Below are positions 1 through 64,000 of a stretch of DNA of 64,000 bases, in pieces. The stretch covers positions 4,464,001-4,528,000 of the forward strand of contig NZ_CP063458.1 in NCBI RefSeq assembly GCF_015169395.1, in the 5' to 3' direction. Made by a program: the position numbers and the translations under genes. Every line of letters begins with the position of its first letter. Position 1 is the stretch's first letter. The notes under the pieces are model-generated. The model searched no databases. It saw only the letters and a program-made list of their open reading frames with translations, and had not been told where the DNA came from. The DNA is from Humisphaera borealis. Its GTDB lineage: Bacteria > Planctomycetota > Phycisphaerae > Tepidisphaerales > Tepidisphaeraceae.

Positions 1-825
1 GGGTCGATTCACTTGCTGCGTACCGCCGAACAGGGCGACTTTACCACCGAAGAAATCGAGACGTTACAGCGTGCCGTGAAGGTGTTTGAGGTTGATCTGG
101 CTGCAGCCAGGCAGGCCCGTCGCACCGGCGCTGCGGCCCACCAGCTGGTAGCGCGTCCGGCCCTGAGCCTTACCGTATTCGATTCGCACCTCAAGCCGCT
201 CACCCCGACAGAGGGCCTGGACGGCGTTGACGAAGGTCTCCGTGCCCAACTGATTGAGCAGGCCCGTCAGCAGTTGGCCGCCCAAAGCGGGCTTGATGTC
301 GATCTGCAGCGCATCACCGTACCCGATAGCCATGGCGACCGGTGGGTGTTCAATCGCGTGGTCTACAAGAAGTATCCCGCGCTCGGCGAAGGCCCCGCCA
401 TCTTCTTCTGCCTTCAGCCGGACTGCACCGACTGGAACGGCGTGCGGGTCTCTGACTTCCAGGCGGATCCGGAACTGTCCCGGCTGATCCCGGCCGTCAA
501 GTTCATGTATGCCGAGTACAGCAGGGGCCCGACGCTCACCGAGATCGCCCAGCAGGTGAAGCTAAGCCCGTTCCATTTCCACCGCCGTTTCACCGAATTG
601 CTGGGTATGACGCCCAAGCAATACATGCTGGCCTGCCAGATTCAGCAGTCCAAGTCCGATCTGCTGTCCGGCCAGAAAGAGCTCGCGACCATTGCCAAGG
701 AATGTGGCTTTGCCCACCAAAGCCACTTTACGAGCCGGTTCAAGCAGGCGACCGGCCTGACGCCGACCCGTTGGCGTCGCATGGCCAGTCGTCGGGCTCC
801 CAACGCGGCGGCCGATCAGAACTGA
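1..825 (+). CDS. AraC-family transcriptional regulator, 5' end cut by the window
   Basis: The reading frame is open through base 1, so the N-terminus lies outside. The last ~100 residues are an AraC/XylS DNA-binding domain with two helix-turn-helix units: one around LTEIAQQVKLSPFHFHRRF, the other around LATIAKECGFAHQSHFTSRF, followed by the family's GLTPTRWRR end. The first visible residues (GDFTTEEIETLQ) resemble the exit helix of a GAF-like sensor, which is an inference. The middle part, about residues 50-160, is not a domain I recognise. It would act as a cytoplasmic DNA-binding regulator; its ligand and targets cannot be read here. It converges on the IspD-like gene, with a long hairpin between them. 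Family call is firm, function unknown. Confidence 0.9.
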   Translation, partial: GSIHLLRTAEQGDFTTEEIETLQRAVKVFEVDLAAARQARRTGAAAHQLVARPALSLTVFDSHLKPLTPTEGLDGVDEGLRAQLIEQARQQLAAQSGLDVDLQRITVPDSHGDRWVFNRVVYKKYPALGEGPAIFFCLQPDCTDWNGVRVSDFQADPELSRLIPAVKFMYAEYSRGPTLTEIAQQVKLSPFHFHRRFTELLGMTPKQYMLACQIQQSKSDLLSGQKELATIAKECGFAHQSHFTSRFKQATGLTPTRWRRMASRRAPNAAADQN

Positions 826-848
826 TGGCGTTAGATTGCGATCGAAAA

Positions 849-912
849 AGAGCGATGAGTTCTGAACGCGGGTGTTGTGTGTGCGCACCGGCGTTTCAGA
901 ACTCATCGCTCT
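849..912. terminator. Bidirectional hairpin terminator
   Basis: An inverted repeat of about 21 bp (AGAGCGATGAGTTCTGA(A)CGC, arms 849-869 and 891-912, one single-base bulge) sits between the convergent regulator and IspD-like gene. A run of A precedes the left arm, giving a U-tract for minus-strand transcripts; the plus side has only CTCTTG. Position and structure fit a shared terminator. Confidence 0.65.
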
Positions 913-958
913 CTTGATTGGCTCCGGCGTTTCGACTCTGCCTTCACCCTGAATTCAG

Positions 959-1654
959 CTACCACTGCGCCTCTTCGAACGGATTGCTGAGCGCTTTAAG
1001 CTTCGGTTTAGGCAGCATCCCCAGCATCGCCTTGACCATGCCGGCGTCGCCGTTGCCGCCGACTCGAACGTTCAAAGCCGAGCCCGTCACCGTCTTAAGT
1101 TGCGACGGGTGAACATCCTTCCTGGTTTTGGCTATCTCAAGGAACTTTGCCCGGCTGAAGACCTGTGGCGTCAGCACTTGGACGTATCGCGACGGCAGGT
1201 GAGCCGCGACTGCACCGCCGCCTTCATCCAGTTCGAGCAGCGGTGCCTGCAGGGCCGTCGTCAGCGCCACGGCGTCATGCTTCTCCGCGGCTTCCATGAG
1301 CGCGTCGATGTCACTGAACGGCACTGCCGGCCTGGCCGCATCGTGCACGATGACGTGCGACGTATCGGCAACGAGTTTCTCGGCCATCGCGACGATCTGG
1401 TCGAACCACTTGTTGGTGGTCCATGCCAGCTTCACCCCTGAGAACGCCAGGTGATTACCGAACTTGCGCTTCGCCTCTTCGGCCTGCGCGTTGTCGAATG
1501 CCAGCAATACCTGCTTGACGTTGGAGCGATTGAGGAACAACTCCACGCTGCGGAGCAGCGCCTCACGCCCGTCGATCTTGACCGTAGGCCCCGCCGACTC
1601 GCCCGACTGCCCCGGCGGCGGGGCGGTGATGATGACAACACTGAACTCAGGCAC
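959..1654 (-). CDS. IspD-like cytidylyltransferase with an altered nucleotide-binding loop
   Basis: 231 residues, the usual IspD length. IspD joins CTP and methylerythritol 4-phosphate in isoprenoid synthesis. The family hallmark VHDAARP is present near residue 100, and LTPQVF corresponds to the LTPQ segment of IspD. However, the N-terminus reads IITAPPPGQSGES where IspD has a glycine-rich AAGxGxRM loop, so the conserved loop arginine is not visible; a lysine near residue 26 could match the second catalytic residue. The C-terminal part is also divergent. The GTG start is chosen because AGGAGGT lies just upstream. It may be a divergent IspD, a paralogue with another nucleotide substrate, or inactive; I leave the symbol blank. 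Confidence 0.7.
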   Translation of the reverse strand: MPEFSVVIITAPPPGQSGESAGPTVKIDGREALLRSVELFLNRSNVKQVLLAFDNAQAEEAKRKFGNHLAFSGVKLAWTTNKWFDQIVAMAEKLVADTSHVIVHDAARPAVPFSDIDALMEAAEKHDAVALTTALQAPLLELDEGGGAVAAHLPSRYVQVLTPQVFSRAKFLEIAKTRKDVHPSQLKTVTGSALNVRVGGNGDAGMVKAMLGMLPKPKLKALSNPFEEAQW

Positions 1655-1774
1655 AAGGACCTCCTGTCTTCAACCCGACAACGGCCGCCGGACGCGCCCT
1701 AAACGCGTTGGCCCGGCCTTCCACCCATGATAGGTTCTACCGCCGTCTGATGAGAATTGTACCGGAGGCCGAGA

Positions 1775-2683
1775 ATGTATTTCCGATTCGCCGTTGTCGC
1801 GTTGATCGCCGTCTGTTCCGCCGTCATACGCCCGGCCGCGGCACAGCAACCCGCGGCGCAACCGCTCCAGATTCCGCCCAACATCGAGTTCCAGACGGAT
1901 GTCGTCTACGGCAAGGGCGGCGGAAAGGACCTGACGCTCAATCTCGCCCGGCCGAAGATCATCACTAGTCCGGCACCCTGCATCGTGATTATTCACGGCG
2001 GCGGCTGGTCGGGCGGAAAGAAGGAGCAGCACAACGACCTTGCGGTAACGCTCGCCGGCAAGGGGTACGTTGCCGTTACCGTCGGCTATCGGCTTGCCCC
2101 AGACGCCGTCTTCCCCGCCCAGGTCAACGATGTGAAATGTGCCGTGCGTTTTCTTCGCAACAGCGCCGACACGTTCAAGCTCGATCCCCGGCGCATCGGC
2201 GCGGTCGGCTTTTCCGCCGGGGCACACCTATCGATGCTGCTCGGCGTTACCAGTAAGGACGACGGACTTGAGGGCGACGGCGGGTATGCCGACCAGTCGA
2301 GCAGGGTACAGGCGGTTGTCTCGTTCTTTGGCCCCACCGACCTGACCGCGCCCGAAATTTTCCCCGATGTCAGCCCGATACTGAAAAAGTTTCTCGGCGG
2401 GACGCTGACCGAGAAGCCCGATCTCTACAAGAAGGCATCGCCGGTCACCTATGTCAGGCGCGATTCGGCGCCGATGCTGCTCTTCCAAGGGACCAATGAC
2501 ATCCTGGTCAACTGGAAACAGGCCATCCGCATGGTCGAGGCCCTGACAAAGAACGATGTCGACGGCCGGCTGGAATTGTTGCTGGGCCTGGGTCATGGCT
2601 GGGGCGGTAAGGAACTGATCCGCACCGCCGAGACGACGTTCGCGTTTTTCGAGGAGAAGCTGAGCAAGCCGAAGTTACCGTGA
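1775..2683 (+). CDS. Secreted alpha/beta-hydrolase (BD-FAE/HSL-type esterase)
   Basis: 302 residues. The ATG at 1775 is preferred over upstream starts because GGAGG lies 6 bases before it and it opens a clean signal peptide ending near AAAQQ. The mature part has the oxyanion motif HGGGW, the nucleophile elbow GFSAG, a DI-containing acid loop (QGTNDIL) and a C-terminal GHGW histidine, in the order expected of a Ser-Asp-His esterase. Such enzymes cleave carboxyl esters such as acetyl or feruloyl groups on plant polysaccharides; the substrate here is not determined. It is exported, most likely to the periplasm. It stands alone, ahead of the cytochrome gene. Confidence 0.88.
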   Translation: MYFRFAVVALIAVCSAVIRPAAAQQPAAQPLQIPPNIEFQTDVVYGKGGGKDLTLNLARPKIITSPAPCIVIIHGGGWSGGKKEQHNDLAVTLAGKGYVAVTVGYRLAPDAVFPAQVNDVKCAVRFLRNSADTFKLDPRRIGAVGFSAGAHLSMLLGVTSKDDGLEGDGGYADQSSRVQAVVSFFGPTDLTAPEIFPDVSPILKKFLGGTLTEKPDLYKKASPVTYVRRDSAPMLLFQGTNDILVNWKQAIRMVEALTKNDVDGRLELLLGLGHGWGGKELIRTAETTFAFFEEKLSKPKLP

Positions 2684-2840
2684 GCGAGATTGTCGTCCCG
2701 GCTTTCGGCCTGCGATTCCGCGGCGCGAACGCCGTTTATTCCACATAGCGTGGATAATGGGTCACGCCCGTCGCAAGACACCAGCGTCTTTCCCTGAGAC
2801 TTCCCCGCAAAACCAGATACAATCGTCCTCGGAGGATTTC

Positions 2841-3293
2841 ATGCTGCGCAAACGCTCGCTTGCCCTGTTCGCCCTGATCATCCCTGCCGCCATGGTGCTC
2901 GCCGCGGACAAGCCCCCGGAGAAGCCCAAAGCGCCCGAGAAGCCCGCCAGCGGCAAGCCGGCGAAGGTCGATTTTGTCACACAGATCAAGCCGCTGTTCG
3001 ACGCCAACTGCGCCAAATGCCACGGCGTCCGCCCGACCAAGGCCTACAGCATGCTCACCAAGGCCAAGGCTTTCACGCCCGGCGAATCGGACGAGCCGCC
3101 GATTGTTCCCGGCAAGGCAGACCAGTCGCTGATCGTCTCGCTCATGAAGGCGAAGGATCCCGAAGGCCGCATGCCCCAGAAGAAGCCGGCAATGAAGCCT
3201 GCGGAGATTGCGCTGATCGAGCGCTGGATCAACGAAGGGGCAGAATGGCCGGAGAAGGTGCAACTGACACCGCCGCCGGAAGACAAGGAATAG
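2841..3293 (+). CDS. Exported planctomycete-type cytochrome c
   Basis: 150 residues. The start at 2841 has GGAGGA four bases upstream and opens a signal peptide (LALFALIIPAAMVLAA). A lysine- and proline-rich linker follows, then a single heme-attachment motif CAKCH near residue 56 and a later methionine in GRMPQKKP that could be the sixth ligand. The arrangement, with LFDANCAKCHG then a closing LIERWINEGAEWP segment, matches the planctomycete cytochrome c domain that usually occurs fused to large DUF1549/DUF1553 proteins; here it stands alone. Likely role: periplasmic electron carrier or redox sensor domain. The partner is unknown. Confidence 0.85.
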   Translation: MLRKRSLALFALIIPAAMVLAADKPPEKPKAPEKPASGKPAKVDFVTQIKPLFDANCAKCHGVRPTKAYSMLTKAKAFTPGESDEPPIVPGKADQSLIVSLMKAKDPEGRMPQKKPAMKPAEIALIERWINEGAEWPEKVQLTPPPEDKE

Positions 3294-3343
3294 CGTTTTC
3301 GTGGCAGGGGCATACCCATGCCCGCGCGCCTGGTGGATAGATT

Positions 3344-3432
3344 GGGTGGCATGGGCAACGGTACCCCGTACCCGTGTCGAATGTCAGTCGGCGACCGTCA
3401 CGGGCAAGCGAGTACGCTTGCCCATGCCACCC
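3344..3432. repeat. Nested palindromic repeat
   Basis: Perfect 15-bp outer arms GGGTGGCATGGGCAA (3344-3358) and its complement (3418-3432) enclose about 60 bp, with a second perfect hairpin GGGCAAGCG-AGTA-CGCTTGCCC at 3402-3423 overlapping the right arm. It lies between the cytochrome gene and the next gene. The CATGGGCA / TGCCCATG theme recurs in the element at 53465-53666. Confidence 0.75.
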
Positions 3433-3459
3433 GACTCAACAGAATTGAGCGGTTGTCGC

Positions 3460-3894
3460 ATGCCATTCGCCGGCGTCTCGCCCGACTGGATTCACGAGTT
3501 ATCCGAGATCGCCGCTATGACCTTGGCGGATTTCCGCCGGCATGTCGGCGACCAGGCGTTCGCGATGCTCGCCGTCGATTGCCGCCCGGCGGATGGGTTC
3601 ATCTCCCTGTCGATGCTGCTGTCGGCCGAATCAGCCATCGACCCATCGCTCGCCGATCCCGCCCGGACATCCGCCTGGAAGCACGAAGGACTCGAGCGCA
3701 AGACCGGCATGTGGCGGCTGGCGGCGGGGGTCGAGCGGGTGATGCAGGAGACCTATCATTGCGCCGAAGAAGCGGACCGACCGGCGATTGCCGAAGCGTT
3801 TGTCGGAGCGTGCCTAAAGGCGATCCACACGGAACGAGTTGCCGCAGAGGTTGAGTGTTTCCTCCTGGCGGAGTCTTTCCGAATCACGTCCTGA
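3460..3894 (+). CDS. Hypothetical protein, 144 aa
   Basis: I do not recognise a family. The codon pattern is strongly protein-like (G/C at third positions), and the protein is acidic and helical with no signal peptide or membrane segment: it starts MPFAGVSPDWIHELSE and ends LLAESFRITS. The start is uncertain; an in-frame ATG at 3424 overlaps the palindromic repeat, so 3460 is preferred, although neither has a clear ribosome site. It ends 25 bases before hslU, on the same strand, so the two may share a transcript; this is the place where hslV is normally found, and this protein is not HslV (no N-terminal TT catalytic threonine motif). Confidence 0.6.
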   Translation: MPFAGVSPDWIHELSEIAAMTLADFRRHVGDQAFAMLAVDCRPADGFISLSMLLSAESAIDPSLADPARTSAWKHEGLERKTGMWRLAAGVERVMQETYHCAEEADRPAIAEAFVGACLKAIHTERVAAEVECFLLAESFRITS

Positions 3895-3919
3895 AGCTCG
3901 TCGGCTGCCTTCCACAACC

Positions 3920-5254
3920 ATGATTGTTCTCACCCCCAAGCAGATCGTCGCCGAGCTCGACAAATACATCGTCGGCCAGGCCGACGCCAAGCGTGCCGTC
4001 GCTGTTGCCGTCCGTAACCGCTGGCGACGCCAGCAACTGCCGGAAGACGTCCGCTCGGACGTCTCGCCGAAGAACATCCTGATGATCGGCCCCACCGGCG
4101 TCGGCAAGACCGAGATCGCCCGGCGACTGGCCACCCTCACCGGGGCACCATTCGTCAAAGTTGAAGCGACCAAGTACACCGAGGTCGGCTACCACGGGCG
4201 GGACGTCGAATCGATGGTCCGCGACCTGCTCGATGTCGGCCTTGCGATGGTGCGAACGGAACTGACCGAGCAGGTAAAGGAGCCCGCCGAGCGACACGTG
4301 CAGGAACGGCTGTTGGACCACCTGCTGCCCGAGGGAGATCGGCCATCCTACGGCGAAGACGATGAAGCCACGGCTCGCCGGCAGCGCACGCGCGACAAGC
4401 TCCGCCAGCAGCTCGAAGCCGGCGAGTTCGAAGATCGCATGATCGAAATCTCCATCGAAGAGCGCGCCAGCGTGGTCGGCGTGCTCGGCACCGCCGGCAT
4501 GGAGATGGACCCGCAGATGCAGAAGATGTTCGAGCGCGTCCTGCCCAGCAGCCGCGACAATCGCAAACTCACCGTACGCGACGCCCGGCGGATCCTGTTC
4601 GCTCAGGAAGCCGAGAAGCTGATCGACAAGGACCGTGTCACGCGATCGGCGATCGAGCTTGTCGAGCAACAGGGCATTATCTTCATCGACGAAATCGATA
4701 AGGTCACCGGCACGGGCAAGGAGAGCGGCCCCGACGTCAGCCGACAGGGCGTGCAGCGTGATTTGCTGCCGATCGTCGAAGGTAGCACCATCGTCACCCG
4801 CCACGGGCCGGTGAAGACCGACTACGTGCTTTTCATCGCCGCCGGCGCGTTCCACCAGAGCAAGCCCAGCGATCTGATGCCCGAACTGCAGGGTCGTTTC
4901 CCCATTCGCGTGGAGCTGAAAGATCTGACGAAGGACGACTTCGTGCGAATCCTGCGGGAGCCGAAGAACTCGCTGACGAAACAGACCTCTGCGCTGTTAG
5001 GCACCGAAGGTCTGGAAGTCACCTTCGCCGACGACGCCGTCGAAGCGATGGCGCAACTGGCGTTCGACGTGAACAAGCGCAGCCAGAACATCGGGGCCCG
5101 CCGGCTTTACACCATCCTTGAACGCGTTTTTGAGGCGATCAGCTTTGACGCTCCGGAAATAGCGGACAAGAAGGTGCACATCACCGCCGAGATCGTGCGG
5201 CAGCGGCTGGGCGACATCGTTCAGGACGAGGACCTGAGCAAGTTCATTTTGTAA
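3920..5254 (+). CDS. hslU: HslU, ATPase subunit of the HslUV protease
   Basis: 444 residues, the same length as E. coli HslU (443). HslU is an AAA+ unfoldase that feeds proteins to the HslV peptidase in the cytoplasm. Visible features: TPKQIVAELDKYIVGQ at the N-terminus, Walker A GPTGVGKT (residues 57-64), the family-specific GYHGRDV pore-loop region, the inserted I-domain (about residues 110-240), Walker B FIDEID near 253, and the C-terminal EDLSKFIL tail that inserts into HslV. The start at 3920 matches the family. No hslV lies next to it, which is unusual because hslV normally precedes hslU. Confidence 0.97.
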   Translation: MIVLTPKQIVAELDKYIVGQADAKRAVAVAVRNRWRRQQLPEDVRSDVSPKNILMIGPTGVGKTEIARRLATLTGAPFVKVEATKYTEVGYHGRDVESMVRDLLDVGLAMVRTELTEQVKEPAERHVQERLLDHLLPEGDRPSYGEDDEATARRQRTRDKLRQQLEAGEFEDRMIEISIEERASVVGVLGTAGMEMDPQMQKMFERVLPSSRDNRKLTVRDARRILFAQEAEKLIDKDRVTRSAIELVEQQGIIFIDEIDKVTGTGKESGPDVSRQGVQRDLLPIVEGSTIVTRHGPVKTDYVLFIAAGAFHQSKPSDLMPELQGRFPIRVELKDLTKDDFVRILREPKNSLTKQTSALLGTEGLEVTFADDAVEAMAQLAFDVNKRSQNIGARRLYTILERVFEAISFDAPEIADKKVHITAEIVRQRLGDIVQDEDLSKFIL

Positions 5255-5273
5255 CCGCGTTGGTTCGCGAAGT

Positions 5274-5360
5274 GGTGCCACGGGTCGCCGGTACTCCGGA
5301 GACCCGTGTCTTGGCCCAACTCGCACACGGGTCTGCGGAGTACCGCCGACCCGTGGCACC
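5274..5360. repeat. 36-bp near-perfect inverted repeat
   Basis: Arms 5274-5309 and 5325-5360 are complementary except for two positions, around a 15-base loop (cttggcccaactcgc). The arms begin GGTGCCACGGGTCG and contain GGTACTCCG. It follows hslU by 19 bases and could end transcription there, but there is no T-run, and its size fits a dispersed palindromic element (REP/MITE type) better. Confidence 0.8.
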
Positions 5361-5435
5361 TGAGTCGCAGACCTCGGGGCCTCGGTCGTGATCTCTCTGT
5401 GGTTGTCGAACCTTTAGACGGCGTATGATCGCCGC

Positions 5436-5849
5436 ATGATCTCTCCCCGCGAGCTGCGCTTCCATCGCTACGTATTCGTCGCATCAGCGATTTACAACAC
5501 GATCTGGGGCACCTTCGTCGTGCTCTTTCCGCTGCTTCCGTTTCGCTGGGCGGGCCTGCCCGATCCGAACTATCCCGAACTCTGGCAGTGCATCGGCATG
5601 ATCGTCGGCGTGTATGCCATCGGCTATGCGTACCTTGCCGCCGACCCGATTCGCTACGCACCTTTCTTGATCGTCGCATTTCTGGGCAAGATCTTCGGTC
5701 CGATCGGATGGCTCATTGCCTGGCACAACGACCGCCTGCCCGGGATCACCGGCCTGACGATACTGACGAACGATCTGATCTGGTGGATTCCATACGGACG
5801 ATTCCTGTGGATGACGATGGGGCCGGGCGCGCGGCAGGGCAGCAGATAA
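5436..5849 (+). CDS. Small integral membrane protein, 137 aa, unknown function
   Basis: Four hydrophobic segments can be drawn, at about residues 12-35, 45-68, 74-97 and 104-128, with short polar links (for example HNDRLPG). I do not recognise a named family. The start at 5436 gives MISPRELRFHRYVFV, a basic cytoplasmic N-terminus before the first segment. It stands alone between the palindrome and the next gene. Likely an inner-membrane protein of unknown role. Confidence 0.75.
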   Translation: MISPRELRFHRYVFVASAIYNTIWGTFVVLFPLLPFRWAGLPDPNYPELWQCIGMIVGVYAIGYAYLAADPIRYAPFLIVAFLGKIFGPIGWLIAWHNDRLPGITGLTILTNDLIWWIPYGRFLWMTMGPGARQGSR

Positions 5850-6001
5850 CGGTCCCTGGTCTTGGCACTTGTGGTGCAGGCGTCCCGCCTGCCACGCAGA
5901 GGGGACAGTCGCGCTGAGCCGGGTTCAATAGTTCCGATTCTTCGTGCCTCCGGGGGGCATCTGGTTACAATCCGGCCGAACCTGCACTTCGGAGCCGCTG
6001 A

Positions 6002-6721
6002 ATGGTGCGATTGGCTTTCTTGTTTCTCGTGATCCTGGGCGCACTGGCGGCGCTGGTATCGCTGTTCGTGGGTATGGGGCTCTATCAGGCCGCTAAGCTC
6101 CAGGATGCGTCGGTCGCAGCGTCGGCGCCGGTGACCACGCTGCCTTCGTCGCAGCCGTCTGCAACTGCGCAATCAATAGAGCAACGGCCGATCGTTCAGG
6201 CGGCTCCTGCGTCATTGCCGGTTCGGCCGATCGCCGATCCGGCTGCCAGGCAGGCCGCTGTTGCCGTGCCTCCTGATCGCCCGGTGGTGCTCTCGGTGAA
6301 GGATGCGGTGCTGATCGGTGACGACCTGCGGCTGGATCCGGTCGCGTTGAAGACGGTGATTGATTGGACCAATCGTCGCGACGGGGTGGAATGGACCGCG
6401 CAGGTCCCGGCTTCAGGTCTCTATGACGTCGAGATCACTTATTCCTGTGATCGAACCGATGGCGGGGGAGTCTTCACAATTCGTGCCGGTCCCGGCGGTC
6501 TCTCGGCGTCGGTCCGGCCCACCGGTAGTTGGGACGACTATCAGAGCCAGTACGCGGGCAAGCTCTATCTTCCGCAGGGCCCGACGCAACTGTTTATGCG
6601 CCCGGTGTACATGCTGCCCGGCGGACGATTGATGAATCTTCGCGCGGTAACGTTGAAGTTCGTCAAGCAGATCGACGAGCCCGAGTTTCGCCCGCCGTTC
6701 TCGAGGCGGCGCGGGTTCTGA
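6002..6721 (+). CDS. Membrane-anchored protein with a carbohydrate-binding-like beta-sandwich
   Basis: 239 residues: an N-terminal membrane anchor (residues 4-28), a disordered Ala/Pro/Ser/Gln linker to about residue 95, and a C-terminal domain. In the C-terminal part the pattern DGVEWTAQVPASGLYDVEI...GSWDDYQSQ...LYLPQGPTQLFMRPV resembles CBM6/DUF5077-like modules found beside planctomycete glycosidases and sulfatases. This suggests sugar or polysaccharide binding on the outer face of the inner membrane; it is an inference from fold pattern only. Its stop lies 20 bases from the stop of the convergent efflux gene. Confidence 0.72.
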   Translation: MVRLAFLFLVILGALAALVSLFVGMGLYQAAKLQDASVAASAPVTTLPSSQPSATAQSIEQRPIVQAAPASLPVRPIADPAARQAAVAVPPDRPVVLSVKDAVLIGDDLRLDPVALKTVIDWTNRRDGVEWTAQVPASGLYDVEITYSCDRTDGGGVFTIRAGPGGLSASVRPTGSWDDYQSQYAGKLYLPQGPTQLFMRPVYMLPGGRLMNLRAVTLKFVKQIDEPEFRPPFSRRRGF

Positions 6722-6741
6722 TGTTCCACCAGTGGCACGTG

Positions 6742-8316
6742 CTACGGTAACGGGCGGGTCGCTGGCTGAGTAGCGGTCGCCGGCTGGGTGTCGGCGGGGC
6801 GGGTCGTGGTCAACAGCCGGGTGCTCGGTTGCGTGGCGGCCCCCTCCGTCGGCGGTCTTCTCAACTCGCCGATCACTCGCAACAGATTCAGGTATTGAAG
6901 CTTCAGGTTGTATTCCTCGCTTGCCAGCTGTAGCTGCGCATTGAGCAACTGGTCCTGTGCGACGAGCCGCTCGAGGTAGATGCCGGTACCCGCGGCGTAG
7001 CTGCCTTCGGCGACGTCCAGTGCTTGCTGGGCGGCATCGACGGCGATCCGAAGTTCAACCAGCCGCCTGGCGCTGGTCTGAAGATTCTCGATCGCCGTCG
7101 TCGCCTGCTGCAGAATGCGCCGCCGCAGGTACTGCTCGTTCAGTTCCGCCTGGCGAAGCTGTGACATTGCGGTACGAACGTCCGCGTGGATGCGGCCGGC
7201 GGTGAAGATGGGCAGGTTCAGCGAGACCAGCGCGTTCCAAAGGCTGTTCTCGGGGCTGCTCTGGCGCGACAGGTAATAGTTGAAGTTGACGCTGATCGAG
7301 GGGTAATACTGGCCGATCGCCCCCTGAACATTCTGGCCGGCGGCCCGAACCGCGGCACGGGCGGCGACCAGGTCCTGGCGGCTGGCTTCTGCCCGTTCCA
7401 TCGTTGCTTCGAGGTCGACCGGCTCAGGGGGAACTTCCAGTCGATCGACCAGCGGCGCGCCCTTCGTCGGTGCATCGATCAAAAACGCCAGCAGCGTGCG
7501 GGAATTGCGCACATCAGCCCGTGCCGATGCCAGTTGCGCGCGGGTGTTTGCCGCCTGTGCTTCGGCCTGGGCGACATCCAGCTTTCGCGCCGAGCCGACC
7601 CGGTCGCGGGCTCGCATTTCGGACACGCGGGCGTTCTGAATCTGGCTGCTGCTTTCCAGCACACGCACCGTCGCCTCGCTGCGCAGCACCTGGTAGTAGG
7701 TGCTGGCGACGTCCAGCATGACGGTCGCCTTGAGGTCCAGAAGTAACGCCTTGAATCGGTCGATGTCCGCCCCGGCCCGGCGGATGTTCGCGACATCGCG
7801 GAAGCCGCGAAACACGTTGACGTTGGCATTCACCGGCACGTCAAGTCGGCCGTCGCCGGTGGAGAGGGAGGACCGGTTGAGCAACTCGTTTGGGTCGGCG
7901 GTCCCGCCGCCGCTGACCCTCCGTCCGCCGCTGTCGTCGTCGGCATCGGCGATGGAGTAGCTGGGAACGAGGGTAATAGTGGGAAAGAAATTGACCGCCG
8001 CTCGATCCTTGTCGATCAACGCCTGCACGTAATCTTCGCCGGCCAGTGCGAGTTGTTCGTTGTGTTGATTGGCCAGTTGCAACGCCGTCGTGAGCGTCAG
8101 GGGCTCGCCGACGGCATACTCGGTCGGCCGGGTATCCGGGCCGTCGAGCACCTGACGGTAGAGATCGATCTCTTTCTGCCTGTCGATCGCGCAGCCGCCG
8201 GCAACAACGCCGGCCAGCGCAAGCAAGGGCAGGGCAACGACCACTCGGGGCCGCAGCAGCGGCCTTGAGAAGTGCCGAAGGATTCGCGCGTATAGAGCAG
8301 CAACATCAGAACGCAT
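6742..8316 (-). CDS. TolC/OprM-type outer membrane efflux lipoprotein
   Basis: 524 residues. The start at 8316 is chosen because AGAGGA precedes it and it gives a short N-terminus ending in a lipobox (VVAGGC, Cys42), like OprM. The rest has the two long repeated OEP halves: coiled segments with AEAQAANTRAQLASARADVRN and later LNAQLQLASEEYN, and beta segments such as YYPSISVNFNYYLS. The C-terminus is a Thr/Pro-rich tail (ATQPATRPLP). It forms the outer-membrane exit duct of an RND pump. It lies 40 bases downstream of the tetR gene on the same strand, and the matching adaptor and pump are divergently encoded. Confidence 0.93.
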   Translation of the reverse strand: MRSDVAALYARILRHFSRPLLRPRVVVALPLLALAGVVAGGCAIDRQKEIDLYRQVLDGPDTRPTEYAVGEPLTLTTALQLANQHNEQLALAGEDYVQALIDKDRAAVNFFPTITLVPSYSIADADDDSGGRRVSGGGTADPNELLNRSSLSTGDGRLDVPVNANVNVFRGFRDVANIRRAGADIDRFKALLLDLKATVMLDVASTYYQVLRSEATVRVLESSSQIQNARVSEMRARDRVGSARKLDVAQAEAQAANTRAQLASARADVRNSRTLLAFLIDAPTKGAPLVDRLEVPPEPVDLEATMERAEASRQDLVAARAAVRAAGQNVQGAIGQYYPSISVNFNYYLSRQSSPENSLWNALVSLNLPIFTAGRIHADVRTAMSQLRQAELNEQYLRRRILQQATTAIENLQTSARRLVELRIAVDAAQQALDVAEGSYAAGTGIYLERLVAQDQLLNAQLQLASEEYNLKLQYLNLLRVIGELRRPPTEGAATQPSTRLLTTTRPADTQPATATQPATRPLP

Positions 8317-8356
8317 TCGTTTCCTCTTCCGCCTGCGGGGCACAACTTGCGATGCA

Positions 8357-8965
8357 CTATTGCGGTTTGCCGCACGGACGCTTGATGATTCCATGCCCGA
8401 TCAGGCGATACACTTGTGCCGCAACCTCTCGCTCGCCCAAGTCGCGAGGGCCGAACAGCATGATCGACCGCACCATGCCGCCCAGGCAGGCGGCCGTCAT
8501 CTCCGGATTCTGGTCCGTCAGTTCGCCGTTCTCGACGCCCCGCCGGATGGTGTTGGCGATCAGTTCCATGAACTCCTGGCGTTTGGCCTTCCATTCGCCG
8601 GCATGCAGACGCTTGATCTCGCCGACGTTTCGCATCATTTCGAACAGGTGCGGGTGTGCGAACGCGAAACCGACCAGCGCATCGACGGCGCGGCGCAAAG
8701 CCTCGGCCGCCGGGAGAAGCGAGCCGTCAGCGGCGGTCGCGGACAACTCGCGCCGCAGGTTCTCGACGAGCCGTTCGAACCCGTCGTAAATCAGCGAAAT
8801 GTAGAGGTCTTCCTTGTTGTCAAAATAGACGTAAAGGGTTCCCTTGCCGAGGTGCGCCTCGGCGGCGATGTCGTCCAGGCGGACCTTGTGAAAAGGGCGC
8901 GCCGCGAACATCTTCGCCGCGGTGGCGACGATGAGCTGGCGTTTCTTTTCGTCGGGTCGCTGCAT
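8357..8965 (-). CDS. TetR/AcrR-family repressor of the efflux locus
   Basis: 202 residues. The N-terminal 60 residues are a TetR helix-turn-helix: KKRQLIVATAAKMFAARPFHKV then LDDIAAEAHLGKGTLYVYFDNKEDL. The C-terminal part is the variable ligand-binding and dimer domain. It is followed by the outer-membrane duct gene and is divergent from the adaptor-pump genes, the classic layout for a local efflux repressor. A dyad at 9022-9035, just after the adaptor promoter, is a candidate operator. The inducing ligand is unknown. Confidence 0.95.
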   Translation of the reverse strand: MQRPDEKKRQLIVATAAKMFAARPFHKVRLDDIAAEAHLGKGTLYVYFDNKEDLYISLIYDGFERLVENLRRELSATAADGSLLPAAEALRRAVDALVGFAFAHPHLFEMMRNVGEIKRLHAGEWKAKRQEFMELIANTIRRGVENGELTDQNPEMTAACLGGMVRSIMLFGPRDLGEREVAAQVYRLIGHGIIKRPCGKPQ

Positions 8966-8980
8966 GATTCAGAGGGGTGA

Positions 8981-9009
8981 TTGCCAGACCGGGTTGAGCG
9001 ATCTATACT
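8981..9009 (+). promoter_or_regulatory. Sigma-70-like promoter for the efflux adaptor-pump genes
   Basis: TTGCCA (8981-8986) and TATACT (9004-9009) are separated by 17 bases, facing the adaptor gene at 9151. It lies in the gap between divergent tetR and the adaptor. Confidence 0.55.
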
Positions 9010-9021
9010 CCGGCTGTCAAA

Positions 9022-9035
9022 ACCGACTCGTCAGT
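9022..9035. promoter_or_regulatory. Candidate TetR-family operator
   Basis: ACCGAC-TC-GTCAGT is a dyad with 6-base half sites differing at one position (ACCGAC versus ACTGAC). It sits 12 bases after the -10 box, where bound repressor would block transcription start. Assignment to the neighbouring regulator is an inference. Confidence 0.4.
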
Positions 9036-9150
9036 ATTGGCCGGATTGTATTGCGGCTGGTGTGGCGAGTCAAAGCAGTCACCGCCATGCCCACGCCGAC
9101 GCCGTCCCGGTGATTCGACAAAGCCGTCTGACCTCAAACCTTCCAGCCCT

Positions 9151-10566
9151 ATGCCCCATCCCAAAGTAACCGTCCTGCGAAATCCCCGGCGATTGCTCCT
9201 CGCGACCGCCACGGCCGTTTCCCTGGTTCTGGGGGCGGCGGTGGCGTCGTCGGTTGTCGGTTGCGGGGAGAAGGGCGGCGGTGGCGCGGGTCCCGCCAAG
9301 CCGGCAGCCGCCGTCCCCATCACCACTGGCCAGGCGCGACTCGGTCAGGTTCAGCGGACCGTACAGGTCGTCGGCGACCTGCACGGCGAAGAGGACGCGA
9401 CCATTTCCAACAAGGTCCCGGGCCGGCTGATCGCGATTTATAAGGATGTCGGCGATCGCGTGGAGCCCGGCGAGCCGCTCGCCCAGCTGCTGCGCAACGA
9501 CTACCTGCTCAGCGTGCAGCAGAAGCGATCGGCCCTGCTCGAATCGCTGGCCAAGCTCGGTGTGAACGATGTTCCTGGCGACGGATTTGATGTCGGCGGG
9601 CTGCCGGCCGTCCGCCGTGCCAAGCTGCAGTCCGAGAATGCCGAAGCCAAGTTCAATCGCGGGAAGCAGCTGTTCGACCAGAAGCCGCCACTGATCAGCC
9701 AGCAGGACTACGAAGATCTTAAAACCGGATACGACGTCGCCAAAAGCAACCTGGAGGTCGAGACGGCAACCGCACAAGGACTGATCGGCGAAGCGCGAAC
9801 CCGCCTGGCCGACCTGCGCGTGGCCGAGCAGGCGCTGAGCGATAGCACCATCAAGGCCCCCAGCGATACCTATGCCAGCCCCAATACCGACCCTACGACG
9901 CGTCCCGGCCCCGCCGTGGCGGCGCTGACCGAGGTTGCCACAGAGCCTGCCAGCCGACCGGCGGCGACGCCCGGCAAAACGGGTCGGTACTTCGTCGCCC
10001 GCCGCTTCGCGTCGCTCGGCGAGCTGGCGTCGGCGATCACGCCGATGTTCCGACTCGTGGACGATGACCCCCTCAAGCTCAAGGCCGCCGTTCCCGAGCG
10101 GTACTACCGCGAGCTGGCGATCGGCCAGCCGGTGAAGGTGCGGATCGACGCCTACCCCGACGCTTTCAGCGGCCAGGTGACCCGCATCAGTCCCCAGGTG
10201 GATGAGGCGAACCGGACGTTCCCGATCGAGGTGCAGATTCCCAATACCGACCGCAAGCTGCCGCCGGGCGCCTTTGCCCGTGCCACGATCGATACGCGAA
10301 TGGAAGAAAATGTGGTGCTGATCCCGGCGGCGGCGGTCGTGTCGTTCGCCGGTGTGGACAAGGTGTTTGTCGTCAATGAAGGCAAGGTGAAGGAAGTTCA
10401 GGTCAAGCTCGGCGATCGCATCGGCAGCGAGTACGAGATTCGCCAGGGGCTCAAAGGCAAGGAAGTCCTTGCCACCAGCGGCACCAGCCGGCTGGCGACC
10501 GGCGTCGCTGTACAGGTCAAGCCTGCGACACAGCCAGCCACGCAACCGCAGTTGAAGGATCAGTGA
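9151..10566 (+). CDS. RND efflux periplasmic adaptor (membrane fusion lipoprotein)
   Basis: 471 residues. The ATG at 9151 opens a lipoprotein signal ending in SSVVGC (Cys38). Then follow a beta-barrel/lipoyl half-motif (GEEDATISNKVPGRL, VGDRVEPGEPLAQL), an alpha-helical hairpin (about residues 125-235), the second half, and the RND-adaptor barrel with AIGQPVKVRIDAYPDAFSGQV and PNTDRKLPPGAFARA. It bridges pump and outer-membrane duct. An Ala/Pro/Thr-rich insert near residues 248-280 interrupts the domain. The C-terminus is a repetitive ATQPATQPQ tail, as in the partner duct. The pump gene follows 105 bases later. Confidence 0.92.
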   Translation: MPHPKVTVLRNPRRLLLATATAVSLVLGAAVASSVVGCGEKGGGGAGPAKPAAAVPITTGQARLGQVQRTVQVVGDLHGEEDATISNKVPGRLIAIYKDVGDRVEPGEPLAQLLRNDYLLSVQQKRSALLESLAKLGVNDVPGDGFDVGGLPAVRRAKLQSENAEAKFNRGKQLFDQKPPLISQQDYEDLKTGYDVAKSNLEVETATAQGLIGEARTRLADLRVAEQALSDSTIKAPSDTYASPNTDPTTRPGPAVAALTEVATEPASRPAATPGKTGRYFVARRFASLGELASAITPMFRLVDDDPLKLKAAVPERYYRELAIGQPVKVRIDAYPDAFSGQVTRISPQVDEANRTFPIEVQIPNTDRKLPPGAFARATIDTRMEENVVLIPAAAVVSFAGVDKVFVVNEGKVKEVQVKLGDRIGSEYEIRQGLKGKEVLATSGTSRLATGVAVQVKPATQPATQPQLKDQ

Positions 10567-10671
10567 CGACGGAAGATTCCGTGCGGGGGTTTCGTGCTGC
10601 CGTCTCAGTTCAACCTTCCGCTGATCCCCGACGTCTGAATCCCGCACAACACTACGTTTCGAGGTCGCCGT

Positions 10672-13600
10672 ATGACCCTCCCCGAAGTTTGCATCCGTCG
10701 TCCCGTCTTCACGACGATGCTGATTCTCTTCCCCGTGGTCGTGGGCGTGCTCAGTTACGTCAGGATGGGGACCGACCTGTTCCCCAATGTCGATCTCCCG
10801 ATCATCACCGTTTCGGTGACGCGCCCCGGTGCGAGCGTCGAAGAGATGGAGACCGGCGTAACGAAGAAGATTGAAGACGTCGTCAACACGGTCTCGGGAA
10901 TTGAAGAACTTCGAAGCACCACCAGGGAGGGTGTCGCCAACATCACGGTGCAGTTCGTACTCGAGAAGAACCGCGACGTCGCCCAGCAGGAGGTGCAGGG
11001 CAAGATCAATACCATCCTCTCCAGCCTGCCGACCGGCACCGAGACGCCCGTGGTCGACAAGTTTGATGTGGACGCCAGCCCCGTGCTCACGCTCGCCATC
11101 TCCGCCGACCGCGACCTGAAAGAGCTCACGGAGATCGCGGACAAGCAGATCAAGGATTCGCTCAGTGCGCTCAACGGCGTCGGCCAGGTGCTGCTGGTAG
11201 GCGGGCGGCAGCGGGCCATTCAGGTGTCGATCGATACGAACAAGCTGGAGGCCTACCACCTGTCGATCGAGCAGGTGCGTCAGGCGCTGGCGTCGCAGAA
11301 TCTGGAACTGCCGGGCGGACGGGTGGATCAGGGGACGACCGAACTCATCCTGCGCACGCGCGGACGCATCACCGACTCGCGCGATTTCAATGACGTCATC
11401 GTCGGTGCCGCCAAGGGGCAGCCCATCCGCATCCGCGATATTGGCACGGCCCAGGACAGTATCGAAGAGCCTCGTTCGCTCGGTCGGCTCGACGGACGGA
11501 ACGCCGTCCTGCTGGTGGTACAGAAGCAGAGCGGCACGAACACCGTCGCCGTGATCCAGACGGTCAAAAAGCGCCTGGAAGCACTCGAATCATCATTTGC
11601 ACAGACCGGCCGCGGCGACATCGCGATGCAGGTGATCCGCGATCAGTCGCGGTTCATCGAATCGTCGCTGCACGAGGTGAAATTCCATCTCGTCATCGGT
11701 GCATTCCTGGTGGCACTGACGATTCTCCTGTTCCTCCGCGACTGGCGGACCATGTTGATCGCCGCGACGAGCATTCCCGTATCGCTCATCAGCACGTTCA
11801 TGGTGATGAACTGGCTCGGCTTCACGCTGAACAACATCACGATGCTGGCGCTGGTCCTGGCGGTCGGCATCGTGATCGACGACGCCGTCGTCGTGCACGA
11901 AAACATCTTCCGCTGGATGGAAGAGAAGGGTTACAGCGCCCGCGAAGCGTCGCTCTATGCGACGAAGGAAATCGCGATGGCGGTACTGGCGACGACCTTT
12001 TCGCTCGTGGTCATCTTCCTGCCGATCGCCTTCATGAGCGGCCGGGTGGGGCGGTTCTTCTTCAGTTTCGGTGTGACGACGGCGGTCGCGATCCTGGTGT
12101 CGATGCTGGTGAGCTTCACACTCACGCCGATGCTCTGCTCGCGGTTCCTCAAGCTCTCGAAGCACGCGAAGGAACTGGGCGCGGCTCATCACAGCGGCGG
12201 GTTCTACGGCAGGTTTGTCGAGAGGCCCTACTTGTGGGTCCTGCAGTGGTCGATGCGCCATCGCTGGGCCGTTGTGCTCGCGGCGGTGGTGACATTCATC
12301 AGCATCGTTCCGCTGTTCTTCCTGGTGGGCAAGGACTTCCTTCCCAAGGACGACCAGAGCGAGTTTGAGATTGCCATAACCACCCCGGCCGGCTGGTCGC
12401 TGGAGCAGGTCGACGGCTTGTTTCGAGGCATAGAAGAGGAGATGCGGACCTGGCCCGAAATTACCAACGTCCTGACGACGGTCGGCGACACCACCGGTCG
12501 GGTTTCCAAAGCCGCCGGTGATGTCACCAAAGGCACGATCTATGTCCGGGTGCAGGATCTGGTCGGGCGCAAGAAGGTCGACAACAAGACCTGGGATCAA
12601 TGGCAGGTTATGGCCCGCGCCCGCAAGCTGATGGCCCGGCATCCGGACGTCCGATCGAGCGTGCAGTTGCCGCAGGCGATCGCCAGCGGCACGGTCAACG
12701 CCGACGTCGAATTCACCCTCGTCGGGCCCGAGTTGCAGAAACTCAATGACTATGCGGACGTGCTGATTGAGAAACTGCGGCAGAATCCCGGTCTGGCCGA
12801 CGTCGATACGACGCTCGCTCTGCGCAAGCCCGAGATTCAGGTGGACATTGATCGAGACCGGGCCAGCGATCTTGGCGTGAACGTTCGAACCATCGCCAGC
12901 ACACTCCAAGTGCTTGTCGGCGGAGAGGTGGTTTCAGACTACAAGGACCCGAAGGTCGGAGAACTCTACGACGTCTGGCTGCGGGCGAGAGATTTCAACG
13001 CAGAGTCATTGGAGCGACCCGCAGACCGAATCGGCTTTGCTGGAAACCAGCAGACCATCTTCAACCTGACCGTGCCATCAACCCGCCAGGGTGCCTTGAT
13101 CAAGATCGGCAGTGTCGCGTCGTTGAACGAAGATCCGGGTCCGGCGCAGATCGACCGATACGCCCGGCAGCGAAAGATCACACTGGTCGCCAACCTCGCC
13201 CCGGCGACCGATGGCAAACCGGCGTACAGCACGGATCAGGCGATCAAGGCGTTTATCGAAGCGTTCGAAACGGTGGACAAGCGGGCTGACGGCACATTCG
13301 GTCCGGCCCCGGCCGACTACGAACTGATCGCCAGCGGGCGAGCCAAGACACAGGGAGAGTCGAACAACGCGTTCGGCGTGGCGCTCGTGCTGTCGCTGGT
13401 GTTCATGTACATGATCCTGGCGGCGCAGTTCGAGAGCTTCATTCACCCGATCACGATTCTGCTCGCCGTGCCGTTGACGATTCCGTTCGCGTTGCTGTCG
13501 CTGATCCTGCTGGGTCAGGCGCTCAACATTTACTCGATCCTGGGCGTGTTTCTCCTTTTCGGCATCGTGAAGAAGAACGGCATTCTGCAGGTCGATTACA

Positions 13601-14082
13601 CCAACGTGCTTCGCGACCGGGCGAAGGAAGACGCAGCGGTCGTCCCGGCGCCGTACGGTCTTGTCAACGCCGAAGGACAGCAGGCGGTGTCTGTCGGCGG
13701 CGCGCATCCTTCACCGAATGGGTGGGAGCGGTTCGTCGGCTCACAGCGGATTGAAAAACGGACGCGGCTCTGGGCGATCATGGAAGCGAACCGCACCCGG
13801 CTACGGCCGATCCTGATGACGACGCTGATGCTGATCGCCGGCATGGTGCCGATCGCACTGGGCGAGGGCCCGGGCGCGGGCAGCCGGGCGTCGATGGCGA
13901 AGGTCATCGTTGGAGGGCAGGCGCTGAGCCTGCTGCTGTCTCTGCTGATCACGCCGGTGGCATACTCGCTGTTCGACGACCTGTCGCTCTGGTGGCGTCG
14001 AAAGTCGAAGTCCTCCTCATCGGACGCCGCGGCGGCGGGCTTCCCGATATCCGCCGATCGACTCGGTCAGCCGGTCCGGTGA
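10672..14082 (+). CDS. RND (HAE1/AcrB-type) efflux pump
   Basis: 1136 residues, longer than AcrB (1049). It exports hydrophobic compounds using the proton gradient. Seen: the N-terminal IRRPVFTTMLILFPVVVGVLSY helix, porter domain start (GTDLFPNVDLPIITVSV), TM4 motif VGIVIDDAVVVHENI carrying the paired aspartates, and the C-half repeat (FGIVKKNGILQVDY). Between the last transmembrane helices there is an insert of about 40 residues (rich in Pro, Gly and Ala, containing HPSPNGWERFVG) before the usual RLRPILMTT. Transcribed with the adaptor and probably controlled by the divergent TetR. Substrate unknown. Confidence 0.95.
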   Translation: MTLPEVCIRRPVFTTMLILFPVVVGVLSYVRMGTDLFPNVDLPIITVSVTRPGASVEEMETGVTKKIEDVVNTVSGIEELRSTTREGVANITVQFVLEKNRDVAQQEVQGKINTILSSLPTGTETPVVDKFDVDASPVLTLAISADRDLKELTEIADKQIKDSLSALNGVGQVLLVGGRQRAIQVSIDTNKLEAYHLSIEQVRQALASQNLELPGGRVDQGTTELILRTRGRITDSRDFNDVIVGAAKGQPIRIRDIGTAQDSIEEPRSLGRLDGRNAVLLVVQKQSGTNTVAVIQTVKKRLEALESSFAQTGRGDIAMQVIRDQSRFIESSLHEVKFHLVIGAFLVALTILLFLRDWRTMLIAATSIPVSLISTFMVMNWLGFTLNNITMLALVLAVGIVIDDAVVVHENIFRWMEEKGYSAREASLYATKEIAMAVLATTFSLVVIFLPIAFMSGRVGRFFFSFGVTTAVAILVSMLVSFTLTPMLCSRFLKLSKHAKELGAAHHSGGFYGRFVERPYLWVLQWSMRHRWAVVLAAVVTFISIVPLFFLVGKDFLPKDDQSEFEIAITTPAGWSLEQVDGLFRGIEEEMRTWPEITNVLTTVGDTTGRVSKAAGDVTKGTIYVRVQDLVGRKKVDNKTWDQWQVMARARKLMARHPDVRSSVQLPQAIASGTVNADVEFTLVGPELQKLNDYADVLIEKLRQNPGLADVDTTLALRKPEIQVDIDRDRASDLGVNVRTIASTLQVLVGGEVVSDYKDPKVGELYDVWLRARDFNAESLERPADRIGFAGNQQTIFNLTVPSTRQGALIKIGSVASLNEDPGPAQIDRYARQRKITLVANLAPATDGKPAYSTDQAIKAFIEAFETVDKRADGTFGPAPADYELIASGRAKTQGESNNAFGVALVLSLVFMYMILAAQFESFIHPITILLAVPLTIPFALLSLILLGQALNIYSILGVFLLFGIVKKNGILQVDYTNVLRDRAKEDAAVVPAPYGLVNAEGQQAVSVGGAHPSPNGWERFVGSQRIEKRTRLWAIMEANRTRLRPILMTTLMLIAGMVPIALGEGPGAGSRASMAKVIVGGQALSLLLSLLITPVAYSLFDDLSLWWRRKSKSSSSDAAAAGFPISADRLGQPVR

Positions 14083-14731
14083 AATTGATGCGTGATTACT
14101 TGAAGGTAGATAAGACTGCAGCGATAATATAATTTCAGATTTTGTACTTGCATTCTGCATGGCTCTGGGAATAATCTTAGACGCGGCAGAGAAGTGCCGA
14201 TATAGATAGTGCTCGCGGGTCGTGCCTCGCGAGATGCTTCGCGACGAGTTAGTTCGCAAGAGGAAAGTTGTCTTCCGTGTTCACGAATCGAGCCATGTTC
14301 GCCACTTGTCGTTCAACGCGAGATATGCGTTCGAGCGAGGGTGTTCTGCGCTATCGTGATGAACGTGGTGTCATGGCCTCGGGCCTGAAGGTGCAGGCCG
14401 CAGGGACATCGATCGATTCGGGATTCGCGGCCACGTATTTCTCGGCGGATCGAATCTCGGCCGCCCGCGATAGCGAACGTAAGTTTAATGAAATCAAGAC
14501 CATGTGGTCTGATCGAGCATAGCTCCCCGCCTCGTCCGGCCGGGAGTTCTTCCCGGCTGAAAGATCTGTTTTTTCAATCCTGGAAGAGCTCCGCGTGACT
14601 TGGACCTTGGCCCCTTGGTCTTGGCCTCGTGCTGTCGCGTTGCCGTCTGATGTCTGCGCCCATTGCTGCGGCCTGGGCGTCGGATCTGCGCCTGGCAGGC
14701 CCTGGTGGTCGCCGGCGGTGGTGGCCTTATT
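14083..14731. other. Intergenic stretch before the tRNA array, no convincing gene
   Basis: The first ~180 bases are much more AT-rich than the surroundings (for example gataatataatttcag around 14125). A frame at 14268-14522 has weak coding character and no ribosome site. I see no terminator for the pump gene and no clear promoter for the tRNAs. Confidence 0.5.
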
Positions 14732-14803
14732 GCGCTGGAAGCTCAGCGGCTGAGCACTCGCCTGATAAGCGAGAGGCCGGAGGTTCGAATCCTCCACGGC
14801 GCA
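14732..14803 (+). tRNA. tRNA-Ile (GAT)
   Basis: 72 nt. Acceptor GCGCTGG/ACGGCGC with a 7-66 mismatch, discriminator A, D-stem GCTC/GAGC, anticodon loop CTGATAA, T-arm GGAGG-TTCGAAT-CCTCC. Position 8 is A instead of the near-universal U. No CCA is encoded. First member of the array. Confidence 0.88.
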
Positions 14804-14854
14804 TGAACAGTCATTTGTCGGCACACGATTTGGCGTCGTGCATAGTTGTATATC

Positions 14855-14950
14855 GCGCCGGTAGCTCAGCGGAAACATAAAGCTTCCATGCTTTATCAGA
14901 GCCGCGGTCTTCGAAGCCGTGGGTCGGAGGTTCGAATCCTCCCCGGCGCA
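14855..14950 (+). tRNA. tRNA-Arg (TCG) with a D-loop hairpin insertion
   Basis: 96 nt. Perfect acceptor GCGCCGG/CCGGCGC, discriminator A, D-stem GCTC/GAGC, anticodon loop CTTCGAA, T-arm GGAGG-TTCGAAT-CCTCC. The D-loop spans 31 nt (14868-14898) rather than 7-11, and contains a perfect 7-bp hairpin ATAAAGC-TTCCAT-GCTTTAT at 14877-14896. No CCA encoded. Whether the product is a working tRNA, is processed, or is a pseudo-tRNA is open. Confidence 0.75.
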
Positions 14951-14958
14951 GTACCGTC

Positions 14959-15031
14959 GCGCCTGTAGCTCAACCGGAAGAGCCGCCGCCTTCTAAGCGG
15001 CGGGTTGCAGGTTCGATCCCTGCCAGGCGTA
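14959..15031 (+). tRNA. tRNA-Arg (TCT)
   Basis: 73 nt. Acceptor GCGCCTG/CAGGCGT (G-U at 1-72), D-stem GCTC/GAGC, anticodon stem GCCGC/GCGGC with loop CTTCTAA, T-arm GCAGG-TTCGATC-CCTGC, discriminator A. Starts only 8 nt after the previous tRNA. No CCA encoded. Confidence 0.93.
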
Positions 15032-15084
15032 TGAGGCGTCGGTGGCGTCGCGTTCGCCATGAAATGACTGTATCTGATGGCGTT

Positions 15085-15157
15085 GCACTTGTAGCTCAAC
15101 TGGCAGAGCCACCGCTTTTTAAGCGGAGGGTTGCAGGTTCGACTCCTGCCGGGTGCA
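15085..15157 (+). tRNA. tRNA-Lys (TTT)
   Basis: 73 nt. Acceptor GCACTTG/CGGGTGC, D-stem GCTC/GAGC, anticodon loop TTTTTAA, T-arm GCAGG-TTCGACT-CCTGC, discriminator A. Pair 27-43 is an A/A mismatch. No CCA encoded. Confidence 0.92.
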
Positions 15158-15185
15158 TGAAAGGGTAAGTCGCGTTGATCGTGTC

Positions 15186-15258
15186 GCACTTGTAGCTCAA
15201 TCGGCTGAGCCGCCGTCTCTTAAACGGTGGGGTGCAGGTTCGAATCCTGCCGGGTGCA
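15186..15258 (+). tRNA. tRNA-Lys (CTT)
   Basis: 73 nt. Acceptor identical to the Lys(TTT) gene, GCACTTG/CGGGTGC, anticodon loop CTCTTAA on stem GCCGT/ACGGT, T-arm GCAGG-TTCGAAT-CCTGC, discriminator A. The likeness to the preceding gene suggests duplication with an anticodon change. No CCA encoded. Confidence 0.93.
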
Positions 15259-15347
15259 TGAGGAGCGGCGAGCGTTTGCCGCTAACGCTGGGGGCGGCTG
15301 GCCTTCGAGCGTCCGTCTCTTTGTGGTGATCTCAGATTCAAAGACCT

Positions 15348-15420
15348 GTTGCGGAAGCTCAACCGGATGAGCACCGGCTTGCGAAGCCGGAGGGTGAAGG
15401 TTCGATCCCTTCCCGCAACG
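15348..15420 (+). tRNA. tRNA-Arg-like (anticodon GCG)
   Basis: 73 nt. Acceptor GTTGCGG/CCGCAAC, D-stem GCTC/GAGC, anticodon stem CCGGC/GCCGG, loop TTGCGAA, T-arm GAAGG-TTCGATC-CCTTC, discriminator G. Anticodon GCG reads CGC/CGU; bacteria normally use ACG (A34 edited to inosine). Position 8 is A, not U. No CCA encoded. Confidence 0.82.
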
Positions 15421-15495
15421 CTGTGGCGACGCCGTACAGCGTCAGATAGGAGTCGTTCCCATGAGTTGCGATGGTTCATCATTCGATGGCAGCAC

Positions 15496-15576
15496 GGAGG
15501 GTACGCCCAATCGGCAGGGCACCCGTCTCGAAAACGGACGGCTTCGGCCATGAGGGTTCGACTCCCTCACCCTCCG
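15496..15576 (+). tRNA. tRNA-Ser (CGA)
   Basis: 81 nt with a long variable arm (hairpin GGC-TTC-GGCC), as serine tRNAs require. Acceptor GGAGGGT/ACCCTCC, D-stem GCCC/GGGC, loop CTCGAAA, T-arm GAGGG-TTCGACT-CCCTC, discriminator G. Pair 27-43 is mismatched. No CCA encoded. Confidence 0.88.
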
Positions 15577-15697
15577 CATTGTCGAACTCGCAGAGATGTC
15601 GAGGTCCAGGCGTCGTCGGTTGTCGCGGTGTGGTCGTCCGTCGTTCAGAGGCGGCGGGCGTGCGATCCGATCACCCGACGATTCTGCCTCAGGTTAC

Positions 15698-15781
15698 GGA
15701 GGGTTGGCAGAGTGGTAATGCACCGCGGTGCTAACGCGGAATCCCCCCTGGGGATGGGAGGTTCGATTCCTCCACCCTCCG
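15698..15781 (+). tRNA. tRNA-Ser (GCT)
   Basis: 84 nt with a long variable arm. Acceptor GGAGGGT/ACCCTCC, the same as Ser(CGA); D-arm GGCAGAGTGGTAATGC typical of serine tRNA; anticodon stem CCGCG/CGCGG, loop GTGCTAA; T-loop TTCGATT; discriminator G. No CCA encoded. Confidence 0.94.
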
Positions 15782-15807
15782 TTGAACGTGTGCAAGGCGA
15801 AAGCCAT

Positions 15808-15879
15808 GGTTCGTTAGCTCAGTGGCAGAGCACCCGGTCGTCACCCGGAAGGCCGCGGGTTCAATTCCCGCACGGACCG
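15808..15879 (+). tRNA. tRNA-Asp (GTC)
   Basis: 72 nt. Acceptor GGTTCGT/ACGGACC, D-stem GCTC/GAGC, anticodon loop TCGTCAC, T-arm GCGGG-TTCAATT-CCCGC, discriminator G as expected for Asp. Pair 27-43 is mismatched. No CCA encoded. Confidence 0.92.
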
Positions 15880-15950
15880 CTTGATTCAACAGTTCCGCCG
15901 GCGGACGAGGGGACCGCCGTGCGGAAGAAGCGACGGGCGTCGCTGGATAC

Positions 15951-16023
15951 GGGCCGCTGGTGTAGGCGGTATGCACGGCGGACTGAAGATCCGCAGGGAC
16001 AGGTTCAACTCCTGATCGGCCCA
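15951..16023 (+). tRNA. tRNA-Phe (GAA)
   Basis: 73 nt. Acceptor GGGCCGC/TCGGCCC (7-66 mismatch), D-stem GTGT/GCAC, anticodon stem GCGGA/TCCGC with loop CTGAAGA, T-loop TTCAACT with a mismatch at 49-65, discriminator A. More diverged than its neighbours. No CCA encoded. Confidence 0.82.
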
Positions 16024-16038
16024 TGGTTTGGAACTGAT

Positions 16039-16111
16039 GCCGCGGTAGCTCAGTTGGGAGAGCGCCGCCCTCGTAATGCGGAAGTCGCCGGTTCGACCCC
16101 GGCTCGCGGCT
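16039..16111 (+). tRNA. tRNA-Thr (CGT)
   Basis: 73 nt. Acceptor GCCGCGG/TCGCGGC, D-stem GCTC/GAGC, loop CTCGTAA, T-arm GCCGG-TTCGACC-CCGGC, discriminator T. Pair 31-39 is C/U. No CCA encoded. Confidence 0.9.
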
Positions 16112-16125
16112 CTTGGATGTGTGAT

Positions 16126-16196
16126 CGGTGCGTAGCTCAAAGGCAGAGCGACGGCCTCATAAGCCGAAGGTGCTGGTTCGAGTCCAGTCGCACCCA
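16126..16196 (+). tRNA. tRNA with CAT anticodon (Met or Ile2)
   Basis: 71 nt. Acceptor CGGTGCG/CGCACCC pairs except C1/C72; D-stem GCTC/GAGC; loop CTCATAA; T-arm GCTGG-TTCGAGT-CCAGT; discriminator A. An unpaired 1-72 is an initiator feature, but the anticodon stem lacks the GGG/CCC run of initiators. Elongator Met, initiator Met and lysidine-modified Ile cannot be separated here. No CCA encoded. Confidence 0.83.
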
Positions 16197-16304
16197 TGTG
16201 GTTTGACCGGTGGATCGGAGAAGGATCGAGCTGGGAGGATGGCTTTTGCGTGCGATCGGCAATCGTCAGTCTCCAATCCTCCATCTTCCGTCCTCCAACG
16301 CGCA

Positions 16305-16375
16305 GCTCTCATCGTCTAACGGAAGGACCCCGGTCTTTCGAACCGGTGGCGCGGGTTCAACTCCCGCTGAGAGCA
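16305..16375 (+). tRNA. tRNA-Glu (TTC)
   Basis: 71 nt. Acceptor GCTCTCA/TGAGAGC, D-stem GTC/GAC with the typical ATCGTCTAACGG, anticodon stem CCGGT/ACCGG with loop CTTTCGA, T-arm GCGGG-TTCAACT-CCCGC, discriminator A. No CCA encoded. Confidence 0.92.
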
Positions 16376-16392
16376 TGAATAAGCCACGACAC

Positions 16393-16478
16393 GCGCAGGT
16401 GGCGGAGCGGTTCATCGCGCCGGCCTGTAGAGCCGGAGTCCTTCGGGACGATCGGGGGTTCGAATCCCTCCCTGCGCA
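16393..16478 (+). tRNA. tRNA-Tyr (GTA)
   Basis: 86 nt with the long variable arm (GTCC-TTCG-GGAC) of bacterial tyrosine tRNA. Acceptor GCGCAGG/CCTGCGC, anticodon stem CCGGC/GCCGG, loop CTGTAGA, T-loop TTCGAAT, discriminator A. No CCA encoded. Confidence 0.93.
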
Positions 16479-16509
16479 TCACAAGGTCGTCGTACCGCAT
16501 GAACTGTAC

Positions 16510-16582
16510 GCGCCGTCGGTTCCGATGGTGGGACGCGCGACTCCAAATCGGGAAGCGGCAGGGTCGATCCCTGCACGGCGTG
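16510..16582 (+). tRNA. tRNA-Trp (CCA)
   Basis: 73 nt. Acceptor GCGCCGT/ACGGCGT, D-stem GTTC/GGAC, loop CTCCAAA, T-arm GCAGG-GTCGATC-CCTGC, discriminator G as in Trp. The anticodon stem has one G/G mismatch, and the T-loop begins GTC instead of TTC. Last member of the array. No CCA encoded. Confidence 0.78.
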
Positions 16583-16642
16583 CTTTTGCGGAAGAGGTCC
16601 CTTGGTACTTCGGAAACGTCCACGGTAAGCCGCATTTGTGGC

Positions 16643-16672
16643 TTGACTCGGAAACTCGCGGTTCGATATTCT
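16643..16672 (+). promoter_or_regulatory. Sigma-70-like promoter ahead of the prepilin-like gene
   Basis: TTGACT (16643-16648) and TATTCT (16667-16672) are 18 bases apart, in the gap after the last tRNA and 128 bases before the prepilin-like start codon. This would make the prepilin gene independent of the tRNA array. Confidence 0.5.
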
Positions 16673-16799
16673 GACGTAGGCGGTAGCAGTTCGAGGCGCA
16701 CCATCACATCCAAAGCCTCTTGCCTCCGTCGCCTTGTGACGTCGCATGCTTAACGGCCCTATCGTGGCCAGCGATGCGCGTCTGTTGTCAGGAGGTACC

Positions 16800-17726
16800 A
16801 TGTCGCGACGCCATTTTCCGTACGGCCGGGGTCGTTCGTTGGGGTTCACGCTGGTCGAATTGCTGGTGGTCATCGGGATTATCGCACTGCTGATCAGCAT
16901 CCTCCTGCCCAGTTTGAATCGCGCCCGAGAGCAGGCCAATCGCATCAAATGTGCGAGCAACGTCCGGCAGCTTGCACTTGCCGCAATCATGTACGCCAAC
17001 CAGAACAAGGGGGATTTCCCGCGGACCTATTGGAACCCGGGCGATGCGAACATCGACAACACCTGCCAGGGCTCGCGGAACAATGCCCCCGCCGCGAATG
17101 CGTTCGACAAGGCCAACCCAACCGGCCCGGTCGGCACCAACAACTGTGGTTCGGCGATGTTCCTGCTGCTCAAGATGGGCGACCTTACGCCCGATGTCTT
17201 CCGCTGCCCGAGCTCTACTCTGAACGAGGGACAGCTGGTCAAGCGCGACGTCGACAACTACTCGAACTTCCCGACGCCGATGAACAAGTTCAACTCCTAC
17301 AGCTACGCCGCACCCTATGGCAACAACAACGCCAAGAACAACGGGTTCAAGTTCCGGCTCGGGTTGACGTCGGATTTCCCGATCTTCTCCGATATCAATC
17401 CCGGAACAGGCGGTCTCTTTCAGGCGGTCACGGGACTGACGCAGGATCCCCGCGCCGTGACGTACAACGAGGCTCAGCGCACCATGCAGCGGGCCAACTC
17501 GGTGAACCATTTCACGGTGGGCCAGCAGGTGGCGTATGTTGACGGGCACGTGGAATGGGTCACGTCGCCCTTCTGTGGGCCACCGGTGCCCAACAAGCCC
17601 TGGCGCGACAACATTTTCGTCAGCTTCAATGGTACCGACGCCACGACCGGCAAGGGTGGGGGCGCTCATGGCGCGCCGCGCGAGCGATACGACGCCATGA
17701 TGCACCCGGCAGACGGTGCCAATTGA
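16800..17726 (+). CDS. Type IV prepilin-like/pseudopilin protein
   Basis: 308 residues. The ATG at 16800 is supported by GGAGGT three bases upstream. The N-terminus has a prepilin peptidase site, [22 protein letters not shown], after a basic leader, then the family's [20 protein letters not shown] helix. The C-terminal domain contains cysteine-bearing segments and a late [11 protein letters not shown] motif, the H-x-DG signature of planctomycete pseudopilins. After cleavage it would sit in the inner membrane and may join a type II secretion or pilus-like structure; no other pilus genes are nearby. Planctomycetes carry many such stand-alone copies. Confidence 0.92.
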
Positions 17727-17824
17727 CGCCGCGGTCTGGTGGTCATTCCTGCCAGGGCTGAGAAACTCCAAAGCACCAGTCGGTCAAGCCAGGCCGGAAG
17801 GGCCGAGCTTGATCGCCTGCTTTT

Positions 17825-19066
17825 GTGAGGCATACTGCCAGCGCATTGTCGCTCGAACCCACCCCAATCCCGCCCCGGCGACCGCTGCACATCGTCCACT
17901 TATTGCACGAGCTTCACCTGTCGGCCGGCGGAGGGGTGGTGCGGGCCGTGCTCGATCTGGCATCGGCGATGAGCGATCTCGGTCATCGGGTCACTCTGCT
18001 GACGCTTGACCCGGCCGACGCCCCGGTCGAATGGCCCCGCGCCACATCCATCACCGAACTGGCCCTGATGCCCATCGGTAGAACGCCCGTCGTTTTCGTC
18101 CCCCGGCATTCGTCGCCGGGACGTCGGTTTCGCAGGGGCCTCGGCCACCGCGAAATGACCTCGCTCGTGGGGAGCGCGGATGTGCTGCATGTTCACGGCG
18201 TGTGGGAGTGGTGCAACCTTCAGGCACTGGCGGCCGCCCGCCGCGGTGGCGTACCTGCGGTGGTTACGCCTCACGGCATGCTCGATGACTGGTGCATGCA
18301 GCAGGGCGGCATAAAGAAGCAGTTGTTCCTGCGGTTGTTCCTACGGCGAGCGCTCGCGGTCGGTGTTCATGTCCATTTCACCGCCTCGGCCGAGCAGGCG
18401 CAGGCCGGAACGTGGCTCGGGGAGCCGCCCTCGTCGGTCATCCCGTACGTGGTGGATGTTTCGGTATACCAGCGTTCACCGCTGTCGGATTCGCCGCCGA
18501 TTTTAGACCGGACCCGACACGTGCTGCTCCTGAGCCGACTTCATCCGAAAAAGGGTGTCGAGCGGCTGATCGATGCGGCGGCAATCGTCGCGCAACGAAT
18601 GCCCGGCGTCCGCTGGACGGTCGCCGGCCCCGCCGACGCTGACTACCTGTCGCTGCTGCAGGAACGCGTACGGGACCGCGGCCTGAGCCATGCGTTCACC
18701 TTTGCGGGCATGGTGTCCGGCCAGGAGAAAGCAGACCTCTATCGATCGGCCCATCTATTCGTGCTACCGACGAGTCAGGAAAACTTCGGGATCGTGCTGA
18801 TCGAAGCAATGGCCAGCGGTTTGCCGGTCATCACGACCCGTGGCGTGGACATCTGGCCGGAACTGCAGGACGCCGGTGCGGTGATCCTCGAGCAGGCCGA
18901 CGCCGCGACACTGGCCGACGCCATCTGCCCCATGTTGCAGGACGAAGTTCACCGACGGCAGCTTTGCACGCGGGGGCGAGCGTGGGTCGAAGCAACCTTC
19001 GCCGGCGACGCCGTGCCCCGGCGATTCGAGTTGCTTTATCAGTCTTTGTCGACGGCGCGGGGGTAG
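17825..19066 (+). CDS. GT4-family glycosyltransferase
   Basis: About 413 residues in two Rossmann-like halves (GT-B fold). The N-half carries the glycine-rich acceptor loop (LSAGGGVVRAVLDLA) and VLHVHGVWEW; the C-half has LLLSRLHPKKGVERLI and the donor-binding ENFGIVLIEAMASGLPVI stretch with the E-x7-E pattern. Such enzymes transfer sugars from nucleotide-sugar donors during polysaccharide or lipid glycosylation. It is cytoplasmic or membrane-associated, with no transmembrane segment. The GTG start at 17825 is uncertain; a later start is possible because homology begins near residue 20. No polysaccharide cluster surrounds it, so the product cannot be named. Confidence 0.9.
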   Translation: MRHTASALSLEPTPIPPRRPLHIVHLLHELHLSAGGGVVRAVLDLASAMSDLGHRVTLLTLDPADAPVEWPRATSITELALMPIGRTPVVFVPRHSSPGRRFRRGLGHREMTSLVGSADVLHVHGVWEWCNLQALAAARRGGVPAVVTPHGMLDDWCMQQGGIKKQLFLRLFLRRALAVGVHVHFTASAEQAQAGTWLGEPPSSVIPYVVDVSVYQRSPLSDSPPILDRTRHVLLLSRLHPKKGVERLIDAAAIVAQRMPGVRWTVAGPADADYLSLLQERVRDRGLSHAFTFAGMVSGQEKADLYRSAHLFVLPTSQENFGIVLIEAMASGLPVITTRGVDIWPELQDAGAVILEQADAATLADAICPMLQDEVHRRQLCTRGRAWVEATFAGDAVPRRFELLYQSLSTARG

Positions 19067-19190
19067 AGACTGGCCGGGCCGTCGCGCCTTTGAACGGTAG
19101 TCAGGAACCGGGCCGGACTGGAGCTCAGCATTTCCGGGCGAGCGCCACCGTTACCCCTTCCCGCGCCCTGATGCTATAACTCCCGGCCTG

Positions 19191-20528
19191 ATGTCCGAAC
19201 CAGCCGCTGACGCGAAGAAACCGCTTTTGGATTCTGAACAACCCCCGACTTGGGCGGCTCCCCCGGAGCCGCCCAAGGGTGCCATGTTCGCGATTTTCCT
19301 TATCGCGGTCATGGATTTTCTGGGGTTCGGCATCATCCTCCCGCTGCTTCCGCGATACGTGCCCGAGTACAAGGAACACGCGCTGAAGGTCACCCTGATC
19401 TTCGCGATTTACTCGATCTGCCAGTTCATCGGGGCACCGATCCTCGGGGCGCTCAGCGATCGCTGGGGCCGCCGGCCGGTGCTCGTCGTTTCGCAACTTG
19501 GCAGCGCGGTTGGTTACCTGATGCTAGGTTTTGCGCCGTGGGCCGGCGTCTGGACGCTGACGATCGTGTATGCGTCTCGGATCATCGACGGCTTCACCGG
19601 CGGCAACATCTCCACCGCGCAGGCCTACGTCGCCGACGTCACAACCCCCGCCAATCGTGCCAAGGGCATGGGAATGCTCGGGGCGGCGTTCGGGATTGGT
19701 TTCTCGCTCGGACCGGCGATGGGCGCGGTGCTCAGCCACTTCGGCGGACTCTGGGTGTCGCCGAACTTTGGCTCGGCTTTGCCGGCGTGGGTCGCGATGG
19801 CCCTGGCGACGCTCGCCGCCGTGCTCTCCTGGCGGACCCTCCGCGAAACACGATCGCACAAGCCGACCGAAGCCCAGGTTTGGCTTCATCCCCGCCAGTT
19901 CCTGCCGATCTTCCGCAACGGCGTGATCGTGCAGATTCTGGTGATCTCGTTCTTCATCATGGCCGCTTTCGTGATGATGGAGAGCACCCTGGTCCTGTTT
20001 CTCGATACCCATTTCGGCCTGAACAACCTCGGCACCGGCCTGTTCTTCGGCTGGCTCGGCTTGTGCATCATCATCGTGCAGGGTGGATTGGTAGGACGGC
20101 TGACCAAGAAGTACGGCGAGTGGCCGCTGGCGATCCTCGGCCCCTTGCTGGTGGCTGCAGGTATGGCCGCGTTCACCGGTACGGCCTGGGCGGCGACCAT
20201 TCCGTTGCTCATGCTCGCCGGTGCCGTTAACGCCGGCGGACGCAGCCTTCAGCAGCCGGCGATTTCATCCCTGCTCAGTAAGTACGCCGACCCGAAGGAA
20301 CAGGGCACGGTGTTTGGCGTTTATCACGGCCTGTCGAGCCTTGCCCGCGTCGCCGGCCCGATCGTCGCCGGTCTCACTTACCCGTTGCTCCGAAACACCG
20401 GTCAGTTCGTGACCGCTGGAGTCATAGCGCTGGCGATGGCCGTCTGGACGTACATGTTGAAGCGCCAAGCCGGCCGGCCCGTCACGCCCGAGCCCGCGGC
20501 CGAGGCGGCGGCGGCCGAGCCTGCGTAG
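19191..20528 (+). CDS. MFS transporter, TetA/DHA1-like
   Basis: 445 residues with 12 predicted membrane segments after a 30-residue proline-rich cytoplasmic tail. The loop 2-3 signature GALSDRWGRRPVL and MDFLGFGIILPLLPRY in the first helix place it in the drug:H+ antiporter-1 group near TetA. It probably exports small molecules across the inner membrane; the substrate is not shown by sequence. The C-terminus is an alanine/glutamate-rich tail. It follows the glycosyltransferase by about 125 bases on the same strand. Confidence 0.92.
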   Translation: MSEPAADAKKPLLDSEQPPTWAAPPEPPKGAMFAIFLIAVMDFLGFGIILPLLPRYVPEYKEHALKVTLIFAIYSICQFIGAPILGALSDRWGRRPVLVVSQLGSAVGYLMLGFAPWAGVWTLTIVYASRIIDGFTGGNISTAQAYVADVTTPANRAKGMGMLGAAFGIGFSLGPAMGAVLSHFGGLWVSPNFGSALPAWVAMALATLAAVLSWRTLRETRSHKPTEAQVWLHPRQFLPIFRNGVIVQILVISFFIMAAFVMMESTLVLFLDTHFGLNNLGTGLFFGWLGLCIIIVQGGLVGRLTKKYGEWPLAILGPLLVAAGMAAFTGTAWAATIPLLMLAGAVNAGGRSLQQPAISSLLSKYADPKEQGTVFGVYHGLSSLARVAGPIVAGLTYPLLRNTGQFVTAGVIALAMAVWTYMLKRQAGRPVTPEPAAEAAAAEPA

Positions 20529-20581
20529 GCATCGATTTCCGGTTGAATGCGGAGTGGCGATGGGGATAAGATCGCACGGTC

Positions 20582-20851
20582 ATGACCGATCGCGACTTAC
20601 TCAACAAGCTTCACGATCAGCCCTTCCAGCCCTTCAGGCTGAAGTTGTCGAACAACTCATCAATGGACGTGCTCGACCCCAACACGGTCGTCGTCGGACC
20701 AACGAGCGCCATCATGCCGGTTGAATCGGTTGTCGGGGAGCACGGCTACTACATCGTGAATCGGTGGAGGACTGTGGCCCTCAGCCATATGGTCGAGTTC
20801 ATCGATATCGATCCTCCGAAGCCAGCTTCGAAGAAAAAGCGTGCTTCCTAA
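20582..20851 (+). CDS. Small conserved-type hypothetical protein, 89 aa
   Basis: The pattern LLNKLHDQPFQPFRLKLSN followed by a VVVGP segment resembles a small family I recall from planctomycete genomes, without known function. It is soluble, has no signal peptide, and ends in a lysine-rich tail (KPASKKKRAS). ATG at 20582. The next gene begins 21 bases later on the same strand, so the two may be co-transcribed. Confidence 0.7.
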   Translation: MTDRDLLNKLHDQPFQPFRLKLSNNSSMDVLDPNTVVVGPTSAIMPVESVVGEHGYYIVNRWRTVALSHMVEFIDIDPPKPASKKKRAS

Positions 20852-20872
20852 GAACGCAGCGAGGCTACGACG

Positions 20873-21247
20873 GTGGCTGACGAGCGCAACATCCCCGGTT
20901 TCCCCGAAATGTCGACTTGGCCAGCGCACGCCATCCGGCCATTTCAAGTCATTGATGCCGACCAGTGGCGTTGCGGTGGGAGCTACGTATCGGTGGTCGA
21001 TGCGACCAATGAATGCTTCGACATTGGATTTGATTCCGCTCTCGGACGACTTTTCTTCGGCGCAACTCACGAGCGTGAGGAATCGACGGCATGGGTCAGA
21101 ATCGGCAGCGAGCTCGAAGTCGAGATATTCACGATTCTGGAACTCGCCCTGAGTGATTCGCGCTGGCCGTGGTTGAGTGATGTTGTGGCCCGCGCCAAGC
21201 ACTGGTCTGGCTTGCCCCAGCCTTCGCCGGCACGGTTGTCACCTTAA
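20873..21247 (+). CDS. Hypothetical protein, 124 aa
   Basis: Not recognised. A GTG start at 20873 follows a GCGAGG-like ribosome site. The protein is soluble and acidic, rich in Trp, Ser and Ala (ends near RAKHWSGLPQPSPARLSP). Codon use is slightly less biased than in neighbouring housekeeping genes. Its proximity to the preceding small gene suggests a two-gene unit. Confidence 0.55.
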   Translation: MADERNIPGFPEMSTWPAHAIRPFQVIDADQWRCGGSYVSVVDATNECFDIGFDSALGRLFFGATHEREESTAWVRIGSELEVEIFTILELALSDSRWPWLSDVVARAKHWSGLPQPSPARLSP

Positions 21248-21282
21248 TATGAGTGACATGTCGCCACGATTTTGCAGCGATT

Positions 21283-21414
21283 TCACGACGTCTGCGTCGC
21301 CGGCGGTTGGTCGTCTTCATCGTCCCCGCTGCTGGCGGTGCAGGTGAAGGAACCGCCGAACGCCATCGCGGCGCATAGCGTGACCAGAACAAAGTGTGTC
21401 CATCGAAGTCGCAT
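21283..21414 (-). CDS. Small exported peptide, 43 aa
   Basis: A short frame 60 bases downstream of moeA on the same strand. ATG at 21414 with GGAG nine bases before it. It has a basic start (MRLRW), a hydrophobic core (FVLVTLCAAMAFGG), a cysteine in SFTC and an acidic tail (SGDDEDDQPP). It looks like a signal peptide followed by a very short exported tail, possibly a small lipoprotein, although SFTC is a poor lipobox. Function unknown. Confidence 0.5.
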   Translation of the reverse strand: MRLRWTHFVLVTLCAAMAFGGSFTCTASSGDDEDDQPPATQTS

Positions 21415-21474
21415 TGGTCGATCTCCAGTGATTCGCTCATTCTGACTGACGCCGCAACGGCGACCGCGGCTTCA

Positions 21475-22803
21475 TCAAATCTCCAGCACCCGCACCATCG
21501 TTCCTTTCGGCAGCGTGGGTTCGTTTTCAGACCGGACGAGCAAAGCATTGGCCCGCGCAAGCGTGAAAACGTCGGCCGAGCCTTTCCACGCCAGCGGTTC
21601 AATGGACGGCAGTTCGTTCTGTCGGCTGGTCAGGCCACCGGGCTGCCGGTACATCACCGGCTGGTAAAACTCCCGCGGCCCGTTGGCGGGCAACCCGACG
21701 TCGAGCCTGCCCGTGAGCCATCGGTCCTGCGGCATTCCGCCGGACATCCGGACGATGACGCGCGACGCCAATCGCAAGGTGCAGACGAACGCACTAAGCG
21801 GGTTGCCGGGAAGGCCGAAGACGAACGGGGATGAAGGCACGGAGGCATCAGGAACGGAGGCACGAAGGCCTTCGCCGCCACCCACGCCAAATACAAACGG
21901 CTTGCCCGGCTTCACCCGCACCTTGGTGATTTTCAGCGTCACGCCGAGTTCCACAAGCGCCTTGGGGACGAAGTCGAACTGCCCCATGCTCATGCCGCCG
22001 GTGACAAACAGAGCATCAAACCCAAGCCCCTGCTGGACGGATGCACGAATCCGTTCCTCGTCGTCGGCGACGATTCCCAGATCAGTCACATCGCACCCGA
22101 GCCGCTCCAATAGCGCGACGAGCATCGGGTTGTTGGAGTTTCGAATCTGCGACTGCGTCGGAGCCTGGTCGATCGGGATAATCTCATCGCCGGTGCCAAG
22201 GATGGCGACGCGCGGCCGGGCGTAGACTTCCAACTCGGCGGCCCCCACGCTTGCCGCGACCGCGATCGCGGGAGCGTCAACGATCGACCCGCGGGCGAGC
22301 ACGATACGGCCGGCAGCCATGTCGCTGGCCTGCCGGGCGACGGCATATCCCGCCGCGACCGACGTCAGGATGCGCACCCTCCCGACGTCGCCTTCGGCCC
22401 CAAGTTCCTGCGTCTGCTCCACCGGGACCGTCGCATCGCTGCCCGCCGGCATCGGGGCGCCGGTCATGATCGCCATCGTCTCGCCGGGCTCGAGCGGATG
22501 CTCCGGCCAATGCCCGGCCGGAATCACGCCGACGACGGGCAGATCGACCGGAGCGGCAGCGATGTCTTTTGCACGAACGGCGTAGCCGTCCATCAGGCTC
22601 TTGTCGAAGGGGGGATAGTCGCGGTCGCTGACCACATCCTGCGCCAGCCGCAACCCGCGACAACGGCCCAGGGGAAGCCGGACAATCCGCGGCACCACCG
22701 GCTCGGCGTCGAGGATGTCGATCGCCTGCCGGACGGAAAGCAACGCCGAGACATCGGGATCAGCGGGTGTTGGCACGAATGGAATGATCGACGCCGGCCG
22801 CAT
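21475..22803 (-). CDS. moeA: MoeA-like molybdopterin molybdenumtransferase
   Basis: 442 residues from the ATG at 22803 (E. coli MoeA has 411). MoeA inserts molybdate into adenylated molybdopterin in the last step of molybdenum cofactor synthesis, in the cytoplasm. Motifs in order: FDKSLMDGYAVR, IMTGAPMPAGSDATVPVEQT, ILGTGDEI, IRNSNNPML, FVTGGMSMGQFDFV, KPGKPFVFG and FGLPGNPLSAFV. Between the last two is a short extra loop rich in Gly, Ser and Val. No other molybdenum-cofactor genes lie nearby. A longer frame opens upstream at 22941 but the added residues do not match the family. Confidence 0.94.
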   Translation of the reverse strand: MRPASIIPFVPTPADPDVSALLSVRQAIDILDAEPVVPRIVRLPLGRCRGLRLAQDVVSDRDYPPFDKSLMDGYAVRAKDIAAAPVDLPVVGVIPAGHWPEHPLEPGETMAIMTGAPMPAGSDATVPVEQTQELGAEGDVGRVRILTSVAAGYAVARQASDMAAGRIVLARGSIVDAPAIAVAASVGAAELEVYARPRVAILGTGDEIIPIDQAPTQSQIRNSNNPMLVALLERLGCDVTDLGIVADDEERIRASVQQGLGFDALFVTGGMSMGQFDFVPKALVELGVTLKITKVRVKPGKPFVFGVGGGEGLRASVPDASVPSSPFVFGLPGNPLSAFVCTLRLASRVIVRMSGGMPQDRWLTGRLDVGLPANGPREFYQPVMYRQPGGLTSRQNELPSIEPLAWKGSADVFTLARANALLVRSENEPTLPKGTMVRVLEI

Positions 22804-22964
22804 GGCGGTCAAACGGGACCCCGAGCACGGCACCGCGGATGCTTCGCCAATGTGATCCGTTGCCCAATGTGATCTATTGTTTTGCAGTTGACCCACGATC
22901 CGAACCGGTGGTAGCGTTCGCCCTGCCACGCTTGCACGCATTGACCACCTTTACGGGGATTCAT

Positions 22965-23744
22965 ATGACAGGAACTGTACGAGTCGCGCGTGTTGCCGTC
23001 ATCGGCCTGTTGCTCGCCTGCTGGGCGACGGCTGCCGGTCCTACGTCAGCGCCCATTACCGTCAAAAAGTTGGACGGAACCTCAGTCACCGGAGAGATGC
23101 TGTCGGCCGATCATGACCGGCTGATCCTGCTTCCCACCGGCAAGAAGGACGGCGTTTCGCTGGACTGGAAGGACGTCGTGTCGGTCAGCAACGGCTTAAA
23201 TCGCCAGCACGCCATTCCAATGTGGAAGGCCAAGTTCCAGGATCGCCTCTGCGGTGCCTGCACGGGTGACCGCACGATCGCGCACGATGTTTGCGAAGGA
23301 AAGGGCATCGATCCTGAGAAGCGAAAAGAGTGCGTGGCTTGCAAGGGCGTCGGTGCCGTCGGCAAATGCACCAACGCCAAGTGCGACAAGGGAAAGGTTG
23401 ACTGCCCCGGTGCATGCCTCAAGCGTTCGGTGGGCACCTGGGTGATGAAGGATGGCCAGTGGATGCGCGAATGGCGTCTGGCCAAAGGGCGCATCCAGTG
23501 GAAAACCGAGAACCATCTGGGCGAACTCTTCGAGGTCACCAACGAAGGCTACGTGTCCAAAGGCGACTGCCCCATCTGCACCCGAACCAGCAAGGTCGAT
23601 TGCTCAACGTGCTTCGGCAAAGGGCAACTGCAATGCAAGCCGTGCCGCGGCGTCGGGTTCACCGGCCCGGCGTGCACGGGATGCAAGGACGGCAGAATCG
23701 CGTGTGCCGACTGCAAGGGGAAGGGACTGCAGGCGTCCAACTAG
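22965..23744 (+). CDS. Exported cysteine-rich protein with DnaJ-like zinc-finger repeats
   Basis: 259 residues. The ATG at 22965 opens a signal peptide (VAVIGLLLACWATAAG). Residues 25-75 form a small basic domain (VKKLDGTSVTGEM) that may be a beta-sandwich. The rest holds two blocks of CxxC motifs of the DnaJ cysteine-rich type: CGACTGD, CVACKGVG, CTNAKC and, near the C-terminus, CPIC, CSTCFGKG, CKPCRGVG, CTGC, CADCKGKG. In DnaJ such repeats bind zinc; no J-domain is present here. Export plus zinc-finger repeats is unusual. It may be a periplasmic or surface metal- or protein-binding protein; the role is unknown. Confidence 0.8.
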   Translation: MTGTVRVARVAVIGLLLACWATAAGPTSAPITVKKLDGTSVTGEMLSADHDRLILLPTGKKDGVSLDWKDVVSVSNGLNRQHAIPMWKAKFQDRLCGACTGDRTIAHDVCEGKGIDPEKRKECVACKGVGAVGKCTNAKCDKGKVDCPGACLKRSVGTWVMKDGQWMREWRLAKGRIQWKTENHLGELFEVTNEGYVSKGDCPICTRTSKVDCSTCFGKGQLQCKPCRGVGFTGPACTGCKDGRIACADCKGKGLQASN

Positions 23745-23784
23745 AGAGACAACGGCAAGTTGCCTCGATCTATATGAGTAGGGT

Positions 23785-24582
23785 ATGCCTGCTGACGAGC
23801 GTCTCATCCGCGCAGTTCTTGGCCAAGACGCCGAAGCGTTTGACTACCTGATCGGCCGCCAGAAGCGCAAAGCTTGGCGGCGATTCTTTCCGGGCGATGT
23901 CGACCGTCGGTTGGCGAGGAGGCTTGTCAGGGATCATTGGCGGGACTGTTACGAGAATGGCGTTCCGTTGTTGGTGGGTCAATCGATGTTCCAAGTCGCG
24001 CCAGGCCACTATGCAGGGGGCGTTGAGATCGATCCAGACGACCCGGATACGGAACAAAACATGCCGCCGAGCGGATCCATGGTTATTGCCATGCCAGATG
24101 CCACCGTTCTCGACATTGTGGAGTTTTGCGAGGTGGGATCGCACAACGTGCCGCCCCCGGCCGACGCAATGCGAGCCACTGCTGAAGCGATGGAGGAGGG
24201 TCCCTTGAAGCAGTACATGCTTGAGTTCCTCGCCCAAACGCAGAGACCCACGGACGCACGGCTTCGCTTCGATATGCCATGGCAGGCCGTGCAAAAGGCG
24301 GCGAGCGATATTCTTCAGATCGCCCCCTTCGCGATCGTCTTCGCCGACCCTGCCGGTCTTCACGCAAAAGCGATGAAACGACTCACCTCGGACCAAGCGA
24401 TGGAGATTGGCCGGATCGTGTTCGAGACGAACTCCGAAATCATGGACGTTGCAGTGGGTGCACTGGAGCGCAAGGGCCTGCCTGTGCCGCAGGACGCGAA
24501 CATTCCCGAGATGGCAGACTATCCAGCCGCCATCGGCGCATACTTCAAGGCCATCAATGGGTTCCGGATGTGGTGGGACTGA
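23785..24582 (+). CDS. Hypothetical protein, 265 aa
   Basis: Not recognised. It is soluble, without a signal peptide, and helical, with segments such as DAEAFDYLIGRQKRKAWRRF at the N-terminus and GAYFKAINGFRMWWD at the end. Codon bias is weaker than in the housekeeping genes around it. Its last 29 bases overlap the end of the convergent membrane-protein gene. Confidence 0.65.
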   Translation: MPADERLIRAVLGQDAEAFDYLIGRQKRKAWRRFFPGDVDRRLARRLVRDHWRDCYENGVPLLVGQSMFQVAPGHYAGGVEIDPDDPDTEQNMPPSGSMVIAMPDATVLDIVEFCEVGSHNVPPPADAMRATAEAMEEGPLKQYMLEFLAQTQRPTDARLRFDMPWQAVQKAASDILQIAPFAIVFADPAGLHAKAMKRLTSDQAMEIGRIVFETNSEIMDVAVGALERKGLPVPQDANIPEMADYPAAIGAYFKAINGFRMWWD

Positions 24583-25036
24583 TTGTTGCCGACCGGCCCA
24601 CTCGCCGCGCCAGGAACAATCCCGCGGCGCAGAGCACGAAAATCCCCGGCCCTTCAACCGCCGTCCAGTACCAGGGCAAGCCGATCGACAGGTCGAGGAC
24701 GAAGATGCCGATCGCGAAGAGCATCCCCGCGACTGACTTACACGCGATCACCGGCGCGTACCGGCGGACGTCGGTCGCGAGGAACCATGTCACCAGGCCG
24801 AGGCTCGCGTACAGCCCCGACAGCGATCGCGTCAGGTATTCCGCCAGCGGCGTCGCGGCTAGTGGCTGGTGCAGCAGCAGATCGTTGGTCCGCTGCATCC
24901 ACGACGTCGGCATCAGGGCCGCGGGCAGCGCGAGCATCAATACCAGGCCGCTGGCTTTCAGCAGCACGCGCAGCATCTTCTCCGTCGCAGCGGCGGTCAT
25001 CGGGATCTTCTTCCGGTCACTGGAATCATCAGTCAC
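24554..25036 (-). CDS. Membrane protein, 160 aa, unknown function
   Basis: Four hydrophobic stretches can be seen (around residues 24-42, 68-86, 96-118 and 124-143). The GTG at 25036 is the first start in this frame; an ATG at 25000 (MTAAATEKM) is an alternative with the purine-rich GGAAGAAG upstream. It shares a strand with, and lies 16 bases after, the exported protein gene at 25053-25481, suggesting an operon. I do not recognise the family. Confidence 0.68.
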   Translation of the reverse strand: MTDDSSDRKKIPMTAAATEKMLRVLLKASGLVLMLALPAALMPTSWMQRTNDLLLHQPLAATPLAEYLTRSLSGLYASLGLVTWFLATDVRRYAPVIACKSVAGMLFAIGIFVLDLSIGLPWYWTAVEGPGIFVLCAAGLFLARRVGRSATISPTTSGTH

Positions 25037-25052
25037 CCAGCCGAACCTCGCA

Positions 25053-25481
25053 TCATTTCACCGGCTCGACCTTGTTCTCCTTGATGCGGTACGTCCAGTC
25101 GCCGAAGTCGTCTTTGAATGCGACGATCGTGCACTCGACCGTTTCCTTCCGCGTCTTGCCCTCCTTGGGCCAGCTGGTGACGTGCGTGAAACTGATCTTG
25201 ATCGGATACACGGTCGTCTTCTTGTTGTCCGGAACGCCGTCGCCGAGCGAGTTGCCCTCCCTCGGCTCGCCGTAGCGAATGGAAGCGTATTCCAGCGTTT
25301 CCTTTTTCGTTTCGTACTTCCCCATTTCGGTGTACTGCTTCTCCATCCAGGTCTTGATGACCTCTTCCTTCAGCCCGGCCTTGGCGGCGGCGTTTTCCTT
25401 GGCCGGCTCATCGGCGGCAAAGGTGGGAAGCCCGAACAGCCCGATCAATACAACGCCCAACAGGATTGAGTGCCGTGACAT
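25053..25481 (-). CDS. Exported protein, 142 aa, unknown function
   Basis: The start at 25481 has GGAG upstream and opens a signal peptide (GVVLIGLFGLPTFAADE). The mature protein is charged and beta-rich, with a repeated lysine/glutamate pattern (KKETLEYASIRYGEPREG; KTRKETVECTIVAFKDDFGDW). No family recognised. Probably periplasmic, in an operon with the downstream membrane protein. Confidence 0.7.
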   Translation of the reverse strand: MSRHSILLGVVLIGLFGLPTFAADEPAKENAAAKAGLKEEVIKTWMEKQYTEMGKYETKKETLEYASIRYGEPREGNSLGDGVPDNKKTTVYPIKISFTHVTSWPKEGKTRKETVECTIVAFKDDFGDWTYRIKENKVEPVK

Positions 25482-25622
25482 CGGATCTCCGTTGCAGAAT
25501 GTCCCCCTGTTTTTGCCCGTACAGCCTGCTGGAAAGCGTATCTCGCGAATGGACGAATGCCAAGATGTTTCGGGCCACCATGCGCGGTCTACGCGGATTG
25601 AGCATCGGAAGTCACGCTTCTA

Positions 25623-25666
25623 ACCAGCGCCTCAATCGCCTTTTCAATCCTCGCCGAGTCCAAGCC
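25623..25666 (-). pseudogene. Relic of the transketolase 3' end
   Basis: These 44 bases match the 3' end of the transketolase gene (26779-26822) at about 86%, in the same orientation. Read on the minus strand they give LDSARIEKAIEALV versus LDSAGIERAIKALV in the intact enzyme. The surrounding frame contains nothing else of transketolase. It looks like the last trace of a duplicated or rearranged copy. Confidence 0.7.
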
Positions 25667-25748
25667 AAGGATTCGCCCAAGTTGTACAGTGGGACAGATG
25701 CGCCGAATCTGACATTGCCATCTTGACCTCCCAGCAGTGCAGGTATTC

Positions 25749-26117
25749 ATGCTAAAGGCTCGACAAGACTCACTCGCCATGGTCGCAATCCAATACCCGC
25801 CGGGGTTAGATAACGACACTTTTCCAGCACTGAAGGCAATTGTCTCAACCGCTCGATCGGACTATTCCGAGTACGTGCCCCCATCGTGTTGGATCCTGTT
25901 CTTCAAGCCCAAAAAGCTCGCACGTGCCGAGGCAGTGGTTGTTGCGGTCCGCGAACTGCGTCAACGGGACGAGCGATTCAGAGTCATCGGCGTCGCGCTT
26001 CATGCAGGTGTGGTAATCTACGAAAGCGACTATCTCGGTCGTATCCGAAGCACGCCGCTGGGTGACGAGGTAAACGTCGTGCTTCGCGCTGCGAGATCAG
26101 ATGCGCAGCTCGCATAG
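25749..26117 (+). CDS. Hypothetical protein, about 122 aa
   Basis: Not recognised, but the conserved-looking core (SCWILFFKPKKLARAEA, RFRVIGVALHAGVVIYES, TPLGDEVNVVLRAA) reads like a real folded protein. The start is unsure: ATG at 25749, GTG at 25737 and ATG at 25779 are possible and none has a clear ribosome site. Soluble, no signal peptide. Lower third-position GC than neighbours such as transketolase, which may indicate accessory DNA. Confidence 0.55.
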   Translation: MLKARQDSLAMVAIQYPPGLDNDTFPALKAIVSTARSDYSEYVPPSCWILFFKPKKLARAEAVVVAVRELRQRDERFRVIGVALHAGVVIYESDYLGRIRSTPLGDEVNVVLRAARSDAQLA

Positions 26118-26191
26118 TCGAATTGTTGTCAGTTTCGAGGTCAACCATCACCACGCATCGGAAGTCGGGCGTGCTGGGCGAATCAACACTC

Positions 26192-26695
26192 ATGTCACTA
26201 TCTCGTGAACAGTTTGCTCAGCATCTTGAGCTTGGCATCGCTGCCGTTCGAAAGAACATCGAACGCTTTTGTTGGAATCAACTCCCGACGGGAGACAGGT
26301 ACTTCGTCATCCTGAACAGTTCCTTCGATGGTAATCCCCTCGCCCCAGGGGAGCATCTGTTCCCCGATCACGACACGTCTCAGACCGACGTCCGTACGCC
26401 ACGGTCTGCCGACGAAGTAGTCGAGCGCTTGTGGCGGGAGGGCAGGATTCCCGAGTGGATCGACATCACGCCGTACGAAGTGGAGGGAAAGTTCCTGTAC
26501 TCAGAGTTGCGATGCTGCGGGCGATTCACCGACGTCGACTCCCACCTCTATCACAAGCACGAAGGTTACCCGCCGTTTCACGTCTTTGGTCCCATTCTGC
26601 CACCGGGCTATCGCGACCTTGAGCATGACGGGAAGTTCGATCTACATTGCTACCGTGACAGAAGAGGCCTCCCCTTGAGTCGATGCAATTCTTGA
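26192..26695 (+). CDS. Hypothetical protein, 167 aa
   Basis: Not recognised. It begins MSLSREQFAQHLELG (start at 26192 preferred over 26123). It contains many aromatic and histidine residues near the end (YHKHEGYPPFHVFGPILPPGY, then HDGKFDLHCYRD). It is soluble, with codon use less biased than the transketolase gene. It ends 80 bases before the convergent transketolase stop, with a terminator between. Confidence 0.6.
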   Translation: MSLSREQFAQHLELGIAAVRKNIERFCWNQLPTGDRYFVILNSSFDGNPLAPGEHLFPDHDTSQTDVRTPRSADEVVERLWREGRIPEWIDITPYEVEGKFLYSELRCCGRFTDVDSHLYHKHEGYPPFHVFGPILPPGYRDLEHDGKFDLHCYRDRRGLPLSRCNS

Positions 26696-26714
26696 CGACG
26701 ATTGCCATGGCGCA

Positions 26715-26746
26715 AAAGGAAGCCCGCGGCTGGAACCGCGGGCTTC
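26715..26746 (-). terminator. Rho-independent terminator of the transketolase gene
   Basis: Perfect 11-bp stem GAAGCCCGCGG/CCGCGGGCTTC (arms 26719-26729 and 26736-26746), followed on the minus strand by CTTTTGCG. It lies 29 bases after the transketolase stop. Confidence 0.8.
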
Positions 26747-26774
26747 GCTTCCGGGGTCGTCGGAAATCACGCGA

Positions 26775-28673
26775 TTACACCAACGCCTTAATCGCCCTCT
26801 CAATCCCCGCCGAGTCCAGGCCCTGATGGCCCATCTGTTGCCAGAGGCCGCCGCAGCCTTCCTTGTGCGTGCCGATGTTGTTGAACTTGCCCTTGAAGCC
26901 GTACTTCAGCAGGCCGCTGCCGAAGCGGCTGCCTAAACCCGTCTTGACGTTGTATCCCTCCGCCACCAGCACGAACGGCGCGGCGGCGAGCTTTTTCATC
27001 GTCGTCTCGTCCCAGACGTTCAGCGTCGCCTTGTTAATCAGGCCGACCTTCACGCCTTGCTCCTGCAGGCGGATGACGGCGTCGAGAGCGCGGTAGAGCG
27101 TCTCGCCGAACGCGACGACGTAGCCGCCGCCGTTGGCTTCGCGGATGACATCGTCGGCCGTCGTGAACGGCTTGTCCTTGTAGAAGGGCGTGCCGTCTTC
27201 CTTGTGGATGTCGGGGACCGGCGAGCGGGTGCTGAAGACGAATCGCAGGCCCGCTTCGCCGTAGATCTTCTTTACGCATGCCGCGAACTGGTGCTGGTCG
27301 GCGGGGAAGTAGAGGCGGGTGTTGTCGGCCTGCTCGTGATCGAGGCCGCCGTCGGCGAACATGCTGTTGATGCCGAAGTGACAGGTGTTATCCGCCATGT
27401 CGTCCACGCCGCTGTGGCTGAAGTGGGCGAGCACGTTGCAGTGGTTCAGGCGGGCCATCGTGATCTCGGAGACGCACATCTCCAGGAACGCGCTGAACGT
27501 GGCGAAGATGCCCTGGCGGCCCTTGTCGAAGCCGAAGCCGGCGGCGGCGGAGAAGTTGCCGCGCTCCATGATGCCGGCCGAGACGAACACCTCGGGGAAC
27601 TTCTTGCGGATGTGCACCAGGCCGCAGGAGCCTTCCAGGTCGTTGTCGAACACCTTTACGGTCGCGACGCGCTGCTCGGGTGTCAGGCCTTCGAGGATGC
27701 TGTTGATGATCTTGCCAAAGTCGTCGCGGTTCTTGCCGACGCCGCTGCTGCCTTTGAACGTCAGCGGGCTCTTGTCGGCCTTGGCGGTCTTAAGCATCTC
27801 GATCGCGGCGGTGTGGCCGTGCTTCTCGAGATACTTCACCGCGGTCTCGACCTTCAGCACTTCGTGGGCGTGGGGGTTGCCTTCAGCGCCCTCGATGCCC
27901 GGAGCCATCGGCCGCTTGATGACCAGGCCGCGCGGGCCGTCGGTCGAGAAGGCGCGGGCCAGGTCGGTGTAGAGGGCTTCGAAGTCTTCGCCCATGACCG
28001 TTTCCGTCGCCAGGCCGTGGCCGGCGAGGGTCTTGGTCAGGTCGTAGCCGGGCATGTAGTCGTTGGGGTGACCGGCGATGGTGACGTTGTTGTCGTCGAG
28101 CAGGACCTTGAGGTTAAGGTTCCTGGCGACGCAAAGACGGGCGGCCTCGGCGTTGTCGCCTTCCATCTGCGAGCCGTCGGAGCCCAGCATGAACACGGCC
28201 TTGCCGGGGTTGGCCATCGCCAAGCCGTTGGCCATCGCCCAGACGTGCCCGAGCCGGCCGGAACTGAACTTCACGCCCGGCGTGAACCCGCGCTCGGGGT
28301 GGCCGGGCAGGTGCTGGTTGTACTCGCGGTAGTGGAGCAGCTTCTCGGCGGGCATCGCGCCTTCGAGGACCGACAGCAGGTATTGCGTCGCGACGCGGTG
28401 GCCGGCCTCGTCCCAGAAGATCGGGACGATCGGCGCGCCGCCTTCGATGAACCCGCGGATGATGCAGACTTCCGGCACGGTGTCGTACGCACCGCCGGAG
28501 TGCCCGCTCAGGCCCTTGGCCCCGGCCAGTGCCGTGAAGAACACGATCGCGTCGCGGCAGAGCTGGATGTTGTGCTTAAGGTCGGCCAGCTGGGCCGGCG
28601 TCAGCTTCGACTGCTTGGGGTCGAGCTTCAGGGGCTTGATGGCTTTGAGATCGATGGGGAAGGTGTCGGGCAT
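26775..28673 (-). CDS. Transketolase-family enzyme
   Basis: 632 residues from the ATG at 28673, the usual length for a full transketolase. The enzyme moves two-carbon units between sugar phosphates with thiamine diphosphate in the pentose phosphate pathway. Seen: SGHSGGAYDTVPE near residue 60, the thiamine diphosphate motif GSDGSQMEGDNAEAAR with DDNNVTI about 30 residues on, the pyrimidine-domain part with FDNDLEGSCGLV and ARLNHCNVLAHFSHSGVDDM, and a C-terminal domain ending GIERAIKALV. The sequence differs from TktA in several motifs, so a related activity such as dihydroxyacetone or pentulose transfer cannot be excluded. Ends near a clear terminator; a fragment of its 3' end is repeated at 25623-25666. 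Confidence 0.9.
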   Translation of the reverse strand: MPDTFPIDLKAIKPLKLDPKQSKLTPAQLADLKHNIQLCRDAIVFFTALAGAKGLSGHSGGAYDTVPEVCIIRGFIEGGAPIVPIFWDEAGHRVATQYLLSVLEGAMPAEKLLHYREYNQHLPGHPERGFTPGVKFSSGRLGHVWAMANGLAMANPGKAVFMLGSDGSQMEGDNAEAARLCVARNLNLKVLLDDNNVTIAGHPNDYMPGYDLTKTLAGHGLATETVMGEDFEALYTDLARAFSTDGPRGLVIKRPMAPGIEGAEGNPHAHEVLKVETAVKYLEKHGHTAAIEMLKTAKADKSPLTFKGSSGVGKNRDDFGKIINSILEGLTPEQRVATVKVFDNDLEGSCGLVHIRKKFPEVFVSAGIMERGNFSAAAGFGFDKGRQGIFATFSAFLEMCVSEITMARLNHCNVLAHFSHSGVDDMADNTCHFGINSMFADGGLDHEQADNTRLYFPADQHQFAACVKKIYGEAGLRFVFSTRSPVPDIHKEDGTPFYKDKPFTTADDVIREANGGGYVVAFGETLYRALDAVIRLQEQGVKVGLINKATLNVWDETTMKKLAAAPFVLVAEGYNVKTGLGSRFGSGLLKYGFKGKFNNIGTHKEGCGGLWQQMGHQGLDSAGIERAIKALV

Positions 28674-28827
28674 AGTGTCTCGGAATATCGTCGGATTCGG
28701 GGATACTGGCAAGCCGGGGGATTAAGGAAACGTGACGGGGTCGTGCGATGGCGGGGGTCGTAACCGCGCCATCACTCGACTACCCCATCATGTCGTCCCT
28801 GTATCGCCGCGTCTCCCCAACCCATCT

Positions 28828-31800
28828 TCACGCCGTCGGGGTCAGCATCGCATTGGGGATCACAACCTTCTCCTCGGCCTCTTCCTCTTCGTGTTTCACG
28901 TGCGTTGTCGCGATCAGCGAATAGAAGACCGGCACCACGAACAGCGTGAAGATCGTCCCGACAATCATCCCGGCGACCAGGATGATGCCGATGCTGTTGC
29001 GGGCCGCGGCACCGGGGCCGCTCACCAGCACCAGCGGGAAGTGCCCGAACACCGTCGCGGCCGACGTCATCAGCACCGGCCGAAGCCGGGTGCACGATGC
29101 CTCGTGCAGCGCCGCCATCTTGCTCAGGCCGCGCTCCTGTAGGGTGTTGGCGAACTCGACGATCAGGATGCCGTTCTTCGCGATCAGGCCCACCAGCGTA
29201 ATCAGGCCGACCTGCGAGTAGATGTTGATCGTCGTCAGGTCGAGGAAGCTGAACACCAGCGCGCCGGAGATCGCCAGCGGGACCGACCCGAGCAGCACGA
29301 TCAGCGGATCGCGGAAGCTGCGGAACTGCGCCGCCAGCACCAGGTAAATCAGCACGACGGCAAACCCGAGGGTGACGACCAGCGCGCCGCCTTCCTTGCG
29401 GATCTGGCGGGATTCGCCGGCGTAGTCAATGTAAACACCATTGCTGGCCGAAGCCCTGGCGGCGTCTTCCAGGACGGTCAGGCCCTGCTCTTTGGTGATG
29501 CCCGGCTGAACGCCGCCGAAGATCTTCACCGCGTTTCGCTGCTGGAATCGGTTGAGCGTTCGCGGTGCGGTCGTCGTCTCGATACTGGTGAACGTGGACA
29601 CCGGCACGAGGTATCCGCCGGGCGTCTTGATCTTCAGGTCCAGCAGGGGGCCGACCGAAGTCCGGCCCGCCTCGCCGAGTTGTGGGATGACCTTGTAACT
29701 ACGGTCGTAGAAGTTGAAACGGTTGACGTACCCGCCGCCCAGCAGGGTACCCAGTTCCTGCCCGACGCCGGCCAGGTCCAGGCCCAGGTCGGCGACCTGC
29801 TCGCGGTCGATCGTGACGCGGGCCTCCGGCAGGTCGATCTTCAGATCGGTATCGACATAGAGGAACTTGCCGCTCTGGAAGCCGGCCGCGATCACCTTGC
29901 CGACGACTTCCTGCATCTGCTCCGGCGGGGCGTCACTCTGTAACACCAGTTCGACGTCGAACTGCCCCGGGGTGGGCAGCGGCGGATCGAGCCGGGGGTG
30001 CACCTGCAGTCCCGGCGTCTGCGAGACGATGCCATACACCTCGCCGTACATCTCCTCGGTGGATCGGCTACGGCTCTTCCAGTCCTTGGCAACCATCCCG
30101 CCGAAGCCGCCCCAGTTGCCGGTCATCGACCACATGTACTCGGCCTCGGGAAAGTGAGTGACCGAGTTGACGATGTTGAGCGACTGGCGATTGGTCGAAG
30201 GCAGCGAAGCGTCCGGCGAGGCCTGCAGGAACAGGCTGATGTGGCTCTGATCTTCGACCGGGGCCAGCTCACGCCGTGACATCATGTAGAAGGGCCAGGC
30301 CGCCGCGGTAATCAGCAGGGCGACAATGACCACGGCCCAGCGGATCGCCAGCGCGCCGTTCAGCAGTCGGCCGTAGGTTCGGCGGACCGCGTCGAAGCCG
30401 CGGTTTACAAGGGCGGTGAGGCGGCCTTCCTTGCCGGCGGCGTGGACGAAGTAGGAGCTCATCATCGGCGACAGCGTCAGCGCGACGAAGCCCGACACCA
30501 CCACCGCCGCCGCGAGCGTGATCGCAAACTCCAGGAACAGCGACCCGGTCAGGCCGCCTTGGAAGCCGATCGGCGCGTATACCGCGGCGAGCGTGATCGT
30601 CATCGCGATCACCGGGCCGATGAGTTCGCGGGCACCAAGCAGCGCGGCCTGGCGGCGCGTTCTTCCCTCGCGCACGTGCCGTTCCACGTTCTCGACCACC
30701 ACGATCGCGTCGTCCACCACCAGCCCGACCGACAGCACGATCGCCAGGATCGTCAGCAGGTTCAGGCTGAAGCCCAGCACGTACATCAGCACGGCGGCAC
30801 CGACCAGCGAAACCGGCATCGCCACCAGCGGCACCAGCGCCGTACGGACCGAACCCAGGAACAGGTAGACGACCAAGCCGACGATGAGGATCGTCTCGAT
30901 CAGCGTCTTGGTGATCTCCTTGATCGCGTTCTGCATGAACCGGGTGCCGTCCCACGCCATCCGCATGTCCATGTCTTTGGGTAGCGTGAGGCGGACGCGT
31001 TCCATCTCGGCATTCAGATTCCTGGCGACGTCGATCTCGTTGCTTCCGACCTGCGGCCAGATGCCGAGGTAGACGCCTTCCTTGCCGTTGTACTTGGCGA
31101 CAAGATCCGCCTCTTCGGCGCCCAGTTCCACGGTTGCCACATCGCTCAGCCGAACGATCGCGCCTTTGCGGTTGGCGACGATCAGATCGCTGAACTCGTC
31201 GGTCGAGCGAAGGTCGGTGTTGGCCAGCAGGTTGATCTGGACGAGGTTGCCCTTGGTCTGGCCGACGGCTGCGATGTAGTTGTTCCGCTGGAGCGCCGAA
31301 TGGACGTCGCCGGGCGACAGGTTCAGCGCGGCCAGGCGGTCGGGATCAATCCAGACGCGCATCGCGATCTGCCGGCCGCCTTCGATGGTGACCCGCTGAA
31401 TGCCGTCAATCGTCGAGAACTGCGGCTGAAGGTTGCGCAGGAGCCAGTCGGTCAGCGCCGGAACGTCCCGCTCGGTCGAGGTGAAGCTCAGGTAAAAGCT
31501 GGCATAAGGGCGGTCGGCCCGTTGCACTTCGACCGCGGGGGGCTCGGCTTCCTGCGGCAGTTCCGATCGAACCTGCTGGAGCCTTGCGGTGACCTCGGCC
31601 AGCGCGGCCGTGCTGCTGTGGTTCAGCTTCAGGTGAATCGTGACGGTGCTCATGCCGGCACGGCTCACGGACTCGATATGATCCACGCCGCTGATCTGCG
31701 AGACGACCTTTTCGATCGGCGTCGTCAGGTAGCCGCGGATCGTCTCGGCCGATGCACCGTAGTAGAGCGTCGTGATGACGATCGACGAGCTTTCGAGCTT

Positions 31801-31917
31801 GGGGTACTGCTGCACGGGCAGCTTGGTCAGCGCCCGCCAGCCGACCAGGACAATCGCGAGATTGACCACCACCGCCAGGACGGGATGTTTGATGAAGATG
31901 TCGGTGAAAGCGCGCAT
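28828..31917 (-). CDS. RND efflux pump (HAE1 type, second system)
   Basis: 1029 residues. Starts IKHPVLAVVVNLAIVLVGW, the first membrane helix of the family, followed by PVQQYPKLESSSIVI. The TM4 aspartates are visible in VGLVVDDAIVVVENV, and the C-half has the matching VGLIAKNGILIVEFAN and RLRPVLMTS. Its shape resembles MdtB/MexF-type drug pumps. It is preceded on the same strand by its adaptor gene (89 bases away); no outer-membrane duct is encoded here, so it may borrow the TolC-like protein of the first system. The C-terminus ends in a glutamate-rich tail. Confidence 0.95.
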   Translation of the reverse strand: MRAFTDIFIKHPVLAVVVNLAIVLVGWRALTKLPVQQYPKLESSSIVITTLYYGASAETIRGYLTTPIEKVVSQISGVDHIESVSRAGMSTVTIHLKLNHSSTAALAEVTARLQQVRSELPQEAEPPAVEVQRADRPYASFYLSFTSTERDVPALTDWLLRNLQPQFSTIDGIQRVTIEGGRQIAMRVWIDPDRLAALNLSPGDVHSALQRNNYIAAVGQTKGNLVQINLLANTDLRSTDEFSDLIVANRKGAIVRLSDVATVELGAEEADLVAKYNGKEGVYLGIWPQVGSNEIDVARNLNAEMERVRLTLPKDMDMRMAWDGTRFMQNAIKEITKTLIETILIVGLVVYLFLGSVRTALVPLVAMPVSLVGAAVLMYVLGFSLNLLTILAIVLSVGLVVDDAIVVVENVERHVREGRTRRQAALLGARELIGPVIAMTITLAAVYAPIGFQGGLTGSLFLEFAITLAAAVVVSGFVALTLSPMMSSYFVHAAGKEGRLTALVNRGFDAVRRTYGRLLNGALAIRWAVVIVALLITAAAWPFYMMSRRELAPVEDQSHISLFLQASPDASLPSTNRQSLNIVNSVTHFPEAEYMWSMTGNWGGFGGMVAKDWKSRSRSTEEMYGEVYGIVSQTPGLQVHPRLDPPLPTPGQFDVELVLQSDAPPEQMQEVVGKVIAAGFQSGKFLYVDTDLKIDLPEARVTIDREQVADLGLDLAGVGQELGTLLGGGYVNRFNFYDRSYKVIPQLGEAGRTSVGPLLDLKIKTPGGYLVPVSTFTSIETTTAPRTLNRFQQRNAVKIFGGVQPGITKEQGLTVLEDAARASASNGVYIDYAGESRQIRKEGGALVVTLGFAVVLIYLVLAAQFRSFRDPLIVLLGSVPLAISGALVFSFLDLTTINIYSQVGLITLVGLIAKNGILIVEFANTLQERGLSKMAALHEASCTRLRPVLMTSAATVFGHFPLVLVSGPGAAARNSIGIILVAGMIVGTIFTLFVVPVFYSLIATTHVKHEEEEAEEKVVIPNAMLTPTA

Positions 31918-32005
31918 GAGGATTGAATGTGGGCAAACCGCTTAAAGAGGCAGGGGCAAGTACGTCGGACTGCGGCGTTCAGCGTTGACGCGTCGCAAGA
32001 GGAAA

Positions 32006-33154
32006 TCAGCGAACTTCAGCCGTCGGGAGCGTAGTGGGCACGGTGGCCGGCAGAGTGGCCGGGCCGCTTCCGGGGACATCGGGCACGACGATGACCATTG
32101 CCGATTCGCGAAGCTTGAACGATCCCGCCGCCGCCACCCGTTCACCGGCGACGAGCCCTTTGCGGATCATGACGGCATCTCCCATCATGTCGCCGCTCTG
32201 GACCGGGCGCGTCTTGGCGCGGGTGACGCCTTTGTCATCGGTCACCAGGACGAACACGTGGTCTCCGGCCGGACCCTTTCGCAGCGCGCTGGCGGGGACA
32301 AAGACGGCATCGGTCTGCGGCCCCACAAAGACGCGGACCCGGACCGACGAGCCCGGCGATGGCGCCTTCGACGCGTCGGCGATCAGAGCTCTAACGGCGG
32401 CGTTTCGCGTCGTCGGGTCCACCCGGGCGTCCGTCGCTACGATCGTCGCGGGGATCGGTGTTTCGCTTGCCTGCGCGATGATTTCGACACGATCACCTTG
32501 TTTCAGCCCGGCTGCGTAGCGCTGGGGGACGTAGAAGTCTACGTGAACCGATTCGTCCACCCCTTGGAGCGTGGTCAGCAACGTCCCTTCCTCCAGGTAC
32601 TGCCCCACGTGGACGTCCGACAAACCGATTTTCGCCCGGAACGGCGCGAGGATCGTCCGCCGCGCGATGACCGCCTTGGCCTTGGCGATCTGCGCCAGGG
32701 CGACGTCACGTTCGGCGCGGGCCTTGTCCAGCTCCGTGGCGCTGGCGGCGAGCGAGTCATTCATGTTCTTGATACGCACGAGCATCGCCTCGGCGAGCTT
32801 CGACTGGGCCTCGGCGGCGTTCAGCTCCGCCTGCTCGACCGACACGTCCATTGCGACCAACAAGTCGTCCTTTTCGACGATCTTACCCGGTGCCAAGTTG
32901 ACCTGGCGGACCGTGCCGGCGATCTCATTCTTAAGCGATACCGATCGCAGCGCCATCATCGTGCCAATGACCGTCGTGGACCGCTGGTGCGGTTGCGTGG
33001 CGGCGATGGCGGCGGCGACGGACTCGGCCGGCTCGGGCATGGTCACCTCGGCAGCAGCCTGGATCGAGGTGTACTTCCACACGGCAAGAGCGGCGCCCAG
33101 GAGGACGACGCTCAATACCAGCGCGATCGATCCGATCAGTCGGCCAGGAGTCAT
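32006..33154 (-). CDS. RND efflux adaptor protein (second system)
   Basis: 382 residues. One N-terminal membrane anchor (IGSIALVLSVVLLGAALAVW) with no lipobox, unlike the adaptor of the first system. Lipoyl halves (VSLKNEIAGTVRQVNLAPG and APFRAKIGLSDVHVGQYLEEG) surround a coiled hairpin rich in Ala/Glu/Lys. The barrel domain has QGDRVEIIAQASETPIPATIV. The C-terminus is a Pro/Thr/Ala tail (TLPATVPTTLPT) seen also in the other efflux proteins of the window. Shares an operon with the pump downstream. Confidence 0.92.
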   Translation of the reverse strand: MTPGRLIGSIALVLSVVLLGAALAVWKYTSIQAAAEVTMPEPAESVAAAIAATQPHQRSTTVIGTMMALRSVSLKNEIAGTVRQVNLAPGKIVEKDDLLVAMDVSVEQAELNAAEAQSKLAEAMLVRIKNMNDSLAASATELDKARAERDVALAQIAKAKAVIARRTILAPFRAKIGLSDVHVGQYLEEGTLLTTLQGVDESVHVDFYVPQRYAAGLKQGDRVEIIAQASETPIPATIVATDARVDPTTRNAAVRALIADASKAPSPGSSVRVRVFVGPQTDAVFVPASALRKGPAGDHVFVLVTDDKGVTRAKTRPVQSGDMMGDAVMIRKGLVAGERVAAAGSFKLRESAMVIVVPDVPGSGPATLPATVPTTLPTAEVR

Positions 33155-33375
33155 CTTTTGTCCTTAGTCCTTCTATAAATCGAGATTACGTTTGTAGCCG
33201 GGAATACCAGCCCGCGCTCTGACGGGAGTTTGCGCGCTGCCGGCACTGAACATAGGCTGCACCGGCGACCGATGTCAAACAACTGTTTTAACGCCGCCAG
33301 TGCCGGCCGGATATCACTGACGTTCGAGCGAGACTTTGCGGGCGATCCCCGGCGAGTGCGGCGGGCGTAAACCGT

Positions 33376-33415
33376 GCCGAACGAACCCGAGGCGAGATCG
33401 CCAAGCGAACCCGAG
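33376..33415 (+). repeat. Short repeats of the GAACGAACCCGAG type, upstream of the IS
   Basis: Two copies: GCCGAACGAACCCGAG at 33376-33391 and GCCAAGCGAACCCGAG at 33400-33415. Together with the copies after the IS3 element, they show that the IS lies within a field of this repeat. The rest of 33155-33489 holds nothing recognisable. Confidence 0.7.
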
Positions 33416-33489
33416 ATCGCCTCCTTGGCCTTCCCCACGTTTGGTGGGCGCTCACTGGGCAGGATACCCTCCTGCCGAAGGAGCTGGCC

Positions 33490-33765
33490 ATGCGTCGTAG
33501 GAAGTTCACTCGTGAGTTCAAGCTGGGTGCCGTCAAGCTGGTGCACCAGCAGGGCCGATCGGTAATGCAGGCGGCTAAGGACCTCGGCGTCGATCCCAAG
33601 TGCATCCGCGAATGGATCGAGAAGTACACGGCCGATCCCGACTCGGCCTCGCCGGCGGCGATGGCCAAAGAGCTGCAGCAGCTGCGCACCGAAAACGCGC
33701 GTTTGCGAATGGAGCGTGAGATCCTAAAAAAAGCGACGGCGTTCTTTGCCAGCCAGCAGGAGTGA
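33490..33765 (+). CDS. IS3-family transposase OrfA
   Basis: 91 residues. N-terminal helix-turn-helix that binds the element ends (RRKFTREFKLGAVKLVHQQG, SVMQAAKDLGVDPKCIREW), then a leucine-zipper-like coiled coil (ELQQLRTENARLRMEREILKK). Near the end there is an A7 run (33726-33732); a -1 slip there would join OrfA in frame with OrfB, giving the OrfAB transposase as in other IS3 elements. The stop overlaps the OrfB start by four bases. Confidence 0.93.
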   Translation: MRRRKFTREFKLGAVKLVHQQGRSVMQAAKDLGVDPKCIREWIEKYTADPDSASPAAMAKELQQLRTENARLRMEREILKKATAFFASQQE

Positions 33766-34622
33766 GGTTCGCCTTCATTGCCAGCACGCTCGACGACTAT
33801 CCGCTGGCAGCGTGTTGCCGGGTGTTGTCGGTCACGCGCTCGGGCTTCTACGCCTGGAGGTGTCGTGCCGACAGCGAGCGACAGCGTCGGCGTCAGGAAC
33901 TGCTCGTGCGGATCCGCGACGTGCACGAGGCCAACCGCCAGGTGTACGGCAGCCCGCGGATCTACCAGGTGCTCAAAAGCGAGGGTCAAAGCGTGTGTGA
34001 GAACACGGTCGCTGCCATCATGAAGCAGGCGCAGATCCGAGCCAAAGGTCGGCGTCGTTTCGTGCCGCGTACGACCGACAGCGGGCACGGGCAGCCGGTG
34101 GCGACGAACGTACTGGACCGGCAGTTCGCCGCCGAGGGTCCGGACCGCAAGTGGGTGGCGGACATCACCTACGTCGAAACCGCTGAGGGCTGGCTTTACC
34201 TGGCGGGCGTGCTGGATCTGTACTCGCGGAAGATCGTCGGCTGGTCGATGACGCAGCACATGCGTACGGAGCTGGTGGCCGAGGCGTTGCAGATGGCGAT
34301 CGCGCAGCGGCAGCCTTGCAAGGGCCTGCTGCACCATAGCGACCGAGGAGTACAGTACGCGTCGGAGGACTACCAGCATTTGTTACAATCGCACGGGATG
34401 GTGGTGAGCATGAGCGATCCGGGCGAGTGCTGGGACAATGCGACGATGGAGAGCTTCTGGAGCACGCTCAAGAGCGAGCTGATGGAAGGGACGAGGTATG
34501 CGACGCGGGCGGAGGCCCGGCAGTCGATCTTTGAGTACATCGAGGTGTTCTACAATCGAAAGCGGCTGCATAGCACGTTAGGCTATCAGAGCCCCGAATC
34601 GTTCGAGGCGAGCCGCAGTTAA
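33762..34622 (+). CDS. IS3-family transposase OrfB (DDE catalytic subunit)
   Basis: 286 residues from the overlapping GTG. The integrase-core triad is present: Asp in WVADITYVE, Asp in HHSDRGVQYAS, and Glu in NATMESFWSTLK, with the usual N-terminal RQVYGSPRIYQVLK region. The closing YNRKRLHSTLGYQSPESFE is typical. OrfB is probably produced as an OrfAB fusion by -1 frameshifting at the A7 tract. All catalytic residues are intact, so the element could be active. Confidence 0.95.
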   Translation: MRFAFIASTLDDYPLAACCRVLSVTRSGFYAWRCRADSERQRRRQELLVRIRDVHEANRQVYGSPRIYQVLKSEGQSVCENTVAAIMKQAQIRAKGRRRFVPRTTDSGHGQPVATNVLDRQFAAEGPDRKWVADITYVETAEGWLYLAGVLDLYSRKIVGWSMTQHMRTELVAEALQMAIAQRQPCKGLLHHSDRGVQYASEDYQHLLQSHGMVVSMSDPGECWDNATMESFWSTLKSELMEGTRYATRAEARQSIFEYIEVFYNRKRLHSTLGYQSPESFEASRS

Positions 34623-34736
34623 CCCAACCCGCGCCCACCAAACGTGGGGAAGGCCACCTGTCTCCTCCTCCGGTACGCCGGGGGAGGGTTAGGGAGGGGG
34701 TTGTGGCAGAGCCGCGTTCCCATGCGTTCTCGTTTG

Positions 34737-34999
34737 GCCGAACGAACCCGAGGCTGAACGCAAACATCGAACATCGAACGCCCAACATCGAACATCGAAT
34801 CACCAGGCGCGGACTGCCGAACGAATCTGACACGGCTTCGCCGAACGAACCCGAGACGACAACGCCAAACGAACCCAAGGCTGCTCCAGGAACCGAAACT
34901 CCGGACCCGGGGCTTCGCGGGTACGCTGCGCCCGCGGCTTGTCTGCCGAACGAACCCGAGACGACAACGCCGAACGAACCCGAGCGTCCGAACGAAACC
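34737..34999 (+). repeat. Field of GAACGAACCCGAG repeats, downstream of the IS
   Basis: Copies of a 16-base core GCCGAACGAACCCGAG start at 34737, 34816 (diverged), 34840, 34864 (diverged), 34945 and 34969, with a partial copy near 34986. Paired copies are about 24 bases apart. In one frame they encode NEPE-type peptides, but there is no ribosome site, and the array crosses into unrelated sequence, so I treat it as a DNA repeat. Confidence 0.75.
34763..34800 (+). repeat. AACATCGAA minirepeat
   Basis: Four copies of AACATCGAA-like units as two pairs separated by CGCCC. It is embedded in the NEPE-type repeat field. Confidence 0.75.
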
Positions 35000-35652
35000 G
35001 GATTGCCGGACGCTCCCGCGTCGCGGGGAGCACCTCATGAGCGGGGGTTGTTCCGCGCATGACACCACGCAGCCGACTAGGCTGCTGGTGAGAACATTAT
35101 ACGAACATCGGATGTTTGGTCAATGTTCTAATATCGCCGATTTCCGCCCGGAACACTGGTCACGCCCATCGTCAGGCGTCTTCCGGCCCCGACGGGGCCG
35201 CGGATGCTTGCCACGGGTGGAGCGGCGGCGGCGAAGCCGTCGGCGTGGAACCCGTGGTTAAGGGTCTACATCGCGCCCTGCCCCGGCAGGGGCAGAGGAA
35301 CCATGGATCGCCGCGGTGCCAAATGTGGCAGCTCCTCCGCCCCGTCCGGGGCGGGATGAACCTGGGGTCCGTTTCCACGGGTTCCGCGACACCGGCTGCG
35401 CCGTTGCCGCTGCACCCGTGGCTAGCGTCCCCGGCCCATCCGGGGCCAAAAGGCGACATCGACTTCGCTGCTGCCGCTGCACCCGTGGCCCGCCTCGGCC
35501 CCCCGGGGCCAAGCCGATTCGGCTTATCCGGCGGGCGCGGGATTCGGTGGCGCAGATTTCCCGGCGCAGCACTCTGGGTGCGGGAATGAAGGTGCGTGTC
35601 TGAGAAGGGTTCCGTTGGGCGGGATTCAGCCGGGCGGCGTCAGTTTACGGGC
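35000..35652. other. Non-coding stretch with inverted and direct repeats
   Basis: No frame here has convincing coding character. A 17-base unit GCCGCTGCACCCGTGGC occurs at 35406-35422 and 35473-35489, and an inverted, slightly changed copy at 35211-35229. GC-rich palindromes of the GGCCCCGACGGGGCC type lie beside them. This looks like accumulated palindromic repeats. Confidence 0.6.
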
Positions 35653-36900
35653 TCAGGTGACTGCTGGTTCGCCACCCAGCGCTTCCAGTGCGTTGATCGC
35701 CCGGGCGATCGCGAACTCGATATCGGGTGTGAACAGGTCATGGCCCAGTTCTTCGACCAGGCCGTGACGGTCGAGCGCCTTGTACTGCACGGCGCGGACG
35801 CCGCACAGGATCAGCTCGCGGTGCTGCGATCGCAGTTTTTGCGCCGCGGCCAGCAGGTTCATGGCGCTGTCGGCGTCGAAGTGGGTGAGCGGACTGACGG
35901 CCAGGATCACCACCCGCCATTGCCTGGGCAGCCGATCGACCCATGCCAGGAAGTCGGGGGCATGATGCTGGGCGTCGCGGCGGTGGTGGGTCAGGCGGTA
36001 GATGCCGACCCCTCCGGGGAGCATCGCCTTGACCCCTTCGCTGCCGCCGAACTCGGTGTCGGCCGTGAGATCCAGTTCCTTCACGTCGGCGATGGGCTTG
36101 CGCCAGTCGACGTAGATGATCCAGAGCAGGAACGAGACAGGCGCGAGCAGGGCACGGGTCGGGAACAAGTAAAAGATCACGCTCCCGGCGATCACACCGA
36201 ACAGGAACGACCCGAAGATGCTCGCCAGCAGCAGCAGTCGCTGGAAGCTGGCGTGCCGGCTGGAGAGCCGCCAGACCCGACCGAGCCGCGACGACGGCCT
36301 GGCGGTGCCGTTGACCCGGCCGTTCCTTAAAGGCCGATGGGTTCGATCCCACGCCCAGAGGATGTATTGCACGCTCTCGAGCCCCAGGTCGGTGACGACG
36401 CCGGTCAGGTGGGTCGTTCGGATGACGGCCCCGCTGATGCGGGTGATGGTGGCGTTCTGGAGCCCCATGGCCAGCGAGGCCAGGCCGCTGAGCACGTAGA
36501 ACGTCGAGCGGTTGGAAGCCGGGAGGAAGCCGGTGTAGTGCAGTTCGATGCCGATCGCCAATGCGACCAGCAGCAGGGCTTCGACCGCCATGGGCAGCAT
36601 GTACTTCGACGCAATACCGCGCCGCCGTGCGCCTTCGGTCATCACGCCCGAGGCGACCGCACCGGCGAAGAAAGCCAGGACAAGGAACCCGAAGAACGCC
36701 ACCTGCTGCAGTGCGCTGGCGACGCTGAACCCGGTTTCGGCAACCGCCAGGCCGAAATGGGTGACGTTCCCCGTGACGTGCGACACGACGATTCCGCCGC
36801 ACATAATGAACGCGATGACATTGGTGTAGCCGGCGATCCAGGAGAGACTGATCGCGAGTCGGCTCTTGAGACGGAAACTGTAAGCACCGGCAGAGAGCAT
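35653..36900 (-). CDS. DUF1275-family membrane protein fused to a STAS domain
   Basis: 415 residues. The N-terminal 270 residues carry the DUF1275 (YoaK) pattern: SWIAGYTNVIAF, GGIVVSHVTGNVTHFG, later MGLQNATITRIS and THLTGVVTDLGL, with about six membrane helices. Residues 290-405 form a STAS domain (VVILAVSPLTHFDADSAMNLLAAAQKL, LCGVRAVQYKALDRHGL, then TPDIEFAIARAI). STAS domains occur on SulP anion transporters and anti-sigma antagonists; on a DUF1275 protein this is an unusual fusion. A basic linker joins the parts. It may be an inner-membrane transporter with a regulatory tail; the substrate is unknown. Confidence 0.85.
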   Translation of the reverse strand: MLSAGAYSFRLKSRLAISLSWIAGYTNVIAFIMCGGIVVSHVTGNVTHFGLAVAETGFSVASALQQVAFFGFLVLAFFAGAVASGVMTEGARRRGIASKYMLPMAVEALLLVALAIGIELHYTGFLPASNRSTFYVLSGLASLAMGLQNATITRISGAVIRTTHLTGVVTDLGLESVQYILWAWDRTHRPLRNGRVNGTARPSSRLGRVWRLSSRHASFQRLLLLASIFGSFLFGVIAGSVIFYLFPTRALLAPVSFLLWIIYVDWRKPIADVKELDLTADTEFGGSEGVKAMLPGGVGIYRLTHHRRDAQHHAPDFLAWVDRLPRQWRVVILAVSPLTHFDADSAMNLLAAAQKLRSQHRELILCGVRAVQYKALDRHGLVEELGHDLFTPDIEFAIARAINALEALGGEPAVT

Positions 36901-37116
36901 GGAGAGGGGACGTACGGGGTCTGAACTTAAGTTTCAGCAATCATCCTGCCGAAAACATGTTTCATGTTATCGGTCCTGCGGTCCTCCGACTCTCGACTGC
37001 GGCAGGTGAACGAAGCTGTCTCATCCTCATCGAGAGACCGCGTTCCACTGCCGCTCCCAACTACATCGACCGTCGGCAAGTCGGTGGTGACTGTTTCGGC
37101 ATATGAGCAGCCGGAT

Positions 37117-38390
37117 CAGGGCGATTGCATGTTCAGGTCGTTAGCAGACGGAGCAGGTAGTGCTCGTCCCAACCTGCCTTTAACCGTTTCCCGTGGATCC
37201 CGTTTTTGATGCTCCTGTCCCGCTTGAGAAGATTGAGCGTCAGCCGGCACAACCGGGAGTAGTTCTCCGCACCATAGCCTTTGCGGATCCGCCGCTCGTC
37301 CTCGCGGAAGCTCACGTCCAGTTGCCAGTGCAGCTTGTTCTCGATGGCCCAGTGGCCGCGGATCGCCGCCGCCATCGCCCTGGCGTCGGTCCCTGCGACG
37401 CTGCTGATGAAGTAATGCCGCTCGACGCTGCTCTTGCCGGCAAGCACCTCCCGCTTGCGTTCGACCGCGATCACGCCGGCCAGTCCCGGCCACTGCTGAC
37501 ATAGGTCGCCGAGCCAGTGCACTTCGTCCATCACCCACACTTTGCGGGTGTCCAGCCGGCCGTGGTCGGCGTCGAACTCCTCGTGGACGCCGTGGCTCAC
37601 GTCCTTCATGCCGCCCAGGATCGCTTCGTCCAGCAGCTTCCTGACCTTCGCGTGCAGCGTCGGACGAGGCGAAGCCTGGTCCTCGGCTGGTTCTCCTTCA
37701 CCGACAGCACGTAGTTGCCGCCGGCATCGACGATCTGTCTGGCGATCTGCGTCTGGCAGCCGGCGGCATCGATCGTCACCGTCGCGTCCTGAATGTCTAA
37801 CAGGCCCAAAAGCCGCGGGATCGCCTCGATCTCATTGCTCTTGTCATCCACGGCGACCTGGCCGAAGACCATCCGGTGGGCGTCGACGAACGCGCTGACC
37901 ATGTGGGTCATGTTGTTCCTGGCCCAGGCGTGTTCGAAGGACCGGCGGATGGCCTTGCCGTCGATCGCGATCAGTCGTCCGCCGGCGGACTGTGCGATCG
38001 CGCCGACCCAGGCGTTGAAACACTGCTCGAAGGCGTCGGGATGGAGCTTGGCGAAGACGCGACCGAAGGTGTCGTGAGACGGGATGCCGTGGGGAAGATC
38101 CAGGAAGGTTCGCAGCCAGGAGAGCTTGCTCTTGCCATAGAGTTCAACGTCGACCCAGCCGTCGGCACCGCAGATGACGGCGCAGACGGAGATGACGAGG
38201 ATGTCGTGGAGTTTGTGAATCACGTTGCAGCCGCGAGGATCGGGGAGGTTGGAAAACGCGCGCAGGGTACCACTGGTCGCAGGGCCATCCATGGCGAAGC
38301 TCCGTTTCAGGAGATGAAAGTTGTTACCAGCGAAGCTTCGCGACCGGTGAAGGAGTGATAGCGAGAGAAGTTAGAAAGCGCAACCCGTAC
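37117..38390 (-). mobile_element. ISAs1-family element with a broken transposase
   Basis: The transposase pseudogene is flanked by loosely matching ends (CAGGGCGATTGCATGTTC at 37117 and, on the opposite strand, a GGGTTGCGCTTTC-like end near 38373-38388). The ends are poorly conserved and the boundaries are approximate. The element is probably dead. Confidence 0.5.
37133..38292 (-). pseudogene. ISAs1-family transposase, frameshifted
   Basis: Two overlapping frames together make one ISAs1 transposase. The first (38292 to about 37685) starts with the DPRGCNVIHKLHDILVISVCAV signature and continues to DGKAIRRSFEH and VLSVKENQP. There the frame is lost: the next in-order sequence (LHAKVRKLLDEAI, then HGRLDTRKVWVMDEVHWL and HWAIENKLHWQLDVSFREDE) is in another frame. 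A missing base in the CCTCGGCTGG stretch near 37685 explains it. The catalytic residues are therefore split over two polypeptides. Confidence 0.88.
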
Positions 38391-38421
38391 AAAACACAAC
38401 CATCGACAAAAGGAGATGCGA

Positions 38422-39162
38422 TTGCCCTCGCAGCCGGATAAGAAGTTGCCTTTGTCAGTATCGCGGAGTGAGCCGTGGGACTATAGTGGCCGGGTGCCTT
38501 CCGATCCCAGTTCCCCCCGTGGCGTTCGCCGATGGATCAAAGACCCTTTCTGCGGGCTGTCTCACGCATTGGGCGCGGTGCTGGCACTTGTCGGGCTGAT
38601 TGTCCTGCTGGGGCTTAGCCGGGGAACGGCGTGGGAAATCATCGCCGTGTCGGTCTACGGCACGAGCCTGATCCTGGTTTACACGGCCAGCGCGCTCGCT
38701 CATTCCATCCACTGTTCGCCGCGGATGGCGTGGCGACTCGATCAATTCGACTACATGGCGATCTTCCTGCTGATCGCCGGCACTTATACGCCGATCTGCC
38801 TCGGGCCCCTGTGGGGGCCCTGGGGCTGGACGCTGCTGACCATCGAATGGGTACTCGCGGCGATTGGCATCGCCAGCGTAATGCTCATGAAGGAGCAGAG
38901 GGGCCTGCTTCGGGTATGTGTCTATTGCCTGATGGGCTGGCTCGTCTTCACCGCGACTGGCCCGCTGCTGGAAGCGATGCCTACTTCTGCGTGGATCTGG
39001 CTTCTGGCCGGCGGGGCGTGCTACACAGTGGGCGCAATCGTTTTTGTCACGCGCAAGCCCCTCCTGTGGCCGGGCCGGTTTGATTACCACGACCTCTGGC
39101 ACGTGCTGGCGCTGTCGGGCAGCACCTGCCATTTCTTCCTGGTGCGAACGTTTGTGGGGTAA
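38422..39162 (+). CDS. Hemolysin III / YqfA-type PAQR membrane protein
   Basis: About 246 residues with seven predicted membrane segments. Family marks: DPFCGLSHALGAV at the first helix, SALAHSIH, then DQFDYMAIFLLIAGTYTP, and DLWHVLALSGSTCHF near the end; the Ser, Asp and His residues in these motifs form the metal site of the PAQR fold. The start codon is decided by spacing: the AAAGGAG at 38408-38414 touches the ATG at 38416 but is seven bases from an in-frame TTG at 38422. Bacterial members affect membrane lipids; a true hemolysin role is not implied. Confidence 0.9.
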   Translation: MPSQPDKKLPLSVSRSEPWDYSGRVPSDPSSPRGVRRWIKDPFCGLSHALGAVLALVGLIVLLGLSRGTAWEIIAVSVYGTSLILVYTASALAHSIHCSPRMAWRLDQFDYMAIFLLIAGTYTPICLGPLWGPWGWTLLTIEWVLAAIGIASVMLMKEQRGLLRVCVYCLMGWLVFTATGPLLEAMPTSAWIWLLAGGACYTVGAIVFVTRKPLLWPGRFDYHDLWHVLALSGSTCHFFLVRTFVG

Positions 39163-39207
39163 GTTACCGTGGTCCGGGTGCGTTGCTCCGGGTTGCCGCG
39201 GGACGGA

Positions 39208-39396
39208 CGATCAGAGTGCACCTTCGTTGCGACCGCCCAACAGATCGGGCCGCACCGCAGATCACGCCGCGAGACACACCTCACGCCGGGTCAGCGCGTC
39301 GGCAATAGAACCGGGCGATCCGAGTGCACCTTCGGTGCAACCGCTAAACAGATCGCGCCGCTCAACAGGTCACGCCGCGAAACACACCTCATGCCG
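39208..39396 (+). repeat. 81-bp tandem duplication
   Basis: Copies at 39208-39288 and 39316-39396 are about 85% identical, 108 bases apart. Each begins CGATC(A/C)GAGTGCACCTTCG and ends CACACCTCA(C/T)GCCG. 108 is a multiple of three, and one frame stays open across both copies, but there is no ribosome site. Confidence 0.8.
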
Positions 39397-39434
39397 TGAA
39401 ACACACCACACACCGAACCTGACGGAAATCCGGA

Positions 39435-41384
39435 TTAATGGGCGGGGGTTTCTTCTTCCATTCCGGCGTCGGCGGATGTGCGGACCGGCTGCAACACCTT
39501 CACCGACATCTCGGGCGGCAGGAGCGATTCCAGCTTCTTCTGGAAGCTGCCCTTGATGAACGTGTGGATCGCGCCGCGTCGGCTCGAACCGATCAACACC
39601 TTTTCCGCACCGAACATCGCGGCGAGCTCGGCGATCTGCTCCGGGGCGTTCTGGCTCGTGTCGTAGGCGGGAATGATCGGCACGCCATAGCGATGCCCGT
39701 GGGCAAGGAACTCGGTGAACAGTTCCTGGGCGGCCGGGTCGGTGTCGAGCGTCATCCTGTTTTCGCTCTCGACCTTGAAGTTCAACGAGACTTCCCGCAC
39801 GAAACTGACGACCAGCGCCGCGCCGGTCTCTTTCGCCAGCCGCAGTGCCGGCTCGGCCATTGCGTCGGAACCGGCGGTCGCCAGCAGCAACTTGGGGCGC
39901 ATCATCGCTTCGGGGGTGAGCTGTTCGATGACGGCTTGTCGGAACAGGCTGGGCTTGGGGCTGCGGCTTCTGGCGATCTTGGTGACCGACCGGAGAATCA
40001 GCCCGATGCTGAGCACGATCGCGACGAACGCGGTCGCGTGCAGCTTGGTGAACGCCAGCGTCAGCCAGATGACTACCAGCAGCGCCCCCAGCAGGACCAT
40101 GCCGGTTTTGCGGTACCACTTCCGCAGTCGCGGGTGGAACGAGGTGAGCGAGCAGTTGATCGCGACGGCCCCGACGACGCCGATCGCGTACATCGACGCC
40201 AGCGTCGTCAGGTCGTGGACGAACATGAGCACGAACGCCGGCACGGAGGTGGCCAAAACGGTGGCCACCCATGGCGCGCCGAAGCTGTTGAGCCGCTGGA
40301 AGATGCGGGGGAGTTCGCCGTCGCGGCTCATGACGTAGATGGTGCCGGTGAGCGCGCCGATGGCGGTATTGGTCGCAGACAGCAGGAGCAGGCCGCCCAG
40401 GATACGCACCGGCCACTCGCCAATCGGGCCGACGTACTGGTTGGCCATGAACGCCAGCATGTCTTCCTTATGGGATTCCCGGCCCATCTTGGACGCCAGC
40501 GAGATCATGACGATCGCCAGCAGCAGATTGAAGATGGCGACTTCGATCGTGACGAGCCAGATGCTTTTGCGGGCGGTGGCGTAGACCGGCTTCTTCATGA
40601 CGCCGGTGAGGTTGGCAATCGCTTCGACGCCGGACAGCGCCAGGACGATGTAAACGAAGCCGTACCACATGTCGCCGGGCGGCTGCCAGAGGCGTCCCCA
40701 GTCGAGGTTGGCAAAGTCGATTTGGGGTAGCGCGAACACGACGATCAGCAGGGTGATGACCATCATCCCGACCGCTGCGAACAGCGCGAACCCCGCCGAA
40801 TGCTTGGGGCCGAGGAGATTGAGGGCGCCGATGAGCAGGATGGCGCCGATGGCCAGCAAGCCGGGGCTATTGTGGATTTTTGCCCAGGTCGATTCGCCCG
40901 GGCCGATCAGCGGGGTGCTTTCGCCGCTGGATTCGCCATCAGACTGTCGGATGACGGTGTCGCCGGGGTCGGTCGCCTCGACGGAGGTGTGGGACGAGCC
41001 GAATCCGAAGTAGTGGAAACCTTCGACAGCGCTGAGGGAGGCGGTGACGGTGTAGTCGGCAAAGAGCAGGAGGGCACCGATCACCCCGACGACCGCGCTA
41101 CGCTGCCGGCCGGCGGTGTAGACGCCGCCACCGTCGGCGTAAATCCGGCAGATCTGCGTGTAGGCCCAGCCGACGGCGACGATGAGCAGGCTCATCGCGG
41201 CGATCAGCCAGAAAGAGCTTCGCCCGGCGACCAGAAACGCCAAACCCAGGACGTACAGCCGGCTGGTACCCCAGTCGCCAAAGAGCAGCGCGCCCGCCCC
41301 GAACCAACTGACGTTGCGGGGGCGTTCGCTGCTCAGAAGCGACAAGGCCTGTGGGACCGACTTCGAATTTTCGGAAGGTTGCAT
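39435..41384 (-). CDS. APC-family amino acid permease with C-terminal universal stress domain
   Basis: 649 residues from the ATG at 41384. Residues 25-480 are a 12-helix amino acid/polyamine permease (APC): VSWFGAGALLFGDWGTSRLYVLG at the start, IVLALSGVEAIANLTGVMKKP, and LLLSATNTAIGALTGTIYVMSRDGELP. From about residue 520 a UspA domain follows: RPKLLLATAGSDAMAEPALRLA, then GAEKVLIGSSRRGAIHTFIKGS, which contains the nucleotide-binding G-x2-G-x9-GS pattern in modified form. A soluble stress domain on the cytoplasmic end would let nucleotides or stress tune transport. Substrate unknown. Confidence 0.9.
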   Translation of the reverse strand: MQPSENSKSVPQALSLLSSERPRNVSWFGAGALLFGDWGTSRLYVLGLAFLVAGRSSFWLIAAMSLLIVAVGWAYTQICRIYADGGGVYTAGRQRSAVVGVIGALLLFADYTVTASLSAVEGFHYFGFGSSHTSVEATDPGDTVIRQSDGESSGESTPLIGPGESTWAKIHNSPGLLAIGAILLIGALNLLGPKHSAGFALFAAVGMMVITLLIVVFALPQIDFANLDWGRLWQPPGDMWYGFVYIVLALSGVEAIANLTGVMKKPVYATARKSIWLVTIEVAIFNLLLAIVMISLASKMGRESHKEDMLAFMANQYVGPIGEWPVRILGGLLLLSATNTAIGALTGTIYVMSRDGELPRIFQRLNSFGAPWVATVLATSVPAFVLMFVHDLTTLASMYAIGVVGAVAINCSLTSFHPRLRKWYRKTGMVLLGALLVVIWLTLAFTKLHATAFVAIVLSIGLILRSVTKIARSRSPKPSLFRQAVIEQLTPEAMMRPKLLLATAGSDAMAEPALRLAKETGAALVVSFVREVSLNFKVESENRMTLDTDPAAQELFTEFLAHGHRYGVPIIPAYDTSQNAPEQIAELAAMFGAEKVLIGSSRRGAIHTFIKGSFQKKLESLLPPEMSVKVLQPVRTSADAGMEEETPAH

Positions 41385-41717
41385 GTGTGGGAGGAACCAA
41401 GTTCTACGTGCGTCAGGTGGCCGCGGCCGGTTACCGCAACCACTCGTCGCAGGTTGAGCGCGTCCCAAGAGGCTACCGGTTCGGCCTATGGGGAACAAGC
41501 CGACGGCGTTCGGATAGGTGACTTCCCCACCGCAATCCCCTGCCAGTGGCTCACACGGCTGCTCGCGATGGCCGCAATGAGCGCCGGATCATTCACGATT
41601 CGCTGCACGTTCATGGTTACCCCGTAACGTTCGTTCCGGCTGAGCAAACGTAGGCGAACGATGTCCCAGGCATGACATCGGCCTGCGTCCGGCCAGCCCA
41701 TCGAGGACGGACGTACC
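41385..41717. other. Gap between divergent permease and kelch genes
   Basis: About 330 bases without a convincing gene. It must hold promoters for both neighbours, but I could not identify a clear -35/-10 pair. Nothing else seen. Confidence 0.4.
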
Positions 41718-43331
41718 ATGCGGGCCACCGACAACCAAAAAGCGGCTGGACTTAAGCCGGTCAAGAGCGCGATCGCAGTGCTTGAATTTCTGGAGTCCCG
41801 GCAACTGTATTGCGCACTGCACGGCGGCGTGAGCGACATTTTTGACCCGACCGGCCGCGTGCTCGACGCTGATGAGACTGCTTACGTGGCTCGGGTGAAC
41901 TTCGGTCCGACACAAACTCGCGACGTGCCCGGATATCGCAAGGACGTCGGCGAGGCGTTGGCCGTCAAACCCGACACCTCGGAGTATGGGTGGACGAGCG
42001 GGGAAACGCTCAAGGGCAAAGTCCGGCAATCCGCCGCATCTCCGGACGACCGGTACGATTCGTTCCTCTCCACCCGCGCCGGATCACGCTGGGAAATGAC
42101 CATCCCCAACGGCAACTACGTCGTAAGGCTGGCGGCCGGCGATGTGCGTGGACGATCCGCACACGCGTTCAGCGTTGAAGGTATCAGTGCCGTGAACGGC
42201 AAGAACTCGCCTCGTCAGAAGTGGTTGGAGGCGACGCTGACGGTTGCCGTCGCCGATGGCAGGCTGACCATCGAATCGCACCGCGCCGGCAAGCTAAACT
42301 TCGTTGACGTGTCCGCGGCCGACCCTGGGGCGATCGTGATGCCTGAGGACTTGCCGGCGCAGCCGCCGGCAGACGCGCGTGGGATCCCTGCCGGCGGCGC
42401 TTCGTCGCTGGGTACGTCCGTCCGTTGGCAGACCGCCACGCCCAATCCACTGGCCCGGGCCGAGGCAATCGGCAATGTGATCAACGGAAAGCTGTACGTG
42501 ATGGGCGGGTTCAACGGGAAGGTCGCGGGAACTGCCGACAACTACATCGCCGTCAAGCGGGGCGACGTGTACGACCCCGCGACGAACCGCTGGTCGCGCA
42601 TCGCCGACATGCCCGAGGCCTTCACGCACGCGACGGGGGTCGTGGTGGGGGATCAATTGTGGTTCGTCGGCGGATACGCGGGCAATCACCCCGGCCCCGG
42701 CACGACGAGCGTCTGGAAGTACGACACCGGCGACAACCGCTGGACGCGCGGCCCGTCCCTGCCGCTTTCCCGTGGTGCGGGCGGTGCCGGGTTGATCGGC
42801 AATACGCTCTACTTTGTCGGCGGCATGGACCGCGACCGCATCAACGACCGCAACAACCTCTGGGCTCTCGATACGAAAAAGCCGTCTCAAGGCTGGGTCT
42901 CACTCCCGTCCATGCCGACCGCTCGGAATCACCTGTCGGTCGTCGCGACCGGCGGAAAGCTGTACGCGATCAGCGGGCAATTGAACCAGGAGCAGAACCA
43001 GGTGGCGCTGGCGCAGGTTGAAGCGTTCGACCCTGCTACAAAGCAGTGGTCCGCTGCCGCCTCCATTCCTGCGCCCCGATCGCATGTGACGTCGGCGGTG
43101 TTCGACCACGGCGGGCGGATTGTCGTCGTCGGCGGCGAAGACGGCTTCAACTCGGTCAAACGCGAACTTTTCGCGTACGACCCGGCGTCCAACCAATGGG
43201 CGGTTGTGGGTCAGCTGCCGTCGGCCCGCAGCACGATGGTGGCCGGCGTCCTACCCGACGGCCGCATTGTCGCCTCGACCGGGAACAGCCCGGTCAATAC
43301 CTGGACAACCTGGATCGGGACGCCGGCCTGA
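41718..43331 (+). CDS. Kelch-repeat surface protein with an LESR-type leader
   Basis: 537 residues. Near residue 24 is VLEFLESRQLYCALHGG, matching the LESR leader of the other surface proteins in the window. Residues 40-190 form a malectin-like beta-sandwich (VNFGPTQ, DDRYDSFLST, WEMTIPNGNYVVRLAAGD). Residues 230-530 are about five kelch blades with the GG then W spacing: LYVMGGFNGK, NRWSRIADMPEA, LWFVGGYAGN, LYFVGGMDRD, IVVVGGEDGF. It is probably exported to the cell surface and binds carbohydrates or proteins. No enzymatic residues are seen. Confidence 0.85.
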   Translation: MRATDNQKAAGLKPVKSAIAVLEFLESRQLYCALHGGVSDIFDPTGRVLDADETAYVARVNFGPTQTRDVPGYRKDVGEALAVKPDTSEYGWTSGETLKGKVRQSAASPDDRYDSFLSTRAGSRWEMTIPNGNYVVRLAAGDVRGRSAHAFSVEGISAVNGKNSPRQKWLEATLTVAVADGRLTIESHRAGKLNFVDVSAADPGAIVMPEDLPAQPPADARGIPAGGASSLGTSVRWQTATPNPLARAEAIGNVINGKLYVMGGFNGKVAGTADNYIAVKRGDVYDPATNRWSRIADMPEAFTHATGVVVGDQLWFVGGYAGNHPGPGTTSVWKYDTGDNRWTRGPSLPLSRGAGGAGLIGNTLYFVGGMDRDRINDRNNLWALDTKKPSQGWVSLPSMPTARNHLSVVATGGKLYAISGQLNQEQNQVALAQVEAFDPATKQWSAAASIPAPRSHVTSAVFDHGGRIVVVGGEDGFNSVKRELFAYDPASNQWAVVGQLPSARSTMVAGVLPDGRIVASTGNSPVNTWTTWIGTPA

Positions 43332-43425
43332 GCGCCGCCGACCGCCGAATCGGCGGCACTTTTGACGTTGCCGTGAAACGCCCGCGTCTGCTACGACCTG
43401 CCGTGGCAACCACGCCCGTTGGCCG

Positions 43426-44478
43426 ATGAGCGATATGACCTGCGAACAACCCCCCTGCGAACAACTTCCCGGTACCGAAGCATTTCAACGTCCCCCCGTG
43501 TTCCACACGGCCGGTGGGGCCGTCCGCCGCGCCGGTTTTGAACTGGAGTACGCCGGACCCGACGTCGATGCTTCGGCTGGAATTGTCCGGGACATCTTCG
43601 GCGGCGAGATCGAGACCGTGAATCTGGCGGTCCGGAAGGTTCGAAATACCCGCGTCGGCGACTTTTCCGTCGAGATCGATTCGTCGCTGCTGAAGGACAA
43701 GCGGTACGAAGCGGTCCTTCGCGCCGTCGGCCTGTCGCCGGAGTCGATCGATACCGAGCCGCTGGAACGCCTTTTGGCCGGCGTGCTGTCGGCCTGGGTG
43801 CCGTTCGAGATCGCGACGCCGCCCATTCCCATCGACACGCTTTACCTGCTGGACGAACTGCGCGGCGAGCTTCGTACCGCCGGGGCAAAGGGCACCCGCG
43901 CGAGTTTCCGCTACGCGTTCGGCATGCACATCAATCCCGAATTGCCATCTGAGAACCCGGCGTCCGTTCGAGACCACCTAAGGGCCTACTTCCTGCTGGA
44001 GCCCTGGCTCCGCGAGCGGGTGGATGTTGACCTCACCCGCCGCGTCATGCCGTTCATCAATAGTTTTCCGTCCGAGTATGCCCGGCTGATCCTGCAGGAG
44101 GACTATCCCGGCGACATCGGATCGCTCATCGACGATTACCTGAAGTACAACCCCACGCGCAATCGCCCGCTCGATGTACTGCCGGTACTGGCACACCTGG
44201 ACGGCGACCGCGTGATGTCGCAGGTCGAAGACCCGCATCTGGTGAAAGCCCGGCCCGCCTACCATTACCGCCTGCCGAACTGCCTGATCGACGAGCCGGA
44301 CTGGCGACTGGCCCGGGAGTGGAACACCTGGGTTGCGGTCGAACGGCTCGCCGCCGACGCTCCGGCGCTGGCCGCGATGAGCCGCGACTATCTCGAGGCC
44401 GATTCGACCTCCTTCCGCCCGTTCGTCGATAAATGGCCGAGCGTTCTCGAAGGTTACATGGCCGGCGGCGTGGGATAG
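43426..44478 (+). CDS. Amidoligase-family (COOH-NH2 ligase) protein
   Basis: 350 residues. The beginning FELEY, after an RRAGF stretch, the FSVEIDSSLL segment, the IATPPIPI motif and the later FGMHINPEL region match the amidoligase family (glutamine-synthetase-like fold), which joins a carboxyl group to an amine using ATP. The C-terminal half (FPSEYARLILQEDY, RLPNCLIDEPDW) is also family-like. It is cytoplasmic. The gene is followed 38 bases later by a class-I amidotransferase-type hydrolase, a pairing described for amidoligase operons that make or trim amide-linked conjugates. The substrate is not known. Distance to the kelch gene is 94 bases, on the same strand. Confidence 0.85.
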   Translation: MSDMTCEQPPCEQLPGTEAFQRPPVFHTAGGAVRRAGFELEYAGPDVDASAGIVRDIFGGEIETVNLAVRKVRNTRVGDFSVEIDSSLLKDKRYEAVLRAVGLSPESIDTEPLERLLAGVLSAWVPFEIATPPIPIDTLYLLDELRGELRTAGAKGTRASFRYAFGMHINPELPSENPASVRDHLRAYFLLEPWLRERVDVDLTRRVMPFINSFPSEYARLILQEDYPGDIGSLIDDYLKYNPTRNRPLDVLPVLAHLDGDRVMSQVEDPHLVKARPAYHYRLPNCLIDEPDWRLAREWNTWVAVERLAADAPALAAMSRDYLEADSTSFRPFVDKWPSVLEGYMAGGVG

Positions 44479-44516
44479 CGCTCCGCAGACCGTTTCAACA
44501 ATCGGAACCGCACCGC

Positions 44517-45374
44517 GTGACATCCGCCGCCCTGAAAACAAGCGATCGCCCCCGCACGCGGCCTGTCGTCGGCGTGACCGGGCCCGACCGCGGCGGCGAG
44601 GCGGCGTGGTTCTTCACCTGGCTTTCCCTGATGCTTGTCGGCGCTTCGGCCCGGCATATCACGCCGTCACGCCCGACCCGCATCGAGAAGCTCGACGCAT
44701 TGGTGATCGGCGGCGGAGCCGACGTCGATCCGCAGCTCTACGGCGAACCCCTGGCGGTGCTGCTGGAACCTTCCCCCGAGAAAGAACGATCCCTTGTCAG
44801 ACGCCTGCTGGATTTGCTGTTCCTCCCGGCTGCCTGGTTCGTAAGGCAACTGCTGGCGAGAGATTCGAACCGTCGCGGCGACGCCGACCGCGATCGTCTC
44901 GAACGTGGCCTGCTCGATCACGCCGTGAGAAGCCGCCTGCCCGTCCTGGGGATTTGCCGCGGGGCGCAGCTGCTCAATGTCTACTTCGGCGGGTCCCTGC
45001 ATCAGAGCCTAGCCGGCTACTACATCGAAACCCGTGAAATTCGCTCGATTCGTCCGCGCAAGAAGGTGGCGATCCGGCCGGGCACGCGGCTGGCCGCGAT
45101 ACTTGGGACGGAACGATGGGTGAACTCGCTGCACCGCCAGGCGGTCGATCGCCTGGGTGTCGGCATTCGAGTCGCCGCCACGGATCGCAACGGCATCGTG
45201 CAGGCGATCGAACACGACTCGATGCCCTTTATTGTGGGGGTCCAGTGGCACCCCGAGTTTCTGCCGCAGCGTCCGGAGCAGCGGGCGCTGTTCGGATCGC
45301 TGGTGCAGGCGGCCCGACAGCGACGGCAATGTCCGCAACGCCACGAAACGGCGATCCCGACCGGGTCGCGGTAA
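44517..45374 (+). CDS. Class-I glutamine-amidotransferase-like hydrolase (peptidase C26 type)
   Basis: 285 residues from the GTG at 44517. Resembles gamma-glutamyl-GABA hydrolase (PuuD): GVTGPD at the start, LVIGGGADVDPQLYG, the nucleophile cysteine in GICRGAQLLNVYFGGSLHQ, WVNSLHRQAVD, and the histidine/glutamate pair in VGVQWHPEF. It would hydrolyse a gamma-glutamyl amide, probably the product or a by-product of the neighbouring amidoligase. Between residues 80 and 125 there is an extra segment with a hydrophobic helix flanked by arginines (LVRRLLDLLFLPAAWFV), absent from PuuD, which may touch the membrane. Confidence 0.85.
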   Translation: MTSAALKTSDRPRTRPVVGVTGPDRGGEAAWFFTWLSLMLVGASARHITPSRPTRIEKLDALVIGGGADVDPQLYGEPLAVLLEPSPEKERSLVRRLLDLLFLPAAWFVRQLLARDSNRRGDADRDRLERGLLDHAVRSRLPVLGICRGAQLLNVYFGGSLHQSLAGYYIETREIRSIRPRKKVAIRPGTRLAAILGTERWVNSLHRQAVDRLGVGIRVAATDRNGIVQAIEHDSMPFIVGVQWHPEFLPQRPEQRALFGSLVQAARQRRQCPQRHETAIPTGSR

Positions 45375-45431
45375 ATCCTTCGACATCTCACAAACCAATC
45401 TCTACACTCACGTAACGGTAACAACACAAAC

Positions 45432-46184
45432 GTGAGCCTTCGAATTGACCATTTCGGATTGACCGATACCGGCCGCGTGCGCGCCGGGAATGAAGACGCC
45501 TGGGCGGCGGATGAGGCCCAGGGTCTGTACATCGTCGCCGACGGCATGGGCGGTCATAACGCCGGGGAGATTGCCTCGCAGATGGTGGTCAGCTCGCTGC
45601 CCAAGCTGATGCAGAAGCGGGGCGGGTCCGTCATGCCGCGGACGTCGGCGGCGATCGCCAGGCGGCTGCGGTCGGCGGTGTCGCGTCTGAGCCGCGACGT
45701 CTTTGAACAAGCCAGCGCCGAGCCGCACCTGAGCGGCATGGGCGCGACCGTTGTCGCCGTCATGATCCACGCCGGCGAGGCAATCGTCGTTCACATGGGG
45801 GACAGCCGGGTGTACCTGCTTCGCGACGGTCGGCTGCGTCTGCTGACCAGGGACCATTCGGTGATTCAGATCCTGCTCGACTCGGGGCACATCACCCCGG
45901 AGCAGGCCCAGTTCCACCCTGATCGCAATCGCATCACCGCCAGCATCGGCATGCCCGGCGACCCTACCCCCGACAGCCGTCGGGTCGCGCTGCGGACCGG
46001 CGATCGAGTTCTGCTCTGCACCGACGGCCTGGCCAATATGGTCGACGACCTGAACATCTGCAGGATCATGGGTGAGTCGGCGACCCCCGAGGCAACTTGC
46101 AGGAACCTCATTGATGCCGCCAACGCTGCCGGCGGCGACGACAACATCACGGCGGTGGTGCTGGAAGTGCACGAGGAAAAGTGA
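45432..46184 (+). CDS. PP2C-family serine/threonine phosphatase
   Basis: 250 residues from the GTG at 45432. It has the metal-binding motifs in order: GRVRAGNEDAW, IVADGMGGHNAGEIAS, VVHMGDSRVYLLRDG, LLCTDGLANMVDD and GGDDNITAVVLE. It removes phosphate from phosphoserine or phosphothreonine using Mn/Mg, in the cytoplasm. It lies 57 bases after the amidotransferase-like gene on the same strand, so all three may be co-transcribed. No partner kinase is in the window. Confidence 0.93.
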   Translation: MSLRIDHFGLTDTGRVRAGNEDAWAADEAQGLYIVADGMGGHNAGEIASQMVVSSLPKLMQKRGGSVMPRTSAAIARRLRSAVSRLSRDVFEQASAEPHLSGMGATVVAVMIHAGEAIVVHMGDSRVYLLRDGRLRLLTRDHSVIQILLDSGHITPEQAQFHPDRNRITASIGMPGDPTPDSRRVALRTGDRVLLCTDGLANMVDDLNICRIMGESATPEATCRNLIDAANAAGGDDNITAVVLEVHEEK

Positions 46185-46191
46185 GGAGATG

Positions 46192-46235
46192 AAAGTGCTG
46201 AGTGCGGAGTAAGAGAATCTGCCACTCAGCACTTT
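46192..46235. terminator. Bidirectional terminator
   Basis: Perfect 13-bp arms AAAGTGCTGAGTG (46192-46204) and CACTCAGCACTTT (46223-46235), followed by T on the plus side. It separates the convergent PP2C and propeller genes. Confidence 0.75.
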
Positions 46236-46253
46236 TGTCTCATCTTTTTCTGG

Positions 46254-49200
46254 TCATCGCTCCTGGTCCGTCCCGACGAGCATGCGGACTTTGCCGTCGC
46301 CGGTGGCATAGAAGAACCCGCCGTCGGCGGCTTGCCACTGGGGTGCCAGGCCGCCGGGATCGCTCACCGTCACGCTGTAGTCGAGCTTTCCGCTTTCGCC
46401 CTTGGCCTGCGCACTGACGTACCGGGCAAACGCGTGCAGGCGGTACTGCGGCTTGGCGTTTTCGGCTGATGGCGTGGGCTGGTCGAGGATGACCACGTGC
46501 GTCGTGCCGACGAACCCGTCGCGGAAGTTCATGTCATTCGGGCCGGCGTCGAAGATGTCCGTCGAACCACGCCAGGTCTCGGCGGGCTTGTCCAGGTTGT
46601 AGCCGTACACGGTCTTGGGGCCGATCACATAAACCTTCGATCCCATCGTCCGCATCATCACGTTCCAATCCTTGGTGCCGGCCGTCAGCACCTGGTCCAC
46701 CTCGCGCTTGTTGGTGCCGTCGGCGGTGTACTTCAGCGACAGGGGCTGGCCGGTTTCCAGGGAGTGAACGCGGATGTACTTCTCGTTCGGCGACAATCCG
46801 GAGATGTTGATGCTGTCGGCGACGGCCAGGATGCGGCCTTCGGCGATCACCAACTGGCCCGGCTGATTGGCACCGGCGTAGATCGGCTGGGCCGGCTGGC
46901 CCTGCGCGGTCGAGGTGACGACCTTCTCGTCCTCGTCCCACGCCTTGTACAGGTCCCGCAGGCACAGGCGATCGGGCAGCGTATAGACCAGCGTTCCGTC
47001 GGCGGATAACGCCATGTTCACCGGCACGCTGCCGCCCTGGCTGGCGAATGCCTTGTTGCCGATGATCCGGCCGCTGTAGGTGTCGAGGGCGAAAAGCTGC
47101 ACTTTCAGGTCGTCGCTCACGCGGACCACCGTGAAATCTTCCGTCGCGACCAGGCGGTCGGGCGTCTTTTCCGCCAGCCGCGCCTGCCAGGTGACCTTGC
47201 CGCCGGCCAGTTCGGCCGATACCAAGCGGCCGGTGCTGCTGGTCAGCAGGACGCGGTCACCGATCGGGCGTATGTCGGCGAACTGCTCGCCCAGGCCGGC
47301 GACCGGGGGCGGGGGAATCGCCGGGGCGACATTCGCGTTGCCCGCGGCCTGCGGGGCGGGTTGCAGTTGCTGGATCGCGCCGCCCCGGACGATCACCCGG
47401 CCGTTCAAACGCCCGTTGATGATGATATTGTTTCCGTTGACGATGATCCCGTCGGCGTTGGCGACCGGCGTTCCCGGGGCGTCTCCGCCGCGGACCACCT
47501 CGAGCGTCGCCATGGTCGACAGGTCGATCGTCCAGAGGGTCTTGCCGGTCAGCGAATCGATCGCGACGGCGCGAGAGCCGCCCCAGACGATCGCGGTATC
47601 GCCCGCCCAGGCCACGCCGCGCGGGTACATCGCCGCCCCCCGGCCGTTATCCTGGAACGCATTGCTTTCGCTCAGCGGCTTCTTGGGCACGCCTTTGCCA
47701 GACGCGAAGATCGACAGCTTGTTCGGCGACCAGGTCATCACCCGGTCGGCGCGGGCAAAATCCCGTGCCGGAAGCACCAGCGCCAGCGCGTCAGGCAGGA
47801 TCATCTCGTCGGTTCGCGGCAGGAACGCCTTCGGGTAGGGCTTCTGCCCCGGCTTGGGGATCGGCAGGCGGAAGTCTGCGAGCGACTTGCCGGCCTCGGC
47901 GGAACTGACCTTGCGAACTTCGTCGAGCGCCTTTTGCACCGGGGTGCCGGCTGCGGCGATCACCTTGCCGTCGGGGAGCTTGAGGTCCTTCGACAGCTTC
48001 GGATCGCCGGGCAACGCCGACGCCATCGCCAGCCGTGCCGCGGCGGTGCTGGCCATGTCGCCGCGGTTGCGGTCGGGGACCGCAAGGTAGTTGCGGGCGA
48101 TGCCTTCCAGGATCGCGGCGCGGCTCGGGCCGGACTGGTACTTGAACCACATCTGACGCAGGACCCGCACCGCGTCGCGCGGCTTGGCCGCCGACTCGTA
48201 AGCGTCGGCCGCGGCGAGCATGGCGTCCGGGGCGACACTGGAATTGGGGAACGCCTGCGAAACCTGCAATAACTTGCCCGCCTTGGCGATGTTGTCCGTT
48301 TCGTCTTCGGCGGCCTTGGCGGCGGTCTGGGCCTGTTGCTCGTAGGGCTGGTAGATCGACGGCCCGGACTCCTTCACGATCGCCGCCACCGCCTTCTCGG
48401 CGATGTCCTCGGCCTGCGTCGGCAGGCTGCTCTGCTCGTTTAACAGCGTCACGGCGCGGGTTTCCGGCGTGGCCAGGATTTCCTGGTAAAGCCGAACGGC
48501 GGTGGTCGGATCCTTCTGCTGTGCCAGCGCGAACTTCGCCCGGGCGACGCGATACTGAACGTATTGCTGCGCGTTGCCCGCGGCGTTGCCCGCCCGATCG
48601 AAGAACTGAACGACCATCTCACGCGCCTCAGCGCGGTCGTCGCCCGCCGAACGGGTCGCGAACGTTAGCGCATCGTTGAAGAGCCGGTCGCGATTGGCCC
48701 CGGCGGCTAGCTTCTCGCCGCCGAGCAGCTTGATCGCCTCATCCAGTCGGCGGACGGCCTCCTTCGCCTGGCCGGCGACGAACATCACTTCGGCGTAGCG
48801 AAGGCGGGGTTCCGGGTCTGTCGGAGCTGCGGCGACTTCCTTGTCGAGCTTGGCGGTCGCCAGTGTCAGGTCGGTGTAGACGTCGATGCTGTCGGCACCG
48901 GCCAGGACGACGTGGTCCCCGCTGACGATCACATTGCCCGGCCCTTCGCCGTCTTCCCAGCTTCGCGGCCACGCCGGGTACTGGTTCACGGCAAGCCCGC
49001 TCTTCATGTCGAGACGGCGCAGGCGGTCGTCGGCGGACATGTAAACCGCGTCGGCGGTCATGAACGGCCGGCCCATCAGCCTGCCGGGAACGGTGCTCGG
49101 CCAGAAGATCATTGCGTCATCGGCGCCGGGGAACTTCTCTTCCTCGTACGTCTGCCAATTGATGCAGAGCAGGCGGACTTCGCTCGCCAGTACCATGCGC

Positions 49201-51194
49201 GGCCCGTTGATGCCGACCAGCGTCAGCGGCTTGTCGTTCTGGCCGCCGTTGCGACTGTTCCAACTGGCCAGTCCGTCGAGCGAGATGCGCTTAATGTCCT
49301 TGCCGGTAATCGCGTCATAGATCAGCAGGTTTTTCCCCTCGTCGGGCAGCGCAAACACCTTGCCGTCGGCGAGCATGACCGGGTTGAACTGCCACGCCTT
49401 GAGCTTCGAACCGCTGCCCTGACCGCGGGTCGCGAACGGTTGGAAACCGCGGCCCCGCCCGACCTGCGGGAGATCCAGTGGGTAGATGTTGAGCCAGACG
49501 ATGGTGCCGCTGTAAGCATCGAGCGCGGCGACGGCACCCAGGTTTGTCAGCACGTAGACGCGGCCGTTGGCATACGCCAGGTGGCTGGTCTTGTCGCTGA
49601 CCTGCGGCGCGCCGTACATGTTGTTGGGCATCCCGCTGGATGCCACATAGCACGCCCAGCGGAACTTGCCGGTGTTGATGTCAAACGACAGCACGTAGCA
49701 GTCTTCCCCTTGGTTGCTGCGGGCGCTGCGGCCGACAGTCAGCACCGAGTCGCCGACCACAAGCGGGGCACCCGACAGCGCCAAGGCCCGAATCGCCTTT
49801 TCGTCGTCGTTCTTGGGGACGTCCGGCGTGGTAGGCAGCGAAACCGTCCAGACCTCGCGGCCGGTCACGCGGTCGAGGCAGACCATCCGCGAGTCTCCCT
49901 GCGGCGCGATGCCGTACATCATCAGGTTGCGGTCCTGCTGCCCCATGATCGCCAGCACGTAACGATCGGTGACGGTGACGGTCTGCTGGTAGAGGCGGGT
50001 GGAGCCGACGACGTTGGGAAGGATGAACTGCCCGTTGCTCGACGGGTGGGTCTGGAGCCAGCCCGCCAGCGGCACGCCGGACTCGAGATTGACCGCGTAA
50101 ACGCGCGACCCGTCGTTGAAGAACATCTCGCCGCGGTCGATCGCGGGGATCACGCCGATCGTCTGTCCCGTCTGGGCGGCGCTGGCGAAGGTCTGCTGGG
50201 CCTGCTGGCGGATCTGCGCATTGGGCAGCGCGTTGAAGTTCGGGGCGGCCAGCGGGACGGAGTACAGGCGCGTGCCGGCATTGGCCTTTGCGCCGGAGAT
50301 CAGCGAGCGGGTGGGCCCGCCGCCCATGGTCGGCCAGGAATCGCCCGCCGCCGCGACCGTTTCGGTGGCATTGCCGGTGCCGATCGCAGCCAGTTCCTTC
50401 TTGAGTGCCTCGGCCAGCGGCACGTCCTGTCCGCGGACCACGCCGATGACCTTCGGCGATTCCGATTCCAGAGTTGCGGCCCACTGCTCGCCCTTCTTGC
50501 GGCCATCGACGGTACCGGTGAGGTAGTGCGACAGCGACGTCCGGAACAGCACGCCGGGCCGCTCGGCCAGCAGGTTCTGCTTCGGGTAGAGCGACAAGAG
50601 CTGGTCACCGATCTCGGCGGCGGCGGCGTACTCGCCGCGCTCAAGATTCGCGTCGATCAGCCGGATGCCGGCCTGCTTGCCCGATTCCGTCACGAAGTAC
50701 TTGCGCAACGCTTCGTACAGCGGAGCGAGGTCATCCCCCTTGAAGCTGGCAACAAGCTGGGCCGCCTTGGGTTCGTAGCGGCCCCGGTAAACGTCGAGCC
50801 CTTCCTGCGGCCAGTTCGCCAGTTGCCCCAGCACGCCCCAGGTCACGCTCGTATAGCGGTTGATGACGTTATTCGAGTCCTTCCCGTTCGGAATCACCCG
50901 GTCCCGGTACTTGTCGAGGACTTCCTGATACAGGTCGGCGGACTTGTTCCACTCCTTCAGCCGCTCCATCTTCTGGGCCAGGCCGAACTTTTCTTGAGCG
51001 CTGGCCGAGTCGCGGACGAAGACGAACTCGTTGTGCTCCTTGCCCTCAACGCCGTCAGGGTTGTCGGCAGCCGGGAGAGGCTGGGCGACCGGCTGGGCCA
51101 GGACCTGCGGAAGCAACGCAACGCCAGCACATGCGGCCGCGAGTAGTCCACGGGCGATCCAGCGACGCGGGGAGTGATCGGCGGGAGTAGTCAT
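46254..51194 (-). CDS. Giant exported protein with TPR regions and two PQQ-type beta-propellers
   Basis: 1646 residues. Signal peptide (LLAAACAGVALLPQVLAQ). Residues 60-270 are TPR-like helices (LAQKMERLKEWNKSADLYQEVL). Residues 290-775 form a first propeller with PQQ-repeat blades (VYAVNLESGVPLAGW, GREVWTVSLPTTP, VAALDAYSGTIVWLN). Residues 780-1080 are a second TPR region (RYAEVMFVAGQAKEAVRRLDEA). Residues about 1130-1646 form a second propeller (AVAIDSLTGKTLWTIDLST, LFALDTYSGRIIGNKA). Similar planctomycete proteins are thought to be periplasmic scaffolds. The role here is unknown; there are no obvious catalytic residues. Confidence 0.85.
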   Translation of the reverse strand: MTTPADHSPRRWIARGLLAAACAGVALLPQVLAQPVAQPLPAADNPDGVEGKEHNEFVFVRDSASAQEKFGLAQKMERLKEWNKSADLYQEVLDKYRDRVIPNGKDSNNVINRYTSVTWGVLGQLANWPQEGLDVYRGRYEPKAAQLVASFKGDDLAPLYEALRKYFVTESGKQAGIRLIDANLERGEYAAAAEIGDQLLSLYPKQNLLAERPGVLFRTSLSHYLTGTVDGRKKGEQWAATLESESPKVIGVVRGQDVPLAEALKKELAAIGTGNATETVAAAGDSWPTMGGGPTRSLISGAKANAGTRLYSVPLAAPNFNALPNAQIRQQAQQTFASAAQTGQTIGVIPAIDRGEMFFNDGSRVYAVNLESGVPLAGWLQTHPSSNGQFILPNVVGSTRLYQQTVTVTDRYVLAIMGQQDRNLMMYGIAPQGDSRMVCLDRVTGREVWTVSLPTTPDVPKNDDEKAIRALALSGAPLVVGDSVLTVGRSARSNQGEDCYVLSFDINTGKFRWACYVASSGMPNNMYGAPQVSDKTSHLAYANGRVYVLTNLGAVAALDAYSGTIVWLNIYPLDLPQVGRGRGFQPFATRGQGSGSKLKAWQFNPVMLADGKVFALPDEGKNLLIYDAITGKDIKRISLDGLASWNSRNGGQNDKPLTLVGINGPRMVLASEVRLLCINWQTYEEEKFPGADDAMIFWPSTVPGRLMGRPFMTADAVYMSADDRLRRLDMKSGLAVNQYPAWPRSWEDGEGPGNVIVSGDHVVLAGADSIDVYTDLTLATAKLDKEVAAAPTDPEPRLRYAEVMFVAGQAKEAVRRLDEAIKLLGGEKLAAGANRDRLFNDALTFATRSAGDDRAEAREMVVQFFDRAGNAAGNAQQYVQYRVARAKFALAQQKDPTTAVRLYQEILATPETRAVTLLNEQSSLPTQAEDIAEKAVAAIVKESGPSIYQPYEQQAQTAAKAAEDETDNIAKAGKLLQVSQAFPNSSVAPDAMLAAADAYESAAKPRDAVRVLRQMWFKYQSGPSRAAILEGIARNYLAVPDRNRGDMASTAAARLAMASALPGDPKLSKDLKLPDGKVIAAAGTPVQKALDEVRKVSSAEAGKSLADFRLPIPKPGQKPYPKAFLPRTDEMILPDALALVLPARDFARADRVMTWSPNKLSIFASGKGVPKKPLSESNAFQDNGRGAAMYPRGVAWAGDTAIVWGGSRAVAIDSLTGKTLWTIDLSTMATLEVVRGGDAPGTPVANADGIIVNGNNIIINGRLNGRVIVRGGAIQQLQPAPQAAGNANVAPAIPPPPVAGLGEQFADIRPIGDRVLLTSSTGRLVSAELAGGKVTWQARLAEKTPDRLVATEDFTVVRVSDDLKVQLFALDTYSGRIIGNKAFASQGGSVPVNMALSADGTLVYTLPDRLCLRDLYKAWDEDEKVVTSTAQGQPAQPIYAGANQPGQLVIAEGRILAVADSINISGLSPNEKYIRVHSLETGQPLSLKYTADGTNKREVDQVLTAGTKDWNVMMRTMGSKVYVIGPKTVYGYNLDKPAETWRGSTDIFDAGPNDMNFRDGFVGTTHVVILDQPTPSAENAKPQYRLHAFARYVSAQAKGESGKLDYSVTVSDPGGLAPQWQAADGGFFYATGDGKVRMLVGTDQER

Positions 51195-51310
51195 ATGAAA
51201 TTCTCGAAAGTTCAGGGCAGCACCCGCCGCACCGCGGCAGGACCCGCGGATGGTCCGTGCGCGCTGCTTCGTTCGGTTCGGCGCGGTGCTTCACGCGTCT
51301 CGTCAGAACC

Positions 51311-52285
51311 CTACCTGAAATACTTCATCCACAGAGGCGACAGGAGTTCCACCTGATCGCGCGGAATTCTGTCCTTGTCCGACCAGATCGCCAGCGCCAG
51401 CGACGAGCAGGCCGGCGAGGCCAGCAGTTGGCTTTGCAACCCCTCGTCGCCCGCGATACGGGCCACCGCCGCCTTGATCAGCCGAATGCCATTGTCGGAA
51501 GCCGACTTCAGATTGGCAATGATCTCTTTCAGCAACACCGAAGGATCGGCATGCGGGGCGGCCGGCTCGGGCTTCTGGCCCGGACCCTTGGCCAGCCCGG
51601 CCTGCTTCCAGCAATCGTAGTCCGTCACCAGCGCGACCAGGGCGTAACCGATCTCGGCTTCGCGGGCGAGCTTGGCCTCGGGCATGGCGGTCATGCCGAT
51701 CAGATCGCCGCCCCAGAGTCGGTGCATCAGGCTTTCGGCCCGCGTCGAAAACGCCGGCCCTTCCATGCAGACGTAGCAGGCACGGTCGTGAATCTTCAGG
51801 TGTTGATCGGGATCGGTTGCGACTTCCTTGCCGGTGTCGATGAGGATTCGACGCATCACCGGGCAGAAAGGTTCCGCGAACTCGGTATGAACCGCCGCGT
51901 GCTCGTAGAAGGTGTTGGAACGCTTGCAGGTCTTGTCGATGATCTGGTCGGCGACGACCAGGTCGCGCGGGCGGAACTCTTCGCGCAGACTGCCCACCGC
52001 TCCGGACGCGATGATGTGGGTCACGCCCAGTGACTTCATCGCGAAGATGTTGGCCCGGAACGGAATCGCCGACGGGTTCAGCACATGGCCCGGCCCGTGT
52101 CGCGACAGCAGGAATACGCTGGTGCCCGCCAGCGGCACCTCCAGAATGGCATCCGACGGCTTGCCGAACGGGGTGGAGACCTCATGGCGGATTCCCTCGA
52201 CCTGACCGGCTAACGCCTGACCCAGTCCGGAACCCCCGATGATGCCGATCCGCACGCGAGTCGCCGCTTCTGTCTGCTCGGGCAT
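51311..52285 (-). CDS. mtnP: S-methyl-5'-thioadenosine phosphorylase
   Basis: 324 residues from the ATG at 52285. It cleaves methylthioadenosine with phosphate to adenine and methylthioribose phosphate in methionine salvage. Motifs: IGIIGGSGL, LSRHGPGH, ASGAVGSL, CMEGPAFSTRAESLMHRLWGGDLIGMTAMPEA and VTDYDCW, all as in human MTAP. Longer than the 283-residue human enzyme because of a proline-rich C-terminal extension. Cytoplasmic. No other salvage genes nearby; it is divergent from thioredoxin. Confidence 0.94.
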   Translation of the reverse strand: MPEQTEAATRVRIGIIGGSGLGQALAGQVEGIRHEVSTPFGKPSDAILEVPLAGTSVFLLSRHGPGHVLNPSAIPFRANIFAMKSLGVTHIIASGAVGSLREEFRPRDLVVADQIIDKTCKRSNTFYEHAAVHTEFAEPFCPVMRRILIDTGKEVATDPDQHLKIHDRACYVCMEGPAFSTRAESLMHRLWGGDLIGMTAMPEAKLAREAEIGYALVALVTDYDCWKQAGLAKGPGQKPEPAAPHADPSVLLKEIIANLKSASDNGIRLIKAAVARIAGDEGLQSQLLASPACSSLALAIWSDKDRIPRDQVELLSPLWMKYFR

Positions 52286-52448
52286 GGGTCGAGAGGTTAA
52301 CACGACGGGAGGTAGTAGTCAGTAGGCGGTAGGCAGAGCCGGACCGCCGGACCGCTAACGGCCATCCAGTGACTCCCCTCGTTTGACAACGCGCCTTACG
52401 GACTTCTATCATCTCCGACTCGACGCATCGCCCCCAAGGAGACATGAA

Positions 52449-52781
52449 ATGGCCAACGAGAACGTACACGAGTTCACTGAGAGCAACTTCGAGCAAGAGG
52501 TCTTGCAGTCGGAGGTGCCCGTGTTGGTGGACTTCTGGGCCGAGTGGTGCATGCCCTGCCGGATGCTCGCCCCGACGATCGACAAACTGGCAACCGACTA
52601 CGCCGGTAAGGTGAAGGTCGGCAAGGTTGATACCGACGCGGCCCGTGAGATCGCGATCAAGTACCGCATTGAGTCGATCCCGACCGTGATTCTGTTCAAG
52701 GCCGGTCAGCCGGCGCAGAAGTTCGTTGGTCTTCGCCACGAACGCGACTTCCGTGCAGCGCTCGACACGGCTGCCGTCTGA
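52449..52781 (+). CDS. Thioredoxin with a WCMPC active site
   Basis: 110 residues from the ATG at 52449, preceded by AAGGAGA. It has the thioredoxin fold: PVLVDFWAEWCMPCRMLAP, KVDTDAA, the cis-proline in ESIPTVILFKAGQPA. The active site is CMPC rather than the usual CGPC, which can shift redox potential or partner choice. It reduces disulfides in the cytoplasm. It is followed by a strong terminator, so it is transcribed alone. Confidence 0.93.
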   Translation: MANENVHEFTESNFEQEVLQSEVPVLVDFWAEWCMPCRMLAPTIDKLATDYAGKVKVGKVDTDAAREIAIKYRIESIPTVILFKAGQPAQKFVGLRHERDFRAALDTAAV

Positions 52782-52804
52782 TCAAAGTCGAAAGTCAAAA
52801 TGAC

Positions 52805-52837
52805 AAGGACCGCCGACGCGTCGCGTCGGCGGTCCTT
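52805..52837. terminator. Terminator between thioredoxin and the exported lysine-rich gene
   Basis: Perfect 15-bp stem AAGGACCGCCGACGC / GCGTCGGCGGTCCTT with a three-base loop. It sits between convergent genes, so it may act both ways. Confidence 0.8.
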
Positions 52838-52892
52838 CTTGATTTGAACTTCTTTCGCGGCCGTACGACCGCGCTTCCTTGCAGCGAAAAAA

Positions 52893-53252
52893 CTACTTCG
52901 CGTCGGGCTTGGCCTCGGGCTTCTTGTCTGCGGCCGGCTTTTTGCCGGCGGCTTCCTTCTTCTTGGCCTCGGCCAGGTCCTTCATCTCGGCCTTGTTGGC
53001 GTCGGTGAGCAGGGCGGTGATATCTTCCTTCTCCTTCTTCTCGATCGCGTTGATCTCGGCGAGCGCCTTCTTGTGAATGGCGTCGATCTTGGACTTTTGA
53101 TCGTCGGAGAGGGTTTTAAGGTCAGCCCAGGGCTTTACGAGCTTGACCGACTTGGCTTCGGCGGGTTTGGCGTCCTTATCAGCCGCAAACGAAACGCCGG
53201 AAAACGCAAAGGCAGAGCCCAAAGCCAAAGCCGCGAGAATGTTGCGCGTCAT
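52893..53252 (-). CDS. Exported lysine/alanine-rich helical protein
   Basis: About 119 residues from the ATG at 53252 (53255 also possible). Signal peptide NILAALALGSAFAFSGVSFAADK. The mature part is highly charged with a long heptad-like helix (LKTLSDDQKSKIDAIHKKALAEINAIEKKEK) and a Lys/Ala/Pro/Glu-rich tail. This looks like a periplasmic coiled-coil protein; it loosely recalls Spy/CpxP-like proteins but lacks their LTxxQ motif. Function unknown. Confidence 0.72.
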   Translation of the reverse strand: MTRNILAALALGSAFAFSGVSFAADKDAKPAEAKSVKLVKPWADLKTLSDDQKSKIDAIHKKALAEINAIEKKEKEDITALLTDANKAEMKDLAEAKKKEAAGKKPAADKKPEAKPDAK

Positions 53253-53464
53253 CATTTCAAGTACCCCGAGAGGATTGAAGGATTTGACCCCTTCCCAGGT
53301 CAACGGCATCGGAGAAGCAACGTGCTACGCCCGTGTGCCTTGTGTACACGATATCCTGCGAACCGAGCACGACCGTGTCAACGGAATTTTTCCCGCCGTT
53401 TGATGCAACAGAAGTTGAGCGTCCCGGGCGTTTCGACGGTGAGTTTCGGTGGCTGGTCGATCCC

Positions 53465-53666
53465 AGGCTCTGTCTCAAAACCATGTTTGGGTGCCATGCC
53501 CACGCCCGTCAGTCGTTTTCGAACTCGCCGAAAGCATTCCGCGTGGGCATGAGCGAACGACGCGATCTCGGCACTTCGCATGCCCACGCGGGAAGCGGCC
53601 TTGGATCTTGTAGGTCGGACTGCGGCGTGGGCATGGCACACGAAGTTCCGTTTTGAGACAGATCCT
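53465..53666. mobile_element. Non-autonomous MITE-like element
   Basis: A 202-bp element bounded by about 41-bp imperfect inverted repeats (53465-53505, 53625-53666) whose outer part carries TGTCTCAAAAC and whose inner part has GTGCCATGCCCACGC, divided by a 9-10-base diverged stretch. Inside is a second perfect 13-bp palindrome (53539-53551 and 53579-53591). There is no coding capacity. It lies 144 bases upstream of an exported-protein gene. Confidence 0.75.
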
Positions 53667-53810
53667 AATGCGACGCTAACATGTCTTGCGGGCTCCCCTA
53701 AAAACATCGAGGCTCCCGGCCGCGCCATTCTTGCACACACGGCGGGAACGGTCATCATTCGCGACTACAAGACTGTTCGAGCAATTCCGCAGCATCTACC
53801 GGAGGTTCCA

Positions 53811-54950
53811 ATGTTCCGTTCAATGTCTGCCACTCTTTTGGCACTCATGATCTCCCCCCTCGCACTGGCCGCCGACAGTCCGGCCGCTAGCGCCCGGGAA
53901 TCGATCGACAAGGGCGTGGCATTTCTGAGGAAGGCGCAGCAGACGGATGGGTCGTGGCAAACGTCGCCGCGCGATCCGCCGGGGATCTCGGCGCTGGTCC
54001 TTCGCGCCCTCGTGCAGGACCCCGGCACGGGGACTAAGTCCGAGGCGGTTCTCAAAGGGTACAAGCAGCTCCTGTCGAACCAGAAGCCCGACGGCGGAAT
54101 CTACGCCGACATGCTCGCCAACTACAACACGGCGATTGCGATCAGCTCGCTGGCGGCGGCGAACAACCCGGAGTTCAAGGACGAAATCGACAAAGCCGTC
54201 AAGTTCCTCAAGGGTGTGCAGGTGAAGGGGGACGATTCCAATCCCAGCGTCGGCGGGGCGAGCTACGGCGCGATGAAGCCCGGCGGCAAGCCGCCTCGGG
54301 CGGACCTGTCCAACACGCAGATGTTCATCGAGGCGTTGAAGGACGCCGGCCTGAAGGAAGACGATCCGGCGTTCAAGGACGCGATCAAGTTCGTCAGCCG
54401 TACCCAGAACCGCAGCGAGACCAACGATCAGAAGTGGGCCGGTGAGGACGGCGGCTTCGTTTACACCCCGGCCGACGGCGGGTCGTCCAATGCCGGCGAA
54501 TACACCGGTCCGGACGGCAAGCGTCTGCTCCGCAGCTACGGCCTGATGACCTACGCCGGGCTCAAGAGCATGATCTACGCCGGCCTGACCAAGGACGACC
54601 CGCGCGTCAAAGCGGCCTGGGACTGGATCACCAAGAACTGGAGTCTCGACGAGAACCCGGGCATGAAGTTCGCCGGCCCGGAGAAGGCCACGTCTGGCAT
54701 GTACTACTACTATCACACGCTGGCGACGGCCCTAGCGGCGTATGACGAGCCGGTCATCACCGACCCCAAGGGGAACAAGCACGACTGGCGCGTCGAGTTC
54801 ATCGCGAAGGTAGCCAGCCTGCAAAAGCCCGACGGAAGCTGGATCGGCGACAAGGCCTGGATGGAGAACAACCCCGTACTGGCGACGACGTTCGTCGTCC
54901 TGTCGCTGCAGGCGGTCGAGAAGGATCTCCAGGAGCATCCGGCGAAGTAG
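53811..54950 (+). CDS. Exported alpha-toroid (prenyltransferase/squalene-cyclase-like repeat) protein
   Basis: 379 residues. The ATG at 53811 has GGAGG five bases before it, and opens a signal peptide (MSATLLALMISPLALAAD). The rest is a series of helical repeats of the kind found in squalene-hopene cyclases: GVAFLRKAQQTDGSW, QLLSNQKPDGGIYAD, KFVSRTQ, GEDGGFVYTP, KVASLQKPDGSWIGD (QxDGSW-type motifs). The cyclase DxDD motif is not visible and the protein is exported, so enzymatic cyclase activity is unlikely. A close paralogue lies at the far end of the window. Function unknown; periplasmic or surface. Confidence 0.86.
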   Translation: MFRSMSATLLALMISPLALAADSPAASARESIDKGVAFLRKAQQTDGSWQTSPRDPPGISALVLRALVQDPGTGTKSEAVLKGYKQLLSNQKPDGGIYADMLANYNTAIAISSLAAANNPEFKDEIDKAVKFLKGVQVKGDDSNPSVGGASYGAMKPGGKPPRADLSNTQMFIEALKDAGLKEDDPAFKDAIKFVSRTQNRSETNDQKWAGEDGGFVYTPADGGSSNAGEYTGPDGKRLLRSYGLMTYAGLKSMIYAGLTKDDPRVKAAWDWITKNWSLDENPGMKFAGPEKATSGMYYYYHTLATALAAYDEPVITDPKGNKHDWRVEFIAKVASLQKPDGSWIGDKAWMENNPVLATTFVVLSLQAVEKDLQEHPAK

Positions 54951-54985
54951 TCTGCGTGCCTCGGCGAGCCCGAAGCAACTCAAAT

Positions 54986-55009
54986 ACCCACGGACAGCCG
55001 TCCGTGGGT
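54986..55009 (+). terminator. Rho-independent terminator
   Basis: 10-bp perfect stem ACCCACGGAC-AGCC-GTCCGTGGGT followed by a T-rich tract (TTTTCATTTTC). Terminates the alpha-toroid gene. Confidence 0.88.
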
Positions 55010-55132
55010 TTTTCATTTTCGCAGCACCGACCTAAGACACGTTGCTGTCGAACGTGATGCATGCAGAGAGCCGACGAAAGGGACCCGGGACGATCGGCTC
55101 CAATTCTGCCTTGTCTACAACTGGAGCAAACA

Positions 55133-56230
55133 ATGAAAACGCAGTCAGACGATTCCGCGCCACAGGTGCGCGCCGAAAAAGCGTCGTCCGATGGATCTCC
55201 AGTGCTCGTGCCTTCCCAGCCGGTCGACGTGACGAGGGCGTCGCGATCGCGGCTCGTACAGGAGGTTCTCCCCTGGATGACTTCTGTGGTCGTACACGCC
55301 GCGCTGATCGTGCTGGGCGTCGCGACGGCGACGGTCATCATGGCGCCACCGCCGCAGCCGTTCGTGGAGCAGTCGGCGCCAGTAGACGGCGACATCACGA
55401 AAGTGTCGTTGACCATTCCGAATCTCTCCACAGGCAACATGCCCCGAATCAATGAAGTCGCCTCGCAGGAAGTTGATCCGGAAGCCGCCAGGGGTTTCGC
55501 CAGCGCCGCAGGGAAAGGATTGGACGTCGATGCAGGCGGCGGCAGCGGCCCGGACGGTCAGGCTGCCGATCTGCTTATGCGAGGTCCCGGTGTGTTCGGC
55601 ACGGGGAACGGAATTGGCCTCGGCAAAGGCAATGCGAACGGCAATTCCTCCGGTGACGGCGGACCGGTTCCGATATTCGGCTCGCCAAAACAAGGCGGCG
55701 GCGACGGGCTGTTCATCAACCCGCGGCAGGCCCGCCGCATCGTCTTCGTATGCGACGCCACCGGCACCATGATCAACAAGATCGGAACGCTGAAGCACGA
55801 ACTGACACGGGCGATTGCCGGTCTGAAACCCGTTCAATCGTTCAACATCATCTTTTTCACCGACGGCGGGAAGTATCACATCGCCAGCCGGGAAGGCCTG
55901 TTCCTGGCGACACCGGACAACAAACGGCAGGCGTACGCATTCCTTGAAGACATTTCGCCGACAGGCACCACCGACCCGACGCCGGCGATCGAGGCGGCGT
56001 TCAAGCAGCTCCCGGACCTGGTCTACTTCCTGAGCGACGGAGAGTTCAACAACCTCAAGCCGTATGCAGACGTGGTGCGACAGTTCGATGTATCGAACAA
56101 GCAGCGGAAGTCACGCGTCAACGCGATCCTGTTCGAAACCTATGACCGCGAGGCCGAGCAGGCGATGCAGCGGATCGCCGAAGACAGCGGCGGGACGTAT
56201 CGGTTCGTCCGCGAAACCGATCTGCAATAA
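55133..56230 (+). CDS. Membrane-anchored VWA-domain protein
   Basis: 365 residues from the ATG at 55133 (GGAG upstream). It has a cytoplasmic N-tail, one membrane helix (WMTSVVVHAALIVLGVATATVIM), a Gly/Asn-rich flexible linker (residues 130-200), and a C-terminal von Willebrand factor A-like domain (VFVCDATGTMINKI, NIIFFTDGGKY, PTPAIEAAFKQLPDLVYFLSDGEFNN). The metal site reads DATGT where DxSxS is usual, so metal binding may be changed. The domain faces the periplasm and probably recognises a protein partner. Confidence 0.85.
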   Translation: MKTQSDDSAPQVRAEKASSDGSPVLVPSQPVDVTRASRSRLVQEVLPWMTSVVVHAALIVLGVATATVIMAPPPQPFVEQSAPVDGDITKVSLTIPNLSTGNMPRINEVASQEVDPEAARGFASAAGKGLDVDAGGGSGPDGQAADLLMRGPGVFGTGNGIGLGKGNANGNSSGDGGPVPIFGSPKQGGGDGLFINPRQARRIVFVCDATGTMINKIGTLKHELTRAIAGLKPVQSFNIIFFTDGGKYHIASREGLFLATPDNKRQAYAFLEDISPTGTTDPTPAIEAAFKQLPDLVYFLSDGEFNNLKPYADVVRQFDVSNKQRKSRVNAILFETYDREAEQAMQRIAEDSGGTYRFVRETDLQ

Positions 56231-56251
56231 GCCCGGACCGTAGCGGTCGAA

Positions 56252-56977
56252 TCAGAAGGTGCGAATCAGCGGGTCGACCGGGGCCTGTCCGTCGGAGACG
56301 GTCTGGCCGACGACGAACTCCGCAGGCAGCGCGTTGACGTTCGATGGGTGAACCAGAACGACTCGTCCGATGTGCACGATGCCATCGGACTTCTTTGTCG
56401 CCTTGATTGTGCCGAGGAGCGTGTTGTTGGTGCCGTCGAGCCAGAGCTGGTGAATGGTGCCCTTGTACGAAAGCGAATAAAGAGGCCGGCGGCCTTCTGC
56501 ACCGCGTGCCTTGAGCTTCACGCGGTCTCCGTCGTCGTCTTTGTAGGCCAAGCCGCGACGGCGACGCACGTCGAGCGTGAAGCGCACGTTGCCGCCCGAA
56601 GTGCCGTCGCGATTGCCGTCCACCAGATTTCCCGATACGTCAGCTACATCGCCGGTCTTGTTGCCGGATATCTCGATTCGCATATGACGGAAGAAGCGGA
56701 GCGAGAACAGGTCGGTGCGAGTCAGCGTGACGGTGAAGTCGGTCGCGTTGTAGCTGGCGGCGGCGAACCGAAGGTCGTCCACGCGATGGTTGTTCCGGGT
56801 GCCGAAGAGCTTGTAGTTCTTGAGGTCCTGTGCGGTGGTGGGGTCCAACGCCCGATCGAAACCGATCACGACCGCCGTAATTGCGTTGTAATCGCCGACG
56901 AAGATGGCGCTCGTGAGCAGGGGGCCTGCGGCAAACAGCGTTCGGCTCTCGAGGGGTTCGACGGGAGTGGGGGGCAT
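56252..56977 (-). CDS. Surface protein with LESR leader and Ig-like domain
   Basis: 241 residues. Begins PPTPVEPLESRTLFAAGP, the leader shared with the kelch and LamG proteins. Residues 25-130 look like a bacterial Ig-like module (FDRALDPTTAQDLKNYKLFG, TRTDLFSLRFFRHMRIEI). The remainder is rich in beta strands and basic residues. It is exported to the surface and has no visible enzymatic site. Its stop lies 21 bases from the VWA gene's stop, convergently. Confidence 0.78.
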   Translation of the reverse strand: MPPTPVEPLESRTLFAAGPLLTSAIFVGDYNAITAVVIGFDRALDPTTAQDLKNYKLFGTRNNHRVDDLRFAAASYNATDFTVTLTRTDLFSLRFFRHMRIEISGNKTGDVADVSGNLVDGNRDGTSGGNVRFTLDVRRRRGLAYKDDDGDRVKLKARGAEGRRPLYSLSYKGTIHQLWLDGTNNTLLGTIKATKKSDGIVHIGRVVLVHPSNVNALPAEFVVGQTVSDGQAPVDPLIRTF

Positions 56978-57350
56978 CTGGAGCCTTGGTTGAATCGGGA
57001 TTGACAGCCGACTGTGCGATTATCGGTCTTCAAAGGCCAAGAACACCAATGGTTTACACCCTGTGAAGGGGGCTGGCAAACGGGGTCGGGGGTTCCCCCG
57101 CGGCTGATTCCGGATGTACGGCACAATCGTGACAGGCATCTTTGGCATCAAGCATCGCCCATCTTGTGCCGGCACCGGGCCCTCGGGCCGCCTAAAGGCC
57201 GGGAATTCGTGGACCGCGCCGGGGTCGCGGGGTACATGACATTGTCATCTTCCCTCACGGCAAGAAGGTAACGCTCCGCAACAGTTACAGGACGTGCGAC
57301 ACGCACGAAGCTGTTCGAGGCACCCGCCGGTTCGGAAAGGAACATCAGAC
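56978..57350. other. Region between divergent surface-protein genes
   Basis: About 370 bases that must contain promoters for the two divergent surface genes. I see no clear gene, and no promoter pair that stands out. Confidence 0.4.
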
Positions 57351-60300
57351 ATGTGGGGTCTTTCTGCCTTGGCCGGTTTTCGCCGGTCGCGCCGTCCTGA
57401 CGCCCTGAGCAAGGGCAAGTCGAGCCTTTCCCTCCGAGTGACGCGTGCGGCGCGGCATGCCGTGGAATCACTCGAATCGCGAGTGTTCCTGCACGCCGGC
57501 CCCCACCTCACGCCGACGACGACGTTTCCGTACAACGGCCAGCAGAAAGTCGCTGTGGCCTCGAGCGTCACGATCACGTTTTCGACGGATGTGAACGCCG
57601 CGACGCTGAACGCCACCAACTTCGAGCTGCGCGACGAGAACAACAACGTCGTCCCCGCGACGCGCTACCTGTCGGGCACCAAGACGATCGTGCTCGACCC
57701 GGTCAGCAACATTGCCACCACCAACGGTTACTTCACCGCCATTCTCAAGGGCGGGGCCAGCAGCGTGAAGGACGTCGCCGGCAACGGCCTGGACGAGGAC
57801 GTCAGGTTTGGGTTCACCACCGGCTCGGCCCAGTTCACCGAAACGCAGGTACTCGGCGGCCTTTCCGGTCCGGTGGCGATGCAGTTCGCCAGCGACGGCA
57901 GGGTTTTCGTCGCCGAGCGGTCGGGTCTGGTCAAGGTGTTTGACAACCTGAACGACACCACGCCCACCACGGTCGCCGATCTGCGGACGCAGGTTCACAA
58001 TTTCTGGGACCGCGGCCTGCTTGGCATGGCACTGCATCCGAACTTCCCGGCGACGCCCTACATTTATCTGCTTTACACCTTTGATGCCGACATCGGCGGC
58101 ACCGCACCGAAATTCGGTTCGCCCGGAGTTACCTCCGATCCCGGTCCCGACGCCACGGGCCAGGGAGCCAAGGTCTCCGGCCGCCTCAGCCGCATCACCA
58201 TCAGTGGCAACACAATGGTCGCCGGTTCGGAGCTGGTGCTGATCAACGACTGGGCTCAGCAGTTCCCCAGCCACTCGATCGGTTCACTCGTCTTTGGTGC
58301 CGACGGCGCGTTGTATGCCTCGGCCGGCGACGGCGCGAGTTTCAATTACCCCGACTACGGCCAGACCGGTAACCCCTTCAACGATCCGGTCAACGAAGGT
58401 GGCGCCGTCCGCTCGCAAGATCTTCGGTCGCCCGGCGACCCCACCACGCTCGACGGGTCGATCATTCGCATTAACCCCGACACCGGGGCCGCGCTGCCCG
58501 ACAACCCGCTGTTCGCCACCGGCAACGACGCCAACGCCAAGCGCATCGTCGCCTATGGCTTCCGCAATCCGTTCCGCATTACGTTCCGTCCCGGCACCAA
58601 CGAAATCTGGGCCGGTGATGTCGGCGCGGGCACCTGGGAAGAGATCAACCGGATCCCGGTCTCGGCAACGGCCGTCGCCAACTACGGTTGGCCGGCGTAC
58701 GAAGGCCCGAACCGCATGTCGGGGTTCGACTCGCTGAACCTGCCGCTGCTCGAGTCGCTCTACGACCAGGGAGCGACCGCGGTCGTAACGCCGTACTTCG
58801 CGTATCAGCACAGCGAAAAGGTCGTCGCCGGATCGACCGAGCCGACCGGCGGCTCGAGCATTTCCGGCGTCGCGTTCTACGACGGGACGAGCTACCCGAC
58901 GCCGTACAAGGGCGCCCTTTTCTTTGCCGACTACGCCCGCAACTCGATGTATGTCATGTACCCGGGGCTTAACGGGCTGCCCGACATCAGCACCCGACAG
59001 ACATTCAAAGTCGGCGGCGTGGGTCCTGTGCAGATCATCGCCGGCCCCGGCGGCGACATCTTCGTCATCGATCTGAACAACAGGATCCTGCGCTATAGCT
59101 ACAACTCGACCAATCGCCCGCCGACCGCCGTCATCACCAGCAATGTCACCAACGGCCCGGCTCCGCTGACAGTCAACTTCAGCGCCGCTTCCAGCTCCGA
59201 TCCCGACCCCGGCGACTCCCTGTCCTACAGCTGGGATTTGAACGGCGACGGCACCTTCGGCGATTCGGCGGCCGTGAATCCGAGCTACACCTACACCGCG
59301 ACGGGAAACTATGTCGTTAAACTTCAGGTCACGGATATCCGTGGCGTGAGCAGCACCACCCAGATCACGATCAGCGCCGGCAACTCGGCTCCGGTGCCCA
59401 CCATCACCACGCCGACCACCTCACTGACCTGGAAGGTGGGCGATACCATCACCTTCGCCGGCTCCGCGACCGACCTTCAGCAAGGCACGCTCCCGGCCTC
59501 GGCGCTGACGTGGCAACTCGTGCTGCGACATGAAAGCCTGATCAACCCGGGCACTTATCACGAACACCTGGTGCAGGAGTATGTCGGCGTCGCCGGCGGT
59601 TCCTTCGTCGCGCCCGACCACGAATATCCGTCGAGCCTTGAACTTCGGCTGGTCGCGACCGACGCCGGGGGTCTCAGCACGACGCAGACCCTGGTTCTGC
59701 AGCCCAAAACGACGACGCTGACCTTCACGTCGAACGTCCCGGGCGCAAAGATCAGCCTCAACGGCGAACAGGTGACTGCGCCGTTCGCCCGGACCTCCAT
59801 CATCGGCTCGGAGAATGCGATCATCGCCGCCTCGCCGCAGATCGTGAACGGCGTGATCTACAACTTCGTGAGCTGGTCAGACGGCGGGACGTCGACGCAC
59901 AACATCATCACCGGCGCCAATGGCGGCACCTTCAACGCCATTTTCGCCGGTGCGGCAATGGTTCCGGCACCCTGGCAGTCGCGCGACGTCGGCGCGGTTG
60001 GCACGGCCGGCAGCAGCACGTACGACATCACGACATCAACCTTTACGGTCGAGGGAGCCGGTGCCGACATCTGGGGCACCGCCGACTCGTTCCATTTCGT
60101 GAGCCAGCAGGTTTCCGGCGATGTGCAGATCGTCGCGCGGCTGCGGAGCCTCCAGAACACCGACAACAACGCCAAGGCCGGCCTGCAAATCCGTCAGAGC
60201 TTGGCCGCGGATGCTGCCAACGTTCAGATCGACGTCGAAGGCCCTTCGAACTGGGGCGAGTTCCACGTCCGCCCGTCGGCCGGTGCTGCCACCGCTACAC

Positions 60301-62441
60301 AGGCCTTCACCAACATCAGTACGCCACGATGGCTCAAGCTCACGCGCATCGGCGATGTCTTCACGGCGTATCACTCGGTCGACGGTGTCGCTTGGATTCA
60401 GGTCTCGCAGACGACCGTGGTGATGGCAGGGCCGGTCGAAATCGGACTGGCCGTCTGCTCGCACGATATCAACTCACTCAACACCGCGATTTTCGATAAT
60501 GTCGCGGTGACGTCGCTGGCCAACGCGATCCCCGTCATTCTCACGCCCGCCGCGGCCAATCTTGCTTCTGACGGCAAGTCCGCCAACCTGCTGGTCAGTG
60601 CCGATGACGATGGCGGCGAGGCGAACCTGAAGTACCTCTGGTCCCTGGTATCGGGCCCGGCCCCGGTCACATTCGCCCCGAACAATAGTTACGCTTCCAA
60701 GTCCTCCGCTGCCACGTTCACCAAAGCCGGCAGCTACGTGTTGCGGGTGACCGCGACCGACTTGCTCGGCAAGTTCGTTGCGAGCGACGTAACGGTCAAC
60801 GTTGCGCAGGTCCTGACAGACGTCATCCTGACGCCGGGCACCGTCGCACTCGCGGCCGGCCAGGCACAGCAATTTGTCGCGTTGGCCCGCGATCAGTTCG
60901 GCGTTGCGATGACGACCCAACCGGCCTTCGCGTGGGCCCTGGATGCCGGTTCAGTCGGCGTTATCTCGGCGACTGGCCTCTACACCGCGCCGGCCGGCGG
61001 CTCGGGCGTGGCTACGGTTCGTGCCAGCGCTCCCGGAAAGAGCGGCATCGCAAACGTCACCGTGAGCGCGGCGGTCGGCGACGTCACGGCCGGCCTGGTC
61101 AACCGCTGGACCTTCGACGAAAACACCGGCACGCTCGCCGACGACGCGGTCGGCCCGAACAACGGCACCCTGACCGGCGGCGCGAGCTGGGCCAGCGGCG
61201 TGGCGGGAGCCGGGTTAAGCCTCGACGGCGTCAATGACTACGTCGCCACGACGTCGAGCCTCGCCGGTACGCTCGGCGGCTCGGCCACCGTCACGGCGTG
61301 GGTCAAGACAACGCAGGTCGGCAGTGCCGCATTCTGGGAAGCGCCGGGACTCATCGGCGTCGAACAGTATTGGGGCAACAACGACATCTTCTGGGGCATC
61401 CTCGACACCCAGGGCCGAATCGGCGTCAAAGCCGGCGACGACGCCGCCGCCACCAGCACCACCGCCGTCAACGACGGAGTCTGGCACCATTTGGCGTTCA
61501 CCCGCAATGTGGGCACCGGTGCACTTCAGGTCTACGTCGATGGCGTGCTTCAAGGGTCGGCTGTCGGTGGGATCGGGCTGAAATCGACGCCGTTCGCGTC
61601 GATCGGTCGGATCGAAAACACCAACGGGCCGGCGAATCATCTGCAAGGGTCGGTGGACGATGTGCGTGTTTACAGCCGGGTGTTGACCGCGGCTGAAGTG
61701 GTTGCGGTGAAGGCGAACCCGGGCGACACGCCGCCCGTTCCGCCGCCGCCCCCACCGCCACCCCCTCCGCCGCCGCCGCCCCCGGGCGGGAATGTAACCG
61801 CCGGGCTGACGAACCGTTGGAAGCTCGACGAAAACACCGGTCTGAGCACCGCCGACACCGTCGGTGGCAACACCGGCGCACTCACCAATGGCCCCGGCTG
61901 GACTACCGGCCAGGCCGGAGCGGCGATCACGCTGGACGGCGTCAATGACTACGTCGCGACGTCGGGTGGCCTCGCGGCCGCGCTCGGCGGGACGGCCACG
62001 CTGACGACCTGGATTAAGACCACCCAGATTGGCAGCGGCACGTTCTGGACCGCGCCCGGAATCACTGGTGTCGAGAAGTACTGGGACAACAACGACATCT
62101 TCTGGGGCATCCTCGACGCCCAGGGCCGTATCAGCGTCAAGGCCGGCGACGACCCTGCCGCCACCAGCACCACCGCCGTCAATGACGGCCAGTGGCATCA
62201 CCTGGCGTTCACGCGCGACGCGGCGACAGGTGTGCTGCAGGTGTATGTCGATGGCGTGCTGGAAGGGTCGGCGTTGGGCGGCACGGGCGTCAAGTCGACG
62301 CCGTTCGCCTCGATCGGCCGCGTGGAGAACACCAATGGCCCGGCCGCCTACCTCCAGGGCTCGCTCGATGACGTGCGGATTTACAACCGCGTTTTGACGG
62401 CCCAGGAAGTGATCGACGTGCAGGGGAATCCGGGCGCCTGA
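57351..62441 (+). CDS. Giant surface protein: Ig, sugar-dehydrogenase-like propeller, PKD and two LamG domains
   Basis: 1696 residues from the ATG at 57351 (GAAAGGAA before it). LESR leader near residue 40 (VESLESRVFLHAGPH). Residues 50-160: Ig-like. 162-590: glucose/sorbosone dehydrogenase-like propeller (GLLGMALHPNF, GADGALYASAGDGA, DLRSPGDPTTLDGS, YGFRNPFRITF, NYGWPAYEG). 590-680: PKD. 680-865: unassigned beta-rich. 867-1055: DUF1349-like sandwich. 1055-1240: PKD/Ig-like. 1244-1455 and 1479-1693: two LamG domains, nearly duplicate, joined by a polyproline stretch. Probably a surface protein that binds or oxidises sugars; redox activity is unproven. Confidence 0.9.
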   Translation: MWGLSALAGFRRSRRPDALSKGKSSLSLRVTRAARHAVESLESRVFLHAGPHLTPTTTFPYNGQQKVAVASSVTITFSTDVNAATLNATNFELRDENNNVVPATRYLSGTKTIVLDPVSNIATTNGYFTAILKGGASSVKDVAGNGLDEDVRFGFTTGSAQFTETQVLGGLSGPVAMQFASDGRVFVAERSGLVKVFDNLNDTTPTTVADLRTQVHNFWDRGLLGMALHPNFPATPYIYLLYTFDADIGGTAPKFGSPGVTSDPGPDATGQGAKVSGRLSRITISGNTMVAGSELVLINDWAQQFPSHSIGSLVFGADGALYASAGDGASFNYPDYGQTGNPFNDPVNEGGAVRSQDLRSPGDPTTLDGSIIRINPDTGAALPDNPLFATGNDANAKRIVAYGFRNPFRITFRPGTNEIWAGDVGAGTWEEINRIPVSATAVANYGWPAYEGPNRMSGFDSLNLPLLESLYDQGATAVVTPYFAYQHSEKVVAGSTEPTGGSSISGVAFYDGTSYPTPYKGALFFADYARNSMYVMYPGLNGLPDISTRQTFKVGGVGPVQIIAGPGGDIFVIDLNNRILRYSYNSTNRPPTAVITSNVTNGPAPLTVNFSAASSSDPDPGDSLSYSWDLNGDGTFGDSAAVNPSYTYTATGNYVVKLQVTDIRGVSSTTQITISAGNSAPVPTITTPTTSLTWKVGDTITFAGSATDLQQGTLPASALTWQLVLRHESLINPGTYHEHLVQEYVGVAGGSFVAPDHEYPSSLELRLVATDAGGLSTTQTLVLQPKTTTLTFTSNVPGAKISLNGEQVTAPFARTSIIGSENAIIAASPQIVNGVIYNFVSWSDGGTSTHNIITGANGGTFNAIFAGAAMVPAPWQSRDVGAVGTAGSSTYDITTSTFTVEGAGADIWGTADSFHFVSQQVSGDVQIVARLRSLQNTDNNAKAGLQIRQSLAADAANVQIDVEGPSNWGEFHVRPSAGAATATQAFTNISTPRWLKLTRIGDVFTAYHSVDGVAWIQVSQTTVVMAGPVEIGLAVCSHDINSLNTAIFDNVAVTSLANAIPVILTPAAANLASDGKSANLLVSADDDGGEANLKYLWSLVSGPAPVTFAPNNSYASKSSAATFTKAGSYVLRVTATDLLGKFVASDVTVNVAQVLTDVILTPGTVALAAGQAQQFVALARDQFGVAMTTQPAFAWALDAGSVGVISATGLYTAPAGGSGVATVRASAPGKSGIANVTVSAAVGDVTAGLVNRWTFDENTGTLADDAVGPNNGTLTGGASWASGVAGAGLSLDGVNDYVATTSSLAGTLGGSATVTAWVKTTQVGSAAFWEAPGLIGVEQYWGNNDIFWGILDTQGRIGVKAGDDAAATSTTAVNDGVWHHLAFTRNVGTGALQVYVDGVLQGSAVGGIGLKSTPFASIGRIENTNGPANHLQGSVDDVRVYSRVLTAAEVVAVKANPGDTPPVPPPPPPPPPPPPPPPGGNVTAGLTNRWKLDENTGLSTADTVGGNTGALTNGPGWTTGQAGAAITLDGVNDYVATSGGLAAALGGTATLTTWIKTTQIGSGTFWTAPGITGVEKYWDNNDIFWGILDAQGRISVKAGDDPAATSTTAVNDGQWHHLAFTRDAATGVLQVYVDGVLEGSALGGTGVKSTPFASIGRVENTNGPAAYLQGSLDDVRIYNRVLTAQEVIDVQGNPGA

Positions 62442-62470
62442 TGCGGCCCAATAACATCATCACTGGCAGA

Positions 62471-62502
62471 CGGGGGCGAATCAGAGGCCTGATTCGCCCC
62501 CG
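62471..62502 (+). terminator. Rho-independent terminator
   Basis: Perfect 14-bp stem CGGGGGCGAATCAG-AGGC-CTGATTCGCCCCCG followed by TTTTTG. It ends the giant surface-protein gene. Confidence 0.92.
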
Positions 62503-62525
62503 TTTTTGTTGCACCAGGCGGCACA

Positions 62526-62741
62526 TTATCGGCCGCCCAAGCGTGAGACGTCCGCGAATGACATTTCGCTGGCTTCGAATGCCTGACCTGAAATTCTGGT
62601 GTATTGTTCTTGCACAACGCTCGGTCGAATCGTAACGCCGGGCGCCTTCCACTGACCTGACTTCAACAACTCGGGAATGCTCCGCGACAGCGCAAGGGCG
62701 TGCTTTGTCGCATCCGCGGAGTGATCACACCGTCCTGCCAT
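62526..62741 (-). CDS. Possible small protein, 71 aa
   Basis: This frame has a plausible codon pattern in its second half (SRSIPELLKSGQWKAPGV, then SGQAFEASEMSFADVSRLGG) and begins MAGRCDHSADATKHA, but no ribosome site is clear. It converges on the giant surface gene with a terminator between. The N-terminal start at 62741 is a guess. Could be a real small gene or chance. Confidence 0.35.
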   Translation of the reverse strand: MAGRCDHSADATKHALALSRSIPELLKSGQWKAPGVTIRPSVVQEQYTRISGQAFEASEMSFADVSRLGGR

Positions 62742-62826
62742 GGTGTGATTCGTTGTCGGCATTCGTGCCGTCGCGGCTCCTGTCTGCCCGGGAGATGCGA
62801 CCGAGGCAGTTCGACGAGAAACCACC

Positions 62827-63282
62827 ATGCTGTTTCAAACCACTGTCAAGTTCCTTTCGGCTCTGCTCGGATCGCTTGTGGCGTTCTACCTCGCCTCGCA
62901 CTTCTTTCATGCGGCGGGTTTCATGACGGCTTACGAGCTTCAGCACGTGCAGTGGATGTACAACCAGCTTCTGGAGCCCGTCACGACCCTCGACTGGAAG
63001 ACGCAAAAGACTGCACTGATCGCGCTCGGGGCGATCGGCGTCCAGGCAGTGATCGTCGTAGCGCTGTTCCGGAAGTGGGGCTATAAGCCGGTCAGGAACA
63101 TTGACCCGCTCGCCCGTCTCGCCCGGCCGACCGGCGGCATGATCGCATCGGGCGAACGTCTCCCGACCCATGAAATGTCGATGTACACCGGAATGGATGA
63201 CGCTGACGACATCGCGGAATACACCGAAGCGGTGGATGAAGAACAGCGGCTGCTGGCGCTGCTGACTCAGAAGCGGGCCTGA
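62827..63282 (+). CDS. Small membrane protein, 151 aa, unknown function
   Basis: Two hydrophobic segments (VKFLSALLGSLVAFYLASHFF at the start and ALIALGAIGVQAVIVVALF near residue 65), then a soluble acidic C-terminus (TGMDDADDIAEYTEAVDEEQ). ATG at 62827. Not recognised. Ends before a terminator shared with the convergent paralogue gene. Confidence 0.72.
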   Translation: MLFQTTVKFLSALLGSLVAFYLASHFFHAAGFMTAYELQHVQWMYNQLLEPVTTLDWKTQKTALIALGAIGVQAVIVVALFRKWGYKPVRNIDPLARLARPTGGMIASGERLPTHEMSMYTGMDDADDIAEYTEAVDEEQRLLALLTQKRA

Positions 63283-63316
63283 TTGACGAGCGAAACTTTG
63301 GATCTCCAAAAAGAAA

Positions 63317-63357
63317 GACCGAGGCTGAGCGTCCACAAGTGGCCCTCAGCCTCGGTC
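63317..63357. terminator. Bidirectional terminator
   Basis: 12-bp stem GACCGAGGCTGA / TCAGCCTCGGTC with a 17-base loop; T-run after it on the plus side (CCTTTTT) and A-rich sequence before it. It separates the convergent small membrane gene and the alpha-toroid paralogue. Confidence 0.85.
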
Positions 63358-63378
63358 CTTTTACGTCGCAGCGAAGCA

Positions 63379-64000
63379 CTACTTCGCGGGATGCTCCTTC
63401 AAATCTGCGATCACTTCCTGCAGCGCCAGCACGGCATAAGCCGTCGCGAGCAGGGGCTTTTCTTCCATCCAGCGCTTGTCGCCTTCCCAGCTTCCATCCG
63501 ACTTTTGAACACTGGTGAGCTTCTGGATCAGCTCAAGGCGCCAGTCGTGCTTGTCTCCCTTGGAATCGGTCAGGACGGGCTCGTTGTACGCGTTGAGGGC
63601 GCGGGCGAGCGTGTGGTAGTAGTAGTAGAGCCCGTTGCGGGCGGCTTCCGGCTTGTTGAGCTTCATGCCGGGGTTTTCCTCGAGCGTCCAGTTCTTGGTG
63701 ATCCAATCCCACGCGGCTTTGACGCGGGGGTCGTCCTTGGTCAGGCCGGCGTAAAGCATGCTCTTGAGTCCGGCATAGGTCATGGAGCCGTAGCTGCGGA
63801 GCAGGCGCTTGCCGTCGGGTCCGGTGTACTCACCGGCCATCGATTCGCCGTTGTTGGCCGGGGTGTAGGTGAAGCCGCCGTCCTCGCCGGCCCACTTCTG
63901 GTCGTTGCTCTCACTGCGGTTCTGCATGCGGGTGATGAACACCAGCGCGGCCTGAAAGGACGGGTCGCTTTCCTTCAGCCCGGCGTCCTTGAGCGCATCG
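63379..64000 (-). CDS. Exported alpha-toroid protein paralogue, N-terminus outside the window
   Basis: The frame is open through base 64000. The visible part is a close paralogue of the protein at 53811-54950: GEDGGFTYTPANNG, TGPDGKRLLRSYGSMTYAGLKSM, KDDPRVKAAWDWITKNWTL, YYYYHTLARALNAYNEPV, QKSDGSWEGDKRWMEEKP and the ending EHPAK are all shared. It is likely another exported helical-repeat protein of the same kind; its signal peptide is not seen here. Confidence 0.9.
   Translation of the reverse strand, partial: DALKDAGLKESDPSFQAALVFITRMQNRSESNDQKWAGEDGGFTYTPANNGESMAGEYTGPDGKRLLRSYGSMTYAGLKSMLYAGLTKDDPRVKAAWDWITKNWTLEENPGMKLNKPEAARNGLYYYYHTLARALNAYNEPVLTDSKGDKHDWRLELIQKLTSVQKSDGSWEGDKRWMEEKPLLATAYAVLALQEVIADLKEHPAK

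Follow-up and report, generated by a model that had tools for sequence, protein, structure and literature searches.

A dense tRNA gene array in Humisphaera borealis is one piece of a split, near-complete accessory tRNA set

The chromosome of Humisphaera borealis carries a dense array of 15 tRNA genes that is accessory to a complete core set and constitutes one piece of a split, near-complete second tRNA set. The array lies in a window of 64,000 nucleotides, the whole stretch of DNA analysed here, which corresponds to positions 4,464,001-4,528,000 of the closed 7,189,892-bp genome (G000; relatives are designated G001 and so on, and f14 is another family of the same class). What is observed is a supernumerary, near-complete set of genes with a common order, compensatory changes in the stems, matching discriminator bases, shifted anticodon loops and physical linkage to RNA-repair genes and EF-Tu. 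This set is probably a relative, on the chromosome, of the trn operon that Anabaena induces under stress. Alongside a network for RNA repair, it would provide cognate replacement tRNAs, probably tolerant of nucleases, when tRNAs are damaged or translation is stressed. Long tRNA arrays are of a known kind; the splitting into complementary clusters, the physical linkage to RNA repair and the array-linked EF-Tu are new. Why bacteria carry additional tRNA arrays has been studied well in a single case, that of a cyanobacterium. The array described here comes from another phylum and is near-complete even when scattered, and we propose that tRNA repair, together with spare tRNAs and an elongation factor kept in reserve, may form one damage-response system.

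The 15 genes, for 11 amino acids, were located with ARAGORN and the Rfam model RF00005 in 1.85 kb of the + strand (window positions 14731-16582). ARAGORN called 13 tRNA genes at 14731-16478, all on this strand, and these scored 45-64 bits with RF00005, whose gathering cutoff is 29 bits. The first, tRNA-Ile(GAT) (14732-14803, 59.8 bits), is orthologous to array copies of relatives. An irregular tRNA-Arg(TCG) (14855-14951), missed by ARAGORN, corresponds to a partial Rfam match at 14890-14942 (29.3 bits). It is followed by tRNA-Arg(TCT) (14959-15031, 64.2 bits), tRNA-Lys(TTT) (15085-15157, 61.2 bits), tRNA-Lys(CTT) (15186-15258, 61.6 bits), tRNA-Arg(GCG) (15348-15421, 63.6 bits), tRNA-Ser(CGA) (15496-15577, 48.9 bits) and tRNA-Ser(GCT) (15697-15782, 54.7 bits). 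Next come tRNA-Asp(GTC), which has C33 and a changed anticodon loop (15808-15880, 62.5 bits), tRNA-Phe(GAA) (15951-16023, 45.3 bits), tRNA-Thr(CGT) (16039-16112, 57.9 bits), a tRNA with anticodon CAT that is either elongator Met or Ile2 (16126-16196, 62.8 bits), tRNA-Glu(TTC) (16305-16375, 63.1 bits) and tRNA-Tyr(GTA), with a long variable arm as in bacteria (16393-16478, 61.0 bits). The last gene, tRNA-Trp(CCA), has an irregular D arm and was found by Rfam slightly below the cutoff (16510-16582, 28.4 bits). The identities of the two irregular members, Arg-TCG and Trp-CCA, were assigned by eye. Neither rRNA nor a coding-like ORF was found between the tRNAs of the array. The density is about 8 tRNA genes per kb, while chance expectation for 1.85 kb is about 0.02 genes because only about 71 tRNA genes are present in 7.19 Mb. 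The sequence-only reading, which had described 15 tRNA genes for 11 amino acids on one strand with several irregular members, was thus confirmed. It had also remarked that no gene encodes CCA; none was seen in the array, but this is not distinctive because the core tRNAs likewise showed no encoded CCA.

In Arg-TCG, the D-loop contains about 25 additional bases that form a perfect 7-bp hairpin (z -3.8), added to a fold that retains the acceptor, anticodon and T arms. The insert ACATAAAGCTTCCATGCTTTATC (14875-14897, + strand) is AT-rich and palindromic, and no second copy of it was found in the window or in the other loci compared. Orthologues of Trp-CCA are present in six genomes (G001, G002, G004, G020, G021 and G022), and in most relatives the array Trp is irregular in like manner. 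Two of the 15 members are irregular enough that they are possibly pseudogenes.

Genome-wide, 48 of the approximately 71 tRNA genes lie scattered, and a complete core set is contained in them. The remaining 23 are the window array (15 genes), cluster B (2,816,395-2,816,804; Ala, Asn, Gln, Gly) and cluster C (5,341,437-5,341,840; Cys, Leu, Leu, Leu). None of the amino acids served by the window array recurs in clusters B and C (p about 0.0015). Extra Pro and His tRNA genes, counted among the 48, flank a slipin gene at 4.78 Mb, and when they are added to the array and both clusters only Val is left without an accessory copy. The array does not hold the only genomic copies of its isoacceptors, since a core copy exists elsewhere for every array anticodon except Arg-GCG, whose codons are also read by core Arg-ACG. 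The earlier proposal of an accessory decoding set therefore stands. The redundancy in Arg, Lys and Ser on which it was built does belong to the conserved array content, but the main point is the near-complete coverage of amino acids achieved together with the scattered clusters. Dense housekeeping tRNA operons exist in Firmicutes, and the array could by that precedent be the core set itself or an ordinary housekeeping operon. This reading is scarcely credible for G000, where the genome-wide count, with its separate complete core set among the 48 genes, rules it out.

Arrays were sought by BLAST in 40 relatives and then in 298 genomes of the class. In the same family, at least eight further genomes have one (G001, G002, G004, G011, G019, G020, G021 and G022), and inspection of two weak matches revealed arrays of 30 and 32 tRNAs in G114 and G256, both from f14. 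The arrays of relatives reach 26 to 32 tRNAs, and in some relatives the accessory tRNAs are kept undivided, next to genes for RNA repair or for an extra elongation factor. The possibility that the array is confined to the family was ruled out by the two f14 arrays. Many family members yielded no array at the BLAST sensitivity used, and absence from other genomes is unproven because BLAST nearly missed the f14 arrays. The remark that no array is established for this group agrees with the literature searched, where we found none, but at least 11 Phycisphaerae genomes in two families do carry such arrays.

Fourteen of the 15 window genes have an order in common with G020 and G022, compared to at most 11 in 20,000 shuffles, and the array order is kept wherever the arrays are long enough to compare. 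Individual genes also group with the relatives' arrays rather than with the core. Ser(CGA) is 94% identical to the relatives' array copy versus 77% to the best core Ser of the same genome, and the corresponding values for Ser(GCT) are 94% and 67%. The window Arg(GCG) is the orthologue of the relatives' array Arg(CCG) with a switched anticodon, and is 92% identical to the G002 copy. The window array is probably the largest remnant of an accessory array ancestral to the family. The 5′ half of Ser-CGA was tried as an array marker and rejected; outside the family, nearly all of its matches are ordinary core Ser-TGA genes. Separately, small ORFs located near Ser tRNAs inside two arrays (L082:7460-7771 and L081:4597-4842) are homologous, with 35% identity.

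The array tRNAs bear signs of selection. Over 48 arm positions, they are about 75% identical to those of the G022 array and 65% identical to the core tRNAs of their own genome, whereas core tRNAs of G000 and G022 are 82% identical to each other. In the comparison of stem pairs with the G022 array, 63 double changes are still paired, 15 changes are one-sided, 17 pairs are broken and 177 are unchanged; the array stems are maintained through compensatory changes. T loops, U33 and the D-loop GG are mostly retained, and discriminator bases are the same in array and core for nearly all amino acids. The array Ala keeps G3:U70 and A73 when a one-base acceptor bulge is allowed. This bulge, in the 3′ acceptor strand, is found in four genera (L078:7885-7955, L082:9435-9506, L083:5181-5253 and L085:9395-9465). 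A loss of alanine identity, indicated in the ARAGORN output by a 3-70 mismatch and C73, was ruled out in this way. In the family, all 12 array Leu tRNAs sampled have a variable loop of 5-6 bases, compared with 13-17 in core Leu; in f14, most array Leu tRNAs are of the short-loop form and one is of class II.

Outside the anticodon, the anticodon loops of the array differ from those of the core in 88 of 136 comparisons, often alike across genera, and C32 is present in all six array Ser-CGA tRNAs. These changes, which lie outside the anticodon, resemble those of phage tRNAs thought to escape the anticodon nucleases that attack host tRNAs (PMC10264068), except that the array here is bacterial and kept across genera. 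The low covariance scores, the irregular members and the class-I Leu forms could also be expected if the array RNAs were decoys, which take no part in translation and are sacrificed to anticodon nucleases or tRNA-binding effectors. However, the array RNAs have kept their acceptor stems, discriminators and T loops, and their anticodon loops shift away from the core loops, which is the opposite of what a mimic would do; we regard this explanation as very remote. A supply of tRNAs in higher dosage for demanding codons of the host is also highly unlikely, if slightly less so. The array anticodons do favour G-ending codons, which are common in a GC-rich genome, but the set spans nearly all amino acids, mostly repeats core anticodons and omits very common codons, GCC, GTC and ACC among them. 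Under simple wobble, ACC, CCC and UCC cannot be read by the array; it would therefore supplement rather than replace the core.

The possible origin of the array was considered in the light of its surroundings. On the left it is flanked by an HlyD/AcrB efflux pair and on the right by DUF1559, glycosyltransferase and MFS genes. Phage structural, integrase and plasmid genes were not found adjoining the window array, which is not embedded among phage genes. Some signs are compatible with the horizontal acquisition that the sequence-only reading had raised as a possibility, in that the array is patchy in the family and its flanks differ between genera; yet the order is common across several genera and mobile genes are not adjacent. 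Phage-like features are nevertheless present at the accessory clusters, namely a linked RNA ligase and short-armed Leu tRNAs. The array could accordingly descend, as a relic, from a large phage or plasmid; its tRNAs would have served that element for codon compensation or anti-defence and then persisted in the chromosome more or less neutrally. The best phage match of the ligase, 35% identical, comes from a 485-kb uncultured phage, Vibrio and Rhodococcus phages likewise have Leu tRNAs that lack a long variable arm, and mycobacterial arrays are known on phages and giant plasmids (PMC5966550, PMC12803027). We consider such a relic unlikely. Besides the lack of phage or plasmid genes beside the window array, neutral decay would not yield a common order with compensatory stem changes across genera, nor clusters without amino-acid overlap.

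The arrays of mycobacteria, mycobacteriophages and giant linear plasmids are similar in being dense, in covering up to 19-20 amino acids and in being structurally divergent from the core (PMC5966550, PMC12803027). They are often located on phages, plasmids or prophages, whereas the window block has ordinary chromosomal flanks. A tRNA array unit has been defined by at least 2 tRNA genes per kb and at least 20 genes (PMC5966550); the window block greatly exceeds this density but contains 15 genes. In a viral stretch of an IMG/VR contig (L132), we noted 20 tRNA genes with duplicated Ile, Phe, Asn and Arg.

RNA-repair genes are linked to several of the arrays. After cluster B in G000 come a second EF-Tu gene and a gene whose product, an RNA ligase, belongs to the DRB0094 (Rnl5) family with a score above the curated cutoff; the ligase has a homologue with 79% identity adjoining a tRNA cluster in G001. 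The interior of the G114 array contains slipin, RtcB and HNH genes, the HNH endonuclease gene being at L254:5322-6065. Ro60 and RtcA are found at the G256 array; in G019, RtcA with Thg1 and kinase fragments is located 0.4 kb from the array. The window array itself has no adjoining RNA-repair gene, and the linkage concerns other G000 clusters and relatives. The list was drawn from the arrays inspected, and the linkage is an observation on these loci rather than a statistic. A complete RNA-repair locus at 3.97 Mb in G000 (L177, C1:3966001-3985000) encodes RtcR, Ro60/TROVE, RtcB, RtcA, Thg1 and a kinase-like protein, together with Y-RNA-like genes (YrlA, 76.3 bits, and further tRNA-like copies). 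It resembles the RtcR-controlled RNA-repair operon rsr-yrl-rtcBA (PMC7790460), of which RtcA and Ro60 are also present at relatives' arrays. In Salmonella, RtcR senses tRNA fragments. The window array lies outside this locus, and no common promoter was found. The best sigma-54 site upstream of the window array is within background in a scan that is weak, as the RtcR-Ro60 control region also failed; control of the array by RtcR through sigma-54 is thus unsupported.

The closest parallel is the trn operon, or long tRNA array (L-array), of Anabaena sp. PCC 7120, which comprises 26 tRNAs and is silent until induced by antibiotics that target translation; its repressor TrcR also controls rtcB, and a trcR mutant over-expresses rtcB and a slipin gene (PMC10272220). 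As in this L-array, a supernumerary tRNA set is found in G000 next to about 48 core tRNAs, and the window array has many isoacceptors on one strand in an order common to its hosts, with the core set elsewhere. The two gene kinds of the Anabaena regulon, rtcB and slipin, are found in or beside arrays here, namely in G114 and, for slipin, at the extra Pro and His genes of G000, though not adjoining the window array. The G000 set differs in being chromosomal and split into several clusters, with repair genes and EF-Tu physically linked. The trcR mutant of Anabaena further shows raised expression of an HNH gene, and the G114 array contains a gene of this kind as well. The most likely interpretation is that the array would be used under special conditions, as the sequence-only reading had suggested. 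Under the stress-replacement reading that we favour, the array would be off or low during normal growth and induced when tRNAs are cut or ribosomes poisoned. Once expressed, it would supply cognately charged replacements, and their altered anticodon loops may resist whatever nuclease or damage had reduced the core set. The Rnl5-type ligase, RtcB and RtcA, Ro60 with its Y RNA, and slipin would serve to rejoin broken tRNAs, and the extra EF-Tu, where present, may pair with the replacement tRNAs and deliver them.

The linked EF-Tu is the surprising part of the finding. It is present in array clusters of three genomes: in cluster B of G000, within the array of G020 and, in G011, in a cluster of Gly, Ala, Gln, Gln and Asn tRNAs. 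The incomplete assembly of G011 yielded no other EF-Tu. The GTPase motifs of the array-linked copies are intact. Compared with 1EFT (T. aquaticus numbering), the G000 protein carries D227S, F229H, R234L and N285S, and the G020 protein carries D227G and F229H, while D227 and F229 are kept in G011. Positions 226, 227, 229 and 285 line the aminoacyl pocket. In a tree, the G000 and G020 copies grouped weakly. Tentatively, the array tRNAs and a dedicated EF-Tu with a remodelled aminoacyl pocket might form a semi-separate elongation module, used when the normal tRNA/EF-Tu pool is attacked, although we hold this version to be rather doubtful. The array-linked copies would be natural starting points for studies of EF-Tu/tRNA specificity.

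Other genes recur next to the arrays. A small protein and a vWA-type protein follow or accompany those of G022, G020, G004 and G011, with E1-like and JAB proteins in some. The cassette members are the small protein ending in VFG or IFG, the vWA-type protein, a 290-aa protein, JAB and the E1-like protein; they occupy L078:10009-15481, L186:1200-5336, L083:6454-11626 and L082:91-5093, not every gene being present in each genome. A Ro60 homologue was suspected in the vWA protein next to the arrays of G022, G020 and G004, a reading put aside after profile comparison and fold modelling. For the small linked protein, the predicted fold is no more than suggestive of a ubiquitin-like fold (best Foldseek E 0.05).
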